From a virus: DNA of 48,083 nt. The notes under the pieces are model-generated. The model was not told where the DNA came from, ran no database searches, and saw nothing but the letters and a program-made list of their open reading frames with translations. A program made the position numbers and the translations under genes. Below, piece after piece: positions 1 through 48,083 of this stretch (positions are counted from its first letter, which is position 1; each line of letters begins with the position of its first letter). The stretch is taken from the IMG/VR virus record IMGVR_UViG_3300013119_000052, positions 1-48,083 of that record; one strand, given 5' to 3'.

Positions 1-120
1 CCTGCCTCCCCCCTAGTTGTATTGGCGTCTTCGACGAGGTGTAATGTCTTTCCCTACACCTCACCACATCCACAAAACACACAAACCCAGTGTCTATGCG
101 CCTTCCAGGCGAGTGGTAGG
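1..120. repeat. Left terminal direct repeat
   Basis: These 120 bases match 47964-48083 in the same orientation at 117 positions; the differences are at 8 (C/A), 94 (C/T) and 105 (C/T). Three hairpins are visible: CGTC-TTC-GACG (26-36), GAGGTGTA/TACACCTC (36-43 with 55-62) and CGCCT/AGGCG (99-103 with 107-111). Position 105 lies in the loop of the last one, so that stem is unchanged. Repeats at both ends of a phage-sized sequence suggest terminal redundancy used in concatemer formation and packaging. True terminal repeats are normally identical, so the mismatches may be assembly error or mixed variants. Confidence 0.8.
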
Positions 121-289
121 GCTTGGTATAGTCTACGCTTTGCGAGTGCTTCTATAGTTTCCTAGGCATACCCTTTAATATATACTTATTGTCCTGTTTA
201 GTCCCTTCCATTAGTCCCCTTAATATGTTATACGCATAGTCTTCCTTCATTATATGGCTAATTCATTTATATTTATTTACAAATAAGTG

Positions 290-318
290 TTGACAATAGC
301 GGCATAGTTCCCTATAGT
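290..318 (+). promoter_or_regulatory. Early promoter P1 (sigma70-like)
   Basis: TTGACA at 290-295, a 17-bp spacer and TATAGT at 313-318. A hairpin (328-348) follows just downstream of the expected start site. Confidence 0.75.
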
Positions 319-369
319 TACAACCATAGCTAAGGCAAGCCCTTAGTTAGCTCTTAAACAAATAGGTTG

Positions 370-397
370 TTGACATAGCTTAAGTATCATGTATACT
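370..397 (+). promoter_or_regulatory. Early promoter P2 (sigma70-like)
   Basis: TTGACA at 370-375, a 16-bp spacer and TATACT at 392-397. The -10 box lies inside a dyad, AAGTAT-N5-ATACTT (382-398). Confidence 0.7.
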
Positions 398-496
398 TGC
401 TACCAAGTCATTAGGATGTTATGCGGCATAGCTGCTAGTCCTTAGTCTAAGGGAATGGTCCCCTAAGTATGTGTATACGACCCACATCACAGACAC

Positions 497-525
497 TTGA
501 CATGAGGTGGCTTAGCTGCTAAAGT
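497..525 (+). promoter_or_regulatory. Early promoter P3 (sigma70-like)
   Basis: TTGACA at 497-502, a 17-bp spacer and TAAAGT at 520-525. The -10 box is the centre of the near-palindrome TGCTAAAGTTAGCA (517-530), a possible operator. Confidence 0.7.
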
Positions 526-571
526 TAGCAACCATGAGCTTACGACTCGTTAACAACGTAAACAACAGGGC

Positions 572-600
572 TTGACATAGCCTACCTTCTAGGATAATAT
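572..600 (+). promoter_or_regulatory. Early promoter P4 (sigma70-like)
   Basis: TTGACA at 572-577, a 17-bp spacer and TAATAT at 595-600: the closest of the four to the sigma70 consensus. It probably drives the long leader before the gene at 1010. Confidence 0.8.
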
Positions 601-1009
601 GTCACTACACAGTGCAGCTACACTATAACAAAGCAGGCTTACACCCTAGTTAGTTTACTAACTACTCTGTATAATAGACCTCCCTTTAGGTTTGCATTCC
701 CCAGTGATAGACAATATAAAGGCGTATGATCAGGTGATATATTATCTAGAATCATATGTAAAGTAGTGTCTATCAGTGGGCACGATTGGCATGTGGGCTG
801 AGTTTGGGTGGAGAGTGAAAGCGGCAACGTTATTACCTCTAAGCTAAGAACAATACGAAGTAGCATGTATCAGCACTGATAAGCGCCTTGACTTAGGGCG
901 CTGAGGAATACTAAGTCATACAACTAATGTGCATTCGTTGAGTGCACATCACTTGTAATGAAATGTAACACTTGTAATTAAAATCTAAACTAACCAAGAG
1001 GGACATACT

Positions 1010-1615
1010 ATGTCTATCAAATACACTTTACCAAAGAACACTCAAGAGCTAGATAACTTAATTAACTCTGCTGTTAAGGCAGCAGGTACCATGCGTACTA
1101 AGATTCAACAGGCAGCAGTTGCTGTATTACATCATGCGTATCAACATGGTGACTACACTAAGGCCAATGACCTGATTGAAGGGGCTGGTCATGGTGTTAA
1201 GCGTGATAGCTTGGTTGAGTTCTTCGTCAAGTTCGGTGGCTTAACTATCAATGAAGAGGGCACTGCCTTTGGTGGTTGGAAGGGTAAAGACTACATCAAG
1301 GCTTGCTTTGATGAGGCTAAAGCTACCATGTGGTACGATCTTAAGAAAGCTAACCCATTCAAGGGATTTAATCTTGAGCAGGAAATCACTAAGCTTCTTA
1401 AGCGTAAGGCTAAGATTGAAAAGGACATGGAAGTTATGACTGAACAGGACAAGGAACTTGTGTCCTTAAATGTGAATGATGCTACCATGCAAGCCCTTCT
1501 TAATGCAGTGAACTATGATGCTATGATTGTAGTCGAAGAAGAGCCAGCCAATCAAGACGAAGCTTTGATTGAACATCTAGAGGCTGACCTAGCAGCTGGT
1601 CAAGAGGTGGCGTAA
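1010..1615 (+). CDS. Early protein of unknown function (201 aa)
   Basis: First gene of the rightward arm, with a good ribosome-binding site GAGGGA (998-1003) six bases before ATG. The product looks soluble: an amphipathic N-terminal half (residues 1-110) with a Gly/Trp-containing segment near 85-92, a Lys-rich helical stretch (115-145), and an acidic Glu/Asp/Ala-rich tail (170-201). I do not recognise the family. Its position directly behind four strong promoters suggests very early, abundant expression, as for host-takeover proteins, but that is inference from position. The stop codon overlaps the ATG of the next small gene (TAATG). Confidence 0.85.
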   Translation: MSIKYTLPKNTQELDNLINSAVKAAGTMRTKIQQAAVAVLHHAYQHGDYTKANDLIEGAGHGVKRDSLVEFFVKFGGLTINEEGTAFGGWKGKDYIKACFDEAKATMWYDLKKANPFKGFNLEQEITKLLKRKAKIEKDMEVMTEQDKELVSLNVNDATMQALLNAVNYDAMIVVEEEPANQDEALIEHLEADLAAGQEVA

Positions 1616-1734
1616 TGCGCTACACTCTACTGGTAGTGACAGTGTTACTAGGTATTGTGTGTTACGGTGAAGCTATGGGCGTGAAGTTCAAGATGATCGA
1701 ACGTAACACACATATAGAAAGGATGTTAGAGTGA
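1615..1734 (+). CDS. Small membrane protein (39 aa)
   Basis: Its ATG overlaps the upstream TAA (TAATG), and its own TGA overlaps the next ATG (ATGA). The N-terminal 20 residues form one hydrophobic segment (Leu/Val rich), followed by a basic Lys/Arg tail, so a single-pass inner-membrane peptide or secretion signal is likely. Support comes from the coupled spacing and composition only; no family recognised. Confidence 0.55.
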   Translation: MRYTLLVVTVLLGIVCYGEAMGVKFKMIERNTHIERMLE

Positions 1735-1811
1735 TGTCAATTGTATTAACCTATGGCCTAGGCTTGTATATGCTAGGCCTTCTTATATTCAACCCATTAG
1801 TAGGAAACTAA
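1734..1811 (+). CDS. Very small hydrophobic peptide (25 aa)
   Basis: A 25-codon frame starting in an ATGA overlap with the preceding gene. It is almost entirely hydrophobic (Leu, Gly, Ile, Tyr), as expected for a membrane micro-protein. It is translationally coupled if real. Weak evidence because of its size. Confidence 0.4.
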   Translation: MSIVLTYGLGLYMLGLLIFNPLVGN

Positions 1812-1879
1812 TATATCTAAGGTGAAACAATTCCTTGGAGCGTAAAGAACAATACCTTTCGATTTGTTTGTGTGTGTTT

Positions 1880-1970
1880 GGCAGCCAGTGTCCCATGGTC
1901 AATTCAATTTCCATGAATGTACCTCAAGTACATGCCTCAAGTAATGGGATGCTGGCTGCCTTCTTTTTTA
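1880..1970 (+). terminator. Large-loop rho-independent terminator
   Basis: GGCAGCCAG (1880-1888) pairs with CTGGCTGCC (1952-1960). The stem extends inward to 1896/1944 with two G-U pairs, about 17 bp in total, and is followed by TTCTTTTTTA (1961-1970). The roughly 47-base loop holds a second hairpin (ATGTAC/GTACAT, near 1917-1933). It closes the first early transcription unit or attenuates read-through into the gene at 2000. The nested structure is unusual for a plain terminator. Confidence 0.7.
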
Positions 1971-1999
1971 TTAGAAAATAATTTCGAGGACGAAATGAA

Positions 2000-2695
2000 A
2001 TGGAAACGATTAATATCAGTCAGTTTATGGGCTATTTTGGCTCTTACTATCCTATTATCCTCCCTGTATTTGTCGCATTATGTATCATTAGTGCTTATGT
2101 GCTTGATATCATACGTGTTGGGGCGGTTTCATACGTGGATGAAGGGGAAAGTGGACCGTATAAACGCTATGTTTCGACGTTCTTCCACAAGTTAATGGAC
2201 AATGAGCCTTTTGGTGAGACTAAAACACATAGTATTAAATCAGACGAAGCTATAAACCTGAAGGTTTACTGTAAAAACTATCAAATAGGGAGAGATGATG
2301 CGGACCACAAGGTTGAGCATCAGGGTAAGACTATAAGCGTATATTATGAGTATCAGCTGGATAAGTTAAGGGACTTTTTAAAACGACACCCTGATATCAG
2401 TCTTGACCTACTCTTAGAGCTTATTGAAAAGGGGAATGATCACCCTATTTTTAAGGCAGAGGAGGTATGGGATCCCTTCGATACACTAAAGGAGCTAGTA
2501 ATCTACCTAGTAATATTCATGTTAGGCCTAACAGCTTACAAATTCCTACCTGCCATTACAGTGGGTGCTATCGTAGGCTACTGTGTATTGCGTCTAGCTC
2601 GTAGTATTGTACGTCTAACTAAGAAGTTTAACAAACATATCAGTGACGGACACGGTGTGAAAGTGGAAGCCACAGAAGCTAAGGAAATGCTTTAG
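2000..2695 (+). CDS. Membrane protein of unknown function (231 aa)
   Basis: One hydrophobic segment lies near residues 14-36 and two near 165-200, separated by a charged soluble domain (about 45-160). The C-terminal 25 residues are polar and basic. This suggests an integral inner-membrane protein with a cytoplasmic or periplasmic middle domain. GAGGA at 1986-1990 is the ribosome-binding site. The same site is also well placed for an ATG at 1995 in another frame, which would encode a second hydrophobic product of 66 residues ending at 2195. The longer frame is preferred on length. No family recognised. Confidence 0.75.
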   Translation: METINISQFMGYFGSYYPIILPVFVALCIISAYVLDIIRVGAVSYVDEGESGPYKRYVSTFFHKLMDNEPFGETKTHSIKSDEAINLKVYCKNYQIGRDDADHKVEHQGKTISVYYEYQLDKLRDFLKRHPDISLDLLLELIEKGNDHPIFKAEEVWDPFDTLKELVIYLVIFMLGLTAYKFLPAITVGAIVGYCVLRLARSIVRLTKKFNKHISDGHGVKVEATEAKEML

Positions 2696-2722
2696 TGGTA
2701 GGGTAGCTTAGGTTACATACTG

Positions 2723-2769
2723 AAACACCCTCACAGGGCCATACAGGAGCTTCTAGAGGGTGTTTTGTT
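2723..2769 (+). terminator. Rho-independent terminator
   Basis: AAACACCCTC (2723-2732) pairs with GAGGGTGTTT (2756-2765), followed by a short T-rich tail. The 23-base loop contains GCCATACAGGAGCTTCT, which recurs exactly at 3626-3642 as the ribosome-binding region of the gene at 3643. Confidence 0.7.
2738..2754 (+). repeat. 17-bp repeat, copy 1 (in terminator loop)
   Basis: GCCATACAGGAGCTTCT, identical to 3626-3642. Here the AGGAG sits in a hairpin loop with no gene start directly behind it. Confidence 0.85.
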
Positions 2770-2789
2770 ATATATCCTAGGGGATTGAC

Positions 2790-3068
2790 ATGAGTAATGA
2801 AGAGATTAAAGAGATATTCTACTTATTCTTAGAGATGAATAGTATTAAGGGGAGATATCTTAACGCAAGAAAGAATTATTGCAATGATGTGAATTTAAAA
2901 GGGGATTTGCTATTCCTTAATCAGGCTCCTAGATGTTGGGTTGATCAAGCAATATATTGGCATGAAGATCAAGTGGCTAATGGTAGGGCTGTTGGTGGGT
3001 TTGATGGTTGGATAGATGTTGAAAGAGAATGGTTACAAACTTTAGCAGGGTTATTAGAAACTCCATAG
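2790..3068 (+). CDS. Small early protein, paralogue of 3230-3481 (92 aa)
   Basis: A soluble, aromatic-rich protein of unknown function. It shares an N-terminal pattern F-L-E-M-N...Y-L with the product at 3230, and a C-terminal F-(D/E)-x-W-x-x-x-x-x-E-W. The two are therefore diverged tandem duplicates. Ribosome-binding site AGGGGA lies just upstream; the gene follows the terminator at 2723-2769, so it needs read-through or its own promoter. No domain recognised. Confidence 0.75.
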   Translation: MSNEEIKEIFYLFLEMNSIKGRYLNARKNYCNDVNLKGDLLFLNQAPRCWVDQAIYWHEDQVANGRAVGGFDGWIDVEREWLQTLAGLLETP

Positions 3069-3229
3069 TAGGGAAAAGGTTCGTTACGTCTCCGCCTCCA
3101 CTCACTCTTTTCTTATTCTTATTACTTCTTATATACTACTTAATATTCTTATTAACTTCTAGTAATTATTATAAATACTATAATATATACAAGTTATTAG
3201 GAAAAGACCCCTAAATTAGGTGAAATAAA

Positions 3230-3481
3230 ATGAAACATAAAGATTGGGTAGCGTTATTTAAGATATTTCTTGAGATGAATGATGCGTTAATACCATACCT
3301 TGAAGGTTTACAAGGGCCTAGGGGTGCTTACTATGGTACTGATGCGTCAGCTAGGGCTAAGAATTTTATCCTATATGCGTTTGGTTGGGACAGTAATCAG
3401 GGTAAGAGTGATTTTGAATACTGGGAAACATTACATCATGAATGGCGTAAGGTGGTAGCAGATGTTAACAGTAGAGCGTAG
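3230..3481 (+). CDS. Small early protein, paralogue of 2790-3068 (83 aa)
   Basis: Shares F-L-E-M-N near residues 13-17, Y-L at about 23, and a Trp/Glu-rich C-terminal half with its neighbour at 2790. It follows a 161-base AT-rich gap (3069-3229) in which I see no convincing promoter. Its end overlaps the next small frame by 20 bases. Function unknown. Confidence 0.75.
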   Translation: MKHKDWVALFKIFLEMNDALIPYLEGLQGPRGAYYGTDASARAKNFILYAFGWDSNQGKSDFEYWETLHHEWRKVVADVNSRA

Positions 3482-3605
3482 TCCAGCTAGAGTTAGCTGG
3501 ATGTTAATGTGTAATGGTATCTTGATTGATACTCGTGGAACGAAGAAAGAATGTAAGGCTCTACAAGACGAGTATGCTCGTAAGTATGGTCTTACTATAG
3601 GTTAA
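3462..3605 (+). CDS. Small protein of unknown function (47 aa)
   Basis: An ATG frame that overlaps the upstream gene by 20 bases, with a GGTGG-type ribosome-binding site. The product is a short basic peptide with a Met/Trp-rich middle and a Lys/Glu-rich C-terminal half. The overlap matches the packing style elsewhere in this arm. It fills an otherwise empty gap, but family support is lacking. Confidence 0.5.
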   Translation: MLTVERSPARVSWMLMCNGILIDTRGTKKECKALQDEYARKYGLTIG

Positions 3606-3625
3606 CTGAGAACGTGGCTCAGAGA

Positions 3626-3642
3626 GCCATACAGGAGCTTCT
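3626..3642 (+). repeat. 17-bp repeat, copy 2 (ribosome-binding region)
   Basis: GCCATACAGGAGCTTCT directly precedes the ATG at 3643 and supplies its AGGAG ribosome-binding site. It is identical to 2738-2754. Confidence 0.85.
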
Positions 3643-3825
3643 ATGCCCACTTACAAGAAGTATTTAGTACAATATAACCTTAATGGTAACGCAGTGATGA
3701 GGGAGACTGAGGCATTAAGCTTCTTAGGAGCTACCATCAACGCATCAACTAATATCAATCATCGTCCCTCACTGAAAGGGGCAACCATTACTAGCATAAA
3801 GGAGATGGGGAATGTTCTCGCCTGA
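3643..3825 (+). CDS. Small protein of unknown function (60 aa)
   Basis: The start is fixed by the AGGAG in the repeated 17-mer. The product is a polar 60-residue protein with a basic Tyr/Lys N-terminus and a Ser/Thr-rich middle. Its final codons overlap the start of the 302-residue protein by 14 bases, so the two are probably co-translated. No family recognised. Confidence 0.65.
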   Translation: MPTYKKYLVQYNLNGNAVMRETEALSFLGATINASTNINHRPSLKGATITSIKEMGNVLA

Positions 3826-4720
3826 GATATTTAAATCAATCAGTCAGATTAATAATGTCATCGAAGGTATTACTACCAGTGACTACTCTGACACTACTAA
3901 CTCAGTATGGGGGGTAGTGAATAAGCATGGGGAGTATACCAAATGTCCCCATACTCACTGCTTCGCTGGAAGTAGTCGTGTAGGTAAGGGGAATAAGTTC
4001 TTCATCAACCGCATTCAATACAATGGTGCGCTACAAACCGTTGAGTTGCGTAAGAAACATCATAAAGATCTAGTTAAATACTATGATATGTTGTTCAATG
4101 ACTCTGTGTGGGCTGACGTATTCATCACTAAGAGTGGAGAGGAAGCTGTATCTACACGCTTTATCGTAGCTCGTACTGATGTCCCTTCGAACATGCTTAT
4201 TCAAGCTATGCAAGCTTGCCGTATCCCAACTGAATATCATAATACCATGTGGGCATGTAATGATTTAGTGGATGGTGGTGTTAATCCTAAGCTGGCCTTC
4301 GTCCTTGGTATCATGATGCGTGGTGGTAACTTCCGTGAGGGTACCGTAGACTTCCTTGATTCAGGTACTAACCATACTTGTATGGACCCAATGTATTTCA
4401 ATAAGAAAGCATTGAAACGCATGTATGATGGTAACTGTCAAGCTAACCAGAACTACTGGAACAATCCTGATTACACCTCTTCCTTCCGAATCTTTGAGAC
4501 TTGGGGTAGTCAGAGTGATAATGAATTATGTAACTACATTAAGGAAAACTTCAGACCCAAGGAAATACTAGGTATTGAGAAGGCTAAGGCAGAATGTCTT
4601 AACCCATTCAAGCGTCCTGAAAGGGTTACTAAACCTAAACACTTATGGGAATATGACTTAGCTATCAAGGCTATGATTATCTTCGCTAAGCAAATCGAAG
4701 AGGAATTTATTTATGCCTAA
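3812..4720 (+). CDS. Conserved-looking unknown protein, first large gene of the ligase island (302 aa)
   Basis: A soluble protein with no signal peptide or membrane span. It has several Cys/His clusters (C-P-H-T-H-C near residues 45-50, T-C-M-D-P near 190) and a Trp-Ala-Cys-Asn segment near 147. Metal binding is possible but not shown. I do not recognise the fold. It overlaps the upstream gene by 14 bases and the downstream amidotransferase-like gene by 8, so it is translationally coupled into the amidoligase island and may be part of that pathway. That role is inference from context only. Confidence 0.8.
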   Translation: MFSPEIFKSISQINNVIEGITTSDYSDTTNSVWGVVNKHGEYTKCPHTHCFAGSSRVGKGNKFFINRIQYNGALQTVELRKKHHKDLVKYYDMLFNDSVWADVFITKSGEEAVSTRFIVARTDVPSNMLIQAMQACRIPTEYHNTMWACNDLVDGGVNPKLAFVLGIMMRGGNFREGTVDFLDSGTNHTCMDPMYFNKKALKRMYDGNCQANQNYWNNPDYTSSFRIFETWGSQSDNELCNYIKENFRPKEILGIEKAKAECLNPFKRPERVTKPKHLWEYDLAIKAMIIFAKQIEEEFIYA

Positions 4721-5342
4721 GGTTTTCATTGCTCAAGCTAATGAAGGTAGTCAATACCATAAGATGTTTGAGGAAGCTGGTTGGGAGGTTGTCCAGTCTG
4801 TTAGTGAAGCTGACTTGATCCAGTTCATTGGTGGTGCTGATGTTAACCCAGCCCTATACCATCACAAGGTACACCCTACTACCAGCTTCAATACACTAGT
4901 TGACACAGTAGATGCGCAGTTCTTTGAACTAGGTAAGCGTCATAACATACCTATGGCTGGTATATGTCGAGGGGGTCAGTTCCTTAATGTATCTAATGGC
5001 GGTACAATGGTTCAGCATTGTGACAACCATGGGGTACATGCTGGTCATTACGCTATTGATAAGAATAGTGGGGCTACCATTCGTGTTAGTAGTACACACC
5101 ACCAGATGATGATTCCTAGTGAAGATGCTGAGGTGATTGCTATTGCTAATGAAGCAACAACTAAACAAGTGTATATCAAAACCGTTAAGGACTTACAGGA
5201 ATATATGGTTGATGATATAGAGGTGGTGTACTATGAGAAGACCAACTGTCTGTGTTTCCAACCGCATCCTGAGTTTAATGGCTTTCCTCAATGTCGTCAG
5301 TATTACTTCACTCTTCTTGAGAAGTACTTGGGGGTGGGCTGA
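4713..5342 (+). CDS. Class I glutamine amidotransferase-like / gamma-glutamyl hydrolase-type enzyme
   Basis: A 209-residue single-domain protein of the class I (triad) glutamine amidotransferase / peptidase C26 type. The nucleophile elbow G-I-C-R-G-G puts Cys at residue 85. The C-terminal P-H-P-E gives His185 and Glu187, completing the triad. Members hydrolyse glutamine or gamma-glutamyl amides. With no fused synthetase domain, it either supplies ammonia to a partner or cleaves gamma-glutamyl-type bonds, which fits the ligases downstream. It overlaps its upstream gene by 8 bases and shares its 3' end with a membrane-protein frame. Confidence 0.9.
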   Translation: MPKVFIAQANEGSQYHKMFEEAGWEVVQSVSEADLIQFIGGADVNPALYHHKVHPTTSFNTLVDTVDAQFFELGKRHNIPMAGICRGGQFLNVSNGGTMVQHCDNHGVHAGHYAIDKNSGATIRVSSTHHQMMIPSEDAEVIAIANEATTKQVYIKTVKDLQEYMVDDIEVVYYEKTNCLCFQPHPEFNGFPQCRQYYFTLLEKYLGVG

Positions 5343-5547
5343 TTACTACCTGTTAGGTGTGATTGTGTCATCCATGCTGATGGCACACACCCTATCTAAG
5401 AAGGGGATAGCCCTAGAAGCTCGTGTAATCGCCTGTGTGATGATTACTAGCTCATGGGTATGTGTTGGTATGGCTTTATATCAAATAGGTCTTATAGGCT
5501 CATACAGACAGATTAAACGTGGGTTTAAGTTTAGGGATGCTGATTAG
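5233..5547 (+). CDS. Two-span membrane protein overlapping the amidotransferase (up to 104 aa)
   Basis: The distal part (5343-5547) is clearly its own gene, with two hydrophobic segments near residues 37-54 and 64-89 and a basic C-terminus. The ATG at 5233 has GAGG (5220-5223) nine bases upstream, which would make it overlap the amidotransferase by 110 bases in another frame. An alternative ATG at 5278 has a weaker site. Function unknown; small membrane proteins of this kind are common in phage early regions. Confidence 0.6.
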   Translation: MRRPTVCVSNRILSLMAFLNVVSITSLFLRSTWGWADYYLLGVIVSSMLMAHTLSKKGIALEARVIACVMITSSWVCVGMALYQIGLIGSYRQIKRGFKFRDAD

Positions 5548-5570
5548 CTAGATTTTTGGGAGAAAATTTT
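5536..5570 (+). repeat. 35-bp patterned repeat, copy 1
   Basis: Pattern GATGCTGATT, six bases, ATTTTTG, two bases, AGAAAATTTT; the same blocks with the same spacing occur at 12487-12521. The ATTTT and AAAAT arms can form a small AT hairpin. This copy ends immediately before the ATG at 5571. Confidence 0.7.
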
Positions 5571-5959
<389 letters not shown>

Positions 5960-5985
5960 ATTTATTAACAACACAGGAGGCTATC

Positions 5986-6222
5986 ATGCCACGTGGTTTA
6001 ACATATGAAGAACGTCGTCTATTGGAACGACTAAAACGTAAACATTCTGATCGTAGTGAAGATGAGCTTATTGCTGCCATTATTGGTGGGGGTGTGGCTG
6101 CTTTAACAGATAGTGCCATTCTGGGCTCTGTCACTGGTATGGCCTTAGGGGCTGATCCAGTTACATCCATTGCATCTAGTATAGTGGGTGACATCTTTGG
6201 TGGCGGTGGCCTTTTCGATTAA
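5986..6222 (+). CDS. Small Gly-rich protein with basic N-terminus (78 aa)
   Basis: A ribosome-binding site AGGAGG lies just upstream. Residues 1-27 are charged and helical (Arg/Lys/Glu). Residues 28-75 are Gly/Ala/Ile-rich with glycine-zipper-like spacing and end in G-G-G-G-L-F-D. Similar small proteins ending in an acidic L-F-(D/E) occur in other phages without a known role. A membrane-associated or oligomeric protein is possible. Confidence 0.7.
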   Translation: MPRGLTYEERRLLERLKRKHSDRSEDELIAAIIGGGVAALTDSAILGSVTGMALGADPVTSIASSIVGDIFGGGGLFD

Positions 6223-6238
6223 TAGCTGAGGAGCTAAT

Positions 6239-6640
6239 ATGTGTAAGTGGTTGGAACACACAGAGCCAATCGGGGAGTGCCTAGTTTGGACTAGGTGTCT
6301 TAATACGGATGGTTACCCAAGGGCTCTTGTAAATGGCAATGCCAATGGTAAGGTTCACAGGGAAGTATTCCATCACTTCAATGGATATTATCCACCTGTA
6401 GTCAGGCATACTTGTGATAATCCGAAATGTATAAATCCTGACCACTTGATTGCAGGTGACCCTACATCTAACATGGCAGATCGTCGTAATAGGGGTAGGA
6501 CACATGGTCATGTAAGTGAGGAAGAGATTGAAAACGTACTTAACCTAAGATCTAAAGAATACTGTTACAAAAAGATAGGGGAAACTTTAGGGATTAAATA
6601 TAAACGGGTAGAGTATATCATTAGTAAATATCAACAGTAG
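6239..6640 (+). CDS. HNH homing-type endonuclease
   Basis: 133 residues. The core has H-R at 40-41, R-H-T-C at 56-59, the N-P-x-C-x-N-P-D-H-L signature at 61-70, and the N-M-A-D-R-R-N-R-G-R stretch at 78-87 typical of phage HNH_3 nucleases. The C-terminal 45 residues look like a helix-turn-helix DNA-binding module. Such genes are mobile; this one sits just before the class II amidotransferase, in the same reading frame, and the amidotransferase lacks an ATG. No intron conserved core was recognised around it. AGGAG precedes the ATG. Confidence 0.92.
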   Translation: MCKWLEHTEPIGECLVWTRCLNTDGYPRALVNGNANGKVHREVFHHFNGYYPPVVRHTCDNPKCINPDHLIAGDPTSNMADRRNRGRTHGHVSEEEIENVLNLRSKEYCYKKIGETLGIKYKRVEYIISKYQQ

Positions 6641-6651
6641 CCGTTGGCTAC
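6637..6651 (+). other. Hairpin before the non-AUG amidotransferase start
   Basis: GTAGCC-GTT-GGCTAC: a perfect 6-bp stem with a 3-base loop, overlapping the HNH stop codon and ending three bases before AAGGA (6654-6658). There is no T-run, so it is not an ordinary terminator. It could block or restart ribosomes at the unusual start codon. Confidence 0.6.
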
Positions 6652-6664
6652 GTAAGGAACTATT

Positions 6665-7768
6665 ATCTGTGGAATTGTGGGCGCAGCAGGTGCCTTAACT
6701 TTTAGAGAAGAGAAGATGGTTAAAACCCTTCTCCAACTGGACACTGTACGTGGCCCTCATTCAACTGGCTTGTTTGGAGCTAAGACGTCAGGTCAAACTG
6801 AAATCTTTAAGAAGATGGGTACTCCTTGGGAAGTAGCTGAATACAAGGGATGGGATAAGTTCTGGGCTGGCTGTTACAATGTAATCATTGGTCATAACCG
6901 TTGGGCTACGCAAGGTGGTATTAATCATGCCAATGCTCATCCATTCAACCATGGTAACATCTTCGGCGTACATAATGGTACACTGAAGCCTTCACGTAAC
7001 CATCTACTGGATGATGCTGAATACTTTGAAGTGGATAGTGAGAACATTTACTATCACATGGCACGTAATGGTGTGGATGATACTATCAAGAATCTTGATG
7101 GTGCATTTGCATTAGTATGGTATGACGAGGATCAAGGTACACTAAACCTCACACGTAATGAGGAACGTCCTTTATACTTCTGTTATGCACAAGATCGTAA
7201 GTCTATCTTCTGGGCCTCAGAGGATTGGATGTTAACTGTAGCTGCTGCTAAGCATGATGTTAAGATTCAAAACATCTTAGAGCTTAAGCCGGGGACATTA
7301 TTCTCAATTCCTGTGGAGCTTAAAGGTTCTTACAACTATAAGCCAATTGGTGAGGGTGTTGTTGTACGTGAGTTAGAACAATATCGTAAGCCTATTATTG
7401 CACGTAAGCAGACGCCTCCTGTAAAGAAGCAAAATAACGTCACACCTATTACTACTAAGCGAGACGAACTTGCAAAGTGGCAGGGCAAGACGATTCAATT
7501 CCGAGTGGATGGCTTGGACGAGGATCAGTCTTGCGGAATGGAATTCTTAGATTGCTCTATGGAAGACTCTCCTATTGAGGTGAGGTATTTCTTCGAGGAG
7601 TTGACTGATAAGATTAATGATATGGTGGATAGTGATCACACTTATTCCGCTGTAGTACGATCTTATAGTGCACGTCAACGTGGTTATATTGTAGTGGATC
7701 CTCGTACAGTTCATATTGTATTGGAGGAATCTGATGAAGAAAAAAAGCGTCAAAAGAGTTTGCATTAG
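6665..7768 (+). CDS. Class II (Ntn-type) glutamine amidotransferase, apparent AUC start
   Basis: The mature protein should begin Cys-Gly-Ile-Val-Gly, the catalytic N-terminal cysteine of class II glutaminases. The codon before that TGT is ATC (6665-6667), with AAGGA six bases upstream and a stop at 6653. No ATG, GTG or TTG can keep the cysteine; the first ordinary start (GTG, 6677) would remove it. Counting ATC as Met1, the core motifs are R-G-P-H-S-T-G (29-35), G-H-N-R-W-A-T-Q-G (76-84), N-A-H-P-F (90-94) and V-H-N-G (102-105). About 160 C-terminal residues are unassigned. It probably feeds ammonia to the ligases downstream. The 3' end holds a slippery A tract. Confidence 0.9.
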   Translation: MCGIVGAAGALTFREEKMVKTLLQLDTVRGPHSTGLFGAKTSGQTEIFKKMGTPWEVAEYKGWDKFWAGCYNVIIGHNRWATQGGINHANAHPFNHGNIFGVHNGTLKPSRNHLLDDAEYFEVDSENIYYHMARNGVDDTIKNLDGAFALVWYDEDQGTLNLTRNEERPLYFCYAQDRKSIFWASEDWMLTVAAAKHDVKIQNILELKPGTLFSIPVELKGSYNYKPIGEGVVVRELEQYRKPIIARKQTPPVKKQNNVTPITTKRDELAKWQGKTIQFRVDGLDEDQSCGMEFLDCSMEDSPIEVRYFFEELTDKINDMVDSDHTYSAVVRSYSARQRGYIVVDPRTVHIVLEESDEEKKRQKSLH

Positions 7769-7950
7769 GATTTGATAATGTCAAGCTCGATCGCTTAGAA
7801 TTTGCATTTGCAACTAAACATGGTTGCGCATGGTGTTCTGACATAGCACAATGGGAAGAGAGGGATGAGATTGTATGGATTAGTCCATCTGAATTCATAT
7901 GCCCTCACTGTGCTGGAACGGAAGATGTATTAAACTACTTAGAAGGGTGA
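7734..7950 (+). CDS. Zinc-ribbon protein reachable only by frameshift
   Basis: The frame from about 7738 to 7950 encodes C-A-W-C and C-P-H-C separated by about 24 residues: a four-cysteine zinc-ribbon-like domain ending in a short helix. It has no ATG, GTG or TTG of its own. There are two routes in. The amidotransferase could shift -1 at A AAA AAG (7741-7747), giving a C-terminal fusion. Alternatively, the ATG at 7734 (GGAGG six bases before it) could be joined by losing one A from the A7 tract, giving a separate 71-residue protein starting M-K-K-K-A-S-K. Programmed recoding, polymerase slippage or a homopolymer sequencing error all fit. Confidence 0.6.
7741..7747 (+). other. Candidate -1 frameshift site A AAA AAG
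   Basis: In the amidotransferase frame the codons are AAA-AAG preceded by A, the same heptamer as the E. coli dnaX frameshift site. A Shine-Dalgarno-like GGAGG lies 13 bases upstream (7723-7727), similar in kind to the dnaX stimulator. The -1 frame stays open for 68 more codons and encodes the zinc ribbon. I did not find a strong downstream stem-loop. Confidence 0.55.
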
Positions 7951-7955
7951 CTTAA

Positions 7956-8744
7956 GTGAAAGAAATAGCATTGAAGATTGGAGCCGACCCAGAAGTATTT
8001 GTACAACAGGGTGGTAAGTTTGTATCTGCACATGGATTGGTGCAGGGTACAAAGGATGAGCCGTTTAAGGTTAAGCGTGGTGCTGTGCAGGTAGATGGCA
8101 TGGCATTAGAATTTAATATTGACCCAGCGGAAAGTGAGAAAGAGTTTAAACGTAACATTAAAACTGTTATGGGTATTCTTGATAAGATGGTCCCTGACCA
8201 TGACTTACATCCAGTACCTACAGCTACATTTGGTAAAGAGTATATGGCTACTCAACCAGAGGAAGCTCTAGAACTTGGATGTGATCCAGACTTTAATGCT
8301 TGGAACGAGGGTAAAGAGAATCCTCGTCCGAATGGTGACGCTGATTTCCGTACAGGTGCAGGTCACATTCATATTGGGTGGACAGATGGTGTGGATATTA
8401 CACACCCAGAGCATCTAGAGGCGTGTATCACAGTTATTAAGCAACTGGATTGGTCTTTAGGTATGCTATCAACTGTGTATGATAGAGATGAGAAACGTCG
8501 TAAGCTTTATGGGGATTGGGGTGCATTCCGTCCTAAGCCTTATGGTGTTGAGTATCGTGTACTATCTAACGCATGGTTAAAAGATCCTAAGCTAGTTGCT
8601 TGGGTTTATCGTACTGTTAATAAGGCTATCCAAGACTTATATAATGGTAAGCATCAATACTTGGAAGATAAAGTACCAGATCCTAAATACCTTCCATATG
8701 TAACGAAGGTTTGGGGCTATGAACTACCACCAGTAGGGAAATAA
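7956..8744 (+). CDS. COOH-NH2 ligase type 2 (phage amidoligase of the glutamine-synthetase-like superfamily)
   Basis: 262 residues with a GTG start (AAGGG about eight bases upstream). It carries G-A-D-P-E-V-F-V (9-16), A-V-Q-V-D-G-x-A-L-E-F-N (43-54), G-A-G-H-I-H-I-G-W (134-142) and Y-G-V-E-Y-R-V-L (197-204), the pattern I know from phiEco32-type COOH-NH2 ligases (glutamate-cysteine-ligase-like fold). These enzymes are predicted to form amide bonds between a carboxylate and an amine using ATP. The substrate here is unknown. It is followed after one base by an unknown protein and then by a second amidoligase. Confidence 0.9.
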   Translation: MKEIALKIGADPEVFVQQGGKFVSAHGLVQGTKDEPFKVKRGAVQVDGMALEFNIDPAESEKEFKRNIKTVMGILDKMVPDHDLHPVPTATFGKEYMATQPEEALELGCDPDFNAWNEGKENPRPNGDADFRTGAGHIHIGWTDGVDITHPEHLEACITVIKQLDWSLGMLSTVYDRDEKRRKLYGDWGAFRPKPYGVEYRVLSNAWLKDPKLVAWVYRTVNKAIQDLYNGKHQYLEDKVPDPKYLPYVTKVWGYELPPVGK

Positions 8745-8745
8745 A

Positions 8746-9327
8746 ATGTACGGTAATGACTATCGTTATGCTAACACCCGTCTAAACGGGACAATTGTAC
8801 GTCGTGGGGATCACCCTGTGATGATTAAGCACATTGAGAATGATGGTACAGTACATTGTGAAACTGTAATCACCCGTCGTGATCGTATGTGTGAATTTAG
8901 TGAGCTTGATTTAAGTTCCCCTGAACTAGGTATGGTTAACACAAAGGGTAAAGTTATTTACCTTGCACGTTGCCCTAAACGTGATGATTGGCGTCAAGGT
9001 TTACGTCGTAACAACCTTAAGATTCTAATGGGTGGTGCTATAGAGATTACAGACAAGTTAATCTATCGTGCTATTCGTGGACGCTATCCAACCTTAGAAG
9101 ATGCTATTGCGGATTCTATGGAAGATGGTATCCCTGTAGCGTTCCATCGTCATTGGGCTGTGAGTTATGACCACCGACGTCGCCGTGTAGATTTACTGTA
9201 CAAATGGTATGGTAAAGCTGGAACAATGGATACAGAGGGTGGTGATTGGAAGCTCGTTGATAATGAATCATTCCAATTCTCCAACTTAATCGAAGCTCTG
9301 GGAGAAGCTATTGATGAAAGCAATTAA
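8746..9327 (+). CDS. Unknown protein between the two amidoligases (193 aa)
   Basis: A soluble, Arg-rich protein that starts one base after the ligase stop and overlaps the second amidoligase by 14 bases. Visible features are L-N-G-T-I-V-R-R-G near the N-terminus, a D-W-R-Q-G-L-R-R-N segment near residue 82-90, and an Arg-cluster strand near 145-150. I recall similar proteins next to phage amidoligases but cannot name a domain. Tight coupling on both sides suggests a subunit or substrate of the ligase system. Confidence 0.8.
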   Translation: MYGNDYRYANTRLNGTIVRRGDHPVMIKHIENDGTVHCETVITRRDRMCEFSELDLSSPELGMVNTKGKVIYLARCPKRDDWRQGLRRNNLKILMGGAIEITDKLIYRAIRGRYPTLEDAIADSMEDGIPVAFHRHWAVSYDHRRRRVDLLYKWYGKAGTMDTEGGDWKLVDNESFQFSNLIEALGEAIDESN

Positions 9328-10234
9328 AGATTTTATCCATGGTGCTGATGTCCAAGGGGACTTAGGTATCGAAGTGGAAATGGAAGGCCTTCAACTACCT
9401 AAGGAAGGTAGTAAGTATTGGAAGGTTGAAATGGATGGCTCCCTAGGTGGTCCCGACAACGCAGAGTATGTATTACGTAAGCCCATTAAGGTGGGTAATT
9501 TATATGATGCGTTGAAGGGACTCAAATCTAGTTTCAAGGAACATGGATCTAAGTTAAAACCTTCAGTACGAGCTGGTGTACATGTGCATATCAATGTACA
9601 AGATATGTCAGTGCTGGATGTTGCCAACTTTGTAACCCTATATCTAGTATTAGAAGACCTATTACTGGAAGTATGTGGGGAAGGTCGTCAGTCTAACCTA
9701 TTCTGTCTTAAGGGTTGTGAAGCTGAGTATATGATTTACCAAGCTGCTCAGTTCTTTAAGACTGAAGACATTGGTTATCTAGATCACAACAACATTCGTT
9801 ATTCTGGTATTAACTTAGCTGCCATTCCTAAGTATGGTAGTGTAGAGTTCCGTTCATTCCGTACACCTAAAGACATCAATGAAATAGGTGACTGGGCTGA
9901 GACTCTGCATGAGCTTAAGGAACTATCCAAGGAATATGAATGCCCTTCTGATATCCTGTCAGGTTATTCTGACTTTAACCCTGTAGAGTTCCTAACTAAA
10001 CATCTACCACGTTACGCTGATAAGCTAATGGACTTAGATGATTGGCAGTCTAAACTTAAGCGTGGTATGCGTAGTGCTCAAGACCTAGCGTTTAGTCAAC
10101 GCTGGGGTAAGAAGGTTAAGGTTGATGATGTAGAGATTCCTGATGCAATTCAACGTATGATTGCTGATCATCCAAACATTGATCCACAAGCAATTATTGA
10201 AATGTACCGTAATAGGAGGATTCAAGTTGGATAA
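9314..10234 (+). CDS. Amidoligase (Amidoligase_2-like)
   Basis: 306 residues from the ATG at 9314 (a TTG lies just before it; GGGAGAAG is the ribosome-binding site). Motifs are G-I-E-V-E-M-E-G (18-25), V-E-M-D-G-S-L (38-44), G-V-H-V-H-I-N-V (88-95) and Y-G-S-V-E-F-R-S-F (174-182). These metal/ATP-binding carboxylate and histidine strands match amidoligases of the glutamine-synthetase-like superfamily. It should make amide or isopeptide bonds at the expense of ATP. It is the second such enzyme here, so successive additions or two different acceptors are possible. Confidence 0.9.
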   Translation: MKAIKDFIHGADVQGDLGIEVEMEGLQLPKEGSKYWKVEMDGSLGGPDNAEYVLRKPIKVGNLYDALKGLKSSFKEHGSKLKPSVRAGVHVHINVQDMSVLDVANFVTLYLVLEDLLLEVCGEGRQSNLFCLKGCEAEYMIYQAAQFFKTEDIGYLDHNNIRYSGINLAAIPKYGSVEFRSFRTPKDINEIGDWAETLHELKELSKEYECPSDILSGYSDFNPVEFLTKHLPRYADKLMDLDDWQSKLKRGMRSAQDLAFSQRWGKKVKVDDVEIPDAIQRMIADHPNIDPQAIIEMYRNRRIQVG

Positions 10235-10466
10235 TGATATTCCAGATGGTGCTGAGTATGAATTTTCTTATCAAAATTCCAAGTTCTACCTGAGACTAGG
10301 TAGTTCTCGGGATAACTGCTTATATGCAGTTAGGGGTGAGGGTATATGGAGGGAATTAGGTACGGAACTTAATAAAGCAGTTGAACGATATAAAGCAACC
10401 CCTTGTAATTTAGAAGCTATAATGGATCAATACTTGGAGAAACATAATGTTAGTCTATCCGTATAA
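10227..10466 (+). CDS. Small PxGATH/IMDEYL-family protein, member 1 (79 aa)
   Basis: The start is assigned to TTG at 10227 because AGGAGGA (10214-10220) ends six bases before it; an upstream ATG at 10161 would sit deep inside the amidoligase. The N-terminus has I-P-D-G-A-E-Y, and the C-terminus N-L-E-A-I-M-D-Q-Y-L-E-K. Together with five similar proteins it defines a local paralogue family of unknown function. The codons for Y-L-E also contain the GGAG used by the ATP-grasp gene, which overlaps by 20 bases. Confidence 0.75.
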   Translation: MDNDIPDGAEYEFSYQNSKFYLRLGSSRDNCLYAVRGEGIWRELGTELNKAVERYKATPCNLEAIMDQYLEKHNVSLSV

Positions 10467-11229
10467 ATTTGGCAGTAAGAGTGGTAAAGCTTTAGCTGAA
10501 GCTCTTGGTGCTAAGCGTATTAAGCATAAGAACTCTAAGTTCAAGGGACGTGGTACTAAAACTGTCATTAATTGGGGAGCTTCAAAACTCCCTGATGAAG
10601 TGTTGAAATGTAATGTCCTTAACAATCCAACTAAGGTTGCATTAGTCTCTAATAAGTTGAACTTCTTCAATCACCTAGAGCAATACAATGAAGCGTTAAT
10701 GGAACGTAACGAACCAGTACAGCTTCTAAGCTACCCAGATTGGACTACAGACAAAGTTGTAGCTCAGGAATGGTTAGATGAGGGTAAGACTGTAGTTGAA
10801 CGTCACAAACTTACTGGTAACTCTGGAGAGGGTATTGTAATTACTGAACCAGAGGGTGAACTTGGTAACGCAAAACTGTACACTAAATACATCCCTAAGA
10901 AAGAAGAATATCGTGTACATGTTTTCAAAGATCAACCAATTGATATTCAACGTAAGGCACGTGTACGTGACGTACCTGATGATGAAGTTAATTGGAAGGT
11001 TCGTAACCTTGATGGTGGTTTCATCTTTGCTCGTAACGATGGTCAACCAATGCCCCCATTAGTGGCTCATTACGCTGTACTAGCTGTTAAAGCCTGTGGT
11101 TTAGACTTTGGTGCAGTGGATGTAGTGTATAATGAGAAGCAACACATGCCTTATGTGTTAGAGATTAATACAGCACCGGGACTAATGGGTACAACCTTGG
11201 AGAAATACATTGATGCATTCAATGAGTGA
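10447..11229 (+). CDS. ATP-grasp ligase
   Basis: 260 residues. A glycine-rich T-G-N-S-G-E-G loop (123-129), E-E-Y-R-V-H-V-F (153-160), D-F-G-A-V-D-V-V-Y (220-228) and the Mg-binding Y-V-L-E-I-N-T-A-P-G (236-245) place it in the ATP-grasp superfamily, closest in style to RimK/phage-type peptide ligases. The first 120 residues form the usual N-terminal pre-ATP-grasp part. It makes acyl-phosphate intermediates and couples them to amines, giving a third ATP-driven ligase in the island. Its stop overlaps the next PxGATH-type gene. Confidence 0.93.
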   Translation: MLVYPYKFGSKSGKALAEALGAKRIKHKNSKFKGRGTKTVINWGASKLPDEVLKCNVLNNPTKVALVSNKLNFFNHLEQYNEALMERNEPVQLLSYPDWTTDKVVAQEWLDEGKTVVERHKLTGNSGEGIVITEPEGELGNAKLYTKYIPKKEEYRVHVFKDQPIDIQRKARVRDVPDDEVNWKVRNLDGGFIFARNDGQPMPPLVAHYAVLAVKACGLDFGAVDVVYNEKQHMPYVLEINTAPGLMGTTLEKYIDAFNE

Positions 11230-11446
11230 GATTAGGGAGGGAGCCCCTGAAGGGGCCACCCACTATCATACCAGTTCAAGACTCTACTATAAGGTTGTAG
11301 GAGATATGGTTCTTGTTACAACCACTAATAGCATCATTTGGGTAAATTCCATAGTTAGGGATGCTGAACTAATGGATGGTCATTATACTGATGTAATACG
11401 TATTAAAACACTAGAAGAAGTAATGGACGAATACTTAGGGGACTAA
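11213..11446 (+). CDS. Small PxGATH/IMDEYL-family protein, member 2 (77 aa)
   Basis: GGAGAA (11199-11204) lies eight bases before the ATG at 11213; ATG 11222 is an alternative. Near the N-terminus is A-P-E-G-A-T-H-Y followed by L-Y-Y-K-V, and the C-terminus is T-L-E-E-V-M-D-E-Y-L-G-D. It overlaps the end of the ATP-grasp gene. The AGGGGA in the last codons is the ribosome-binding site for the transglycosylase gene. No function known. Confidence 0.8.
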   Translation: MHSMSEIREGAPEGATHYHTSSRLYYKVVGDMVLVTTTNSIIWVNSIVRDAELMDGHYTDVIRIKTLEEVMDEYLGD

Positions 11447-11448
11447 AC

Positions 11449-12180
11449 ATGAAATATGTATATATTATAATGCTAACATTAATGAGCCTGACTGTTAATG
11501 CTAGTCAATGTTACAACCTAGACGATAGTCAGGTGAGAGTTTTAAACAAAGCCTATCAAATGGGTAAGGAACATAACCTAGGTTATACTATGATGGCAAT
11601 AGCCATGGAAGAGAGTACAGCAGGTAAATTCCGAATGTCCTTTGAGAGTAGGGACTATGGAGTTATGCAGAATAACTTAAAGACTGCCGCTAGTAGGACA
11701 GGGACTACAGGCTATTACAAGAAGCTCAAGCTAGCTGAGAAGCTTATACTAGATGATAAGCTAAGTATGGAACTAGCATTAGAAGAATTATTATATTGGA
11801 AGCGTCACACCCCCAACTGGAGGGCTATGGTGAGTGCTTACAATAATGGCTGGGCTTGGGACAAGGGCTCAGTATATTTAAATAAGATTATCAAACACGT
11901 TAAAACCTTTATGAATTGTTGGGAGGAGCCTCAACCTATGTTACAAATTAAACAAACACAACGCATTATTGATTACTACGGTGCGGTTATTGTACTCCCA
12001 GATGGTGTTAACTATGTTGCTATGGATTTAGATGGTCAGATTTATGGGTTTGAGGAAGAACCAATGGAAGGGTTCGATGCTTGGATTACTGAATATCACT
12101 ATCATAACGCAATCCATTTAACCACAGTTGAAAATCCAGATGGTATTCACTGGGCTGATACATTAATGGAGATTGAATGA
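11449..12180 (+). CDS. Secreted lytic transglycosylase-like enzyme with PDG domain
   Basis: 243 residues. A signal peptide (1-18, cleavage after V-N-A) directs it to the periplasm. The catalytic domain has A-M-E-E-S with the presumed catalytic Glu at 54 or 55, Y-G-V-M-Q (70-74) and S-A-Y-N-N-G (129-134), the SLT/goose-lysozyme-like pattern. It should cut the glycan strands of peptidoglycan. About 75 extra C-terminal residues begin I-V-L-P-D-G-V-N-Y and resemble the N-terminal motif of the neighbouring PxGATH proteins, suggesting a fusion. It may act in lysis or local wall remodelling; the M15 enzyme at 26950 is the other lysis candidate. Confidence 0.82.
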   Translation: MKYVYIIMLTLMSLTVNASQCYNLDDSQVRVLNKAYQMGKEHNLGYTMMAIAMEESTAGKFRMSFESRDYGVMQNNLKTAASRTGTTGYYKKLKLAEKLILDDKLSMELALEELLYWKRHTPNWRAMVSAYNNGWAWDKGSVYLNKIIKHVKTFMNCWEEPQPMLQIKQTQRIIDYYGAVIVLPDGVNYVAMDLDGQIYGFEEEPMEGFDAWITEYHYHNAIHLTTVENPDGIHWADTLMEIE

Positions 12181-12470
12181 TGATTGAAGATAGATTAGAT
12201 TTCCTTAAAGCTTACATAAAGAAACATGGACTACCTCAAGGAGCCACCCATATATTTGTTGGGGTTGGTTATGACATAGATGATGTTAACCTATTTGAGA
12301 AATGGGATGGGGATAAGGTTGAGGAATTTGTAACTGATGAGGGTAGGTGGAGACGTCGTTATTTTGACATGACTGACCATAACCGTTTTAAAATTCCTTT
12401 AGAAATCATTATGGACAATTATGTCAGTGAGCATCAGCCAGTTAAAGAAAACCGTTACCCAAGGTTTTAA
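12177..12470 (+). CDS. Small PxGATH/IMDEYL-family protein, member 3 (97 aa)
   Basis: Starts in an ATGA overlap with the transglycosylase stop (a second ATG follows at 12180). Contains L-P-Q-G-A-T-H-I near residues 19-26, a Trp/acidic middle, and P-L-E-I-I-M-D-N-Y-V near the C-terminus, followed by an 11-residue basic extension. Unknown function. Confidence 0.8.
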   Translation: MMIEDRLDFLKAYIKKHGLPQGATHIFVGVGYDIDDVNLFEKWDGDKVEEFVTDEGRWRRRYFDMTDHNRFKIPLEIIMDNYVSEHQPVKENRYPRF

Positions 12471-12486
12471 TAAAGGTTAATAATGA

Positions 12487-12521
12487 GATGCTGATTCTTA
12501 CAATTTTTGCTAGAAAATTTT
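12487..12521 (+). repeat. 35-bp patterned repeat, copy 2
   Basis: Same blocks and spacing as 5536-5570 (GATGCTGATT, ATTTTTG, AGAAAATTTT). It lies in the short gap between two small genes, 13 bases before the ATG at 12535. The last block also occurs alone at 47916-47925. Confidence 0.7.
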
Positions 12522-12534
12522 TTGAGGAAACGAC

Positions 12535-12636
12535 ATGATGGATCCAATGGTAACTAAATTCATACTAGGTTTATTGGCAGGCTCTGTAGTTTTATACCTA
12601 TTAGCGTTCATCTATGTGAGGATTTACAATGACTAA
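12535..12636 (+). CDS. Small single-span membrane protein (33 aa)
   Basis: A GAGG ribosome-binding site precedes ATG-ATG. Residues 8-28 form one uninterrupted hydrophobic helix (Leu/Ile/Val/Gly) with a short polar C-terminus. The stop overlaps the next gene by 8 bases. Too short for family assignment. Confidence 0.6.
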   Translation: MMDPMVTKFILGLLAGSVVLYLLAFIYVRIYND

Positions 12637-12853
12637 TGAAAAGATTCTTGAACTTTGGAGAAAGTCAGGTAAGCCTAAGGGTGTAACTCATCGTTGGTCT
12701 GGTCTATTCTACAAGGAAACTTCTAAAAACTACTATTGGTGGGATAGGGATTCTGAAAGTTGGATTAGAGATGTTAAGAGTGTATTAGATAGGGAAATTC
12801 CCACAGAAGTTTTGATGGAAATGTATCTGGAGGTTGAAGGTGCGCAGACGTGA
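12629..12853 (+). CDS. Small PxGATH/IMDEYL-family protein, member 4 (74 aa)
   Basis: N-terminal G-K-P-K-G-V-T-H-R, an aromatic core (F-Y-K-E, Y-Y-W-W) and C-terminal P-T-E-V-L-M-E-M-Y-L-E-V. The CTGGAGG coding Y-L-E doubles as the ribosome-binding site of the next member, whose start lies inside this gene. The Trp/Tyr density suggests a small compact binding domain. Unknown function. Confidence 0.8.
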   Translation: MTNEKILELWRKSGKPKGVTHRWSGLFYKETSKNYYWWDRDSESWIRDVKSVLDREIPTEVLMEMYLEVEGAQT

Positions 12854-13091
12854 GATTAAGTTGGGTGGAACTTATAGGCTCAGACTTACTAAAAGTGTCA
12901 AAGAATATCTAGATGATTTAGGTGTATATAACATTCATGATGATATTATTGTAGAGAGACTTAATGTCGATGGTTATGTTGCATGTTCTATTGCAGGTTA
13001 CGATGATAGGTTATTCTTAAACCCAAGAGAAATAATTCCACTTAAATCTTTAGAGGAGATTATGGATGAATACCTCAAGAAAAATCCCTGA
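12840..13091 (+). CDS. Small IMDEYL-family protein, member 5 (83 aa)
   Basis: The start is assigned to GTG at 12840, six bases after GGAGG (12829-12833); a TTG at 12834 would touch that site. The N-terminal motif is degenerate (I-K-L-G-G-T-Y), but the C-terminus is the canonical S-L-E-E-I-M-D-E-Y-L-K-K. The GAGGAG coding L-E-E serves the next gene. Overlaps its neighbours by 14 and 26 bases. Confidence 0.78.
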   Translation: MRRREIKLGGTYRLRLTKSVKEYLDDLGVYNIHDDIIVERLNVDGYVACSIAGYDDRLFLNPREIIPLKSLEEIMDEYLKKNP

Positions 13092-13257
13092 GGGGGCTAC
13101 CCATACAGGACGGAGTGGTAAGGATTACTACAAGGTTGTTGATATCGGAGTTTATAGATGGCGTGGTGAGTGGGTGTTTGCAGGTTATGCAGTGCATTAC
13201 TGCCTAGCAGAGTTAACCTTAAGAGACATAATGGAGGACTATATTAATAGTGAGTAA
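13066..13257 (+). CDS. Small PxGATH/IMDEYL-family protein, member 6 (63 aa)
   Basis: ATG seven bases after GAGGAG, inside the end of member 5. Near the N-terminus is I-P-E-G-A-T-H-T then D-Y-Y-K-V-V, and the C-terminus is T-L-R-D-I-M-E-D-Y-I. Its end overlaps the primase-helicase start by 8 bases, so the family chain runs straight into the replication genes. Confidence 0.8.
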   Translation: MNTSRKIPEGATHTGRSGKDYYKVVDIGVYRWRGEWVFAGYAVHYCLAELTLRDIMEDYINSE

Positions 13258-14911
13258 TTGTATACAAAAACTACCTCATTCTTGTGGGTCTAGGAAGGGA
13301 CTCCAAGTGTTTGAGAAGGATGATGGTACACTGGATGGATTTTGTTTCTCATGTAACACTTATGTGAAACATCCATATGGTGAACCTAAATCTATTGATG
13401 ACATCCCTGAGAAGGAACGACTAGGTAAAAGTAAGGAAGAGATTAGGGAAGAGATTGAAGAGATCCAAACCTACCCTGTCATGGACTTACGTGACCGAAT
13501 GCTTAGGGAAGCCTATCTTGATTACTATGGTATTAAGATTGGACTCAGTGAGCAGGATGGTAAGACACCTAGACTAGCTTATTTCCCATATTACGTTGAT
13601 GGGGAATTACAAGCTTATAAGTGTAAGCTATTCGAAGGGAAACGATTCTGGTCTTTAGGTGACCAAGGTGATGTAGACTTATTTGGGTGGCAACAAGCTA
13701 TCAAAACTGGGTCTAGACGTCTTATCATTGTAGAGGGTGAGTTTGATGCTCCTGCACTTAAGCGCATCATTGATCTTTACACAGAGGATAGATTTGAAGA
13801 CTTGAAACCGGCTGTCTGTAGCCTTCCACATGGTGCAGCTAGTGCAGGTAAGGACTTAGCAAGACTCTCCAAGAAAATCAGAAAGCATTTTAAGGAAATT
13901 ACCTTCTGTTTTGATGGAGATGAAGCTGGGGAATTAGCAACACAGGAAGCTATGAAAGTGTTTCCTGAGGCCACTGTAGCCACATTACCTATGAAGGATG
14001 CTAATGAGTGTCTATTGGAAGGTAAGAAGGTTCAGAAGGCCGCATATAAAGCCGTATGGTGGGATCATACCAAGACCAAGAATACAAGACTCGTATGTCT
14101 CGATGACATTTGGGAAGATTGTAAGGAAGCTCCTGAGTTTGGTGTATCATGGCCTTGGAAAACTACCACTGACTTAACTCGTGGCATTCGTAAAGGGGAA
14201 ACCATTTACATTGGTGCAGCTCAGAAGATGGGTAAGAGTGAGGTTGTTAATGCGTTAGCAGGTCATTTAGTTGTAGAACATGATTGGAAAATTCTTTTGG
14301 CTAAGCCAGAGGAAGCTAACAAGAAGACAGGTAAGTTATTAGCTGGTAAGATAGCTAAGGCTAAGTTCCATGACCCATCAGTAGAGTTTGACGAGGAAGC
14401 TTTTGAGGAAGCAGGCAAGAAAATCTTGGGCCGTAAGGTCTACATGCTCGACTTATACCAACACGCAGACTATGAAACATTCAAAGCCGATTGCGTGGAG
14501 GCAGCAGCAAATGGGGTTGATGCAATCTTCCTCGATCCAATCACCAACTTAACCAATGGAATGAGTGCAGCAGATGCTAACACTAAGCTACAAGAAATAG
14601 CTCAGGACTTAGCAGCTATGGCTAAAGATTTAGATGTTGCCATCTTCATCTTCTGTCACTTGCGTAATCCAGAAGGTGGTCCGGGTCATGATCGTGGTGG
14701 TAAAGTGTTAACATCACAATTTGCAGGCTCTAGGGCTATGGGACGTTCATGTAATTATATGTTTGGACTTGAGGGGAATAAAGATCCTGAATTAAGTCCA
14801 GAAGATCGTAATACTAGGAAACTTGTGTTACTTGATGATAGGGAATTTGGTGAGGTTGGTGAAACTAATCTTTACTGGAACCCTGAGACAACAGTTTTTG
14901 CGGAGATGTAA
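13250..14911 (+). CDS. T7-type bifunctional primase-helicase
   Basis: 553 residues, GTG start. A zinc motif at the N-terminus uses Cys4, His10/Cys12, Cys32 and Cys35. The Toprim primase core has V-E-G-E-F-D-A (161-167) and F-C-F-D-G-D-E-A-G (219-227). The C-terminal RecA-like DnaB/gp4 helicase has Walker A G-A-A-Q-K-M-G-K-S-E (322-331) and an I-F-L-D-P Walker B-like strand about 100 residues later. Length is close to T7 gp4 (566). It unwinds the fork and primes lagging-strand synthesis with the polymerase encoded two genes downstream. Confidence 0.96.
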   Translation: MSNCIQKLPHSCGSRKGLQVFEKDDGTLDGFCFSCNTYVKHPYGEPKSIDDIPEKERLGKSKEEIREEIEEIQTYPVMDLRDRMLREAYLDYYGIKIGLSEQDGKTPRLAYFPYYVDGELQAYKCKLFEGKRFWSLGDQGDVDLFGWQQAIKTGSRRLIIVEGEFDAPALKRIIDLYTEDRFEDLKPAVCSLPHGAASAGKDLARLSKKIRKHFKEITFCFDGDEAGELATQEAMKVFPEATVATLPMKDANECLLEGKKVQKAAYKAVWWDHTKTKNTRLVCLDDIWEDCKEAPEFGVSWPWKTTTDLTRGIRKGETIYIGAAQKMGKSEVVNALAGHLVVEHDWKILLAKPEEANKKTGKLLAGKIAKAKFHDPSVEFDEEAFEEAGKKILGRKVYMLDLYQHADYETFKADCVEAAANGVDAIFLDPITNLTNGMSAADANTKLQEIAQDLAAMAKDLDVAIFIFCHLRNPEGGPGHDRGGKVLTSQFAGSRAMGRSCNYMFGLEGNKDPELSPEDRNTRKLVLLDDREFGEVGETNLYWNPETTVFAEM

Positions 14912-15399
14912 TGGAACGTAATGATGTAATAGGTAAGGCTTATAACGAGCATTATGATGTATTGTATAAGACAGCTTACGCTAGGCTTAAAGACCATGAT
15001 AATGCTGAAGATGCTGTGCAAATGGCTTTCCTTAAAGCCTTAGAGTATTATGATACATATAATCCAGACAAGGCCGGTGCTGGTGCTTGGATTAATCGTA
15101 TTCTGCAAAACGTATGTAACAAGATTACACAGGTTGAGCGTAACCGTGGTGTTAGTATGGAGTTTGATGAGGAGCTTGCTGATGGTGTCTATATGACGCA
15201 TGAGGGTGATCAACTCTTAGATAAAGCTATTGGTCATATAGCTGAAGAATCTAATGCTAATACTCGTGCTATATTAACCTTATATTTTGTAGATAGGGCT
15301 AAGCCACGTGAGATTGAAGCTATTGTAGGCCTATCTAATTCACGTATTGATAATGTTATTTGGATGTTTAAAAAGAAAATGAGAGGACTATACGCATAA
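14911..15399 (+). CDS. ECF-like RNA polymerase sigma factor
   Basis: 162 residues. Region 2 spans about 11-75 (Y-D-V-L-Y-K-T-A-Y-A-R-L then D-A-E-D-like N-A-E-D-A-V-Q-M-A-F and the W-I-N-R-I helix). Region 4 spans about 104-160, with a helix-turn-helix around P-R-E-I-E-A-I-V-G-L-S-N-S-R. Regions 1 and 3 are absent, as in ECF sigma factors. With no phage RNA polymerase present, it should redirect host RNA polymerase to later phage promoters, as gp36 does in phiEco32. It overlaps the primase stop by one base, and its own stop overlaps the polymerase start. Confidence 0.9.
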   Translation: MERNDVIGKAYNEHYDVLYKTAYARLKDHDNAEDAVQMAFLKALEYYDTYNPDKAGAGAWINRILQNVCNKITQVERNRGVSMEFDEELADGVYMTHEGDQLLDKAIGHIAEESNANTRAILTLYFVDRAKPREIEAIVGLSNSRIDNVIWMFKKKMRGLYA

Positions 15400-17246
15400 A
15401 ACAGTTTGTATTTGACATAGAAGCCGATGGACTTAAACCTACTAAGATTCATTGCCTAAGTGTCAAGACAACCTCTGGTATCAGATCTACACACAAGTAT
15501 GAGAACATGGAATCGTTCTTTAGTGACCCTGATAAAATATTGATAGGTCACAACATACAAAGGTATGATGTACCTGCTGTAGAGAAATTACTTGGTGTAG
15601 AAGTTAAATGTAAACTTGTGGATACACTAGCGTTAAGTTGGTATTTATTCCCTGATAGGCCTCAACATGGTCTTGAATCTTGGGGTGAATACTTTGGCGT
15701 ACCTAAGCCAGTTGTAACAGATTGGGAAGGGTTAAGTGTAGAAGAATACATTCATCGTTGTGAAGAGGATGTTAAGATAAATTGGATGCTTTGGCAAAAG
15801 TGTTGGAAGTATTTGCTAAAGTTATATGGCAGTGAAGAAGAGGCTTGGAGGTTGATTGAATACCTAACCTTCAAAATGGATTGTGCTAGAGATCAGGAAC
15901 GTCTTAAGTGGAAGCTTGATGTAGAAAAATGTACAGAAGCTCATGAGAGATTATCCAACTTGAAAGAAGTAAAGGTTGGTTTACTTGAGGCAGCAATGCC
16001 TAAGATACCAATCAAAAAAGTGAAAGCCAAACCAGCTAAGCCTTTTAAGAAAGATGGTAGTGTTAGTGCTACAGGTAAGAAGTGGTTCGACCTATTAAAA
16101 CAGGAAGGACTACCAGAAGATTATGATGGTGAGGTAGAGTATGTAGACGGGTTTAAAGAACCTAATCCGGGCAGTACAGTTCAAATTAAGAATTGGTTAG
16201 CCTCGTTAGGTTGGATTCCACAGACGTTTAAATATAAGCGTGATAAAGAGACTAATGAGTTCACAACTATTCCTCAAATTAATTTAGAGCATGGTCAGGG
16301 TATCTGTCCTAGCATCAAAAAATTATATAACAAGGAACCAGCTCTGGAACTATTGGATGGACTCTCTGTGTTAACACATAGAATATCAATCCTCAAAGGC
16401 TTCCTAGAGGCTGTTGATGAGGAGGGGTATGTCCAAGCCCAAATACAAGGACTCACAAACACTCTTAGGTTTAAGCACAAGGTTGTTGTTAACCTTCCCG
16501 GTGTTGATAAGCCTTATGGCCCTGATATACGGGGTTGCTTATCTTCTCCTGATGGTTACGAGCTTGTGGGAAGTGATATGAGCAGTCTTGAAGACCGCAC
16601 TAAACAACACTATATGTGGGAACATGATCCAGAATATGTAAGGGAAATGAATACAGAGGGGTTTGACCCTCATCTTGATATTGGTGTGTTAGCTCGTATG
16701 ATCACACAAGATCAAGCAGATGCTTACAAGCAAGGGGATAAAAGCATTCATTCCATAAGGCATAACGCTAAGCAGGTTAATTATTCTTGTACCTATGGTA
16801 TCACACCACAAGGACTTGAACGTAATACTGGTATGCCATTAGATGAATGTAAGACATTACACACTACATATTGGAAAAGGAATTGGTCTATACAGGCTAT
16901 TGCTGATTCATGTAGAGTGAAGATTGTGAATGGTCAGAAATGGTTATTCAATCCAGTGAGTAAGTTTTGGTATTCATTGCGTTACGAGAAGGATAGATTC
17001 TCTACGCTTAATCAAGGGACTGGTGTTTATTGTTTTGACGAATGGGTTAAGGAGATTCGTAAGAGTAAGCTACCATTAATCGGACAGATGCATGATGAAA
17101 TTATTGGCTTATTACGTATAGGTTTACGTGAAAGGGCAACTAAAGTAATCAAGAATGCTGTCTATAAAGTAAATAGTAAATTAAAATTAGATAGAGATTT
17201 GGATTGTGATGTACAATTTGGATCTAATTATGCGGAGATACATTAA
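15396..17246 (+). CDS. Family A DNA polymerase with 3'-5' exonuclease, apparent AUA start
   Basis: About 616 residues if translation begins at ATA 15396, which GAGAGG (15381-15386) supports. This reading keeps the exonuclease I motif F-D-I-E-A-D-G-L (6-13). The first ordinary start (ATG 15507) would delete it, and no ATG, GTG or TTG lies between the upstream in-frame stop and 15507. Other motifs: Exo II H-N-I-Q-R-Y-D (52-58), Exo III E-E-D-V (about 123-126), polymerase A S-D-M-S-S-L-E (about 393-399), B R-H-N-A-K-Q-V-N-Y-S-C-T-Y-G (about 455-468) and C Q-M-H-D-E-I (about 564-569). T7 gp5-type replicase. Confidence 0.95.
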   Translation: MKQFVFDIEADGLKPTKIHCLSVKTTSGIRSTHKYENMESFFSDPDKILIGHNIQRYDVPAVEKLLGVEVKCKLVDTLALSWYLFPDRPQHGLESWGEYFGVPKPVVTDWEGLSVEEYIHRCEEDVKINWMLWQKCWKYLLKLYGSEEEAWRLIEYLTFKMDCARDQERLKWKLDVEKCTEAHERLSNLKEVKVGLLEAAMPKIPIKKVKAKPAKPFKKDGSVSATGKKWFDLLKQEGLPEDYDGEVEYVDGFKEPNPGSTVQIKNWLASLGWIPQTFKYKRDKETNEFTTIPQINLEHGQGICPSIKKLYNKEPALELLDGLSVLTHRISILKGFLEAVDEEGYVQAQIQGLTNTLRFKHKVVVNLPGVDKPYGPDIRGCLSSPDGYELVGSDMSSLEDRTKQHYMWEHDPEYVREMNTEGFDPHLDIGVLARMITQDQADAYKQGDKSIHSIRHNAKQVNYSCTYGITPQGLERNTGMPLDECKTLHTTYWKRNWSIQAIADSCRVKIVNGQKWLFNPVSKFWYSLRYEKDRFSTLNQGTGVYCFDEWVKEIRKSKLPLIGQMHDEIIGLLRIGLRERATKVIKNAVYKVNSKLKLDRDLDCDVQFGSNYAEIH

Positions 17247-17248
17247 TA

Positions 17249-17923
17249 ATGGCATTAAATGCAAAGAAAGTACCAATGGGTGGTGGTAATAAAGGCCCAC
17301 AACAAGAACCAATTGAAGCGGGTACATACCCATGTCGAGTGGTTCAAATCTTGGACTTGGGCTTACAAGCTCAACGTCCATACCAAGGTGAAGAGAAACC
17401 ACCTGCACATGAGATTATGATTACGTACGAATTCGTAGATGAATTCTGTCTAGATGAAGAAGGTAATGAGCAAGAGGATAAGCCACGTTGGTTATCTGAG
17501 ACTATGCCTTTACGTAATCTAGATAGTGATATGGCTAAGTCTACTAAACGTTATAACGCTTTAGATCCTAATGATGATCTAGATGGTGATTTCCTAGGGC
17601 TAGTTAACACTCCTTGTATGGTGACTGTATCTAATAGGGAAGGTACTGGTAAGTTTGCGGGTAAGGTTTACACCAACATCACTAACGTATCTACTATGCG
17701 ACCTAAGGAAGCAGCTAAATGTCCTGAGTTGGTTAATCCACACAAGGTGTTTGAGCTTGAGGAGCCTGATGTAGAAGTGTTAGGTAGCCTACCACAATGG
17801 TTACAAGACAAGATTAAGGCAAACCTAGAGTTTGCTGGAAGTAACTTAGAAGCTGCTCTTAGTGGTGAAGCTCCTAAGAAAGAAGAACCTGAAGAAGAAC
17901 AAGAGGAAGAAGAAACTTGGTAA
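17249..17923 (+). CDS. Single-stranded DNA-binding protein (probable)
   Basis: 224 residues. The body (20-175) has alternating beta strands compatible with an OB fold. The tail is strongly acidic (about 205-223, Glu-rich) and ends in Trp, the arrangement used by T7 gp2.5 and bacterial SSBs to contact replication partners with an aromatic C-terminus. Its position directly behind the polymerase supports this. No signature motif makes it certain. Confidence 0.75.
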   Translation: MALNAKKVPMGGGNKGPQQEPIEAGTYPCRVVQILDLGLQAQRPYQGEEKPPAHEIMITYEFVDEFCLDEEGNEQEDKPRWLSETMPLRNLDSDMAKSTKRYNALDPNDDLDGDFLGLVNTPCMVTVSNREGTGKFAGKVYTNITNVSTMRPKEAAKCPELVNPHKVFELEEPDVEVLGSLPQWLQDKIKANLEFAGSNLEAALSGEAPKKEEPEEEQEEEETW

Positions 17924-18099
17924 CATGGAAAGGTCATCCTCTAACTAGGTACTCACAGAATTGTTTAGATTTGTATGTTCTTGTTGAGGATAACGACTTA
18001 ACCCTAGTCGCTGAGGGGTTAAAGGTTATGTGGGAACATGGCCGTGAAATTCATTTTGCTAATTTTGGAAAGAGAGTTAATGACAGTAAAACCTATTGA
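17917..18099 (+). CDS. Small protein of unknown function (60 aa)
   Basis: A TTG start overlaps the SSB stop by 7 bases, with AAGAGG upstream. A mixed-charge 60-residue product follows with no recognised motif. It ends 20 bases inside the next gene. The overlap pattern is the main evidence. Confidence 0.5.
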   Translation: MVTWKGHPLTRYSQNCLDLYVLVEDNDLTLVAEGLKVMWEHGREIHFANFGKRVNDSKTY

Positions 18100-18400
18100 A
18101 GTTGGGCAGTTCTGCCGTGTACTAGATTCAACTTATGTTGAACATGGTGTTAAAAAGAATGATGTAATCTATGTTGCTGGCGATTCTATCGTAGCAGTTG
18201 ATGAGAAAGACCCTTATATGTTAAGGCGTCTTTTCATTGGTGCATGGATGAAGGGTGACCACATTGATGTAAACCGTGGTGGTTTCACTATTGATGGTAA
18301 GCGTCTTAAAGCTTGTACTAAAGCTAAACAAGAACGCCTAAATAAAGTTAAAGATGAAGACTTCGGAGAGGAACCTAAGGAAGATGATACCACGGATTGA
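18080..18400 (+). CDS. Small protein of unknown function (106 aa)
   Basis: The ATG at 18080 is preferred; an ATG at 18038 would only add 14 hydrophobic residues inside the previous gene. The first 60 residues look like a small beta-barrel (V-G-Q-F-C-R-V-L, D-V-I-Y-V-A-G-D). The last 30 are Lys/Glu/Asp-rich. Overlaps the exonuclease start by 17 bases. Unknown role in replication. Confidence 0.65.
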   Translation: MTVKPIEVGQFCRVLDSTYVEHGVKKNDVIYVAGDSIVAVDEKDPYMLRRLFIGAWMKGDHIDVNRGGFTIDGKRLKACTKAKQERLNKVKDEDFGEEPKEDDTTD

Positions 18401-19223
18401 TGCTGATGTGATTCGCTATGAGATTGGATTCTGTGGTGAGTATGTCGAAGACGGTGAACTCAAGATAAGGGAATTTGAATTCGTAGAGAAGCTACTGAAT
18501 GAATCAATCCAAGGTATATGTGAGGCTGTCTTAGCAGATGAGCCTCCTGTCCTCTATCTTACAGCTAGTGAAGGTTTAATAAACAAGGTAAATCGACGTA
18601 ATCGTTTCTTAGGTGATGAGCCTATAGTTTATAAGCCTAACTTCCGTGAGGAAATAGCTGTAACCAAACCATATAAAGGTACTAGATCTGGTAAGAAACC
18701 ACATCATTTTGACAATATAACTCTTTACATGATTGAAAACTATGATGTGCGTATTGCCAATGGTATTGAAGCTGATGATCTAATGTCTATTGACCAGATG
18801 AAAGACTTGGACAACAGTGTGATATGCTCTAGGGATAAGGACTTAAGGATTACTAAAGGCAATCATTATGGTTGGGCTTGTGGTAAGCAACCTGAGTTTA
18901 AGTTTCAATGGGTTGATGACCTTGGTTGGTTAGATTATAACGAAGCTAAGAAGAAGGTTGAAGGTGTTGGCCTTAAGTTCTTCTACTCACAGATGATTAC
19001 AGGAGATACTGTGGATAACATCCCCGGTGTTAAAGGTAAGGGGCCTAAGGCTGCCTACGAGCTTCTGTATGACGCTGAGACAGTAGATGAGTGTAAGGAA
19101 AGGGTAATGGACCTCTACAAGGAGAAGTACCCTGAGAACGCCAGAGAATACTTTACAGAGCAAGCTAACTTATTGTGGATGCTACGTAAGGAAGATGAAG
19201 TGAGAGGTTGGAATAATGTATAA
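18384..19223 (+). CDS. 5'-3' exonuclease (T7 gp6 / FEN-like)
   Basis: 279 residues from the ATG at 18384 (AAGGA just upstream; an ATG at 18354 lies in the previous gene). The metal-binding core is recognisable: R-I-D-A-D at residues 4-8, G-I-E-A-D-D-L near 129-135, S-R-D-K-D-L near 149-154, and the G-D-x-x-D-N-I-P-G-V-K-G helix-hairpin-helix near 208-219. It degrades DNA 5' to 3' and removes primers; in T7 it also degrades host DNA and aids recombination. Next to polymerase and SSB as expected. Confidence 0.92.
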   Translation: MIPRIDADVIRYEIGFCGEYVEDGELKIREFEFVEKLLNESIQGICEAVLADEPPVLYLTASEGLINKVNRRNRFLGDEPIVYKPNFREEIAVTKPYKGTRSGKKPHHFDNITLYMIENYDVRIANGIEADDLMSIDQMKDLDNSVICSRDKDLRITKGNHYGWACGKQPEFKFQWVDDLGWLDYNEAKKKVEGVGLKFFYSQMITGDTVDNIPGVKGKGPKAAYELLYDAETVDECKERVMDLYKEKYPENAREYFTEQANLLWMLRKEDEVRGWNNV

Positions 19224-19356
19224 GAACCTACCCACATTAGAAGAGGTTAATTACATGCAGAATGTAGTTGATTTAAAGAACGCATTAAGATGGTATATAC
19301 GCCATTGTGGACAATTGGAGGAGAAGCTTGGCAAGACCCAGCGGAGAGAAGACTAG
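19216..19356 (+). CDS. Small protein of unknown function (46 aa)
   Basis: An ATG frame overlapping the exonuclease stop by 8 bases and the HNH gene by about 29. The product is helical and charged (Glu/Lys/Arg) with no motif. Its GGAGGAG-coding segment provides the HNH ribosome-binding site, the same packing used elsewhere in this arm. Confidence 0.5.
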   Translation: MYKNLPTLEEVNYMQNVVDLKNALRWYIRHCGQLEEKLGKTQRRED

Positions 19357-19747
19357 GTGCTCAGGTCAGTGGACGGAGGCAAGGTATAAGAGCTTTATCA
19401 AATCTACCTTGCGTCAAGCCACTAGGAAGTGGGCACCTATCAATGAGTGTTTAAAAGAAGCACGAGTTGCACGAGGAATATATAAGTGCAATGGATGCGG
19501 AGCAGAAGTTCCTAAAACTGTACAAGACCCAGAGACTCGAAAGAGAGTAAATAATGTTCACGTTGACCACATAGAACCTGTGGTACCTGTGACGGGCTGG
19601 GTTAATTGGGACAGTTGTATAGAACGTATGTTCTGCGAAATAGATAATTTACAAGTGCTATGTGGTGAGTGTCACAAGAAAGTGACTGATGAAGAAAACG
19701 CACAACGTAAGTATTATCGTGACTTGGAGAAGAAGAATAATGAATAG
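19328..19747 (+). CDS. HNH endonuclease (zinc-containing)
   Basis: 139 residues from TTG 19328, four bases after GGAGGAG (19317-19323); a GTG at 19307 is possible but lacks a site. The start M-A-R-P-S-G-x-x-x-R matches phage HNH proteins I know. C-x-x-C at 54-57 and C-G-E-C-H at 112-116 form the zinc site around H-V-D-H-I-E-P-V (78-85), the HNH core. Placed among replication genes, it may process recombination or packaging intermediates rather than home. Confidence 0.9.
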   Translation: MARPSGEKTRCSGQWTEARYKSFIKSTLRQATRKWAPINECLKEARVARGIYKCNGCGAEVPKTVQDPETRKRVNNVHVDHIEPVVPVTGWVNWDSCIERMFCEIDNLQVLCGECHKKVTDEENAQRKYYRDLEKKNNE

Positions 19748-19970
19748 TTACAAAGGTTATAGTTTGTTTAATGATGTAGAGAACAAGGCTCTACAAGCTT
19801 GGAATCGTTTCGTTGTAATGATGAACATTCTAAAAGATACAGGCTCAGAGGCTGAGTCTACTAATTACGTAAACCATTTTGAGAATGATGATAAAGTGCG
19901 TATTAAGGAGACTGGCCGTATGATTGAGGAGAATGGTGTAGCAGCAGTGAGGGCTACTCTTAATGCCTAA
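19740..19970 (+). CDS. Small conserved phage protein, unknown function (76 aa)
   Basis: The ATG at 19740 has GGAGAAG about eight bases before it; an earlier start (19689) lies in the HNH gene. The helical sequence has a pattern I associate with a small phage protein of T7-like replication regions (Y-S-L-F-N-D-V-E-N-K-A-L-Q-A-W-N-R-F), but no function is known. Overlaps neighbours by 8 bases on each side. Confidence 0.7.
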   Translation: MNSYKGYSLFNDVENKALQAWNRFVVMMNILKDTGSEAESTNYVNHFENDDKVRIKETGRMIEENGVAAVRATLNA

Positions 19971-20355
19971 TGTTAATGAGCTAGAACGTATTGAGGAAGA
20001 TGTGGAAGATGTTGATACCGTAAGTGTCACTGAAGATCTTATTGAGGATAGCGTATCCCATGATCTCTTAGTGGAATTTACTGATAGTAAGGCACCTGAT
20101 ATTAGAGGTAGTAATGGTTTTAGAGAGTTTATTGAAGACCGTACTAAAAGTGTACTTGAAAAGCAAGTTGGAGGTAGTCACTATAAGCACCTAGGAATTG
20201 AGCCTAACGAGTACAACTACAAAAACAATCTAAAATACTTTGAAGGTCAAGTGGTCAAGTACGTGACCAGACACTTGTTTAAGAATGGTGTTGAAGATAT
20301 TGACAAAGCTATCCACTACCTAGAACTGATTAAGGAATACGATTATAATGGCTAA
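19963..20355 (+). CDS. DUF3310-type protein
   Basis: 130 residues. The C-terminal 65 carry the DUF3310 signature: K-Q-V-G-G-S-H-Y-K, E-P-x-E-Y, F-x-E-G-Q-V-V-K-Y-V-T-R-H and G-V-E-D-I-D-K-A-I-H-Y-L-E-L-I. The N-terminal half is acidic and probably disordered. DUF3310 domains are common in phages and often accompany nucleotide-metabolism genes; biochemical function is not established. Overlaps the next gene by 8 bases. Confidence 0.9.
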   Translation: MPNVNELERIEEDVEDVDTVSVTEDLIEDSVSHDLLVEFTDSKAPDIRGSNGFREFIEDRTKSVLEKQVGGSHYKHLGIEPNEYNYKNNLKYFEGQVVKYVTRHLFKNGVEDIDKAIHYLELIKEYDYNG

Positions 20356-21115
20356 AATCTTAACTATTGATATTGAAACTTCCCCTAACATTGCTTATGT
20401 ATGGGGGCTATGGAAACAGAACGTAGGACTTAACATGCTTAAGGATAGGACATATGTAATGTCTTATGCGGCTAAGTGGCTAGGTTCTGATAAAGTTTTA
20501 TACGAAGAAAACCGACATGGAGATGATCGTGATCTCATTCAAAGTCTCATCGACTTACTTGATTCAGCAGATATTGTTATTGCGCATAACGCAAATAAGT
20601 TTGACCTACCAACAATTAATGCTAGAGCAGTTGAGCATGGTATTAAGCCTCCTTCCCCTTATAAGGTTGTAGATACTCTATCTGTTGCTAAGAAACATTT
20701 CCGTTTCACTAGTAACAAACTAGAGTTTATCGCTGATGCACTTGGTTGTGCACCTAAACTTAAACACCAACACTTCCCCGGCTTTGAGTTATGGCTTCAG
20801 TGTCTGAAGCAGAATGATAAAGCTTGGAAGGAGATGAAGGAATACAATGTTCAAGACGTTCTCACTCTGGAAGAAGTTTATCTTAAGCTCCGCCCATGGA
20901 TTAAAAACCACCCTAACATCGGGGTGTTGGATGAGCAGGATGTACCTGTATGCCCTAAGTGCGGGGGTAGGCACATTAATTACCGTGGTTATGTTACTAC
21001 TAATGTCTCCAAGTTCAGAAAGTTCGTATGTATGGATTGCGGGGGCTGGGGCAGGACTCGGTATAATGAGCTGGCTCCTGAGAAGCGAAAACAATTAACG
21101 ACTAACGCATTATAA
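20348..21115 (+). CDS. DnaQ-like 3'-5' exonuclease with C-terminal zinc ribbon
   Basis: 255 residues. The RNase H-like exonuclease fold has D-I-E-T (Asp8, Glu10), A-H-N-A-N-K-F-D-L (79-87) and a Y-N-V-Q-D-V motif near 165. The tail has C-P-K-C and C-M-D-C (about 200-232), a zinc ribbon that probably binds nucleic acid. This is a second exonuclease besides that in the polymerase and resembles stand-alone nucleases of other phages. Its stop overlaps the nrdB start by one base. Confidence 0.88.
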   Translation: MAKILTIDIETSPNIAYVWGLWKQNVGLNMLKDRTYVMSYAAKWLGSDKVLYEENRHGDDRDLIQSLIDLLDSADIVIAHNANKFDLPTINARAVEHGIKPPSPYKVVDTLSVAKKHFRFTSNKLEFIADALGCAPKLKHQHFPGFELWLQCLKQNDKAWKEMKEYNVQDVLTLEEVYLKLRPWIKNHPNIGVLDEQDVPVCPKCGGRHINYRGYVTTNVSKFRKFVCMDCGGWGRTRYNELAPEKRKQLTTNAL

Positions 21116-22146
21116 TGGTAAGTAGAATAGATATCATAGGTCAGAATGGTAATGATGGTACACATTACTTGACACAATTACAAACACCAAAGAAGAGTTA
21201 TACCTTCGACTACCCTGAGGCGTTGGCTTATGCTGACGCCCAGAACAGCATCTTCTGGACTGCTGACGAAATCAACGTAGAGAAGGACATTCAAGACATA
21301 CGTGTTAATATGTCTGAAGCTGAAGCTCATGGCGTTATAACTACACTACGCCTATTCACCCTTTATGAGCTGGTAGCTGGAAGGGATTATTGGTTAAACC
21401 GTGTTATGAAACGGTTCCCACGTCCTGATATTGAGAGGATGGCCAGCACCTTTGGCTTCTTTGAACTGAATGTCCACGCCCCCTTCTACAATAAGATTAA
21501 TGAAGCTCTGATGTTAAACACTGATGAGTTCTATATGTCTTATGTAGATGATCCAATGCTCAAGGAGCGGATGGACTTTGTAGAGAACATCGTTACACAG
21601 GAAAATGATCTACTTAGTCTCGGGGCGTTCTCTATGATTGAAGGAGCTGTACTATACAGTAGCTTTGCCTTCCTTAAGCACTTCCAAGCTAAGGGTAAGA
21701 ATAAGCTAATGAACGTAGTCAGGGGTATTAACTTCTCAGTACGGGATGAGAACCTTCACTGTGAGGGTGGGGCATGGCTGTATGGCCGTCTAAGGGACGA
21801 ACGTATAGCTGCTGGTACATACACTCAAGAGTATGACAAACTCCTCTCACAGGAGCTTACAGAGGCTGCTAGGGCTATTGCTGAACATGAGTTCCGCATA
21901 GTGGATATGATCTTTGAGAAAGGTGAGATGGATGGTATCACTGCTGAGCAGATGAAGACCTTCGTTAAGTCTAGGGTGAATCTATGCCTAGAACGTCTCA
22001 ACTTAGATCCAATCTTTGAGATTCATAATAACATCATAGCTGATTGGTTCTATGAGAACATTAACGCCCCTCAGTTTAACGACTTCTTTACTGGAGTGGG
22101 TTCTTCTTATAATAGGAATTGGAATGAACAAGGATTTAAATGGTAG
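21115..22146 (+). CDS. nrdB: Class I ribonucleotide reductase, beta (small) subunit
   Basis: 343 residues of ferritin-like R2 fold. Probable metal ligands are Glu85 (L-Y-E-L-V), Glu117 and His121 (E-L-N-V-H), Glu176 (M-I-E-G), and Glu212 and His215 (D-E-N-L-H). Tyr125 is four residues after His121, where the radical tyrosine is expected. The first helix pair is spaced E-x-x-x-H here instead of the textbook E-x-x-H. It supplies the radical for the alpha subunit encoded 7 bases upstream of its own stop, making dNTPs for phage replication. Confidence 0.96.
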   Translation: MVSRIDIIGQNGNDGTHYLTQLQTPKKSYTFDYPEALAYADAQNSIFWTADEINVEKDIQDIRVNMSEAEAHGVITTLRLFTLYELVAGRDYWLNRVMKRFPRPDIERMASTFGFFELNVHAPFYNKINEALMLNTDEFYMSYVDDPMLKERMDFVENIVTQENDLLSLGAFSMIEGAVLYSSFAFLKHFQAKGKNKLMNVVRGINFSVRDENLHCEGGAWLYGRLRDERIAAGTYTQEYDKLLSQELTEAARAIAEHEFRIVDMIFEKGEMDGITAEQMKTFVKSRVNLCLERLNLDPIFEIHNNIIADWFYENINAPQFNDFFTGVGSSYNRNWNEQGFKW

Positions 22147-23828
22147 CGATATACGACCATCTATCTGAGGAAAGAAAACAATTACAGGAGGAGGGTTATC
22201 TTCCTGAATGGTTCACCACTGGTGGCTGGCAATTATTTAAAGAGAAATATCTACATGAAGCAGTTGGTATCAAGGACACGTATGAGCGTATTGCTAAGAC
22301 GGCAGCTCGTCACACGGACGATCCTGATGCTTGGGCTAGTAGGTTTTTTGATGTTATGTGGAACGGGTGGCTTGCTCTTAGCACTCCTGTCCTCAGTAAC
22401 ATGGGCACAAATAAAGGTACTCCTGTAAGTTGTTCAGGTCAGTACGTAGGAGACAGCATTGATTCATTTTATAAGGCATATCATGAAACCGCAATGCTTA
22501 CCAAGAATGGTTTTGGCACTAGTGGTTACCTCGGTGATATTCGGCCTCGTGGTACGGGGATTTCCACGGGAGGTAAGGCCTCAGGAGTCTTACCAATCAT
22601 TAAGCATTTCGTACAAGACATGCGTGATGTTGCACAAGGGACGTCTCGTAGAGGCGCTTGGGCAGGTTACTTGCCCATTGACCATGGTGACTTCTTTGAA
22701 GTAGTAGACTATGTTGAGAACTATCCTGACGACCTTAATATTGGTTGGAATATTAGTAATGCTTTCATTGAAAGATTACAGCATGGAGATGAAGATGCTG
22801 TACACAGATATCAACGAGCATTAAAGGTTAAAGCTGTAACTGGTAAAGGTTACTTTAATTTTATTGATAAGATGAATGACGCATCACCACAGATGTACAA
22901 GGACAAAGGTTTAACTGTTAAAGCTTCAAACCTATGTACTGAGATTGCTTTATTCAGTGATGAAGAGAACACTTATACATGTGTATTAAGTTCTATGAAC
23001 TTGACTAAGTATGATGAGTGGAAAGATACTGACGCTGTGTTTGTATCTACAGTTTTCTTAGATTGTGTAGCTCAGGAGTTTATTGAACTAGGAAAGTATA
23101 TTCCCGGTTTAGAATCCTCTGTACGCTTCACAGAGAAAGGTAGGGCCTTAGGGCTAGGGGCATTAGGTTTCCATACCTACCTTCAACAGAAGGGGATTGC
23201 TTTTGAATCATTTGAAGCGCATATGCTTAATCGTCAAATCTTTAAGTCTATCAGTGACCAATCTCATGAGGCATCTGTATGGATGGCTGAGGTGTTTGGT
23301 GAGCCTGAGTGGTGTAAAGGTTATGGCGTTCGTAATACTCATACTATGGCTATTGCCCCTAATACTTCTAGCGCTCTTATTTGTGGTGGTGTTTCTCAAG
23401 GTATTGAACCGATTGTAGCTAACGTCTATAATCAATTAACATCAGCAGGTGAGATTAGTAGGGTTAACCCTGTGTTTATGGAGTTTGCTAAGGAGAGGGG
23501 TAAGTGGAATGAGGAGTTGGTTAAAGACATTATTGATCACGACGGCTCTGTTCAGCATCTTGATTGGCTCTCAGATTCTGACCGAATGGTTTTCCGTACT
23601 GCTTATGAAGTAGATCAGAAAGCTATTGTACGTTTAGCTGCTGCAAGGCAAGAGTATATTGACCAAGCTCAATCTATTAACTTGTTCTTTGACGCAGATG
23701 AGGATGAAGCTTACATCAGTGAGGTTCATAAAGAAGCCTTCCTAAATCCGCATATTAAATCATTGTATTATATGCGTACTAAGGCAGGTGTTAATGCTAG
23801 TAAAGAATGTGTAGTCTGCGAAGGCTAA
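22140..23828 (+). CDS. nrdA: Class I ribonucleotide reductase, alpha (large) subunit
   Basis: 562 residues, short because there is no N-terminal ATP cone, so allosteric activity control by dATP is probably absent. The redox pair is Cys98 (P-V-S-C-S-G) and Cys281 (C-V-L-S-S-M-N-L). The active-site loop N-L-C-T-E-I (264-269) has the thiyl Cys266 and Glu268. Near the end Y-Y-M-R-T relays the radical, and C-V-V-C-E-G is the thioredoxin/glutaredoxin-reducible tail. It starts inside nrdB (7-base overlap), giving balanced expression. Confidence 0.97.
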   Translation: MVAIYDHLSEERKQLQEEGYLPEWFTTGGWQLFKEKYLHEAVGIKDTYERIAKTAARHTDDPDAWASRFFDVMWNGWLALSTPVLSNMGTNKGTPVSCSGQYVGDSIDSFYKAYHETAMLTKNGFGTSGYLGDIRPRGTGISTGGKASGVLPIIKHFVQDMRDVAQGTSRRGAWAGYLPIDHGDFFEVVDYVENYPDDLNIGWNISNAFIERLQHGDEDAVHRYQRALKVKAVTGKGYFNFIDKMNDASPQMYKDKGLTVKASNLCTEIALFSDEENTYTCVLSSMNLTKYDEWKDTDAVFVSTVFLDCVAQEFIELGKYIPGLESSVRFTEKGRALGLGALGFHTYLQQKGIAFESFEAHMLNRQIFKSISDQSHEASVWMAEVFGEPEWCKGYGVRNTHTMAIAPNTSSALICGGVSQGIEPIVANVYNQLTSAGEISRVNPVFMEFAKERGKWNEELVKDIIDHDGSVQHLDWLSDSDRMVFRTAYEVDQKAIVRLAAARQEYIDQAQSINLFFDADEDEAYISEVHKEAFLNPHIKSLYYMRTKAGVNASKECVVCEG

Positions 23829-23842
23829 CAGGAGATATGGTT

Positions 23843-24241
23843 ATGAAATATTTAACATTACTATTAATGCTAGCTTGTGCTAGTGTACATGCGGAGATTG
23901 GAATTAACTTAGGGTTCTTTACAGAACATTTGTCTAGAGACAAACCTGAGTATAATGAAGATAATGAGTTGGTTCAACTAACCTACGCAGATGAAGATGG
24001 TTATGAGTATTCCATAGCCACTTTCTCTAACTCTCACTTTGTACGTAGCCATTTAATTGGCTGGGGTTATAGGTGGGGTAACTTCGGTTTAGGTTTAGCA
24101 GCAGTGCATGGTTATGAAGGTTATATCACTAGTCATATAGGTGATATAATCTTTATGCCAGTAATGTCTTATGACGCTGGACCTCTTAAGTTTAACTTCG
24201 TTGGTAACGTAGTTAGTGTTGGTGTTCAACATAAATTTTAG
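23843..24241 (+). CDS. Secreted outer-membrane beta-barrel-like protein
   Basis: 132 residues; the ATG at 23843 lies eight bases after AGGAG. Residues 1-17 are a signal peptide (cleavage after V-H-A). The mature part alternates hydrophobic and polar residues, has Tyr/Gly/Asn turns (T-E-H-L-S-R...Y-N-E-D-N) and ends V-Q-H-K-F, an aromatic C-terminus typical of BAM substrates. It resembles small PagL/PagP-like outer-membrane barrels in outline, but no catalytic residues can be assigned. A role in superinfection exclusion or envelope change is inference. Last gene before the convergent terminator. Confidence 0.75.
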   Translation: MKYLTLLLMLACASVHAEIGINLGFFTEHLSRDKPEYNEDNELVQLTYADEDGYEYSIATFSNSHFVRSHLIGWGYRWGNFGLGLAAVHGYEGYITSHIGDIIFMPVMSYDAGPLKFNFVGNVVSVGVQHKF

Positions 24242-24246
24242 ACAAA

Positions 24247-24272
24247 AGAAAAGGGGCGTAAAGCCCCTTATA
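24247..24272. terminator. Bidirectional terminator between convergent arms
   Basis: AAGGGGC (24251-24257) and GCCCCTT (24263-24269) with a GTAAA loop. On the minus strand the stem is followed by TTTTCTTTTG, a strong tail for the virion operon; the plus-strand tail TTATATT is weaker. Confidence 0.88.
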
Positions 24273-24279
24273 TTACCTC

Positions 24280-25578
24280 CTATGGCACATCATTAACGAT
24301 GTCTGCACTCGTCATGTTTAACATCTGGAAAGTACAATTGGCTGCACTACCAGAGTCAAACAAAAACGGGTAGGTATCTCCATCCCCCATCCTCCACCAA
24401 TGTACAGGAGCAGAGCTAATTAAGCTTAAATCTCTAGGAGATCCGCTATTGTATATATCTGATATGTTTGCGCTTTGGTCACTATCCCATATAGCTAGTT
24501 CATCTACCTTACAGTTGTTACGCATTGTTTGACCATTGTTAAACCTGCCCACCCTAAAGTTTTGGGGTTGTACACTGCCAGTATAACCAAAGTTATTATT
24601 TGTGTTAACATTAGTGCCATTCACTAATGTACCATCAATAAAGAAATTAAAACGCCCATAGTAAGCGTTTACACTTCCGCTACCTGCCCCCGTTGTACCC
24701 CCGTCATAAGTTACCATAATATGGTACCAATTGTTTGTACTTAGGCTATTTATGGCTGTAGAAAAGTTAAGCCTGTTATTACTGCTACCATAACGCATTT
24801 GTAAACGCTTCTGGTTGTTTTGCCCGTTGTACTTTATTTGTATGCAACCTTGGTTTGTTACATCTTGACTGCCAAAATAAACAATTGTTTGAGAATTATT
24901 TGTTGATGTCCCGGGCTTAAACCAAAAAGAAATAGTCCAAGCATCAGAAGACCCTGTACCATTAGTTGTACGTCCTAAAACATTCTGCAAAACACCTGCA
25001 TTTGCTTGCAAATAATCGTTATTATTAAACTTCACACTCTTAGTGTTAGCAAAGGGTGGTGTACTTACTGTCAGTACAATTGTCTTGCTATCCTCACCGT
25101 TGTAGTTAATGGCCTTTACTGGGATGTTATAAGTACCAACAGGCAAACCGCTACCACCTATCAACTTCCTTGGGTTGCCTTCAACAGTTGTAATCCCCGG
25201 AACATTCGACAAGTCCCACTCATAACCTACACCATAATCAGCTGTAAGCTCATAGTTTACTACTGAGCCACTCACACTAGAAATAGAAAGCGTGCTGGTG
25301 ATTGCAGGTATATTCCCAGTGGGTGTACCAGAGCTAGAAAATATAGCGTTTAAAGCGTCACAAGTTTCTACAGCTGTAGTGCCATAGGGTGTGCCAGACT
25401 CATCAACGTATTCAGCAAAGTCTATACCTGTTGTTATATCTAAACTTTTAGCTGTGTCACTTATTGAACATGTGTCGTCAGTAACTGTAGCATGTAAAGA
25501 GTTTAAAAACTGAGCCCCGTTTGAGTCCTCTATAAATATAGCGTTAGCTGAGCTATCTTTATACACTTTTATCGTCAT
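24280..25578 (-). CDS. LamG/concanavalin-like virion surface protein
   Basis: 432 residues. A 90-residue N-terminal domain is followed by an Ig-like segment (about 95-175, ending in T-I-V-L-T-V) and then a LamG/concanavalin A-like lectin domain (about 180-375), recognisable from W-T-I-S-F-W-F-K-P, W-Y-H-I-M-V-T-Y-D-G and L-A-I-W-D. The C-terminus has W-W-R-M-G-D. Such proteins are common in marine podoviruses as appended surface proteins, possibly binding carbohydrate. Last gene of the leftward operon, next to another probable surface protein. Confidence 0.8.
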   Translation of the reverse strand: MTIKVYKDSSANAIFIEDSNGAQFLNSLHATVTDDTCSISDTAKSLDITTGIDFAEYVDESGTPYGTTAVETCDALNAIFSSSGTPTGNIPAITSTLSISSVSGSVVNYELTADYGVGYEWDLSNVPGITTVEGNPRKLIGGSGLPVGTYNIPVKAINYNGEDSKTIVLTVSTPPFANTKSVKFNNNDYLQANAGVLQNVLGRTTNGTGSSDAWTISFWFKPGTSTNNSQTIVYFGSQDVTNQGCIQIKYNGQNNQKRLQMRYGSSNNRLNFSTAINSLSTNNWYHIMVTYDGGTTGAGSGSVNAYYGRFNFFIDGTLVNGTNVNTNNNFGYTGSVQPQNFRVGRFNNGQTMRNNCKVDELAIWDSDQSANISDIYNSGSPRDLSLISSAPVHWWRMGDGDTYPFLFDSGSAANCTFQMLNMTSADIVNDVP

Positions 25579-26135
25579 TGTTTTATTACCTGAATAACTG
25601 AACCTGCGTTTACTAAAGTACCTCCAGCACTTAGCCTCACCTCCAAGCCTATCGGGTTGTCTCTTGTGTTCAAGTCCCCCATGTATATTAAGTCTGGTTC
25701 TAAAGACTTCCTGTAATTAATACCTGAGCCACTATCTAAACGGCCTACTATTTTTTCAAGTGTATAAGAGGCTGCCCCAGCTCCTAGCGTGTACCTAAAC
25801 TCTAGCAAGGTGTTGTTAGTGTTTGGGTTTACAGTAAAATCATTCCTGATAAGTATAGTCGAACCTAGGGCTAGTTCGGTTGTGTCTAGCTTGCCCGTAC
25901 TTGTGTCCATTAACTCTGTAACACCACTAGGTGAATATACTTTATTAGTAAAAGCACCTAGTCCGTCATTAGGTATAGCTGTCCATGTATTTGCCAGTAA
26001 CGTCACTGGGGTTGTTGAAGTTGATGTGTCATTGTAGTCAATGAATCCATTAGCCCCCGCACTCCCCGGTAACGTACCTTCCAGCGCCTCTTTGTAATAC
26101 CTGTACTCCAAATCATTCAAACTTTCTAAAGGCAT
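25575..26135 (-). CDS. Probable virion surface/decoration protein (186 aa)
   Basis: A helical N-terminus (L-N-D-L-E-Y-R-Y-Y) is followed by a beta-rich, Gly/Thr/Ser-rich body with strands such as T-W-T-A-I-P-N-D-G-L-G and L-L-E-F-R-Y-T-L-G, suggestive of a jelly-roll. Its start overlaps the upstream stop (TAATG), and its end overlaps the lectin-like gene by 4 bases, implying joint synthesis. Specific structural role unknown. Confidence 0.65.
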   Translation of the reverse strand: MPLESLNDLEYRYYKEALEGTLPGSAGANGFIDYNDTSTSTTPVTLLANTWTAIPNDGLGAFTNKVYSPSGVTELMDTSTGKLDTTELALGSTILIRNDFTVNPNTNNTLLEFRYTLGAGAASYTLEKIVGRLDSGSGINYRKSLEPDLIYMGDLNTRDNPIGLEVRLSAGGTLVNAGSVIQVIKQ

Positions 26136-26254
26136 TATATCACACCCAATTTAGTCTTGTAATAGATTGAAGCTAACTTATTAGTACTTAACTTCGAGCT
26201 TGTTAATGAGAGTTCCTTTAGGAAGAAAGCCCTTTTAGCATCACTGATTGTCAT
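26135..26254 (-). CDS. Small protein (39 aa)
   Basis: Ribosome-binding site TAAGG immediately precedes ATG. Contains D-A-K-R-A-F-F-L-K-E-L, a helix reminiscent of small phage proteins that precede fibre-like genes. Its stop overlaps the next ATG. Function unknown. Confidence 0.6.
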   Translation of the reverse strand: MTISDAKRAFFLKELSLTSSKLSTNKLASIYYKTKLGVI

Positions 26255-26263
26255 ACCTTACCC

Positions 26264-26428
26264 TCACTTCTTCTTAGTAATTGTACCAGCTCCCATCATA
26301 GCCCTCTCAATCTCATCTAATCGAGCCCTACGACCTTTAAGCTTCATCCTAGCATCTTCCGCTAGACCACTACCTAAGATACCACCCTTCTTCTTTTTGG
26401 CAGCTTCACCGTTCTTCTTTTTTGGCAT
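26264..26428 (-). CDS. Small Lys-rich protein (54 aa)
   Basis: Starts in a TAATG overlap with the upstream gene. The sequence is very basic, with Lys clusters at both ends and in the N-terminal third (about a quarter Lys). It may bind nucleic acid or be a virion-associated peptide. No family recognised. Confidence 0.6.
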   Translation of the reverse strand: MPKKKNGEAAKKKKGGILGSGLAEDARMKLKGRRARLDEIERAMMGAGTITKKK

Positions 26429-26757
26429 TATTTACGCACCTTTATCTCTGTAATTTTATTCCCTAACAACTCAAGCTTCTTCCCTAGATTATCCATTGTG
26501 TTGATTAACCTATCATAGTCCCTCGTGTTGATCTTCATCCTTTCTTCCAACCTAATAATCCTTTCTTTGTTGGAATCTATACTATTTTGTAAAAGAATAT
26601 CGTACTTGTCTAATTCAACTACCTTGTTAGTCAGGTTTTCTCCGATAGCGCTCATCTTTGCCATTTGAGTTTGATTGCTGACGTATGATCCTACGCCAAC
26701 ACCCACAAGAGTAATGACACAGATGATTGTACGGATAGTCTCCTGACTTAGACTCAT
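26428..26757 (-). CDS. Spanin-like membrane/coiled-coil protein (109 aa)
   Basis: One N-terminal transmembrane helix (about 8-26) is followed by a long heptad-patterned helix (about 35-105, rich in Leu/Ile/Lys/Glu). This is the layout of an inner-membrane spanin (Rz type), in a lysis cluster with the M15 enzyme and the holin-like gene. No Rz1-like lipobox frame was identified inside it, so the assignment is tentative. Overlaps the upstream gene by 4 bases. Confidence 0.55.
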   Translation of the reverse strand: MSLSQETIRTIICVITLVGVGVGSYVSNQTQMAKMSAIGENLTNKVVELDKYDILLQNSIDSNKERIIRLEERMKINTRDYDRLINTMDNLGKKLELLGNKITEIKVRK

Positions 26758-26948
26758 GACTCTTTTCCTGCCTTCTCATTCGCCTCTTTGATTTTAGCTA
26801 GGAACGCATCATCATGTGGAGTTTTAGTGCTCTTAACAATGATGTCTGCTACATAAAACAGTAGCCATTCCATTACTTCCTTTGATGCTGCTTTAGTAAG
26901 GATACTTACCACGGTGCCTAAGGCCACCTTTAAAATACCTGCAATCAT
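26754..26948 (-). CDS. Holin-like small membrane protein (64 aa)
   Basis: The ATG at 26948 is preferred (GGAAGGG upstream) over a GTG at 26975 inside the M15 gene. The first 45 residues are largely hydrophobic or amphipathic (I-L-K-V-A-L-G-T-V-V-S-I-L; W-L-L-F-Y-V-A-D-I-I-V), then a charged tail. Size, charge and position between endolysin and spanin-like genes fit a holin, but the family is not recognised. Confidence 0.55.
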   Translation of the reverse strand: MIAGILKVALGTVVSILTKAASKEVMEWLLFYVADIIVKSTKTPHDDAFLAKIKEANEKAGKES

Positions 26949-26949
26949 A

Positions 26950-27309
26950 TTAACCCTTCCAGCGGCCTTTGCCACTCCTCGTATCTATATGCGTGAATGT
27001 TTTATAATTACCAATACCAAACTTGTCTGGGTATTTCCAGTCTAAGTATTGCGCAATCTCATCTGGAGCAATACCCTTGACTTGAATGTCAGCAGCACGT
27101 CCACGAACATGGTAGGACTTGTCAGCCCCACCAACTTCCCTGTTATAATCAGGGCATCTATTCCCTGATGTGATTTTTACAGGAGCGTTGTAGGCGTCCC
27201 TTACGTCCTGTAAAACCTTTACAAGTTCTGCATCAACTGTGTCATAATCACACTCTCCGCAGTTACACTTGAATTCACTTCTACTAAAGTTATTACTCAG
27301 CTTGGTCAT
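26950..27309 (-). CDS. Endolysin: M15 D-Ala-D-Ala carboxypeptidase-like
   Basis: 119 residues of the peptidase M15_3 type. Zinc ligands are His67 and Asp74 in S-Y-H-V-R-G-R-A-A-D-I and His107 in F-T-H-I-D-T-R. The N-terminal F-S-R-S-E-F-K-C-N-C-G and the I-T-S-G-N-R-C segment (46-52) are typical. It cleaves peptidoglycan cross-link peptides. No signal peptide, so release through the adjacent holin-like protein is expected. Confidence 0.92.
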   Translation of the reverse strand: MTKLSNNFSRSEFKCNCGECDYDTVDAELVKVLQDVRDAYNAPVKITSGNRCPDYNREVGGADKSYHVRGRAADIQVKGIAPDEIAQYLDWKYPDKFGIGNYKTFTHIDTRSGKGRWKG

Positions 27310-28984
27310 TTAACTCTACCCCAAAGATTCCTAAATAATTATCCTCATAAGATTTCTTATAATCTCTGTTACCATTCAGGTGAGCAGTCATACGAATAAA
27401 CCTATTAAGACTTGGTGTTACCTTAGCGTTAAGAGAGCGTAGAGCCTGTGTAGCACCCCTACCTAACCTAACCCCTTCCTTCGGTTGGAAAGACACTCCT
27501 GCGCCCGTAAAGACGGGTTCTATGAGGTCTTCTGTACGAGCATTAACAGCAGTCTCACCATTAACCTCTACAGCCCCACCTAAGCTAGAAGTTTCATACT
27601 CTTCACGCAACATAGGGATAACTACATCTTCATACTGAGTACGTATTACAAGCTTGGCATCATCAGCAGCTTCTGCTGGTACACCGCCTGTCTGTGATAC
27701 ATAAGCTCCCATTTCAGGGGAAGCTAAGAACTCAATAGTCTGGTTGTATTCCTTAATGTTTTTAACACCACCAGAATGATCACCAACACCCTCTAAGATG
27801 GATTGAACCTGTTGGTCCATATTAATCTTATGTGCTTCAGGTTCTAGTGACTTATCCATTTGTTTGATGTTATCTTTCATGAAGTCAAAGTATTGACCTA
27901 CAGTCTTAGCATCTTGTTGATCTGCTGGGAATAAGTCAGCAGTTTTACCAGTACCTCCTGAATTAGTATTCGTAGTAATGGCTCCAATAGCTGCAGCTTC
28001 AACCTCAGTACGAATACTAATAGCATGTCCGAAGATGTTAGAAGTTGCTGCTGCACGTGATACACGTGGATTAGATAGAATCATTGCTGTTTGTACAGTT
28101 TGATTCTTATCAATCTCAGCCTTCAACACTTCCATACTAATCTTACCAGTGATTTGGTCTTCATAGCGTTGAGCCATATCTAGGATTGGTTGTGACATAT
28201 TAGTCAACACTTCACCAGACTCAGCACCTACTTGATTTAATGTGGAGATAGTAGGAGCTAGTTTTTCACGCATAAGTTGTAAGCCTTGCTCCTTAGTGTA
28301 AGTACCATCGGCTACACCAGTTGCTACATCACTGAACTCATTGTTAAGCTTATAGTATTGTGTAGCCCCTAGGTTACCTACAGCAAGTTCAGCATTATTC
28401 CTGCGTATCTTACGTTGATAATCTAATTGTGCAGATTGGAAACCTAGCTGAGCTGTGGAGTCTTTAAGCTGCTCCCTAGCAACTAAGTTAGTACGGTACA
28501 TCTCTACAGCTTCATCCCTTTGTACGGGAGTCATTGTAGTTGTAACATAACCTGCGTCTACAGCATCAGATTCAAACTTAATCCTATCTTGCTCTTCCTG
28601 CGTACCTTCAGCTACAACCTTACCAAAGCCAGCAGTGGACATAATACCACTCTGCACTTCCTTGAGGTCATCAAAGCTCATACCAGCAGCTAAAGCTTGG
28701 GTTACATTCTGACGCATCTTACGTCTACCTTCCTGAGAAGATAATTCACCACGTTCTACAGCATCAGATATTACTAGTTGTTGTTGGGCAAAAGAGTTCT
28801 TACCTGCGTTAACAGCAGCTTGAGCACGCCTTGCAGTTACGTCCTGAGCAATATCAACACCTAAACCAATCAGGTTGCCCACTGTCTTTTGGCCTATTAG
28901 GCTAGACTTGTCAGCCACCCCCGAAGTGGGGGAGACTGCTGTCTGACCTATTTGACCTACGTTGCTTGTATCAAATACAGCCAT
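27293..28984 (-). CDS. Internal virion protein (T7 gp15-like position, 563 aa)
   Basis: A long, mostly helical, Ala/Gln-rich protein with no membrane span or enzyme motif. Order behind the 151- and 1543-residue proteins, and size, match the internal core proteins ejected by T7-like podoviruses (gp14-gp16-gp15 set). Assignment rests on synteny. Overlaps the endolysin gene by 17 bases, so the enzyme may be made with virion proteins. Confidence 0.75.
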   Translation of the reverse strand: MAVFDTSNVGQIGQTAVSPTSGVADKSSLIGQKTVGNLIGLGVDIAQDVTARRAQAAVNAGKNSFAQQQLVISDAVERGELSSQEGRRKMRQNVTQALAAGMSFDDLKEVQSGIMSTAGFGKVVAEGTQEEQDRIKFESDAVDAGYVTTTMTPVQRDEAVEMYRTNLVAREQLKDSTAQLGFQSAQLDYQRKIRRNNAELAVGNLGATQYYKLNNEFSDVATGVADGTYTKEQGLQLMREKLAPTISTLNQVGAESGEVLTNMSQPILDMAQRYEDQITGKISMEVLKAEIDKNQTVQTAMILSNPRVSRAAATSNIFGHAISIRTEVEAAAIGAITTNTNSGGTGKTADLFPADQQDAKTVGQYFDFMKDNIKQMDKSLEPEAHKINMDQQVQSILEGVGDHSGGVKNIKEYNQTIEFLASPEMGAYVSQTGGVPAEAADDAKLVIRTQYEDVVIPMLREEYETSSLGGAVEVNGETAVNARTEDLIEPVFTGAGVSFQPKEGVRLGRGATQALRSLNAKVTPSLNRFIRMTAHLNGNRDYKKSYEDNYLGIFGVELNDQAE

Positions 28985-31900
28985 TATTCTTCTTTATACC
29001 TTTTTGAAAATTCTAAAATTTCTTCTAGTTGTTGTTTAAGATATTTATCACTCTCTGGTAAAGTATCAATTAACAATTTGAAATCATTGTTAGTTGTATA
29101 ACCAGAAGCTCTCATAACACTATTAAACAACCTCATATCCTTACTTTGCAGATCACGCTTGATTAACTTCGATAACTCTTCTCGGGCAACATAATCAGCT
29201 TCACCACTCCATACACGCCAAGCTTCATTGAACGTCCTGACGGTGTAATCACGCTCCTCTGGGGTAATACCATCTCGTAACAATTGCTTCTTGTACGAAC
29301 CATACCACTCCTTGACGTCATTCTTAAGCTCCTTAGACTCTGTATATGTCTTATTACTATTCCACCTAGCCGCAGCTTCAGTGTTAGTGCCAAAACCAAA
29401 CACAGCCATGAAAGCTTCACGCTCAGTTACTGGTAATTCTAGACTATCAACCTTCTTACTAGCTTCGTTTTTATGTAATGCTTTAAACGCATTAGACATA
29501 CCAGAAGATAGTTTAAGGAAGTCTTCCATTACCATCTTGAGTGTAGTTGGAGTTTCTTGATGATCTTCTATTAAGTTAAAGTACCTAGCACCAGTCTTAG
29601 CAAAGTTAGTTAACCTTGGGTTATTACCAAAGAATAACTGACCAGAAGGTGTAGATGCTATAGTGGTTCCAATATCTGTAGTAAATAGGTTATGTATAAA
29701 TTCATAAGTACCATACATATCTACAGGGGATAAACCACTAAAGTCTGTACTACCTTCACCCATAGTTTGATTTAGTAGAGCATTAAACATAACACCTTCT
29801 AAACCTTGAACTACTGCGTCCCTAATAACTGGATCCTCTGGCAGATCAATACCCATTGAAGAATAAAGCTCATACATAGCCGCAGGAGGTAGGGTATACA
29901 TCAATGCGTTAAACCCAGCTAACCTAGCTTTCTGGCCTTTAGTTAGATTACGGTTAAACGTCATCTGAGTCATAGCTTTATGAGGAACTTGCATAAACTG
30001 GAATACAGCAGCTAAGCTATCCTGATTATACTTTAAGTCACCAGCAGCATTCATGTTGTAAGTGTAGTTACGAGCTAACGCACTAACACGATCTTGCACA
30101 GCTAAATCACTCATATCAAGGCCATCATCAATAGCCTTATACCTATGAGCTAACCAAGCTGTCATCATGTTAAAGTTCTCACCAGCATCAAAACCAAACT
30201 TACGAACTAGTGTCAAGGGTTTGAAATCCTTCTTAGCCACTTCATCCGCCATATCAGCCAATGCACCACGTACTAGGTTTTGTTTATCAATAGAGGCTAC
30301 AAGACCAGAACGTTTGAATTGTTTAAACATATCTTCAGCTTCCTTAGCTGACATACCTAAACTATCCAACATCACCTTGTTTGGCTTACCCCCCATTTGG
30401 AAAGTAGTTAATACAATAGTCTCCAGAGGAGCCCTAGCACTTGCTACATATTTAGGGAAGTTAGCTGTAAGCTGAACTGCCTGATGACTTTGTACAATAA
30501 GCTGACGTAATGGGTTGGTTGCCAAGTACATGTTGAATGCTAAGTTCTTACCCATAGCACTAGGTCCACGAGCATCAGCTAACCATTGAGCACCTTTACC
30601 AAGTTTAGTTGCACCTGCATTACCTAAGATGTTGGAGATACCTTTCATGGTAGCTTTATATCCATCATCTATTGCGTTGATGTAACCATTCTCAATATAG
30701 TTAATGTACTCCCAAGTTGTACGGGCATCGGCTAGACGTTTATTATTCTGCTGACCTTCTCCACGATATTGTACATCCTTAATTTCATTAGGGAAAGTAC
30801 GAGATCCAATATCATTCTTAGGAAGAAACTCTGGATACTGTGACATGAAACGTTGCTTAGAAGTTTCTAGGAAGTCACGCATCTTAACTCGATTAGATGT
30901 AGAACGTGCAGATAATATCATACTATCCACTGGGCCAAGAATAGGGGCCTGAGAAGGATCTATACCCCCACTAGGCTCCCCACCTAAACGTTGTCCACGA
31001 GCACGCTGTACACTACGTCCAGTATTCATTGCTACATCCCAACGATCATCCTTAGATACATCAGCACCTTTTAGATCATCACGCCAGAAGTATTCACCTT
31101 CAGCATCATTAGCTTTGAAACGTGCAATAAGTTTCTCTGCGTCCTTGTTATCACCTGCTGTAGCAATAGCTTGGTTATACAAGAAGTTACCATTACTATC
31201 TTTAACCCTTTGTACTACAAACTTAGGGTCAGTATAGTTAACAGTATAATAACCTTCACGATAATGTAACACTTTACTATCATCGTTTAACGCACGTAGG
31301 TAAGATCCATCTTGTGCATTCTCAACTAGTATATGCCTAGCTTGTGTACCTGCTACATTAATTGGATCTTTAAGTTGAGCTAGTGCACCACCCTTAGCGT
31401 ATAAGTCATCAATAACAGCTTGGTCAATAGACCTTAATTCACCTGTCTTCTGATCATACACATTAGCTGGTGTAGCATTCTGCTTACTCAATGGTTTAAC
31501 AAATAGACGTGTATCAGATTGCTTGTCAATAAACTCTTTGAAACCTTTATTTGTTAAGCTACGAATCATATCCCTATTCTCTAGAGAGTACGTAGTATCC
31601 CAATAAGATTTCCAATCACGTAATACTTGTTGTTCTGCTGGTGTAATACCTTGTGCGGTTAATTCATTATGGTTTAATACCCTACCTTTATGGTTTTGTT
31701 CTTTAATGATATCTTCAAGGATTTGTTGTCTACCCTTGTCAACCTTCATAAAACCATCAGCAAAGCCCTTACCTAAATCTAATAAAGCACTCTCCAATCC
31801 AGCAGCTTGGTCAACAGCAGTGTTAGCTGCTAAGGTTAAATGACCATCAAGCATAGACTGTGGATCTAAGGCATAACGTTGAATACTACTGAAAGTAGAA

Positions 31901-33615
31901 GCCAATCCATTCATATTAGTTGAAGAACCAATACGATCAAATAGGTTATACTTAACATCTAACTCAGACCATTGGTTTACATCCATCGGATTAAACTTAT
32001 AGTCGTAGTTTAGTTGAACCATAAAGTCTGGATTAACATCAACTTTAGTAGGGTCAATATCCCCAACCTTAACTAACGCATCAAACTCAGCTTTAGTTGT
32101 AGGTACATACTCATCACCATCCCTACGTAATAATGTCAGGGTATCTTCTGAAGCACCAAAGTCACGTAAAGCCCACTCGGCCATATCTAAAGCTTCTTGT
32201 GCGTTAGATACACCACCTTGAGTAGGTCCATACACAGCCTTAACTTTAACACCATCAGCTACAGCTTCAACGTTAAACATTTCAGAACGTGGGGTCATAG
32301 CATTAACTTGAACTAACTTATTCTTAGCGTCAGCTCTTAGTTGTTGCTTCTCAAATTCTGTGTAGTGGATAGCACCACTCTCATCAGCTAGCTCTACAAT
32401 ATTAAGATCAGGATTACCAACCTTATTATTTACACTAGCATCAGTCTTACCAATCTCTGGTAATATATCATTGGCTACAGCTTCTTCCCTTGATGCCCCA
32501 TATAAAGCTTCTGCTGCTTCACCAGATTCATCTAGAGCTGCTGTTTCGTGCATAGCACGAGCTTTACCTACGTTAGTATCCTTCACTACCTGGCTAACTG
32601 AAGAAGGCTTCACAAAGCTTCTAGCAGCGTCTCTGGAGGCATTTGAAGCTACATCCCCTACTGCCTTACTACCTTTACGGAAAAACCTCACACCGGAAGC
32701 TATAGGGCCTCCTAGGATAGTCATATCTAATACAGATACAACGTTATCTAACCATACATCACTATCTTCGTAATAACCATCCTCTAAGAATGTACGTAAG
32801 AAGTTAACCCTAGCAAAGTCATTAGGGTCTTGCATCACCACTGAGGAATTCTTATTAACAACCTCAATTAAGTTTTCAATGATGTTTAACTGTTCATCTT
32901 TAGGGGCATTATTGATTGCCTCAATAATCTCTTTCTTAGCACTACCTAATAACAGGAAGTCTGATACTTCAAACTCACCTTCAAATGCAGTGCTAATCTT
33001 AGAGGCCATAGCTGGCTCCATGAAAGGAGTTATGGATGTGAGGAAATCCCCAGTAGCTGTAAGGGTGTCAGTATCACTACCTGCTACAGCTTGAGTTAAT
33101 AATTGTTGTTTTGCTTTCTTAAATTGTTGCACTTCAAATATAACATCTGAAGCGTTAATACGAGTAAATTCCCTTTCCTCAAACTCTACATCCCCTTCAT
33201 CCGCAATAGTGGACTCAGTGGCAATTAAGTTCTGAGGGTTATACATAGGGGAATCTGGATTTAATACAGTGTTAGCAGCGGCTTCTTTCTCTTGATCTGA
33301 ATACTGTGGGTCAGCTAAGAACTTAATTAGCTCTGACCTAGCACTAGCCATTGACCTAGCTTTTACAAGTTCTACTAGATTCTTTGCTGCATCTGATTGT
33401 AAATCCTCATCCAGCTCAGAGTTTACTATCCTATAGTTTTCCTCTACTAATGCAGGATCATCTGTCATTATAGAGGCTTGAGCTGCTGCATTTATATTTG
33501 ATTGTTTGTTATTAACAAGGACGTTAGATTTAACGTCCCCATTAATATCTTGCAAGGTAACACCGGCTGAATCATCGCTGATATCAGCTAATGTAACATC
33601 TTCATTAACTGCCAC
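28984..33615 (-). CDS. Giant internal virion protein (T7 gp16-like position, 1543 aa)
   Basis: Largest gene of the window. The acidic N-terminus contains a repeated D-I-(S/N)-(D/G)-D pattern. The long helical body has few cysteines. Hydrophobic/amphipathic stretches occur around residue 1020-1080 (for example L-A-F-N-M-Y-L-A-T-N-P-L-R-Q-L-I) and the C-terminal third is Lys/Glu-rich and helical. Position and length match the large ejection protein of podoviruses (T7 gp16, 1318). I do not see an obvious N-terminal SLT transglycosylase motif as in T7 gp16. Confidence 0.8.
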   Translation of the reverse strand: MAVNEDVTLADISDDSAGVTLQDINGDVKSNVLVNNKQSNINAAAQASIMTDDPALVEENYRIVNSELDEDLQSDAAKNLVELVKARSMASARSELIKFLADPQYSDQEKEAAANTVLNPDSPMYNPQNLIATESTIADEGDVEFEEREFTRINASDVIFEVQQFKKAKQQLLTQAVAGSDTDTLTATGDFLTSITPFMEPAMASKISTAFEGEFEVSDFLLLGSAKKEIIEAINNAPKDEQLNIIENLIEVVNKNSSVVMQDPNDFARVNFLRTFLEDGYYEDSDVWLDNVVSVLDMTILGGPIASGVRFFRKGSKAVGDVASNASRDAARSFVKPSSVSQVVKDTNVGKARAMHETAALDESGEAAEALYGASREEAVANDILPEIGKTDASVNNKVGNPDLNIVELADESGAIHYTEFEKQQLRADAKNKLVQVNAMTPRSEMFNVEAVADGVKVKAVYGPTQGGVSNAQEALDMAEWALRDFGASEDTLTLLRRDGDEYVPTTKAEFDALVKVGDIDPTKVDVNPDFMVQLNYDYKFNPMDVNQWSELDVKYNLFDRIGSSTNMNGLASTFSSIQRYALDPQSMLDGHLTLAANTAVDQAAGLESALLDLGKGFADGFMKVDKGRQQILEDIIKEQNHKGRVLNHNELTAQGITPAEQQVLRDWKSYWDTTYSLENRDMIRSLTNKGFKEFIDKQSDTRLFVKPLSKQNATPANVYDQKTGELRSIDQAVIDDLYAKGGALAQLKDPINVAGTQARHILVENAQDGSYLRALNDDSKVLHYREGYYTVNYTDPKFVVQRVKDSNGNFLYNQAIATAGDNKDAEKLIARFKANDAEGEYFWRDDLKGADVSKDDRWDVAMNTGRSVQRARGQRLGGEPSGGIDPSQAPILGPVDSMILSARSTSNRVKMRDFLETSKQRFMSQYPEFLPKNDIGSRTFPNEIKDVQYRGEGQQNNKRLADARTTWEYINYIENGYINAIDDGYKATMKGISNILGNAGATKLGKGAQWLADARGPSAMGKNLAFNMYLATNPLRQLIVQSHQAVQLTANFPKYVASARAPLETIVLTTFQMGGKPNKVMLDSLGMSAKEAEDMFKQFKRSGLVASIDKQNLVRGALADMADEVAKKDFKPLTLVRKFGFDAGENFNMMTAWLAHRYKAIDDGLDMSDLAVQDRVSALARNYTYNMNAAGDLKYNQDSLAAVFQFMQVPHKAMTQMTFNRNLTKGQKARLAGFNALMYTLPPAAMYELYSSMGIDLPEDPVIRDAVVQGLEGVMFNALLNQTMGEGSTDFSGLSPVDMYGTYEFIHNLFTTDIGTTIASTPSGQLFFGNNPRLTNFAKTGARYFNLIEDHQETPTTLKMVMEDFLKLSSGMSNAFKALHKNEASKKVDSLELPVTEREAFMAVFGFGTNTEAAARWNSNKTYTESKELKNDVKEWYGSYKKQLLRDGITPEERDYTVRTFNEAWRVWSGEADYVAREELSKLIKRDLQSKDMRLFNSVMRASGYTTNNDFKLLIDTLPESDKYLKQQLEEILEFSKRYKEE

Positions 33616-34070
33616 TAACCGGCTCCTCCTGCAAATGCACTAAAGGCTTGGCTGGTAAGTTGGAAACTCAAATCACTAGTGAATTGATGTTCCTGACTTC
33701 TTACCATAGCTCTAGCTGCTTCGTTGCGTAAATTAGATATTGATAAAGCTGCACTCTGTCCACCACGAATACCTGCATTCCTTGCGGAAGTTAAAGTACT
33801 CAATGCCCCTGTAGATCCAGCTTCACCTGAACCACCAGCAACACCTAAGTTTTGAGAGGCTTGTAGAATCTGGGCTTTTCTTACACGTTCTTCCCTAATA
33901 TTCTGTCTACGCCTATTAATATCTTGAATTTGACCTTGGGCTGTTTGTATTTGATTAGCTCTTTCACTAGCCCTTGCGGCCCTCCTAGCATCTTTCTTAG
34001 CCTCTTCAGACTCATAGATACCTAATCCGAGGGTACCCCCTACAAGGGTTGCTCCTACTGCACCTGCCAT
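33615..34070 (-). CDS. Internal virion protein (T7 gp14-like position, 151 aa)
   Basis: The Gly/Ala-rich hydrophobic N-terminus (A-G-A-V-G-A-T-L-V-G-G-T-L-G-L-G) can insert in membranes. A long Arg/Gln/Ala helix (25-75) and a Gly/Ser-rich C-terminal part follow. The composition and place before the giant internal protein match the small ejection protein of T7-like phages. Start and stop touch both neighbours. Confidence 0.75.
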   Translation of the reverse strand: MAGAVGATLVGGTLGLGIYESEEAKKDARRAARASERANQIQTAQGQIQDINRRRQNIREERVRKAQILQASQNLGVAGGSGEAGSTGALSTLTSARNAGIRGGQSAALSISNLRNEAARAMVRSQEHQFTSDLSFQLTSQAFSAFAGGAG

Positions 34071-34514
34071 TTAACCCTCCAATAATTTCATATAAGTGGT
34101 TTCGGTTTTAACAAACCCATCGGGGACATTATGCTCATGCCCCTCTTTAAATACAATGTAGTGAGAAGTAACACCTAGTTTAATAAGCTCTTCTTCTGAC
34201 TTCTCTAACATTAACCTTAGTACGCCTTGATTCCTGTAGGATTCTTTAACGTACATACCTAACTCACTAGCTTTTACAGCCTTTGAATACACATCAGGTG
34301 ATATCAGATTACCAACATAGCCTATTAAAGACAGTCCATCAAAAGCAGCTACAACACTTAGGCATTTAGTCTCTATAAGCTTCTCAACCATAGGCCAATT
34401 AACTTGGTAAGGGAGGTTGGAGAATTCCTTCTCCACTTCCTCATAATGATCCTTACCTAAATAGAAACAAGCTTTGATACTACGAGGGTCATCCAAGACT
34501 ACTATATCAAACAT
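34071..34514 (-). CDS. GNAT-type acetyltransferase
   Basis: 147 residues. The acetyl-CoA motif A is visible as E-L-G-M-Y-V-K-E-S-Y-R-N-Q-G-V-L (about 83-98), with the R-x-Q-G loop for pyrophosphate, followed by the helix L-R-L-M-L-E-K-S-E-E-E-L. Comparable GNAT genes sit between tail tube and internal proteins in other podoviruses. Substrate unknown. Overlaps the tail gene by 8 bases. Confidence 0.82.
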   Translation of the reverse strand: MFDIVVLDDPRSIKACFYLGKDHYEEVEKEFSNLPYQVNWPMVEKLIETKCLSVVAAFDGLSLIGYVGNLISPDVYSKAVKASELGMYVKESYRNQGVLRLMLEKSEEELIKLGVTSHYIVFKEGHEHNVPDGFVKTETTYMKLLEG

Positions 34515-37011
34515 TACTATTAACTCCCATCACCATAGACCAACCAAGAACTTGGAAGTCTTTAAGTGGCTCTGTCTTCATGCGCAATGATAAAGATTTA
34601 CCACCACCCCTAAGTTTATTCTTAGTTGTAACTACACTGTTACCATCATCAAAACCATCCCCAGATCCAGTTGGCATATAGAACCTACGATGCCTGTAAG
34701 CTTGGAATTCTCTTCCCCACTTACCTGACCTATCTGAATTAGTCCAATTCCATCTAGCTTGTACGAGACAAGAGGATGGGTTAACTGGTTGTAGGTCACC
34801 ACCAACATCAACAAAACCTGATTCAGTCTTATTAAGCAGAGTGACTAAGTAAGGTACTTGCTTATTACGCAATGTGTCCCCACCTGTTAGGTATGAAGTG
34901 ACAAAGTATCCTTCTGCGTCTGTAGGTGTTGGGGCAGTCCAAACTGGGTCAGTTCCTCCGAAGGTTGCATAAGGGAATATAGCCCAGTCCGTAAAGGTTT
35001 GATCTGATTCCGTGGCAAATCCATACTGTATACGACTAGCAAAACCTGTTTGATAAGTCTGACCTATTAGATATAAGAAGTCAATATCAGATGCTCCCGG
35101 CACTTGACTAGAGATTATAACAGGATCACCTGCTACAATTACATCATCAACACCTACCACAACTTGCTCTTCTATACTACCTATCGCATCAGGGGGTAAG
35201 GCTACCACTGATAAGACTTGCACTTCGTTCTGCGTCAGATTACCCTCAACTACTTTCTGAGTGTACGCGCCTAAGGTTAAGTCCAGAGACAATATCCTAG
35301 TAGACTCTACCTCAGGTATAACCCATTCAACCTTACGATTAACCCTAGAGGAATCACCTTTAGCATTGCTTAGATCTAGTGGAGATATATTACTGAAGTA
35401 GTCATCTAAGATATCTTCAGAGATTAACACATGTTCCAAATCACCTAACTGGTTGTACTGGATAGCGTTAACACCTTCATTATTCAAGAATAAGATGGTA
35501 TCACCTGTATCAACAATACTACCTTGGTAAGGGGCTGGTTTACTTGTGATCTTAACCACTTGGTAACTGGTAGCTGTAAATCCACTATCAGATACTGGCC
35601 TTACTGCCCACACCCCTTGATCAGAAAAGATTAAGAGAGAGTCTTTATAAGCCTTGAGTTCAGTTAAGTTTCTAGCCTCATTAATAGGAATAAAACCACC
35701 ATCAGTTGCGACTAAATCTGGATTACTAACACCAGTGGGATCACCCTCTTGATAGCACTTACCTACATCACTATCCCTTCTAATCAATTGACTGAAGAAA
35801 ATAGTATTTTCAAGTTTAGGTGCGCCATCAAAATCAGCTTGTGGTCCAGTTAAGTCACCTAAAAATCCTCCATACCACATACGTCCAGCATAATATTCCA
35901 TAATGCCAACACGCTCACCAGAAATGGCTTTGTCAGAAGGGAAGGGTGAACTAGTAGGAGATCCATACCAACTTCCAGAGATTGATTCATCAAATATCTT
36001 ATCAAGAAAATCCTTCCTAGATTCCTGTCGGTCAAACAATCTAATAATAGCAGACCCCATAGGAGCCCTATCATTGGTTGGAATTTCTTGTGACATAACT
36101 ATGCCATGAAATCTATCCGCAGTAGGGTAGGTAGGTTCAGCAGCATTAGCGTAATAGAAGTTGTTAAACTTATCAGCCAATGCAGGTACCTTACCTCCAG
36201 ACTCTGTAAGTCCTTGATAGTAACCCACAGGATCTATCTTAGTGCTTCCACCTTCAGCTAAGCAAGCTCTACCAAAGCCTTGATTACGCAGATTATAAAG
36301 ATACATCTTATCATTATCATCAAATGGAGGTGTTACAGAGGGCCTAATATGTAAGTTTTGACCCTCAGTTAGGTCGTCTCCTGATGTAGGATCTATAGCT
36401 TTTAAGCCCCAAAAATCCCTTACCCTAAGGTTCGTACTATGTACTAAATCCACTGAATCGGTGGACTCATCATACTCTAACACAGATAAATAATCTTTAA
36501 CCAATCCCCCAGATACTGAGCTTGGGGCACCTGCTAATAACATTTTCTTACCGAATTGCTTAGCAGGGGAACGCACAAATGTGTCGTAGGGTAAACTTAT
36601 GTTAGGTTGATCTTGAACTGGAACTAAGCCAGAGCTAGTAACCTTGTATACAGCTAACTTTATCTTACCAACTATAGTGCTACCAAAATCATCGTTCATA
36701 AAGAGGATTAATAAGTTTACATCCCCCCTATCGCCAACTCCTTCCCACAACTCTATATTTAAAACTTTAAGGTCAGTATTCCTTAGTGTTTCAAAAGTGT
36801 CGTAGTATTGATTTATATCACCTTCGCCAAAGTAAGTCTGATGGACATCTATCTTAGCCATCCCTAGTCTTCGGTGTACAGACCCGTCCTTAAATAGATT
36901 CATATTTACCATTTCAATGGCACTATCAGGAATCATATTTAAAGGACTAGCGTCTGTAATCAAACCTTTAGAGAAGGAATTAAACTCTAATGGACTACTT
37001 GTTCTCGGCAT
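34507..37011 (-). CDS. Tail tubular protein B (gp12-like nozzle)
   Basis: 834 residues, close to T7 gp12 (794). The N-terminus (residues about 7-50) has F-S-K-G-L-I-T-D-A-S-P-L-N and the D-G-S-V-H-R-R-L-G pattern typical of podoviral nozzle proteins, followed by many beta strands. Forms the distal tail tube below the adaptor. Gene order (adaptor, small protein, nozzle, internal proteins) supports the call. Confidence 0.88.
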   Translation of the reverse strand: MPRTSSPLEFNSFSKGLITDASPLNMIPDSAIEMVNMNLFKDGSVHRRLGMAKIDVHQTYFGEGDINQYYDTFETLRNTDLKVLNIELWEGVGDRGDVNLLILFMNDDFGSTIVGKIKLAVYKVTSSGLVPVQDQPNISLPYDTFVRSPAKQFGKKMLLAGAPSSVSGGLVKDYLSVLEYDESTDSVDLVHSTNLRVRDFWGLKAIDPTSGDDLTEGQNLHIRPSVTPPFDDNDKMYLYNLRNQGFGRACLAEGGSTKIDPVGYYQGLTESGGKVPALADKFNNFYYANAAEPTYPTADRFHGIVMSQEIPTNDRAPMGSAIIRLFDRQESRKDFLDKIFDESISGSWYGSPTSSPFPSDKAISGERVGIMEYYAGRMWYGGFLGDLTGPQADFDGAPKLENTIFFSQLIRRDSDVGKCYQEGDPTGVSNPDLVATDGGFIPINEARNLTELKAYKDSLLIFSDQGVWAVRPVSDSGFTATSYQVVKITSKPAPYQGSIVDTGDTILFLNNEGVNAIQYNQLGDLEHVLISEDILDDYFSNISPLDLSNAKGDSSRVNRKVEWVIPEVESTRILSLDLTLGAYTQKVVEGNLTQNEVQVLSVVALPPDAIGSIEEQVVVGVDDVIVAGDPVIISSQVPGASDIDFLYLIGQTYQTGFASRIQYGFATESDQTFTDWAIFPYATFGGTDPVWTAPTPTDAEGYFVTSYLTGGDTLRNKQVPYLVTLLNKTESGFVDVGGDLQPVNPSSCLVQARWNWTNSDRSGKWGREFQAYRHRRFYMPTGSGDGFDDGNSVVTTKNKLRGGGKSLSLRMKTEPLKDFQVLGWSMVMGVNSNV

Positions 37012-37204
37012 CCTTTACTGCTCCTTTCTTAGGCTTAGCAGCTTCTTTAGCTAGGTGACGGTCAATAGCCAGCTCAGCTTGTTTGGAAGTGGTATAACTA
37101 CCACGTAATTCTAGATGTACACTACCTTTACCAGTAGGCTTAATCTCTTTAAAACCAAATGTACCATCACCTACGATTTGGTATCCTTTATATTCTACAA
37201 TCAT
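36995..37204 (-). CDS. Small conserved structural-region protein (69 aa)
   Basis: The N-terminal half is beta-strand-like (I-V-E-Y-K-G-Y-Q-I-V-G-D-G-T-F-G), then a Lys/Ala-rich helix. It overlaps both tail genes by a few bases. Small proteins of this size occupy the same slot in related podoviruses; function unknown. Confidence 0.7.
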   Translation of the reverse strand: MIVEYKGYQIVGDGTFGFKEIKPTGKGSVHLELRGSYTTSKQAELAIDRHLAKEAAKPKKGAVKDAENK

Positions 37205-37989
37205 TTATTTACCCTGAATGTTACGTCTCTGTGATACTTCCTACCACGCCTACCAAAGTCTGGGTACTTAACCCCACCTTTAACTCTCCAAGCTTTCTGA
37301 GAGAGCCAACGTTGTTGTCTTTGGGCTTCCTGCTCTGCCTTGTTGTCAGGCATTTGTTTTAACTTAGAGAATGCTCTACTTTTAGCTTCCTCTAGTAATG
37401 CAGTAAAAGCCTCTGCTGGTAAGTCTGGTATATGACTATCTACTTGTTGCCATTCAGGCATTAAGTAAGCTTGAGCCTGCACTTTGTTACCTTGTAGGGT
37501 AGCTTCTAGTACATTGTCAAAGCTGTCAAAGACTATTGTTTCGTCATCGAAAGATGTATAGTAAGTTGGACCAGTGTTATTGGCAATGAATAGTTCAATA
37601 CCAGAAGGGTCTGTTACAGTGTCAACCCAATCCACATCACTGCGTCTACGGTTTAACACTCTTAAGAAGTCATCTGGCTCTAGCCAACGCATCCTCTCAT
37701 AATTTTTAGAGGTATTGTCTAACTTACTTTTATCGTAGTTAATGAATGCTAATTCTTTAACATCCTCAACAATTTTCATATGTGTTGGTAGGTTTACATT
37801 AGTACTACCAAGTAATTGAATAGGTCTATTTAGATGAGGCCAATTACGATTACTCATCATAGCAAAGTATGTAGACTTAACTATTTGAGCAACCTGTACA
37901 GACTCCATAGTATCGTCTATACTATTTACCTCATCAGAATCCATGTCATTAAGGATATCCTGAACTAACTCTAATAAGGTCATCCTCAT
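37201..37989 (-). CDS. Tail tubular protein A (gp11-like adaptor)
   Basis: 262 residues. The N-terminus L-V-Q-D-I-L-N-D-M-D-S-D-E-V-N-S-I-D-D-T, the R-N-W-P-H-L segment (48-53) and the later W-L-E-P-D-D-F are characteristic of podoviral tail tubular A proteins, which connect portal and nozzle. Next to the nozzle gene as expected. Confidence 0.88.
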   Translation of the reverse strand: MRMTLLELVQDILNDMDSDEVNSIDDTMESVQVAQIVKSTYFAMMSNRNWPHLNRPIQLLGSTNVNLPTHMKIVEDVKELAFINYDKSKLDNTSKNYERMRWLEPDDFLRVLNRRRSDVDWVDTVTDPSGIELFIANNTGPTYYTSFDDETIVFDSFDNVLEATLQGNKVQAQAYLMPEWQQVDSHIPDLPAEAFTALLEEAKSRAFSKLKQMPDNKAEQEAQRQQRWLSQKAWRVKGGVKYPDFGRRGRKYHRDVTFRVNK

Positions 37990-38609
37990 GCTGCTATAAT
38001 CCTATCAACTGCCAAAGACGCTGTAGGTGATATATTCCAACCTACTGTAGGTGTAGAGGAGAATAAACCCCCTGCGTTAGCTCCTGAACTATCCCTGATA
38101 ATCTCATATGTAAATATAGCTCCAGCAGGGATATTAGCGTTAGAGGTAAAAGCACTGGCAATTAATACACCCGCTGTATCCACAGACGCGCTTACTGAGT
38201 TACCATTTTGTACACCATTGATTAAACCCCTAGCATGTAAGTCTGCTTGTGATGCACTACCTGTCCTACCATACTGTAACACAACCCTAATAATGTAAGA
38301 ACCAGCTTCATTAAAGGTCACATTACCTAAGTTATCAATCATGACTGGATCTGATACAGTGCCTTGGGCGTTACCAAATTCTACTTGTAATGGAGTGTCT
38401 GTTCCCGTAGGCTCTTGGGAGGTGGCAGTACTAAACGCAGTTAATACCCTCTCATACTGAAGGTTACCTACATCGACTAAGGTGTTTGGGTCTTGGAAAG
38501 AGGTAGTGGTGTCACCATTAGAAGTCAGTACATGACCTGATGTCGCAGCATCTGCACCTCTAGGTTCATGCCTGTTAGCATCTGCAATGTCTTGATGCTC
38601 TATTGTCAT
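37986..38609 (-). CDS. Head fibre-like protein (207 aa)
   Basis: The N-terminus has H-E-P-R-G-A-D-A-A-T-S-G-H-V-L-T, like the E-P-K-G-x-x-x-A-x-x-G-Q-V motif at the capsid-anchoring end of podoviral head fibres. The rest is beta-rich (Ser/Thr/Gly) with a C1q/TNF-like strand pattern. It follows the terminator at 38624-38658, so its expression is lower or from read-through. No proven function. Confidence 0.65.
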   Translation of the reverse strand: MTIEHQDIADANRHEPRGADAATSGHVLTSNGDTTTSFQDPNTLVDVGNLQYERVLTAFSTATSQEPTGTDTPLQVEFGNAQGTVSDPVMIDNLGNVTFNEAGSYIIRVVLQYGRTGSASQADLHARGLINGVQNGNSVSASVDTAGVLIASAFTSNANIPAGAIFTYEIIRDSSGANAGGLFSSTPTVGWNISPTASLAVDRIIAA

Positions 38610-38623
38610 TTACTATCTCCAGA

Positions 38624-38658
38624 TAATAAAAAAGGCCAGCCAGAAAAACTGACTGACC
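38624..38658 (-). terminator. Strong intrinsic terminator behind the capsid genes
   Basis: On the minus strand a 10-bp stem (38649-38658 with 38634-38643, two G-U pairs), a T5 loop, and then TTTTTTATT. It lies between the decoration and head fibre genes, where capsid mRNA would be expected to stop in excess. Confidence 0.9.
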
Positions 38659-38665
38659 CTTAAGG

Positions 38666-39028
38666 TTACGCTACAGTAACACCTGCTGGTGCAACTTTAA
38701 ACTTAACTACGATGTATCCTGCTGAACCACCTGTCTGAGTTAGTACACCAGTGTTAGCTGGGACAATACCTACAGGAGCTGCTTCAGTAGCACCGATAAC
38801 ATCGACACCACCTACTGTCAGAGCAGTAACGTTACCAGTTACGAATGTCTCATCAACACCAATAACTTCCACATTACGTGGGAAAAGTACATTTAGGTTA
38901 TCACCATCTAGGTTATAGGTGAACTCACCTTCATAACCTTCTGTCTTGTAAACACCCTGTGTACCACCTGAGTCACGAGAGCCGTAATGGTTGTTTACAT
39001 TAAGGCCCGCTGAATCTTCATAGCTCAT
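38666..39028 (-). CDS. Probable capsid decoration protein (120 aa)
   Basis: Directly behind the major capsid gene and before a strong terminator, so co-expressed at high level. The sequence is Gly/Val/Thr-rich and beta-like with an N-terminal Asp/Asn/Gly-rich arm, and the C-terminal strands resemble small head decoration domains. No family certain. Confidence 0.65.
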   Translation of the reverse strand: MSYEDSAGLNVNNHYGSRDSGGTQGVYKTEGYEGEFTYNLDGDNLNVLFPRNVEVIGVDETFVTGNVTALTVGGVDVIGATEAAPVGIVPANTGVLTQTGGSAGYIVVKFKVAPAGVTVA

Positions 39029-39040
39029 TAAAATCTCCTA

Positions 39041-39997
39041 TTAAGCAATTACAGTTGCGTTAGTTGGTAGACAAGCCATAGTATCTAAACGCTGGATACC
39101 AAGACCATAACGAGCACGAACTACGAACTCATCACGAGCACGATCTTTGTTACGCTCACCTTCAGCTTTCGGCATACGACGCCATGCACCCATGATAGGC
39201 TTACATTGGTCGTCTAGGATACACATCGCTAGGTTACCAACACCACCAGAGATAGCAGTTGTGCCATCTGAGTAGTCAGCTACGTGCAAGCGGTTAGAAG
39301 TGATGATATCGAAGCCATATAGATTCATAATGAATCGTTGACCACGTGCCATACCTTCTTCAAGAATACGCTTACCAAAATCAGTTACATCGTGAGTGAT
39401 AGTTACTAAGCTATTAAGGGTAGCTTCAACTACAGGGTCACAGATGAACACACGACCTGCATCAGGTACGTTAGCTTTGGTGAAAGATAGACGTGCTTGA
39501 ACAAGCTGAGCTAGTTCAAATACGTTGTTAGTTGCCGTTGATGGAATCAAGTGAGGCTGACTGTTGATTAGGTTAGGAGAACCTGCACCTGCACCACCAG
39601 TTGCGTAATATACTGCACCAGTCTTCAAGAAGTCTGACTCGAAAGTCTCTTGAATAGCACGAGTAGATTCTGCGGAGCGTTCTGCCATTAGACGGTCAAT
39701 GTCTGTACCATCTTCACGTAGATCATCAGTTACATACCAAGCATCACCTTTATATTCAGTGATTTGGAAAGTAATCTCACCAGTTTCAATTGGGTTATAA
39801 GTTAGTGGAGTATCTTCCGCAGCTTCTTGCAGAGTTACTGTACCAACAGTTTTAATATGTAGGGTATCACCAGAACCGAAGTCTTTAACATCACGGTAGA
39901 AGGTTCCCGGTAGTAAACCATCATGTAGGTTTAATAGAATGAAGGTTGAGTATTCCTCTGCTTCAATAAACGCACGAGTATTACTAGTTAATTGCAT
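39041..39997 (-). CDS. Major capsid protein
   Basis: 318 residues. HK97-fold hallmarks by order: an N-terminal arm, an E-loop-like strand pair (Y-R-D-V-K-D-F-G-S-G-D-T-L-H-I), a P-domain helix (L-M-A-E-R-S-A-E-S-T-R-A-I-Q-E), and an A-domain with V-F-I-C-D-P-V-V-E-A. It follows the scaffold and precedes a decoration gene and a terminator, the classic capsid module. Confidence 0.92.
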   Translation of the reverse strand: MQLTSNTRAFIEAEEYSTFILLNLHDGLLPGTFYRDVKDFGSGDTLHIKTVGTVTLQEAAEDTPLTYNPIETGEITFQITEYKGDAWYVTDDLREDGTDIDRLMAERSAESTRAIQETFESDFLKTGAVYYATGGAGAGSPNLINSQPHLIPSTATNNVFELAQLVQARLSFTKANVPDAGRVFICDPVVEATLNSLVTITHDVTDFGKRILEEGMARGQRFIMNLYGFDIITSNRLHVADYSDGTTAISGGVGNLAMCILDDQCKPIMGAWRRMPKAEGERNKDRARDEFVVRARYGLGIQRLDTMACLPTNATVIA

Positions 39998-40004
39998 GTT
40001 TTAC

Positions 40005-40763
40005 CTATTGGACTACACCATACTTACGGTAAACTTCTTCTTTAATCTTAAGCATATAATCCTTTTGATCCTTTCCTGTGGCTCCAGATAGCAGAGACTT
40101 CTCAGGGGGTTGTAAGGGCTCAGGTTCACCTTGGTTAGAAGGTTGAATATTAATGCTACCAGTCGAAGGTTTAACGCTTGTGTTGGTGCTTGAATTAAAT
40201 AAGGCCAGAACCATATCAGGATTCGTAGCCGCCATTTGCTCTAGTTGTTGAGGAGTTGTATTGAGGGACTTAGCCTTCTCATTTACTACCTCACCAGCTT
40301 TTTCACCAAACTTAGCAATCAATTCAGAATTCACTTTAGTTTTATTAGTGACTTCTACTTGCTGTTGTTGGTTTTGTACAAAAGTATTTTGTACGATCTG
40401 TGTTACCTGTTCTTCTGTAAGGCCTGAAGGTACCTGAGAGGTTAACTGAGGTTCCTGTGAAGGCTGCTGAGGAGCAGCTAACCGAGATACGACTTCTTCG
40501 ACTGATTCGCGTTGGTCTAACTGTGCTTTAAGCCTATTAATCTCCGCCTCTTGAGTGGATACCTGATCCTTTAATTGCGGAATGTAGCTTTGTGCATTAG
40601 ATAAGCCTTCTAGTGCTTTCTCGATGGTGTCGTATTTCTGTTTGCCTTCTTCATTCTTAATCCCTGATAGCTGGTCTGCAAATGGGCTAGATTGAGCTGG
40701 CTGTTGCTGGGCTGGTTGGCCCGAATTATCATCTGGATTACCAAACACTGACTGGTCTGTCAT
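40005..40763 (-). CDS. Capsid scaffolding protein
   Basis: 252 residues, Gln/Glu/Pro-rich, with a predicted coiled coil (about 55-85, L-K-D-Q-V-S-T-Q-E-A-E-I-N-R-L), a low-complexity Gln middle, and a basic C-terminal helix (M-L-K-I-K-E-E-V-Y-R-K-Y-G), the usual capsid-binding end of scaffolds. Immediately upstream of the major capsid gene. A 148-base AT-rich gap precedes it. Confidence 0.88.
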   Translation of the reverse strand: MTDQSVFGNPDDNSGQPAQQQPAQSSPFADQLSGIKNEEGKQKYDTIEKALEGLSNAQSYIPQLKDQVSTQEAEINRLKAQLDQRESVEEVVSRLAAPQQPSQEPQLTSQVPSGLTEEQVTQIVQNTFVQNQQQQVEVTNKTKVNSELIAKFGEKAGEVVNEKAKSLNTTPQQLEQMAATNPDMVLALFNSSTNTSVKPSTGSINIQPSNQGEPEPLQPPEKSLLSGATGKDQKDYMLKIKEEVYRKYGVVQ

Positions 40764-40911
40764 GTATTCTTCCTATATTCTTATATACTATAGTAGTTAT
40801 ACTTACTCCAGTCGTTAATCACTTCGACTTCGTCTTTACTATAACTACGTTATTTCTTATTAACTCTTTACGTAAGTAATATATACTTTTTAAGGACTTT
40901 AGTCCCCTAAA
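40764..40911 (-). other. Intergenic leader before scaffold and capsid genes
   Basis: 148 AT-rich bases without a gene. A small hairpin (GGACT/AGTCC, near 40893-40905) and TATAGT-like boxes are present on the minus strand, but no clear -35 element. A promoter for the phage sigma factor is possible. AGGAAG (40769-40774) is the scaffold ribosome-binding site. Confidence 0.45.
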
Positions 40912-41151
40912 TTATTTAATTAATTCTATAATCTCGTGCATCGCACGTTCATAGCCTCTCTGATCCGCCTGAACTAAGGCCCAATTAGGGTTTTCATAGG
41001 CGTTCTTAGAACGATTAGCTGCATTAGACGCATCAATTTTCTTACTTAGTAACTCGCTTAGGCGTTGTCGAAGGAGGAGGGAGGTGATAAACACTCCCCT
41101 CATATCCTTCTCAGCCTGTGGATCTAAATCATTAATCCAAGACTTTTTCAT
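40912..41151 (-). CDS. Small protein between portal and scaffold (79 aa)
   Basis: All-helical with D-L-D-P-Q-A-E-K-D-M-R-G-V-F and a C-terminal Y-E-R-A-M-H-E-I-I-E-L-I. Small helical proteins occupy this slot in related podoviruses. Start overlaps the portal stop. Function unknown, presumably head assembly. Confidence 0.72.
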   Translation of the reverse strand: MKKSWINDLDPQAEKDMRGVFITSLLLRQRLSELLSKKIDASNAANRSKNAYENPNWALVQADQRGYERAMHEIIELIK

Positions 41152-42908
41152 TATGTAGGAATATCTCCAATATCTACAGATTGTTCTACAGCTAAGTCCT
41201 CTTGTGCGGCATTAACTGCTGATTGCGTCTGTTGTTGTTCTTCTACAGCAATGTTAGGCTTGAAGATCTCATAACCCTTAAGGTTAGTAACATCATCTAC
41301 AAACTTAGTTAATGCTAATGCGCTGGTATGCGGTGCAATCATTTGACCTATTGGTGAATTGAAGATACCAATGACGTTCTGGAGGTCTTGAGCTTGCTGT
41401 CCGAAGTGTCTAGCACCTACTGGGCGTAACTTACCATTAGCTGTAATATCTTCCTTAGTGACCGTTACAAACTGTTCTACGCCTAGTGAGTTATCCATAA
41501 CACGGATTACATCAGTACCTTCCATGTTACGCTTAGCTACCTCTAGCATAGAGTTCATAGTAGGTTCTAGTAGTTCAATCTCGAAGTGGGTGATCTTCTC
41601 TTGGAAAATACGACCTGCTGCATTCTGTAATTGACCTACCTCAAAGGCTGTCTTCTCACCGGGAGTACGGATACCCATAGCTTCCCTTGGTGCGCCTGCC
41701 ATAAGTTCCATCTTATCTTCAATAATCTGGATGTCTTGTGTGGCTGCTATAACGCCCTGTAAGCTCTTAGTTACTTCAGATACACTACCAGCTTCATCAA
41801 TCTGGATTGTCTCTCCAGGGCCGTATGAGAACTCCTCAACCTCACCTGCAACTACAAGTGGTGGGTGTACAAGAAGATCCATAGCATCAGCTTTAAGATT
41901 CTCTAGATGATCAATACGATATTGCATACCAACTAGATTATCTAGAGGGCCCATAGACCATAGATTATCTGGACGAGAACGCCAACCTACATGATAGATA
42001 GGAGCACCACCAGTCCAACTAGGAATCTGTTCATCGCGTACAATAAGGGAACGATCAGCAATAGTTAGGATGCGGTTGGTGTGTAACTCACCTGTAGATT
42101 GATTATGATAGTCCCCATAGAACTCTAGAATTTCAACAAAGTCAGATTGGTAGTATTCATGCATATTACCAAATCCGTCCACAGAATAGCCTGTAGCCTT
42201 ATCAAAGTCTTCTACTGTGTAACCACCTACGTTGTTACGGAAGTTCTCCCTACGCTCTACTACAGGGCCCCAGAAGGCTTGATCTGGATTAGTTTGAGCC
42301 AGCTTCTTAAGTTCACCTATGGTTTTAACAGAACGTATAATCTTAAAGCTATCTTGGAAGCTGGTTGCTAGTGGGTTGAATACCACATCTAAAGGACTGA
42401 TACGTACAGGAACTGGACCAACATAATCTGGGATTAGTTCACCATCTTCAGTCTCTTTGTAATTAGCTTCAAAATCAACTGTACAGAACGCATTACCATA
42501 GTCAATATAGTCATATACCAATTTAGAGAACTCAGTACGTACACGTCCTTCACGAGCCTTATTGCTCATGTAAGTCTGTATTGCGTCCCTCTTAGCACGT
42601 ACACTATCTTCTTGGGAATAACCCATCCAACGCAACCAGTTATCATTAGGGAATAATGAACTGATGTAGTTAGAGTGTAAGTTATCCCTAATCTGACATA
42701 GTTTAGGTGTAGTGGTTGTATTCTTCCATGGCAATGTCTGGTTAGTTGTAGTAGTGGTATCTGTAGCGAATACGTAGTCACGTAGTTCTAACCACTCCTG
42801 TACCTTACCCTGACGTTGCCTATTAAACTTGTCCCACAGGTATGTAACCCATTGGCTTTGATCATCCTGTTGAAGCAGGCTTGTTAACTCGGCTACCTTG
42901 TCCGACAT
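41151..42908 (-). CDS. Portal (head-tail connector) protein
   Basis: 585 residues, slightly longer than T7 gp8 (536). Typical features: early Trp/Arg helix (W-L-E-L-R-D-Y-V-F), D-N-W-L-R-W-M, the Y-D-Y-I-D-Y-G-N segment, R-I-S-P-L-D-V-V-F-N-P, and a long helical crown domain near the C-terminus with Gln/Glu-rich tail. Placed between terminase and scaffold, as expected for the packaging ring. Confidence 0.92.
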   Translation of the reverse strand: MSDKVAELTSLLQQDDQSQWVTYLWDKFNRQRQGKVQEWLELRDYVFATDTTTTTNQTLPWKNTTTTPKLCQIRDNLHSNYISSLFPNDNWLRWMGYSQEDSVRAKRDAIQTYMSNKAREGRVRTEFSKLVYDYIDYGNAFCTVDFEANYKETEDGELIPDYVGPVPVRISPLDVVFNPLATSFQDSFKIIRSVKTIGELKKLAQTNPDQAFWGPVVERRENFRNNVGGYTVEDFDKATGYSVDGFGNMHEYYQSDFVEILEFYGDYHNQSTGELHTNRILTIADRSLIVRDEQIPSWTGGAPIYHVGWRSRPDNLWSMGPLDNLVGMQYRIDHLENLKADAMDLLVHPPLVVAGEVEEFSYGPGETIQIDEAGSVSEVTKSLQGVIAATQDIQIIEDKMELMAGAPREAMGIRTPGEKTAFEVGQLQNAAGRIFQEKITHFEIELLEPTMNSMLEVAKRNMEGTDVIRVMDNSLGVEQFVTVTKEDITANGKLRPVGARHFGQQAQDLQNVIGIFNSPIGQMIAPHTSALALTKFVDDVTNLKGYEIFKPNIAVEEQQQTQSAVNAAQEDLAVEQSVDIGDIPT

Positions 42909-44512
42909 TAAAATCTTCCTCCAAACCTACTCTTAGGTTTATCATTCATAAAAAAGTCCTTCATAGCAGTTCCCATACTCTTAGCAGGGGGAACGGCAAT
43001 TTCAACTGCTGATGCTAGAGCATCCTTACAGTCATCGTGTGCAGGACGAGCTTTTATTAACTCTTCCTCAAGAACATTAGTCCAACCACCTTCTTGGTGC
43101 CACACTTCTAAGTTATCATATCTGTGCTCTAATGCAGCCGCAATACGTTCTCCCTTAGTACCTTCAGCTCTAGAGGGCCTGAACTCATCCACAGACAGCC
43201 TCAAACCATCCTTACGGACATAATCTTTAATTGCATTAACAATTACCTTCTGGGCTACTGTCACCTCAGCACGGAGCTTAGAGAAGACCCATTTGGAATG
43301 TAATGTTTTGATATGCTTAAAGTATTCCAAGGTTTTATCAGATTTGAATCTATCAATATCTAATACATAAACGTTATTGTCACAGTCAACACCAATAACA
43401 ACAATAGCTGTATAGTCAGCAGCTTTACTTAAACTAAATGCAAAGTCTACTGCGGCGTATATGTTAAGCTTACGTCCAGAATAAAACCACTTACTTCCCT
43501 CTTTCCTGAGCTTTCGTACATCATAATACTGGAACTTGTCCCTACTGATGCGGTCAGAGGATGGATCGTTAGGGTCGTTGTAGTATTGCGCAAAGAACTG
43601 CACCCTGTCAGAATACTCAGCCCCAATACGAGCCAATACTTGTAGATCGAAGCCATAAGCTTTACCATCATCCCTTACAACACGAGGCCAGATGAAAATA
43701 TTATCTGTCTCAACTTTAAATTCCTTAATGTCCCATACATTAGCTTGGTCTACTTTAACTCCATCTGAGTTATACACATCATAGATTTGATTTCTCCATG
43801 TATCGTATATATCAGTTGGGTGATAGCGTGTACCACAAGCCATTGTAAAACCACCAGCATTCCTGATCGAAGTGAACTGTGAGGCCTTCTTGCTAACTGA
43901 CTCACGTCCATCTTCTGTATAAGCATTCTCAGGAACCACTAAGTCATCCGCCAATATAATATCTGCGTGCCAACCTGTGGTGTTAGTTGTTAAGCCTGCT
44001 GTAGCGATAGTGGGGTCACGAGTACCTTCCTCAGAACGTTTAACATGATCTACACTAATCTTAGTGGAAGACCATTTCTCACGCTTACCTTCTTGAGGGT
44101 GTATATACTCAGGGAAGTATCTACGATAGACAGTACTACCTAAGATATTCTTAATAGCGTAAAGCTGAGTAATAGCTAGTTCTGCTGTTGCAGAGACATA
44201 AAGCATTGTTACTTCTGGGTGTCTTGTTACAATCCAAGCACACCATGTAGCTACCATGTGACTCTTTAGATGAGCACGTGGTAACATTATTAGTTTGTTA
44301 GAGGTTAGTGACTCACCTTGCCCATAAAGAGAATAGTCCTGCATCCACCGGAATATCTCCTCATGTACTTTTCCGTACATATAACCGGGGTTTACCAGAC
44401 GGGCAAAGAGGAACAAGTCCTCCTTAGCCGCCTCTCTAATCTCTCTAGCCTTTGCAGGCATAATCTTGAGCTTGTGATTGGCTTCCTCTAACCAATCATC
44501 TTGATCAGACAT
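42908..44512 (-). CDS. Large terminase subunit
   Basis: 534 residues. ATPase: Walker A-like P-R-A-H-L-K-S-H (78-85), the T-G-W-H-A-D region, and Walker B D-I-I-L-A-D-D (about 186-192). Nuclease: A-A-V-D-F-A-F-S (about 350), D-Y-T-A, and H-D-D-C-K-D-A-L (about 495). Cuts concatemers and drives packaging through the portal encoded next. Its start overlaps the upstream chaperone gene by 8 bases. Confidence 0.95.
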   Translation of the reverse strand: MSDQDDWLEEANHKLKIMPAKAREIREAAKEDLFLFARLVNPGYMYGKVHEEIFRWMQDYSLYGQGESLTSNKLIMLPRAHLKSHMVATWCAWIVTRHPEVTMLYVSATAELAITQLYAIKNILGSTVYRRYFPEYIHPQEGKREKWSSTKISVDHVKRSEEGTRDPTIATAGLTTNTTGWHADIILADDLVVPENAYTEDGRESVSKKASQFTSIRNAGGFTMACGTRYHPTDIYDTWRNQIYDVYNSDGVKVDQANVWDIKEFKVETDNIFIWPRVVRDDGKAYGFDLQVLARIGAEYSDRVQFFAQYYNDPNDPSSDRISRDKFQYYDVRKLRKEGSKWFYSGRKLNIYAAVDFAFSLSKAADYTAIVVIGVDCDNNVYVLDIDRFKSDKTLEYFKHIKTLHSKWVFSKLRAEVTVAQKVIVNAIKDYVRKDGLRLSVDEFRPSRAEGTKGERIAAALEHRYDNLEVWHQEGGWTNVLEEELIKARPAHDDCKDALASAVEIAVPPAKSMGTAMKDFFMNDKPKSRFGGRF

Positions 44513-44816
44513 TTATAACCTTTAATCTAGCCTCTGCTCGCTTAACTAGGACATCCTGTGGGACAGGCTCCCCTGTCTCAACATTACGTGTTACGTACCA
44601 GTCCGTAGAGGATAAGTAAGATCTTGCCTCTAGGTTAGTTTGTTCACGTAATTCTTGTGCTTTATAAGCGTCTTTTTCAGATTGTGGCAAATACTCAACC
44701 TCGCACCCTTCTTCAATTAAAGAGGTGTACTGCTCGCCGTCTTTTTCAAATGGTGCGCTAGAGGTATTTCCTTCATGCCAACGCCAACCGTCAAAGTGTT
44801 CAATTAGTTTTTTCAT
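44505..44816 (-). CDS. Tail fibre assembly chaperone-like protein 2 (103 aa)
   Basis: The N-terminal half shares S-A-P-F-E-K-D and L-I-E-E-G-C-E-V-E-Y-L-P-Q with the product at 45975-46301. The C-terminal half has the A-R-S-Y-L-S-S-T-D-W-Y-V-T-R, E-T-G and A-E-A-R pattern of Tfa-type fibre chaperones. It sits right behind the second fibre gene, whose stop it touches, so it probably folds or trimerises that fibre. Confidence 0.82.
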   Translation of the reverse strand: MKKLIEHFDGWRWHEGNTSSAPFEKDGEQYTSLIEEGCEVEYLPQSEKDAYKAQELREQTNLEARSYLSSTDWYVTRNVETGEPVPQDVLVKRAEARLKVINV

Positions 44817-45490
44817 TAGAAGTTCACCTCTATCTCTCCATCAATAGACTCGTTTCTCAGCTCGTAGGTTGTTCCAATGGAAAGCCCAGACAAATTTGCT
44901 ACAAGGATATTTGCATATCTTGTTGATGCTGCCGTTCCTAGAGATATATCAGAGGCAGGTATACCTGTCTTTATTATTGATCCGGAAGTGGTTCTTAATG
45001 AAAATGTTCCAGTGACACTAATTGAAGACGGAAGTGATAAGCTCATTATTGGTAGATATATAATACCAAGTGTTGCGCTAACAGCACTACCAACCCCTAA
45101 TATCCTAATAGTGGAGCCACCCCCTCCAAACACATTAGGACTTAAATTAGCCCCTGTATATAGTTCATGCCAAGGCTGGACCACACCGGCTTCTATGGTT
45201 CTCCCAAAGAATCTTTCATTTCTACCTACAAAGGCTGACTGTGTGGTGCCAGATTTTACATTTACACCAAGGACACTGGTTCCACCTATAGGAGAATTTA
45301 AGCTTGACTCAGCCAATATACTAGCTGTAGGTGCATTCCAATCAACAGCTACACCATCCCCACCAAGGCCATGACCACCGTTGATTACTACTCTGCCTAC
45401 AGTGACATCTGTAGTACTAGTCTGCACATCCGCAGAGGCTGCTGTTCCTACATCATTAACTAATTCACCTGTATCTCTTGCTTGTGTCAT
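44816..45490 (-). CDS. Second tail fibre / fibre tip protein (224 aa)
   Basis: Begins with a V-G-T-A-A-S-A-D-V-Q-T-S segment and contains Y-T-G-A-N-L-S-P-N-V-F-G-G; both occur almost identically in the 488-residue fibre, but it lacks that protein's N-terminal virion-binding part. It therefore looks like a separate distal receptor-binding piece or an alternative tip. The C-terminal 100 residues are diverged beta-rich sequence. Confidence 0.8.
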   Translation of the reverse strand: MTQARDTGELVNDVGTAASADVQTSTTDVTVGRVVINGGHGLGGDGVAVDWNAPTASILAESSLNSPIGGTSVLGVNVKSGTTQSAFVGRNERFFGRTIEAGVVQPWHELYTGANLSPNVFGGGGSTIRILGVGSAVSATLGIIYLPIMSLSLPSSISVTGTFSLRTTSGSIIKTGIPASDISLGTAASTRYANILVANLSGLSIGTTYELRNESIDGEIEVNF

Positions 45491-45978
45491 TGTAATAACC
45501 TCGCACTATCTTCTTCAAATTCTGCATTAATCTGTTCTTTAATGCGCTGTTCTTTCTTAGCTTCTTGTTTGTTAGGCCTACCAGCAGCTTTCTTATCCCA
45601 GCCCCTATCAGCTAACCATTTAGAAGCTTGGAAGCTACCACCCTCTACAGATTGATCAATCATGTCCTTAACAGCTTGTGACCTAATCTTAAGTTCAAGC
45701 TCTTCACGCCATTGTTCAATCTCTACTAGTAAAGCTCTATTCTCTGTGATCTTCTTCCAATGTTGCCAACCTAGTAAATACTTAGTTGCAAAATCATATT
45801 CAGTTGGATCTTCATGTTGAATGTAGAGCTTCTTCAGGGAAGGATAAACTTTACCTTTATACTCATAATCATCTTCCTTAAGGGTGAATACAGAGAAGTC
45901 TGTATAACCCTTTTCAAGGAATAATGACTGAGTAAGAGGTCTTCCCCTATTGTCCAACATCTTACTCTTATCTATCAT
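45487..45978 (-). CDS. Putative small terminase subunit
   Basis: 163 residues, helical. The C-terminal part (about 110-163: A-S-K-W-L-A-D-R-G-W-D-K-K-A-A-G-R-P, then a Lys/Glu-rich helix) resembles small terminase proteins of marine podoviruses as I remember them. It lies two genes upstream of the large subunit, separated by a fibre-chaperone pair, which is unusual. DNA-binding role is inference. Confidence 0.6.
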   Translation of the reverse strand: MIDKSKMLDNRGRPLTQSLFLEKGYTDFSVFTLKEDDYEYKGKVYPSLKKLYIQHEDPTEYDFATKYLLGWQHWKKITENRALLVEIEQWREELELKIRSQAVKDMIDQSVEGGSFQASKWLADRGWDKKAAGRPNKQEAKKEQRIKEQINAEFEEDSARLLQ

Positions 45979-46301
45979 AATTGTTTACGTAGCTCCGCTA
46001 TTTCATTCTCTAAGTCTTGTAGGAACTTAATGGCCTCAACATCCCCTAAAGCAGCTTCACGTAATTTACGTGGAGTTTGTTTAGATTCTAGAGATGTGAT
46101 TTGTATAATTACAGATTCACGATCTTGTTGAGCTTGATATTCATCTTTTTCGGCTTGTGGTAGATACTCAACTTCACAACCTTCTTCAATTAACTCACTC
46201 CATTGGTCTGAGTCTTTTTCGAAAGGTGCGCTTTTTATCAATTTACCATCTTCTTTAAACTCTAAATGAAAAAAACCGTTTTTACGTTCAATCAATTTCA
46301 T
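45975..46301 (-). CDS. Tail fibre assembly chaperone-like protein 1 (108 aa)
   Basis: The ATG at 46301 (GGGAG eight bases upstream, TAATG overlap with the fibre stop) is preferred over 46316. Shares K-S-A-P-F-E-K-D-S-D-Q and L-I-E-E-G-C-E-V-E-Y-L-P-Q-A-E-K-D with its paralogue at 44505-44816, but the C-terminal half differs (a helical Glu/Leu end), so the chaperone domains may serve different fibres. Confidence 0.78.
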   Translation of the reverse strand: MKLIERKNGFFHLEFKEDGKLIKSAPFEKDSDQWSELIEEGCEVEYLPQAEKDEYQAQQDRESVIIQITSLESKQTPRKLREAALGDVEAIKFLQDLENEIAELRKQL

Positions 46302-47767
46302 TAAACCAGCTCCCATGTTGCGCCTGATGTTGTTGGTACTGCGTAATAAGGTCTATCCTGCAACACACCTGTAAGACCGGTAACCTCCAATAAAACAAAC
46401 TTATTATTAGCAGTAATAATGTTTAGTGATGGAACTGAAAAGCTGCCTACACTCACAAAAAAATTATCCACTATGTTTATAGTTCCCGTCCCAAGACTTA
46501 ATGACGGACTATTCTTATTCAGTGAATGAGGGCACTTCAACCATACCGAGGTGGCTGATCTAGGTATGGCTTCACAAGCTGGAACGCTAGCAACCCCCCC
46601 GAACACATTAGGGTTTAAGTTAGCCCCAGTGTAGACAGGTTGCCAGTCTGACCAAGTATTGTCAAAGTACCTTGTATATACAGCCCCTGCCATGGAGCCT
46701 GCAATACCTAAAGCAACCTGTGAAACATTCCCTGAACTATATTCAATAACTTCTATGGTGAAGAACGTGCCCGTATCAGGACTGTTGGAAGCGACATCAT
46801 TAGCACGCCATTTACCCCCTGTGGATGCGTCATTAAAGTCTGAAACTATGGGGGCTTGATCACCATTACCCCACGAACCATTAGCCAGTAAGGCACCTGC
46901 CGTAGCATCTGTAGGACTGGTTTGTACATCAGCATATGCAGCAGTACCTAAATCAGCATTAGTAGGAACTTCTGTTGGGGCTGTACCTAAGTCAGCAAAA
47001 GCTGCTGTACCAAAGTCAGCAAACTCAACTGAGTTAAACGCTACAAAGGTTACATAGTCATCCGCATCAGTAACTGGTGTAGTTAAGACAACTTGTGTCC
47101 CAGAAGACGCATCATAATCTACACCAATAACTAGCCTAGCACCATTATAGAATGCTTCTACAAAGTTAGGGTCATAGGTGAATGCAAAGGTGTCTTGACC
47201 TGCTACGTTAGTGAAGGTTGCTTCTTCCTTCAAACCATTTACCGAACTACTAGCATTAATCCAAGTCATACTACCGGCATCATAAACTTTCATCAACGCA
47301 TCAGTAGTATTGAAATAGAGGTCACCGGCTGTAGCTGGATTACCTACCGGACTCAATGCCGGTTCTGTTGCATAAGCTCCCCAGTACTGGTCTTGGAACT
47401 CATCCAGTGTATTGGACGCATTGGTTTCACTAACCGCAGCATCGGAAGCTGATTGTGCCGCATTAGTCTCACTAACTTGGGCAGCATCTCTTGCGGCTTC
47501 TGCTTCAGCCACTAGGTTTTGTAGAGTTACTTCATAGTCAGTACCACCTACTGTAATCTTACTAACAAAATTACCTTCGTTGGCATTTAGTTGATTGATG
47601 TTGATGATGTTATTATCATCCATATCAATACTCTGTCGGAGGATGTTATTACCTCCTTCTAGATGTAGTATGTCGTTATTTACTACATTCTCTAATATTG
47701 TGAAATTGTTATTGATTATACTTCTATCATAACCACTACCAATATCACCTAATACAATGTCGGTCAT
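46301..47767 (-). CDS. Tail fibre protein (488 aa)
   Basis: First gene of the leftward arm. The N-terminal part (1-85) probably attaches to the tail. A coiled coil of S-E-T-N-A-A-Q-S-A-S-D-A-A type repeats spans about 85-125. A Y-F-N-T-T-D-A-L-M-K-V-Y-D segment, a G-T-A-(A/P) repeat stretch (about 265-300) and a beta-rich tip with Y-T-G-A-N-L-N-P-N-V-F-G-G follow. These are typical of podoviral receptor-binding fibres. Chaperone gene directly downstream. Confidence 0.88.
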   Translation of the reverse strand: MTDIVLGDIGSGYDRSIINNNFTILENVVNNDILHLEGGNNILRQSIDMDDNNIININQLNANEGNFVSKITVGGTDYEVTLQNLVAEAEAARDAAQVSETNAAQSASDAAVSETNASNTLDEFQDQYWGAYATEPALSPVGNPATAGDLYFNTTDALMKVYDAGSMTWINASSSVNGLKEEATFTNVAGQDTFAFTYDPNFVEAFYNGARLVIGVDYDASSGTQVVLTTPVTDADDYVTFVAFNSVEFADFGTAAFADLGTAPTEVPTNADLGTAAYADVQTSPTDATAGALLANGSWGNGDQAPIVSDFNDASTGGKWRANDVASNSPDTGTFFTIEVIEYSSGNVSQVALGIAGSMAGAVYTRYFDNTWSDWQPVYTGANLNPNVFGGVASVPACEAIPRSATSVWLKCPHSLNKNSPSLSLGTGTINIVDNFFVSVGSFSVPSLNIITANNKFVLLEVTGLTGVLQDRPYYAVPTTSGATWELV

Positions 47768-47782
47768 TATATTCCCTTCTTG

Positions 47783-47810
47783 CGTTAATATTAACGTCCC
47801 TCTCGGGACG
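47783..47810 (-). other. 5' leader hairpin and palindrome before the first late gene
   Basis: CGTCCC-GAGA-GGGACG on the minus strand (47795-47810), immediately followed by the palindrome CGTTAATATTAACG (47783-47796), then AGAAGGG and ATG. A structured 5' end could stabilise the virion mRNA or bind a regulator. Confidence 0.6.
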
Positions 47811-47877
47811 AGTGTACACTTAAATTATCTCGTGTAAACGTCTTTACACTTACTCGTATGCTCATAAGGCACAAGTG

Positions 47878-47905
47878 CCTATAACCTAGGGAACCCATTT
47901 GGCAA
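47878..47905 (-). promoter_or_regulatory. Candidate promoter of the leftward arm
   Basis: On the minus strand TTGCCA (47905-47900), a 16-bp spacer and TATAGG (47883-47878): a moderate sigma70 match. The dyad AGGCACAAGTGCCT (47867-47880) overlaps the -10 and start region and could be an operator. A promoter used by the phage sigma factor may lie here instead. Confidence 0.4.
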
Positions 47906-47963
47906 CTTTTCTGTGAGAAAATTTTGAGTTGCAATGCAATAGAACAACAACCCCCTATGTCCC

Positions 47964-48083
47964 CCTGCCTACCCCCTAGTTGTATTGGCGTCTTCGACGA
48001 GGTGTAATGTCTTTCCCTACACCTCACCACATCCACAAAACACACAAACCCAGTGTTTATGCGCCTTTCAGGCGAGTGGTAGG
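47964..48083. repeat. Right terminal direct repeat
   Basis: Second copy of the 120-base repeat at 1-120, same orientation, differing at three positions. The third hairpin stem CGCCT/AGGCG is retained with loop TTC instead of TCC. Its presence at the very end supports a complete linear genome with terminal redundancy, or an untrimmed circular assembly. Confidence 0.8.

What the first reader, a model, noticed from the sequence alone, without database searches (positions are those of the whole stretch)
3812..11229. A five-enzyme amide-bond-forming island in a podovirus
Seen: a class I amidotransferase-like hydrolase, a class II amidotransferase, a COOH-NH2 ligase, a second amidoligase and an ATP-grasp ligase in one transcription direction, mostly with overlapping or touching ends, plus two conserved-looking unknowns (3812, 8746). 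Known: amidoligases with ATP-grasp and amidotransferase partners were predicted from comparative genomics to make peptide tags or modify cell-wall peptides, and phiEco32-like phages carry related sets. Inference: this phage makes or attaches a peptide-like product, possibly acting on host peptidoglycan peptides given the secreted transglycosylase immediately downstream. Substrate and product are unknown.
Basis: partly seen in the sequence, partly recalled or inferred. Interest (0 to 1): 0.78.

Follow-up and report, generated by a model that had tools for sequence, protein, structure and literature searches.

The report
Known phage amidoligase cassette, odd translation
This phage carries an already described set of amide-bond-making enzymes shared by hundreds of phages, but its ammonia-supplying enzyme has no normal start codon and appears to gain its tail by a ribosomal frameshift, two features that recur in its relatives and that I did not find discussed in the papers I could search.

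Summary
In detail: five enzymes (C26-type class I glutaminase, class II glutamine amidotransferase "GATII", COOH-NH2 ligase, Amidoligase_2, ATP-grasp) lie in one direction with catalytic residues intact. The island is a known kind, called a "peptidoglycan modification cassette" in phiEco32, PA11, LUZ24, PaP3 and CW02. It is phage-borne: over 300 isolate records and over 580 viral contigs, against 15 MAG contigs. The downstream transglycosylase is not a conserved neighbour, so it does not support a cell-wall role. The product remains untested.

New here is translation of GATII. Its catalytic Cys follows an AUC codon with a Shine-Dalgarno and no AUG/GUG/UUG available. Of 198 GATII genes 37 start AUU/AUC (phiEco32 too), 12 GUG/UUG, none AUA; at least 11 switches are forced on the tree. 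AUU/AUC are infC's IF3-repressed start codons. In this phage and three others the C-terminal zinc ribbon lies in the -1 frame after an in-frame A_AAA_AAG, suggesting programmed frameshifting. A hairpin upstream of the Shine-Dalgarno looked associated but failed a hold-out test.

The parts
3812..4720 (+). U302: cassette-associated protein of unknown function; conserved C50, R137, E141, H188
   Evidence: phrog_27195; in 71 of 99 loci; conserved residues; AF2 pLDDT 87, no PDB fold match, 19 significant BFVD matches, the named ones all from phages, several of which carry cassette genes
4713..5342 (+). GATI: Peptidase_C26 (gamma-glutamyl hydrolase type) class I glutaminase
   Evidence: PF07722 2.6e-15; C85/H185/E187 and H129-H130-Q131 conserved in 100% of 100 homologues
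5883..5959 (+). tRNA-Arg(CCT) inserted between GATI and GATII; not part of the cassette
   Evidence: Rfam and ARAGORN
6239..6640 (+). HNH endonuclease gene inserted upstream of GATII; not part of the cassette
   Evidence: PF13392 7.3e-7, phrog_1872 1.1e-21
6637..6651 (+). 6-bp hairpin gtagcc-GTT-ggctac directly upstream of the Shine-Dalgarno of GATII (weak evidence)
   Evidence: association not reproduced in hold-out
6654..6658 (+). Shine-Dalgarno AAGGA of GATII
   Evidence: SD comparison
6665..7768 (+). GATII: class II glutamine amidotransferase, inferred start codon ATC (6665-6667), catalytic Cys2
   Evidence: GATase_6; C2, R79, N104, G105, D124 conserved; no ATG/GTG/TTG between upstream stop and Cys
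7741..7747 (+). in-frame A_AAA_AAG heptamer, candidate -1 frameshift site
   Evidence: also in L071, L245 and L069
7747..7950 (+). -1-frame zinc ribbon (CAWC...CPHC) of GATII; predicted fusion 428 aa
   Evidence: CxxC..CxxC is in frame in 139 of 198 relatives; no canonical start before it in the -1 frame
7956..8744 (+). CNL: COOH-NH2 ligase (PF14395), GTG start
   Evidence: residues conserved
8746..9327 (+). U193: sixth core component, unknown function
   Evidence: 89 of 99 loci; hhalign to PaP3 orf47 (93.7%) and to the KBNP1711 (phiEco32-like) equivalent (92.7%); AF2 pLDDT 91, no significant PDB match
9311..10234 (+). AMO2: Amidoligase_2 (PF12224), TTG start
   Evidence: E21/E23/E25, E52, H91/H93, R126, E179, R181 conserved
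10447..11229 (+). ATPG: ATP-grasp ligase with ExR and ExN motifs
   Evidence: phrog_2599; E154xR156, K170, D225, E239xN241 conserved
11449..12180 (+). SLT transglycosylase: neighbour only, not part of the cassette
   Evidence: PF01464; no copy in 58 relative loci

Best explanation
The island is a divergent member (nearest named relatives are PA11 and GP100, annotated Zobellviridae) of the known phage amidoligase cassette. Shown by sequence: five enzymes with intact catalytic residues plus the near-universal partner U193, placed upstream of the replication genes. Inferred mechanism: in the cytoplasm, early in infection, GATII releases ammonia from glutamine for one of the two glutamine-synthetase-fold ligases; CNL forms a gamma-glutamyl-type amide; AMO2 and the ATP-grasp ligase add further amide bonds; the C26 hydrolase (and a gamma-glutamyl cyclotransferase in some relatives) trims or recycles gamma-glutamyl intermediates. 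The likeliest target is a soluble peptide or peptide-bearing precursor such as a cell-wall precursor. Translation of GATII is inferred to be held down by an IF3-discriminated AUC start, and a -1 frameshift at A_AAA_AAG is inferred to give a longer form with a zinc ribbon.
For: Family matches. Catalytic residues conserved over 100-128 homologues. Co-occurrence 98/98/98/89/83 of 99. Same gene set in PA11, CVT22, CW02, phiEco32, KBNP1711, PaP3, phiM6. GGCT neighbours in 31 loci. No transmembrane-like hydrophobic segment in the cassette proteins by a simple hydropathy scan. MS detection of the ATP-grasp, GATase and GGCT proteins in phage SU10. Start codon. Frameshift.
Against: No product or substrate is known. 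The GGCT gene is absent from this genome by PF06094. U193 and U302 have no known fold, so the scheme is incomplete. Neither the AUC start nor the frameshift has been shown by peptide or ribosome-profiling data. Other genes hide start-codon changes better than GATII, because its N-terminal Cys fixes the start; the matched control (CNL 1 of 180 against GATII 28 of 180) covers this only partly. The fold downstream of the slip site is only moderately stable in the window (z -2.4).
Confidence: 0.62

Rival explanations
1. Cell-wall modification against superinfection (Iyer 2009; 'peptidoglycan modification cassette'): the enzymes alter peptidoglycan stem peptides or their precursors so that other phages cannot infect.
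For: Published hypothesis; an amidotransferase with a Mur-ligase-like partner does act on wall peptides elsewhere (MurT-GatD, abstracts).
Against: No secreted or membrane protein in the cassette by hydropathy; lysis genes are not conserved neighbours; no experiment found.
Confidence: 0.35
2. Synthesis of a free gamma-glutamyl peptide-like metabolite, unrelated to the wall, which the phage needs early (for instance to counter a host defence or to buffer redox).
For: CNL/ATP-grasp pairing resembles the order of glutathione synthesis (general knowledge); gamma-glutamyl hydrolase and GGCT types accompany it; early position beside replication genes.
Against: No metabolite known; the conserved U193 is unexplained by a simple metabolite pathway.
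Confidence: 0.3
3. Protein tagging: the ligases attach amino acids to a host or phage protein (RimK-like), with U193 as substrate or adaptor.
For: ATPG has the ExR motif that PMC4431377 links to peptide-bond-forming ATP-grasp ligases; U193 is nearly always present and has no recognised enzyme fold.
Against: Two further ligases and two glutaminases are more than tagging needs; only a weak match to alpha-L-glutamate ligases.
Confidence: 0.2
4. The AUC/AUU starts and the frame break are sequencing or assembly errors.
For: The window is a record from a virus contig collection; the break lies in a run of A.
Against: AUU is at the GATII start of isolates phiEco32, SU10, KBNP1711 and Asterion, and phiEco32's record annotates it; new loci give 9 of 80; four contigs share A_AAA_AAG at the break although about 0.02 is expected in 30 codons.
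Confidence: 0.04

Closest known systems
'Peptidoglycan modification cassette' of podoviruses (PSA-HP1, RIO-1, phiEco32, 7-11, PA11, tf, LUZ24, PaP3, CW02; PMC5498523)
   Same: Same enzyme families in the early region beside replication genes
   Different: Window lacks the GGCT gene; carries a tRNA and HNH insert inside the cassette; GATII starts with AUC and its zinc ribbon lies in the -1 frame
phiEco32 gp83-gp86, gp80, gp77 (NC_010324)
   Same: CNL, U193-like, AMO2, GATII, ATP-grasp; GATII also begins with a non-AUG codon (ATT)
   Different: Gene order differs (GATII after AMO2); GATII is 676 aa; the two genes upstream of CNL in its relative KBNP1711 do not align with the U302 profile
infC (IF3), AUU in E. 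coli and AUC in Streptomyces; sigR GTC (PMC5472188)
   Same: Same two rare start codons as infC with a Shine-Dalgarno, where IF3 represses initiation
   Different: No IF3 feedback loop here; a phage enzyme gene; IF3 dependence untested
E. coli dnaX -1 frameshift (from general knowledge)
   Same: In-frame A_AAA_AAG; in the window an upstream GGAGG and a downstream fold (z -2.4)
   Different: Here the shift would add a C-terminal zinc ribbon instead of giving a shorter form

Membership tests
Phage amidoligase ('peptidoglycan modification') cassette | COOH-NH2 ligase, second amidoligase, ATP-grasp and glutamine amidotransferase in one block | tested here: met
Phage amidoligase ('peptidoglycan modification') cassette | Gamma-glutamyl cyclotransferase present (listed for PSA-HP1; appears optional) | tested here: not met
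   no PF06094 match; also not listed in the annotated CVT22 and PA11 stretches, so it is not treated as defining
Phage amidoligase ('peptidoglycan modification') cassette | Acts on peptidoglycan | not testable with these tools
   no product data found
Class II glutamine amidotransferase | Cys at position 2 behind the start codon plus active-site Arg, Asn-Gly, Asp | tested here: met
   C2, R79, N104, G105, D124
Peptidase C26 | Cys-His-Glu triad | tested here: met
   C85, H185, E187 in 100%
ATP-grasp peptide ligase | ExR and ExN motifs | tested here: met
   E154xR156 and E239xN241
IF3-regulated non-canonical start (infC type) | AUU/AUC start with Shine-Dalgarno and no canonical alternative | tested here: met
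IF3-regulated non-canonical start (infC type) | Expression rises when IF3 is limiting | not testable with these tools
   needs reporter assays
Programmed -1 frameshift | In-frame X_XXY_YYZ heptamer, conserved downstream product | tested here: met
Programmed -1 frameshift | Both products made | not testable with these tools
   needs MS or a reporter

The most novel reading that the evidence does not exclude
Phage class II amidotransferases of this cassette are translationally throttled at both ends: by an IF3-discriminated AUU/AUC start that has switched with AUG many times, and in some phages by -1 frameshifting that sets the ratio of forms with and without a zinc ribbon. It would be a phage use of the infC-type start outside initiation-factor genes.
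Probability: 0.45. Interest if true: 0.72.

Novelty: new variant of a known kind. Interest (0 to 1): 0.55.

Why it matters
The cassette sits in hundreds of phages, including phages of laboratory E. coli and Pseudomonas, and I found no experiment on its product. The new points make it easier to study: the true GATII start (many phiEco32-like records carry no gene over the first 225 bases, so the deposited protein lacks its catalytic Cys), the core partner U193 that any reconstitution should include, and a natural set for testing how IF3-discriminated start codons are gained and lost in evolution.

Tried and rejected
Transglycosylase as part of the system: rejected. Hairpin upstream of the Shine-Dalgarno as a feature of AUU/AUC genes: 17 of 29 against 6 of 79 in the set where it was noticed, but 1 of 9 against 7 of 69 in new loci, and 2 of 9 against 8 of 69 with looser rules; kept only as a possible clade-limited feature. 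GATII split by an intron: not needed, since L010, L022 and L007 have the same kind of start with little or no room for an insert upstream. Folds of U193 and U302: no significant PDB match, no consistent Pfam family. U302 against the genes upstream of CNL in PaP3 and KBNP1711: no profile match. Searches that gave nothing: GATII as a single query, GATII alignment. Rfam: only the tRNA. A 'SspH' Pfam hit in 5 U193 members is taken as chance.
Full report
What is there. The window is a 48,083-base IMG/VR virus record. Between 3812 and 11229 all genes of interest run on the + strand. Pfam and PHROGs identify a Peptidase_C26 protein, a class II glutamine amidotransferase (GATII), a COOH-NH2 ligase (CNL), an Amidoligase_2 (AMO2) and an ATP-grasp ligase (ATPG). 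Between the first two lie a tRNA-Arg and an HNH nuclease gene, which are inserts.

Are the enzymes intact? Aligned with 100-128 homologues per family, the window keeps the C26 triad C85/H185/E187, the GATII residues C2, R79, N104, G105, D124, the CNL invariants (E13, E52, H137, H139, R181, R192, K194, E199, R201), the AMO2 residues E21/E23/E25, H91/H93, R126, E179, R181, and the ATP-grasp ExR and ExN motifs. Reading these as the catalytic residues rests on established knowledge of the families.

Is it a unit? Relatives of CNL occur in 317 phage records, of ATPG in 310 and of GATII in 321, and 588 or more viral contig stretches encode CNL. In a scan of one genome for each of 84,980 bacterial and archaeal species only 15 contigs, all from metagenome-assembled genomes, did so. 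In 99 distinct loci with at least 3.5 kb upstream and 4.5 kb downstream of CNL, GATII, AMO2 and ATPG are each present in 98, U193 in 89, the C26 protein in 83 and U302 in 71. U193 is therefore a core part; hhalign extends it to PaP3 orf47 and the KBNP1711 equivalent. AlphaFold2 gives confident models for U193 (pLDDT 91) and U302 (87) but no significant PDB match. U302 matches 19 viral models at E <= 0.001; those with a name come from phages such as CVT22, CW02, RIO-1, LAh_6 and 4_4572, which carry cassette genes, and from GAP52, LAh_8 and 3H10_20, whose cassette I did not inspect.

Known or new? Known. PMC5498523 describes this set in phages as a 'Peptidoglycan Modification Cassette' and lists phiEco32, 7-11, PA11, tf, MR299-2, LUZ24, PaP3, CW02 and RIO-1; PMC10580990 cites Iyer et al. 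2009 for a role in cell-wall change and superinfection; PMC3890496 lists the gene order in UFV-P2. The Iyer paper itself is not held. The gamma-glutamyl cyclotransferase of several relatives (31 loci) is absent here.

Start codon. In the window the codons before the GATII Cys read TAA GGA ACT ATT ATC TGT, with AAGGA in front. Class II enzymes need this Cys at the N-terminus (established knowledge), so ATC is the only workable start. Among 120 distinct GATII genes of the first sets there were ATG 79, ATT 24, ATC 5, TTG 8, GTG 3 and CTT 1. Newly fetched loci added 69 ATG, 7 ATT, 2 ATC, 1 TTG and one unclear, for totals of ATG 147, ATT 30, ATC 7, TTG 9, GTG 3, ATA 0 and CTG 0 in 198 after removal of near-duplicates. 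Thirty of 197 have no ATG, GTG or TTG at all between the upstream stop and the Cys. A matched control with at most 20 codons of room gives 28 of 180 for GATII, 1 of 180 for CNL, 0 of 173 for U193, AMO2 and ATPG together, and 4 of 29 for the C26 gene; the last shows that the control is not perfectly clean. On a GATII tree built without the start residue, ATT/ATC needs 23 changes, at least 11 of them forced by well-supported branches, and near-identical pairs differ (L100/L105, L117/L127). The Shine-Dalgarno is stronger in front of ATT/ATC (mean -7.7 against -6.3 kcal/mol, p 0.002, not corrected for kinship). Isolates share it: phiEco32 gp83 is annotated from ATT, SU10 has ATT, KBNP1711 and Asterion are annotated from a later GTG. 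Of 55 annotated phiEco32-like records listed, 37 show no gene over this stretch, by my count of the table. PMC5472188 gives ATT for infC in E. coli and ATC in Streptomyces, both repressed by IF3. That GATII is IF3-controlled is inference.

Frameshift. GATII ends in a CxxC..CxxC zinc ribbon in frame in 139 of 198 genes. In the window the ribbon is in the -1 frame behind an in-frame A_AAA_AAG at 7741-7747, six codons before the 0-frame stop, with no canonical start codon before the ribbon in that frame. L071 (the window's nearest relative), L245 and L069 show the same heptamer and a -1 ribbon; L013 has C_CCT_TTC; L163 has the heptamer but the ribbon is in the other frame; L128 and L305 have no heptamer. 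The heptamer is expected 0.02 times in 30 codons. I read this as probable programmed -1 frameshifting, arisen more than once.

Hairpin. A perfect hairpin abuts the Shine-Dalgarno in 17 of 29 ATT/ATC genes against 6 of 79 ATG genes. This was noticed by eye and then counted on the same genes. In new loci it is 1 of 9 against 7 of 69. I do not claim it.

Expression. PMC4281155 reports mass-spectrometric peptides of the ATP-grasp, GATase and GGCT proteins of SU10. The mass given for the GATase (63.8 kDa) is less than 676 aa would weigh; I could not resolve this, so it is evidence that the protein is made, not of where it starts.

Mechanism. Best reading: glutamine-fed synthesis of a gamma-glutamyl-type amide or short peptide in the cytoplasm early in infection, with hydrolytic editing. 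Wall precursors, a free metabolite and a tagged protein remain open, in that order. Only the composition, conservation and intact active sites are shown; order of steps, substrates and product are inferred.

Noticed in passing
window 6665-6667; phiEco32 (L070) and 35 further GATII genes: AUU/AUC start codons in about a fifth of GATII genes, switching with AUG many times.
   Followed up: yes
window 7741-7950; L071, L245, L069: GATII zinc ribbon in the -1 frame behind an in-frame A_AAA_AAG.
   Followed up: partly
phiEco32-like records: Many deposited annotations leave the first ~225 bases of GATII without a gene, so the protein lacks its catalytic Cys.
   Followed up: partly
window 6637-6651: Hairpin directly upstream of the Shine-Dalgarno; common in one set of AUU/AUC genes, not in hold-out loci.
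   Followed up: yes
window 5883-6640: tRNA-Arg(CCT) and HNH nuclease gene inserted between the two glutaminase genes.
   Followed up: no
L005, L006, L008, L009, L011, L029, L031: A second ATP-grasp gene between the C26 and GATII genes in several relatives.
   Followed up: no
window 14911-15399: Small sigma-factor-like protein downstream of the primase/helicase; the family recurs in 45 neighbour genes of relatives.
   Followed up: no
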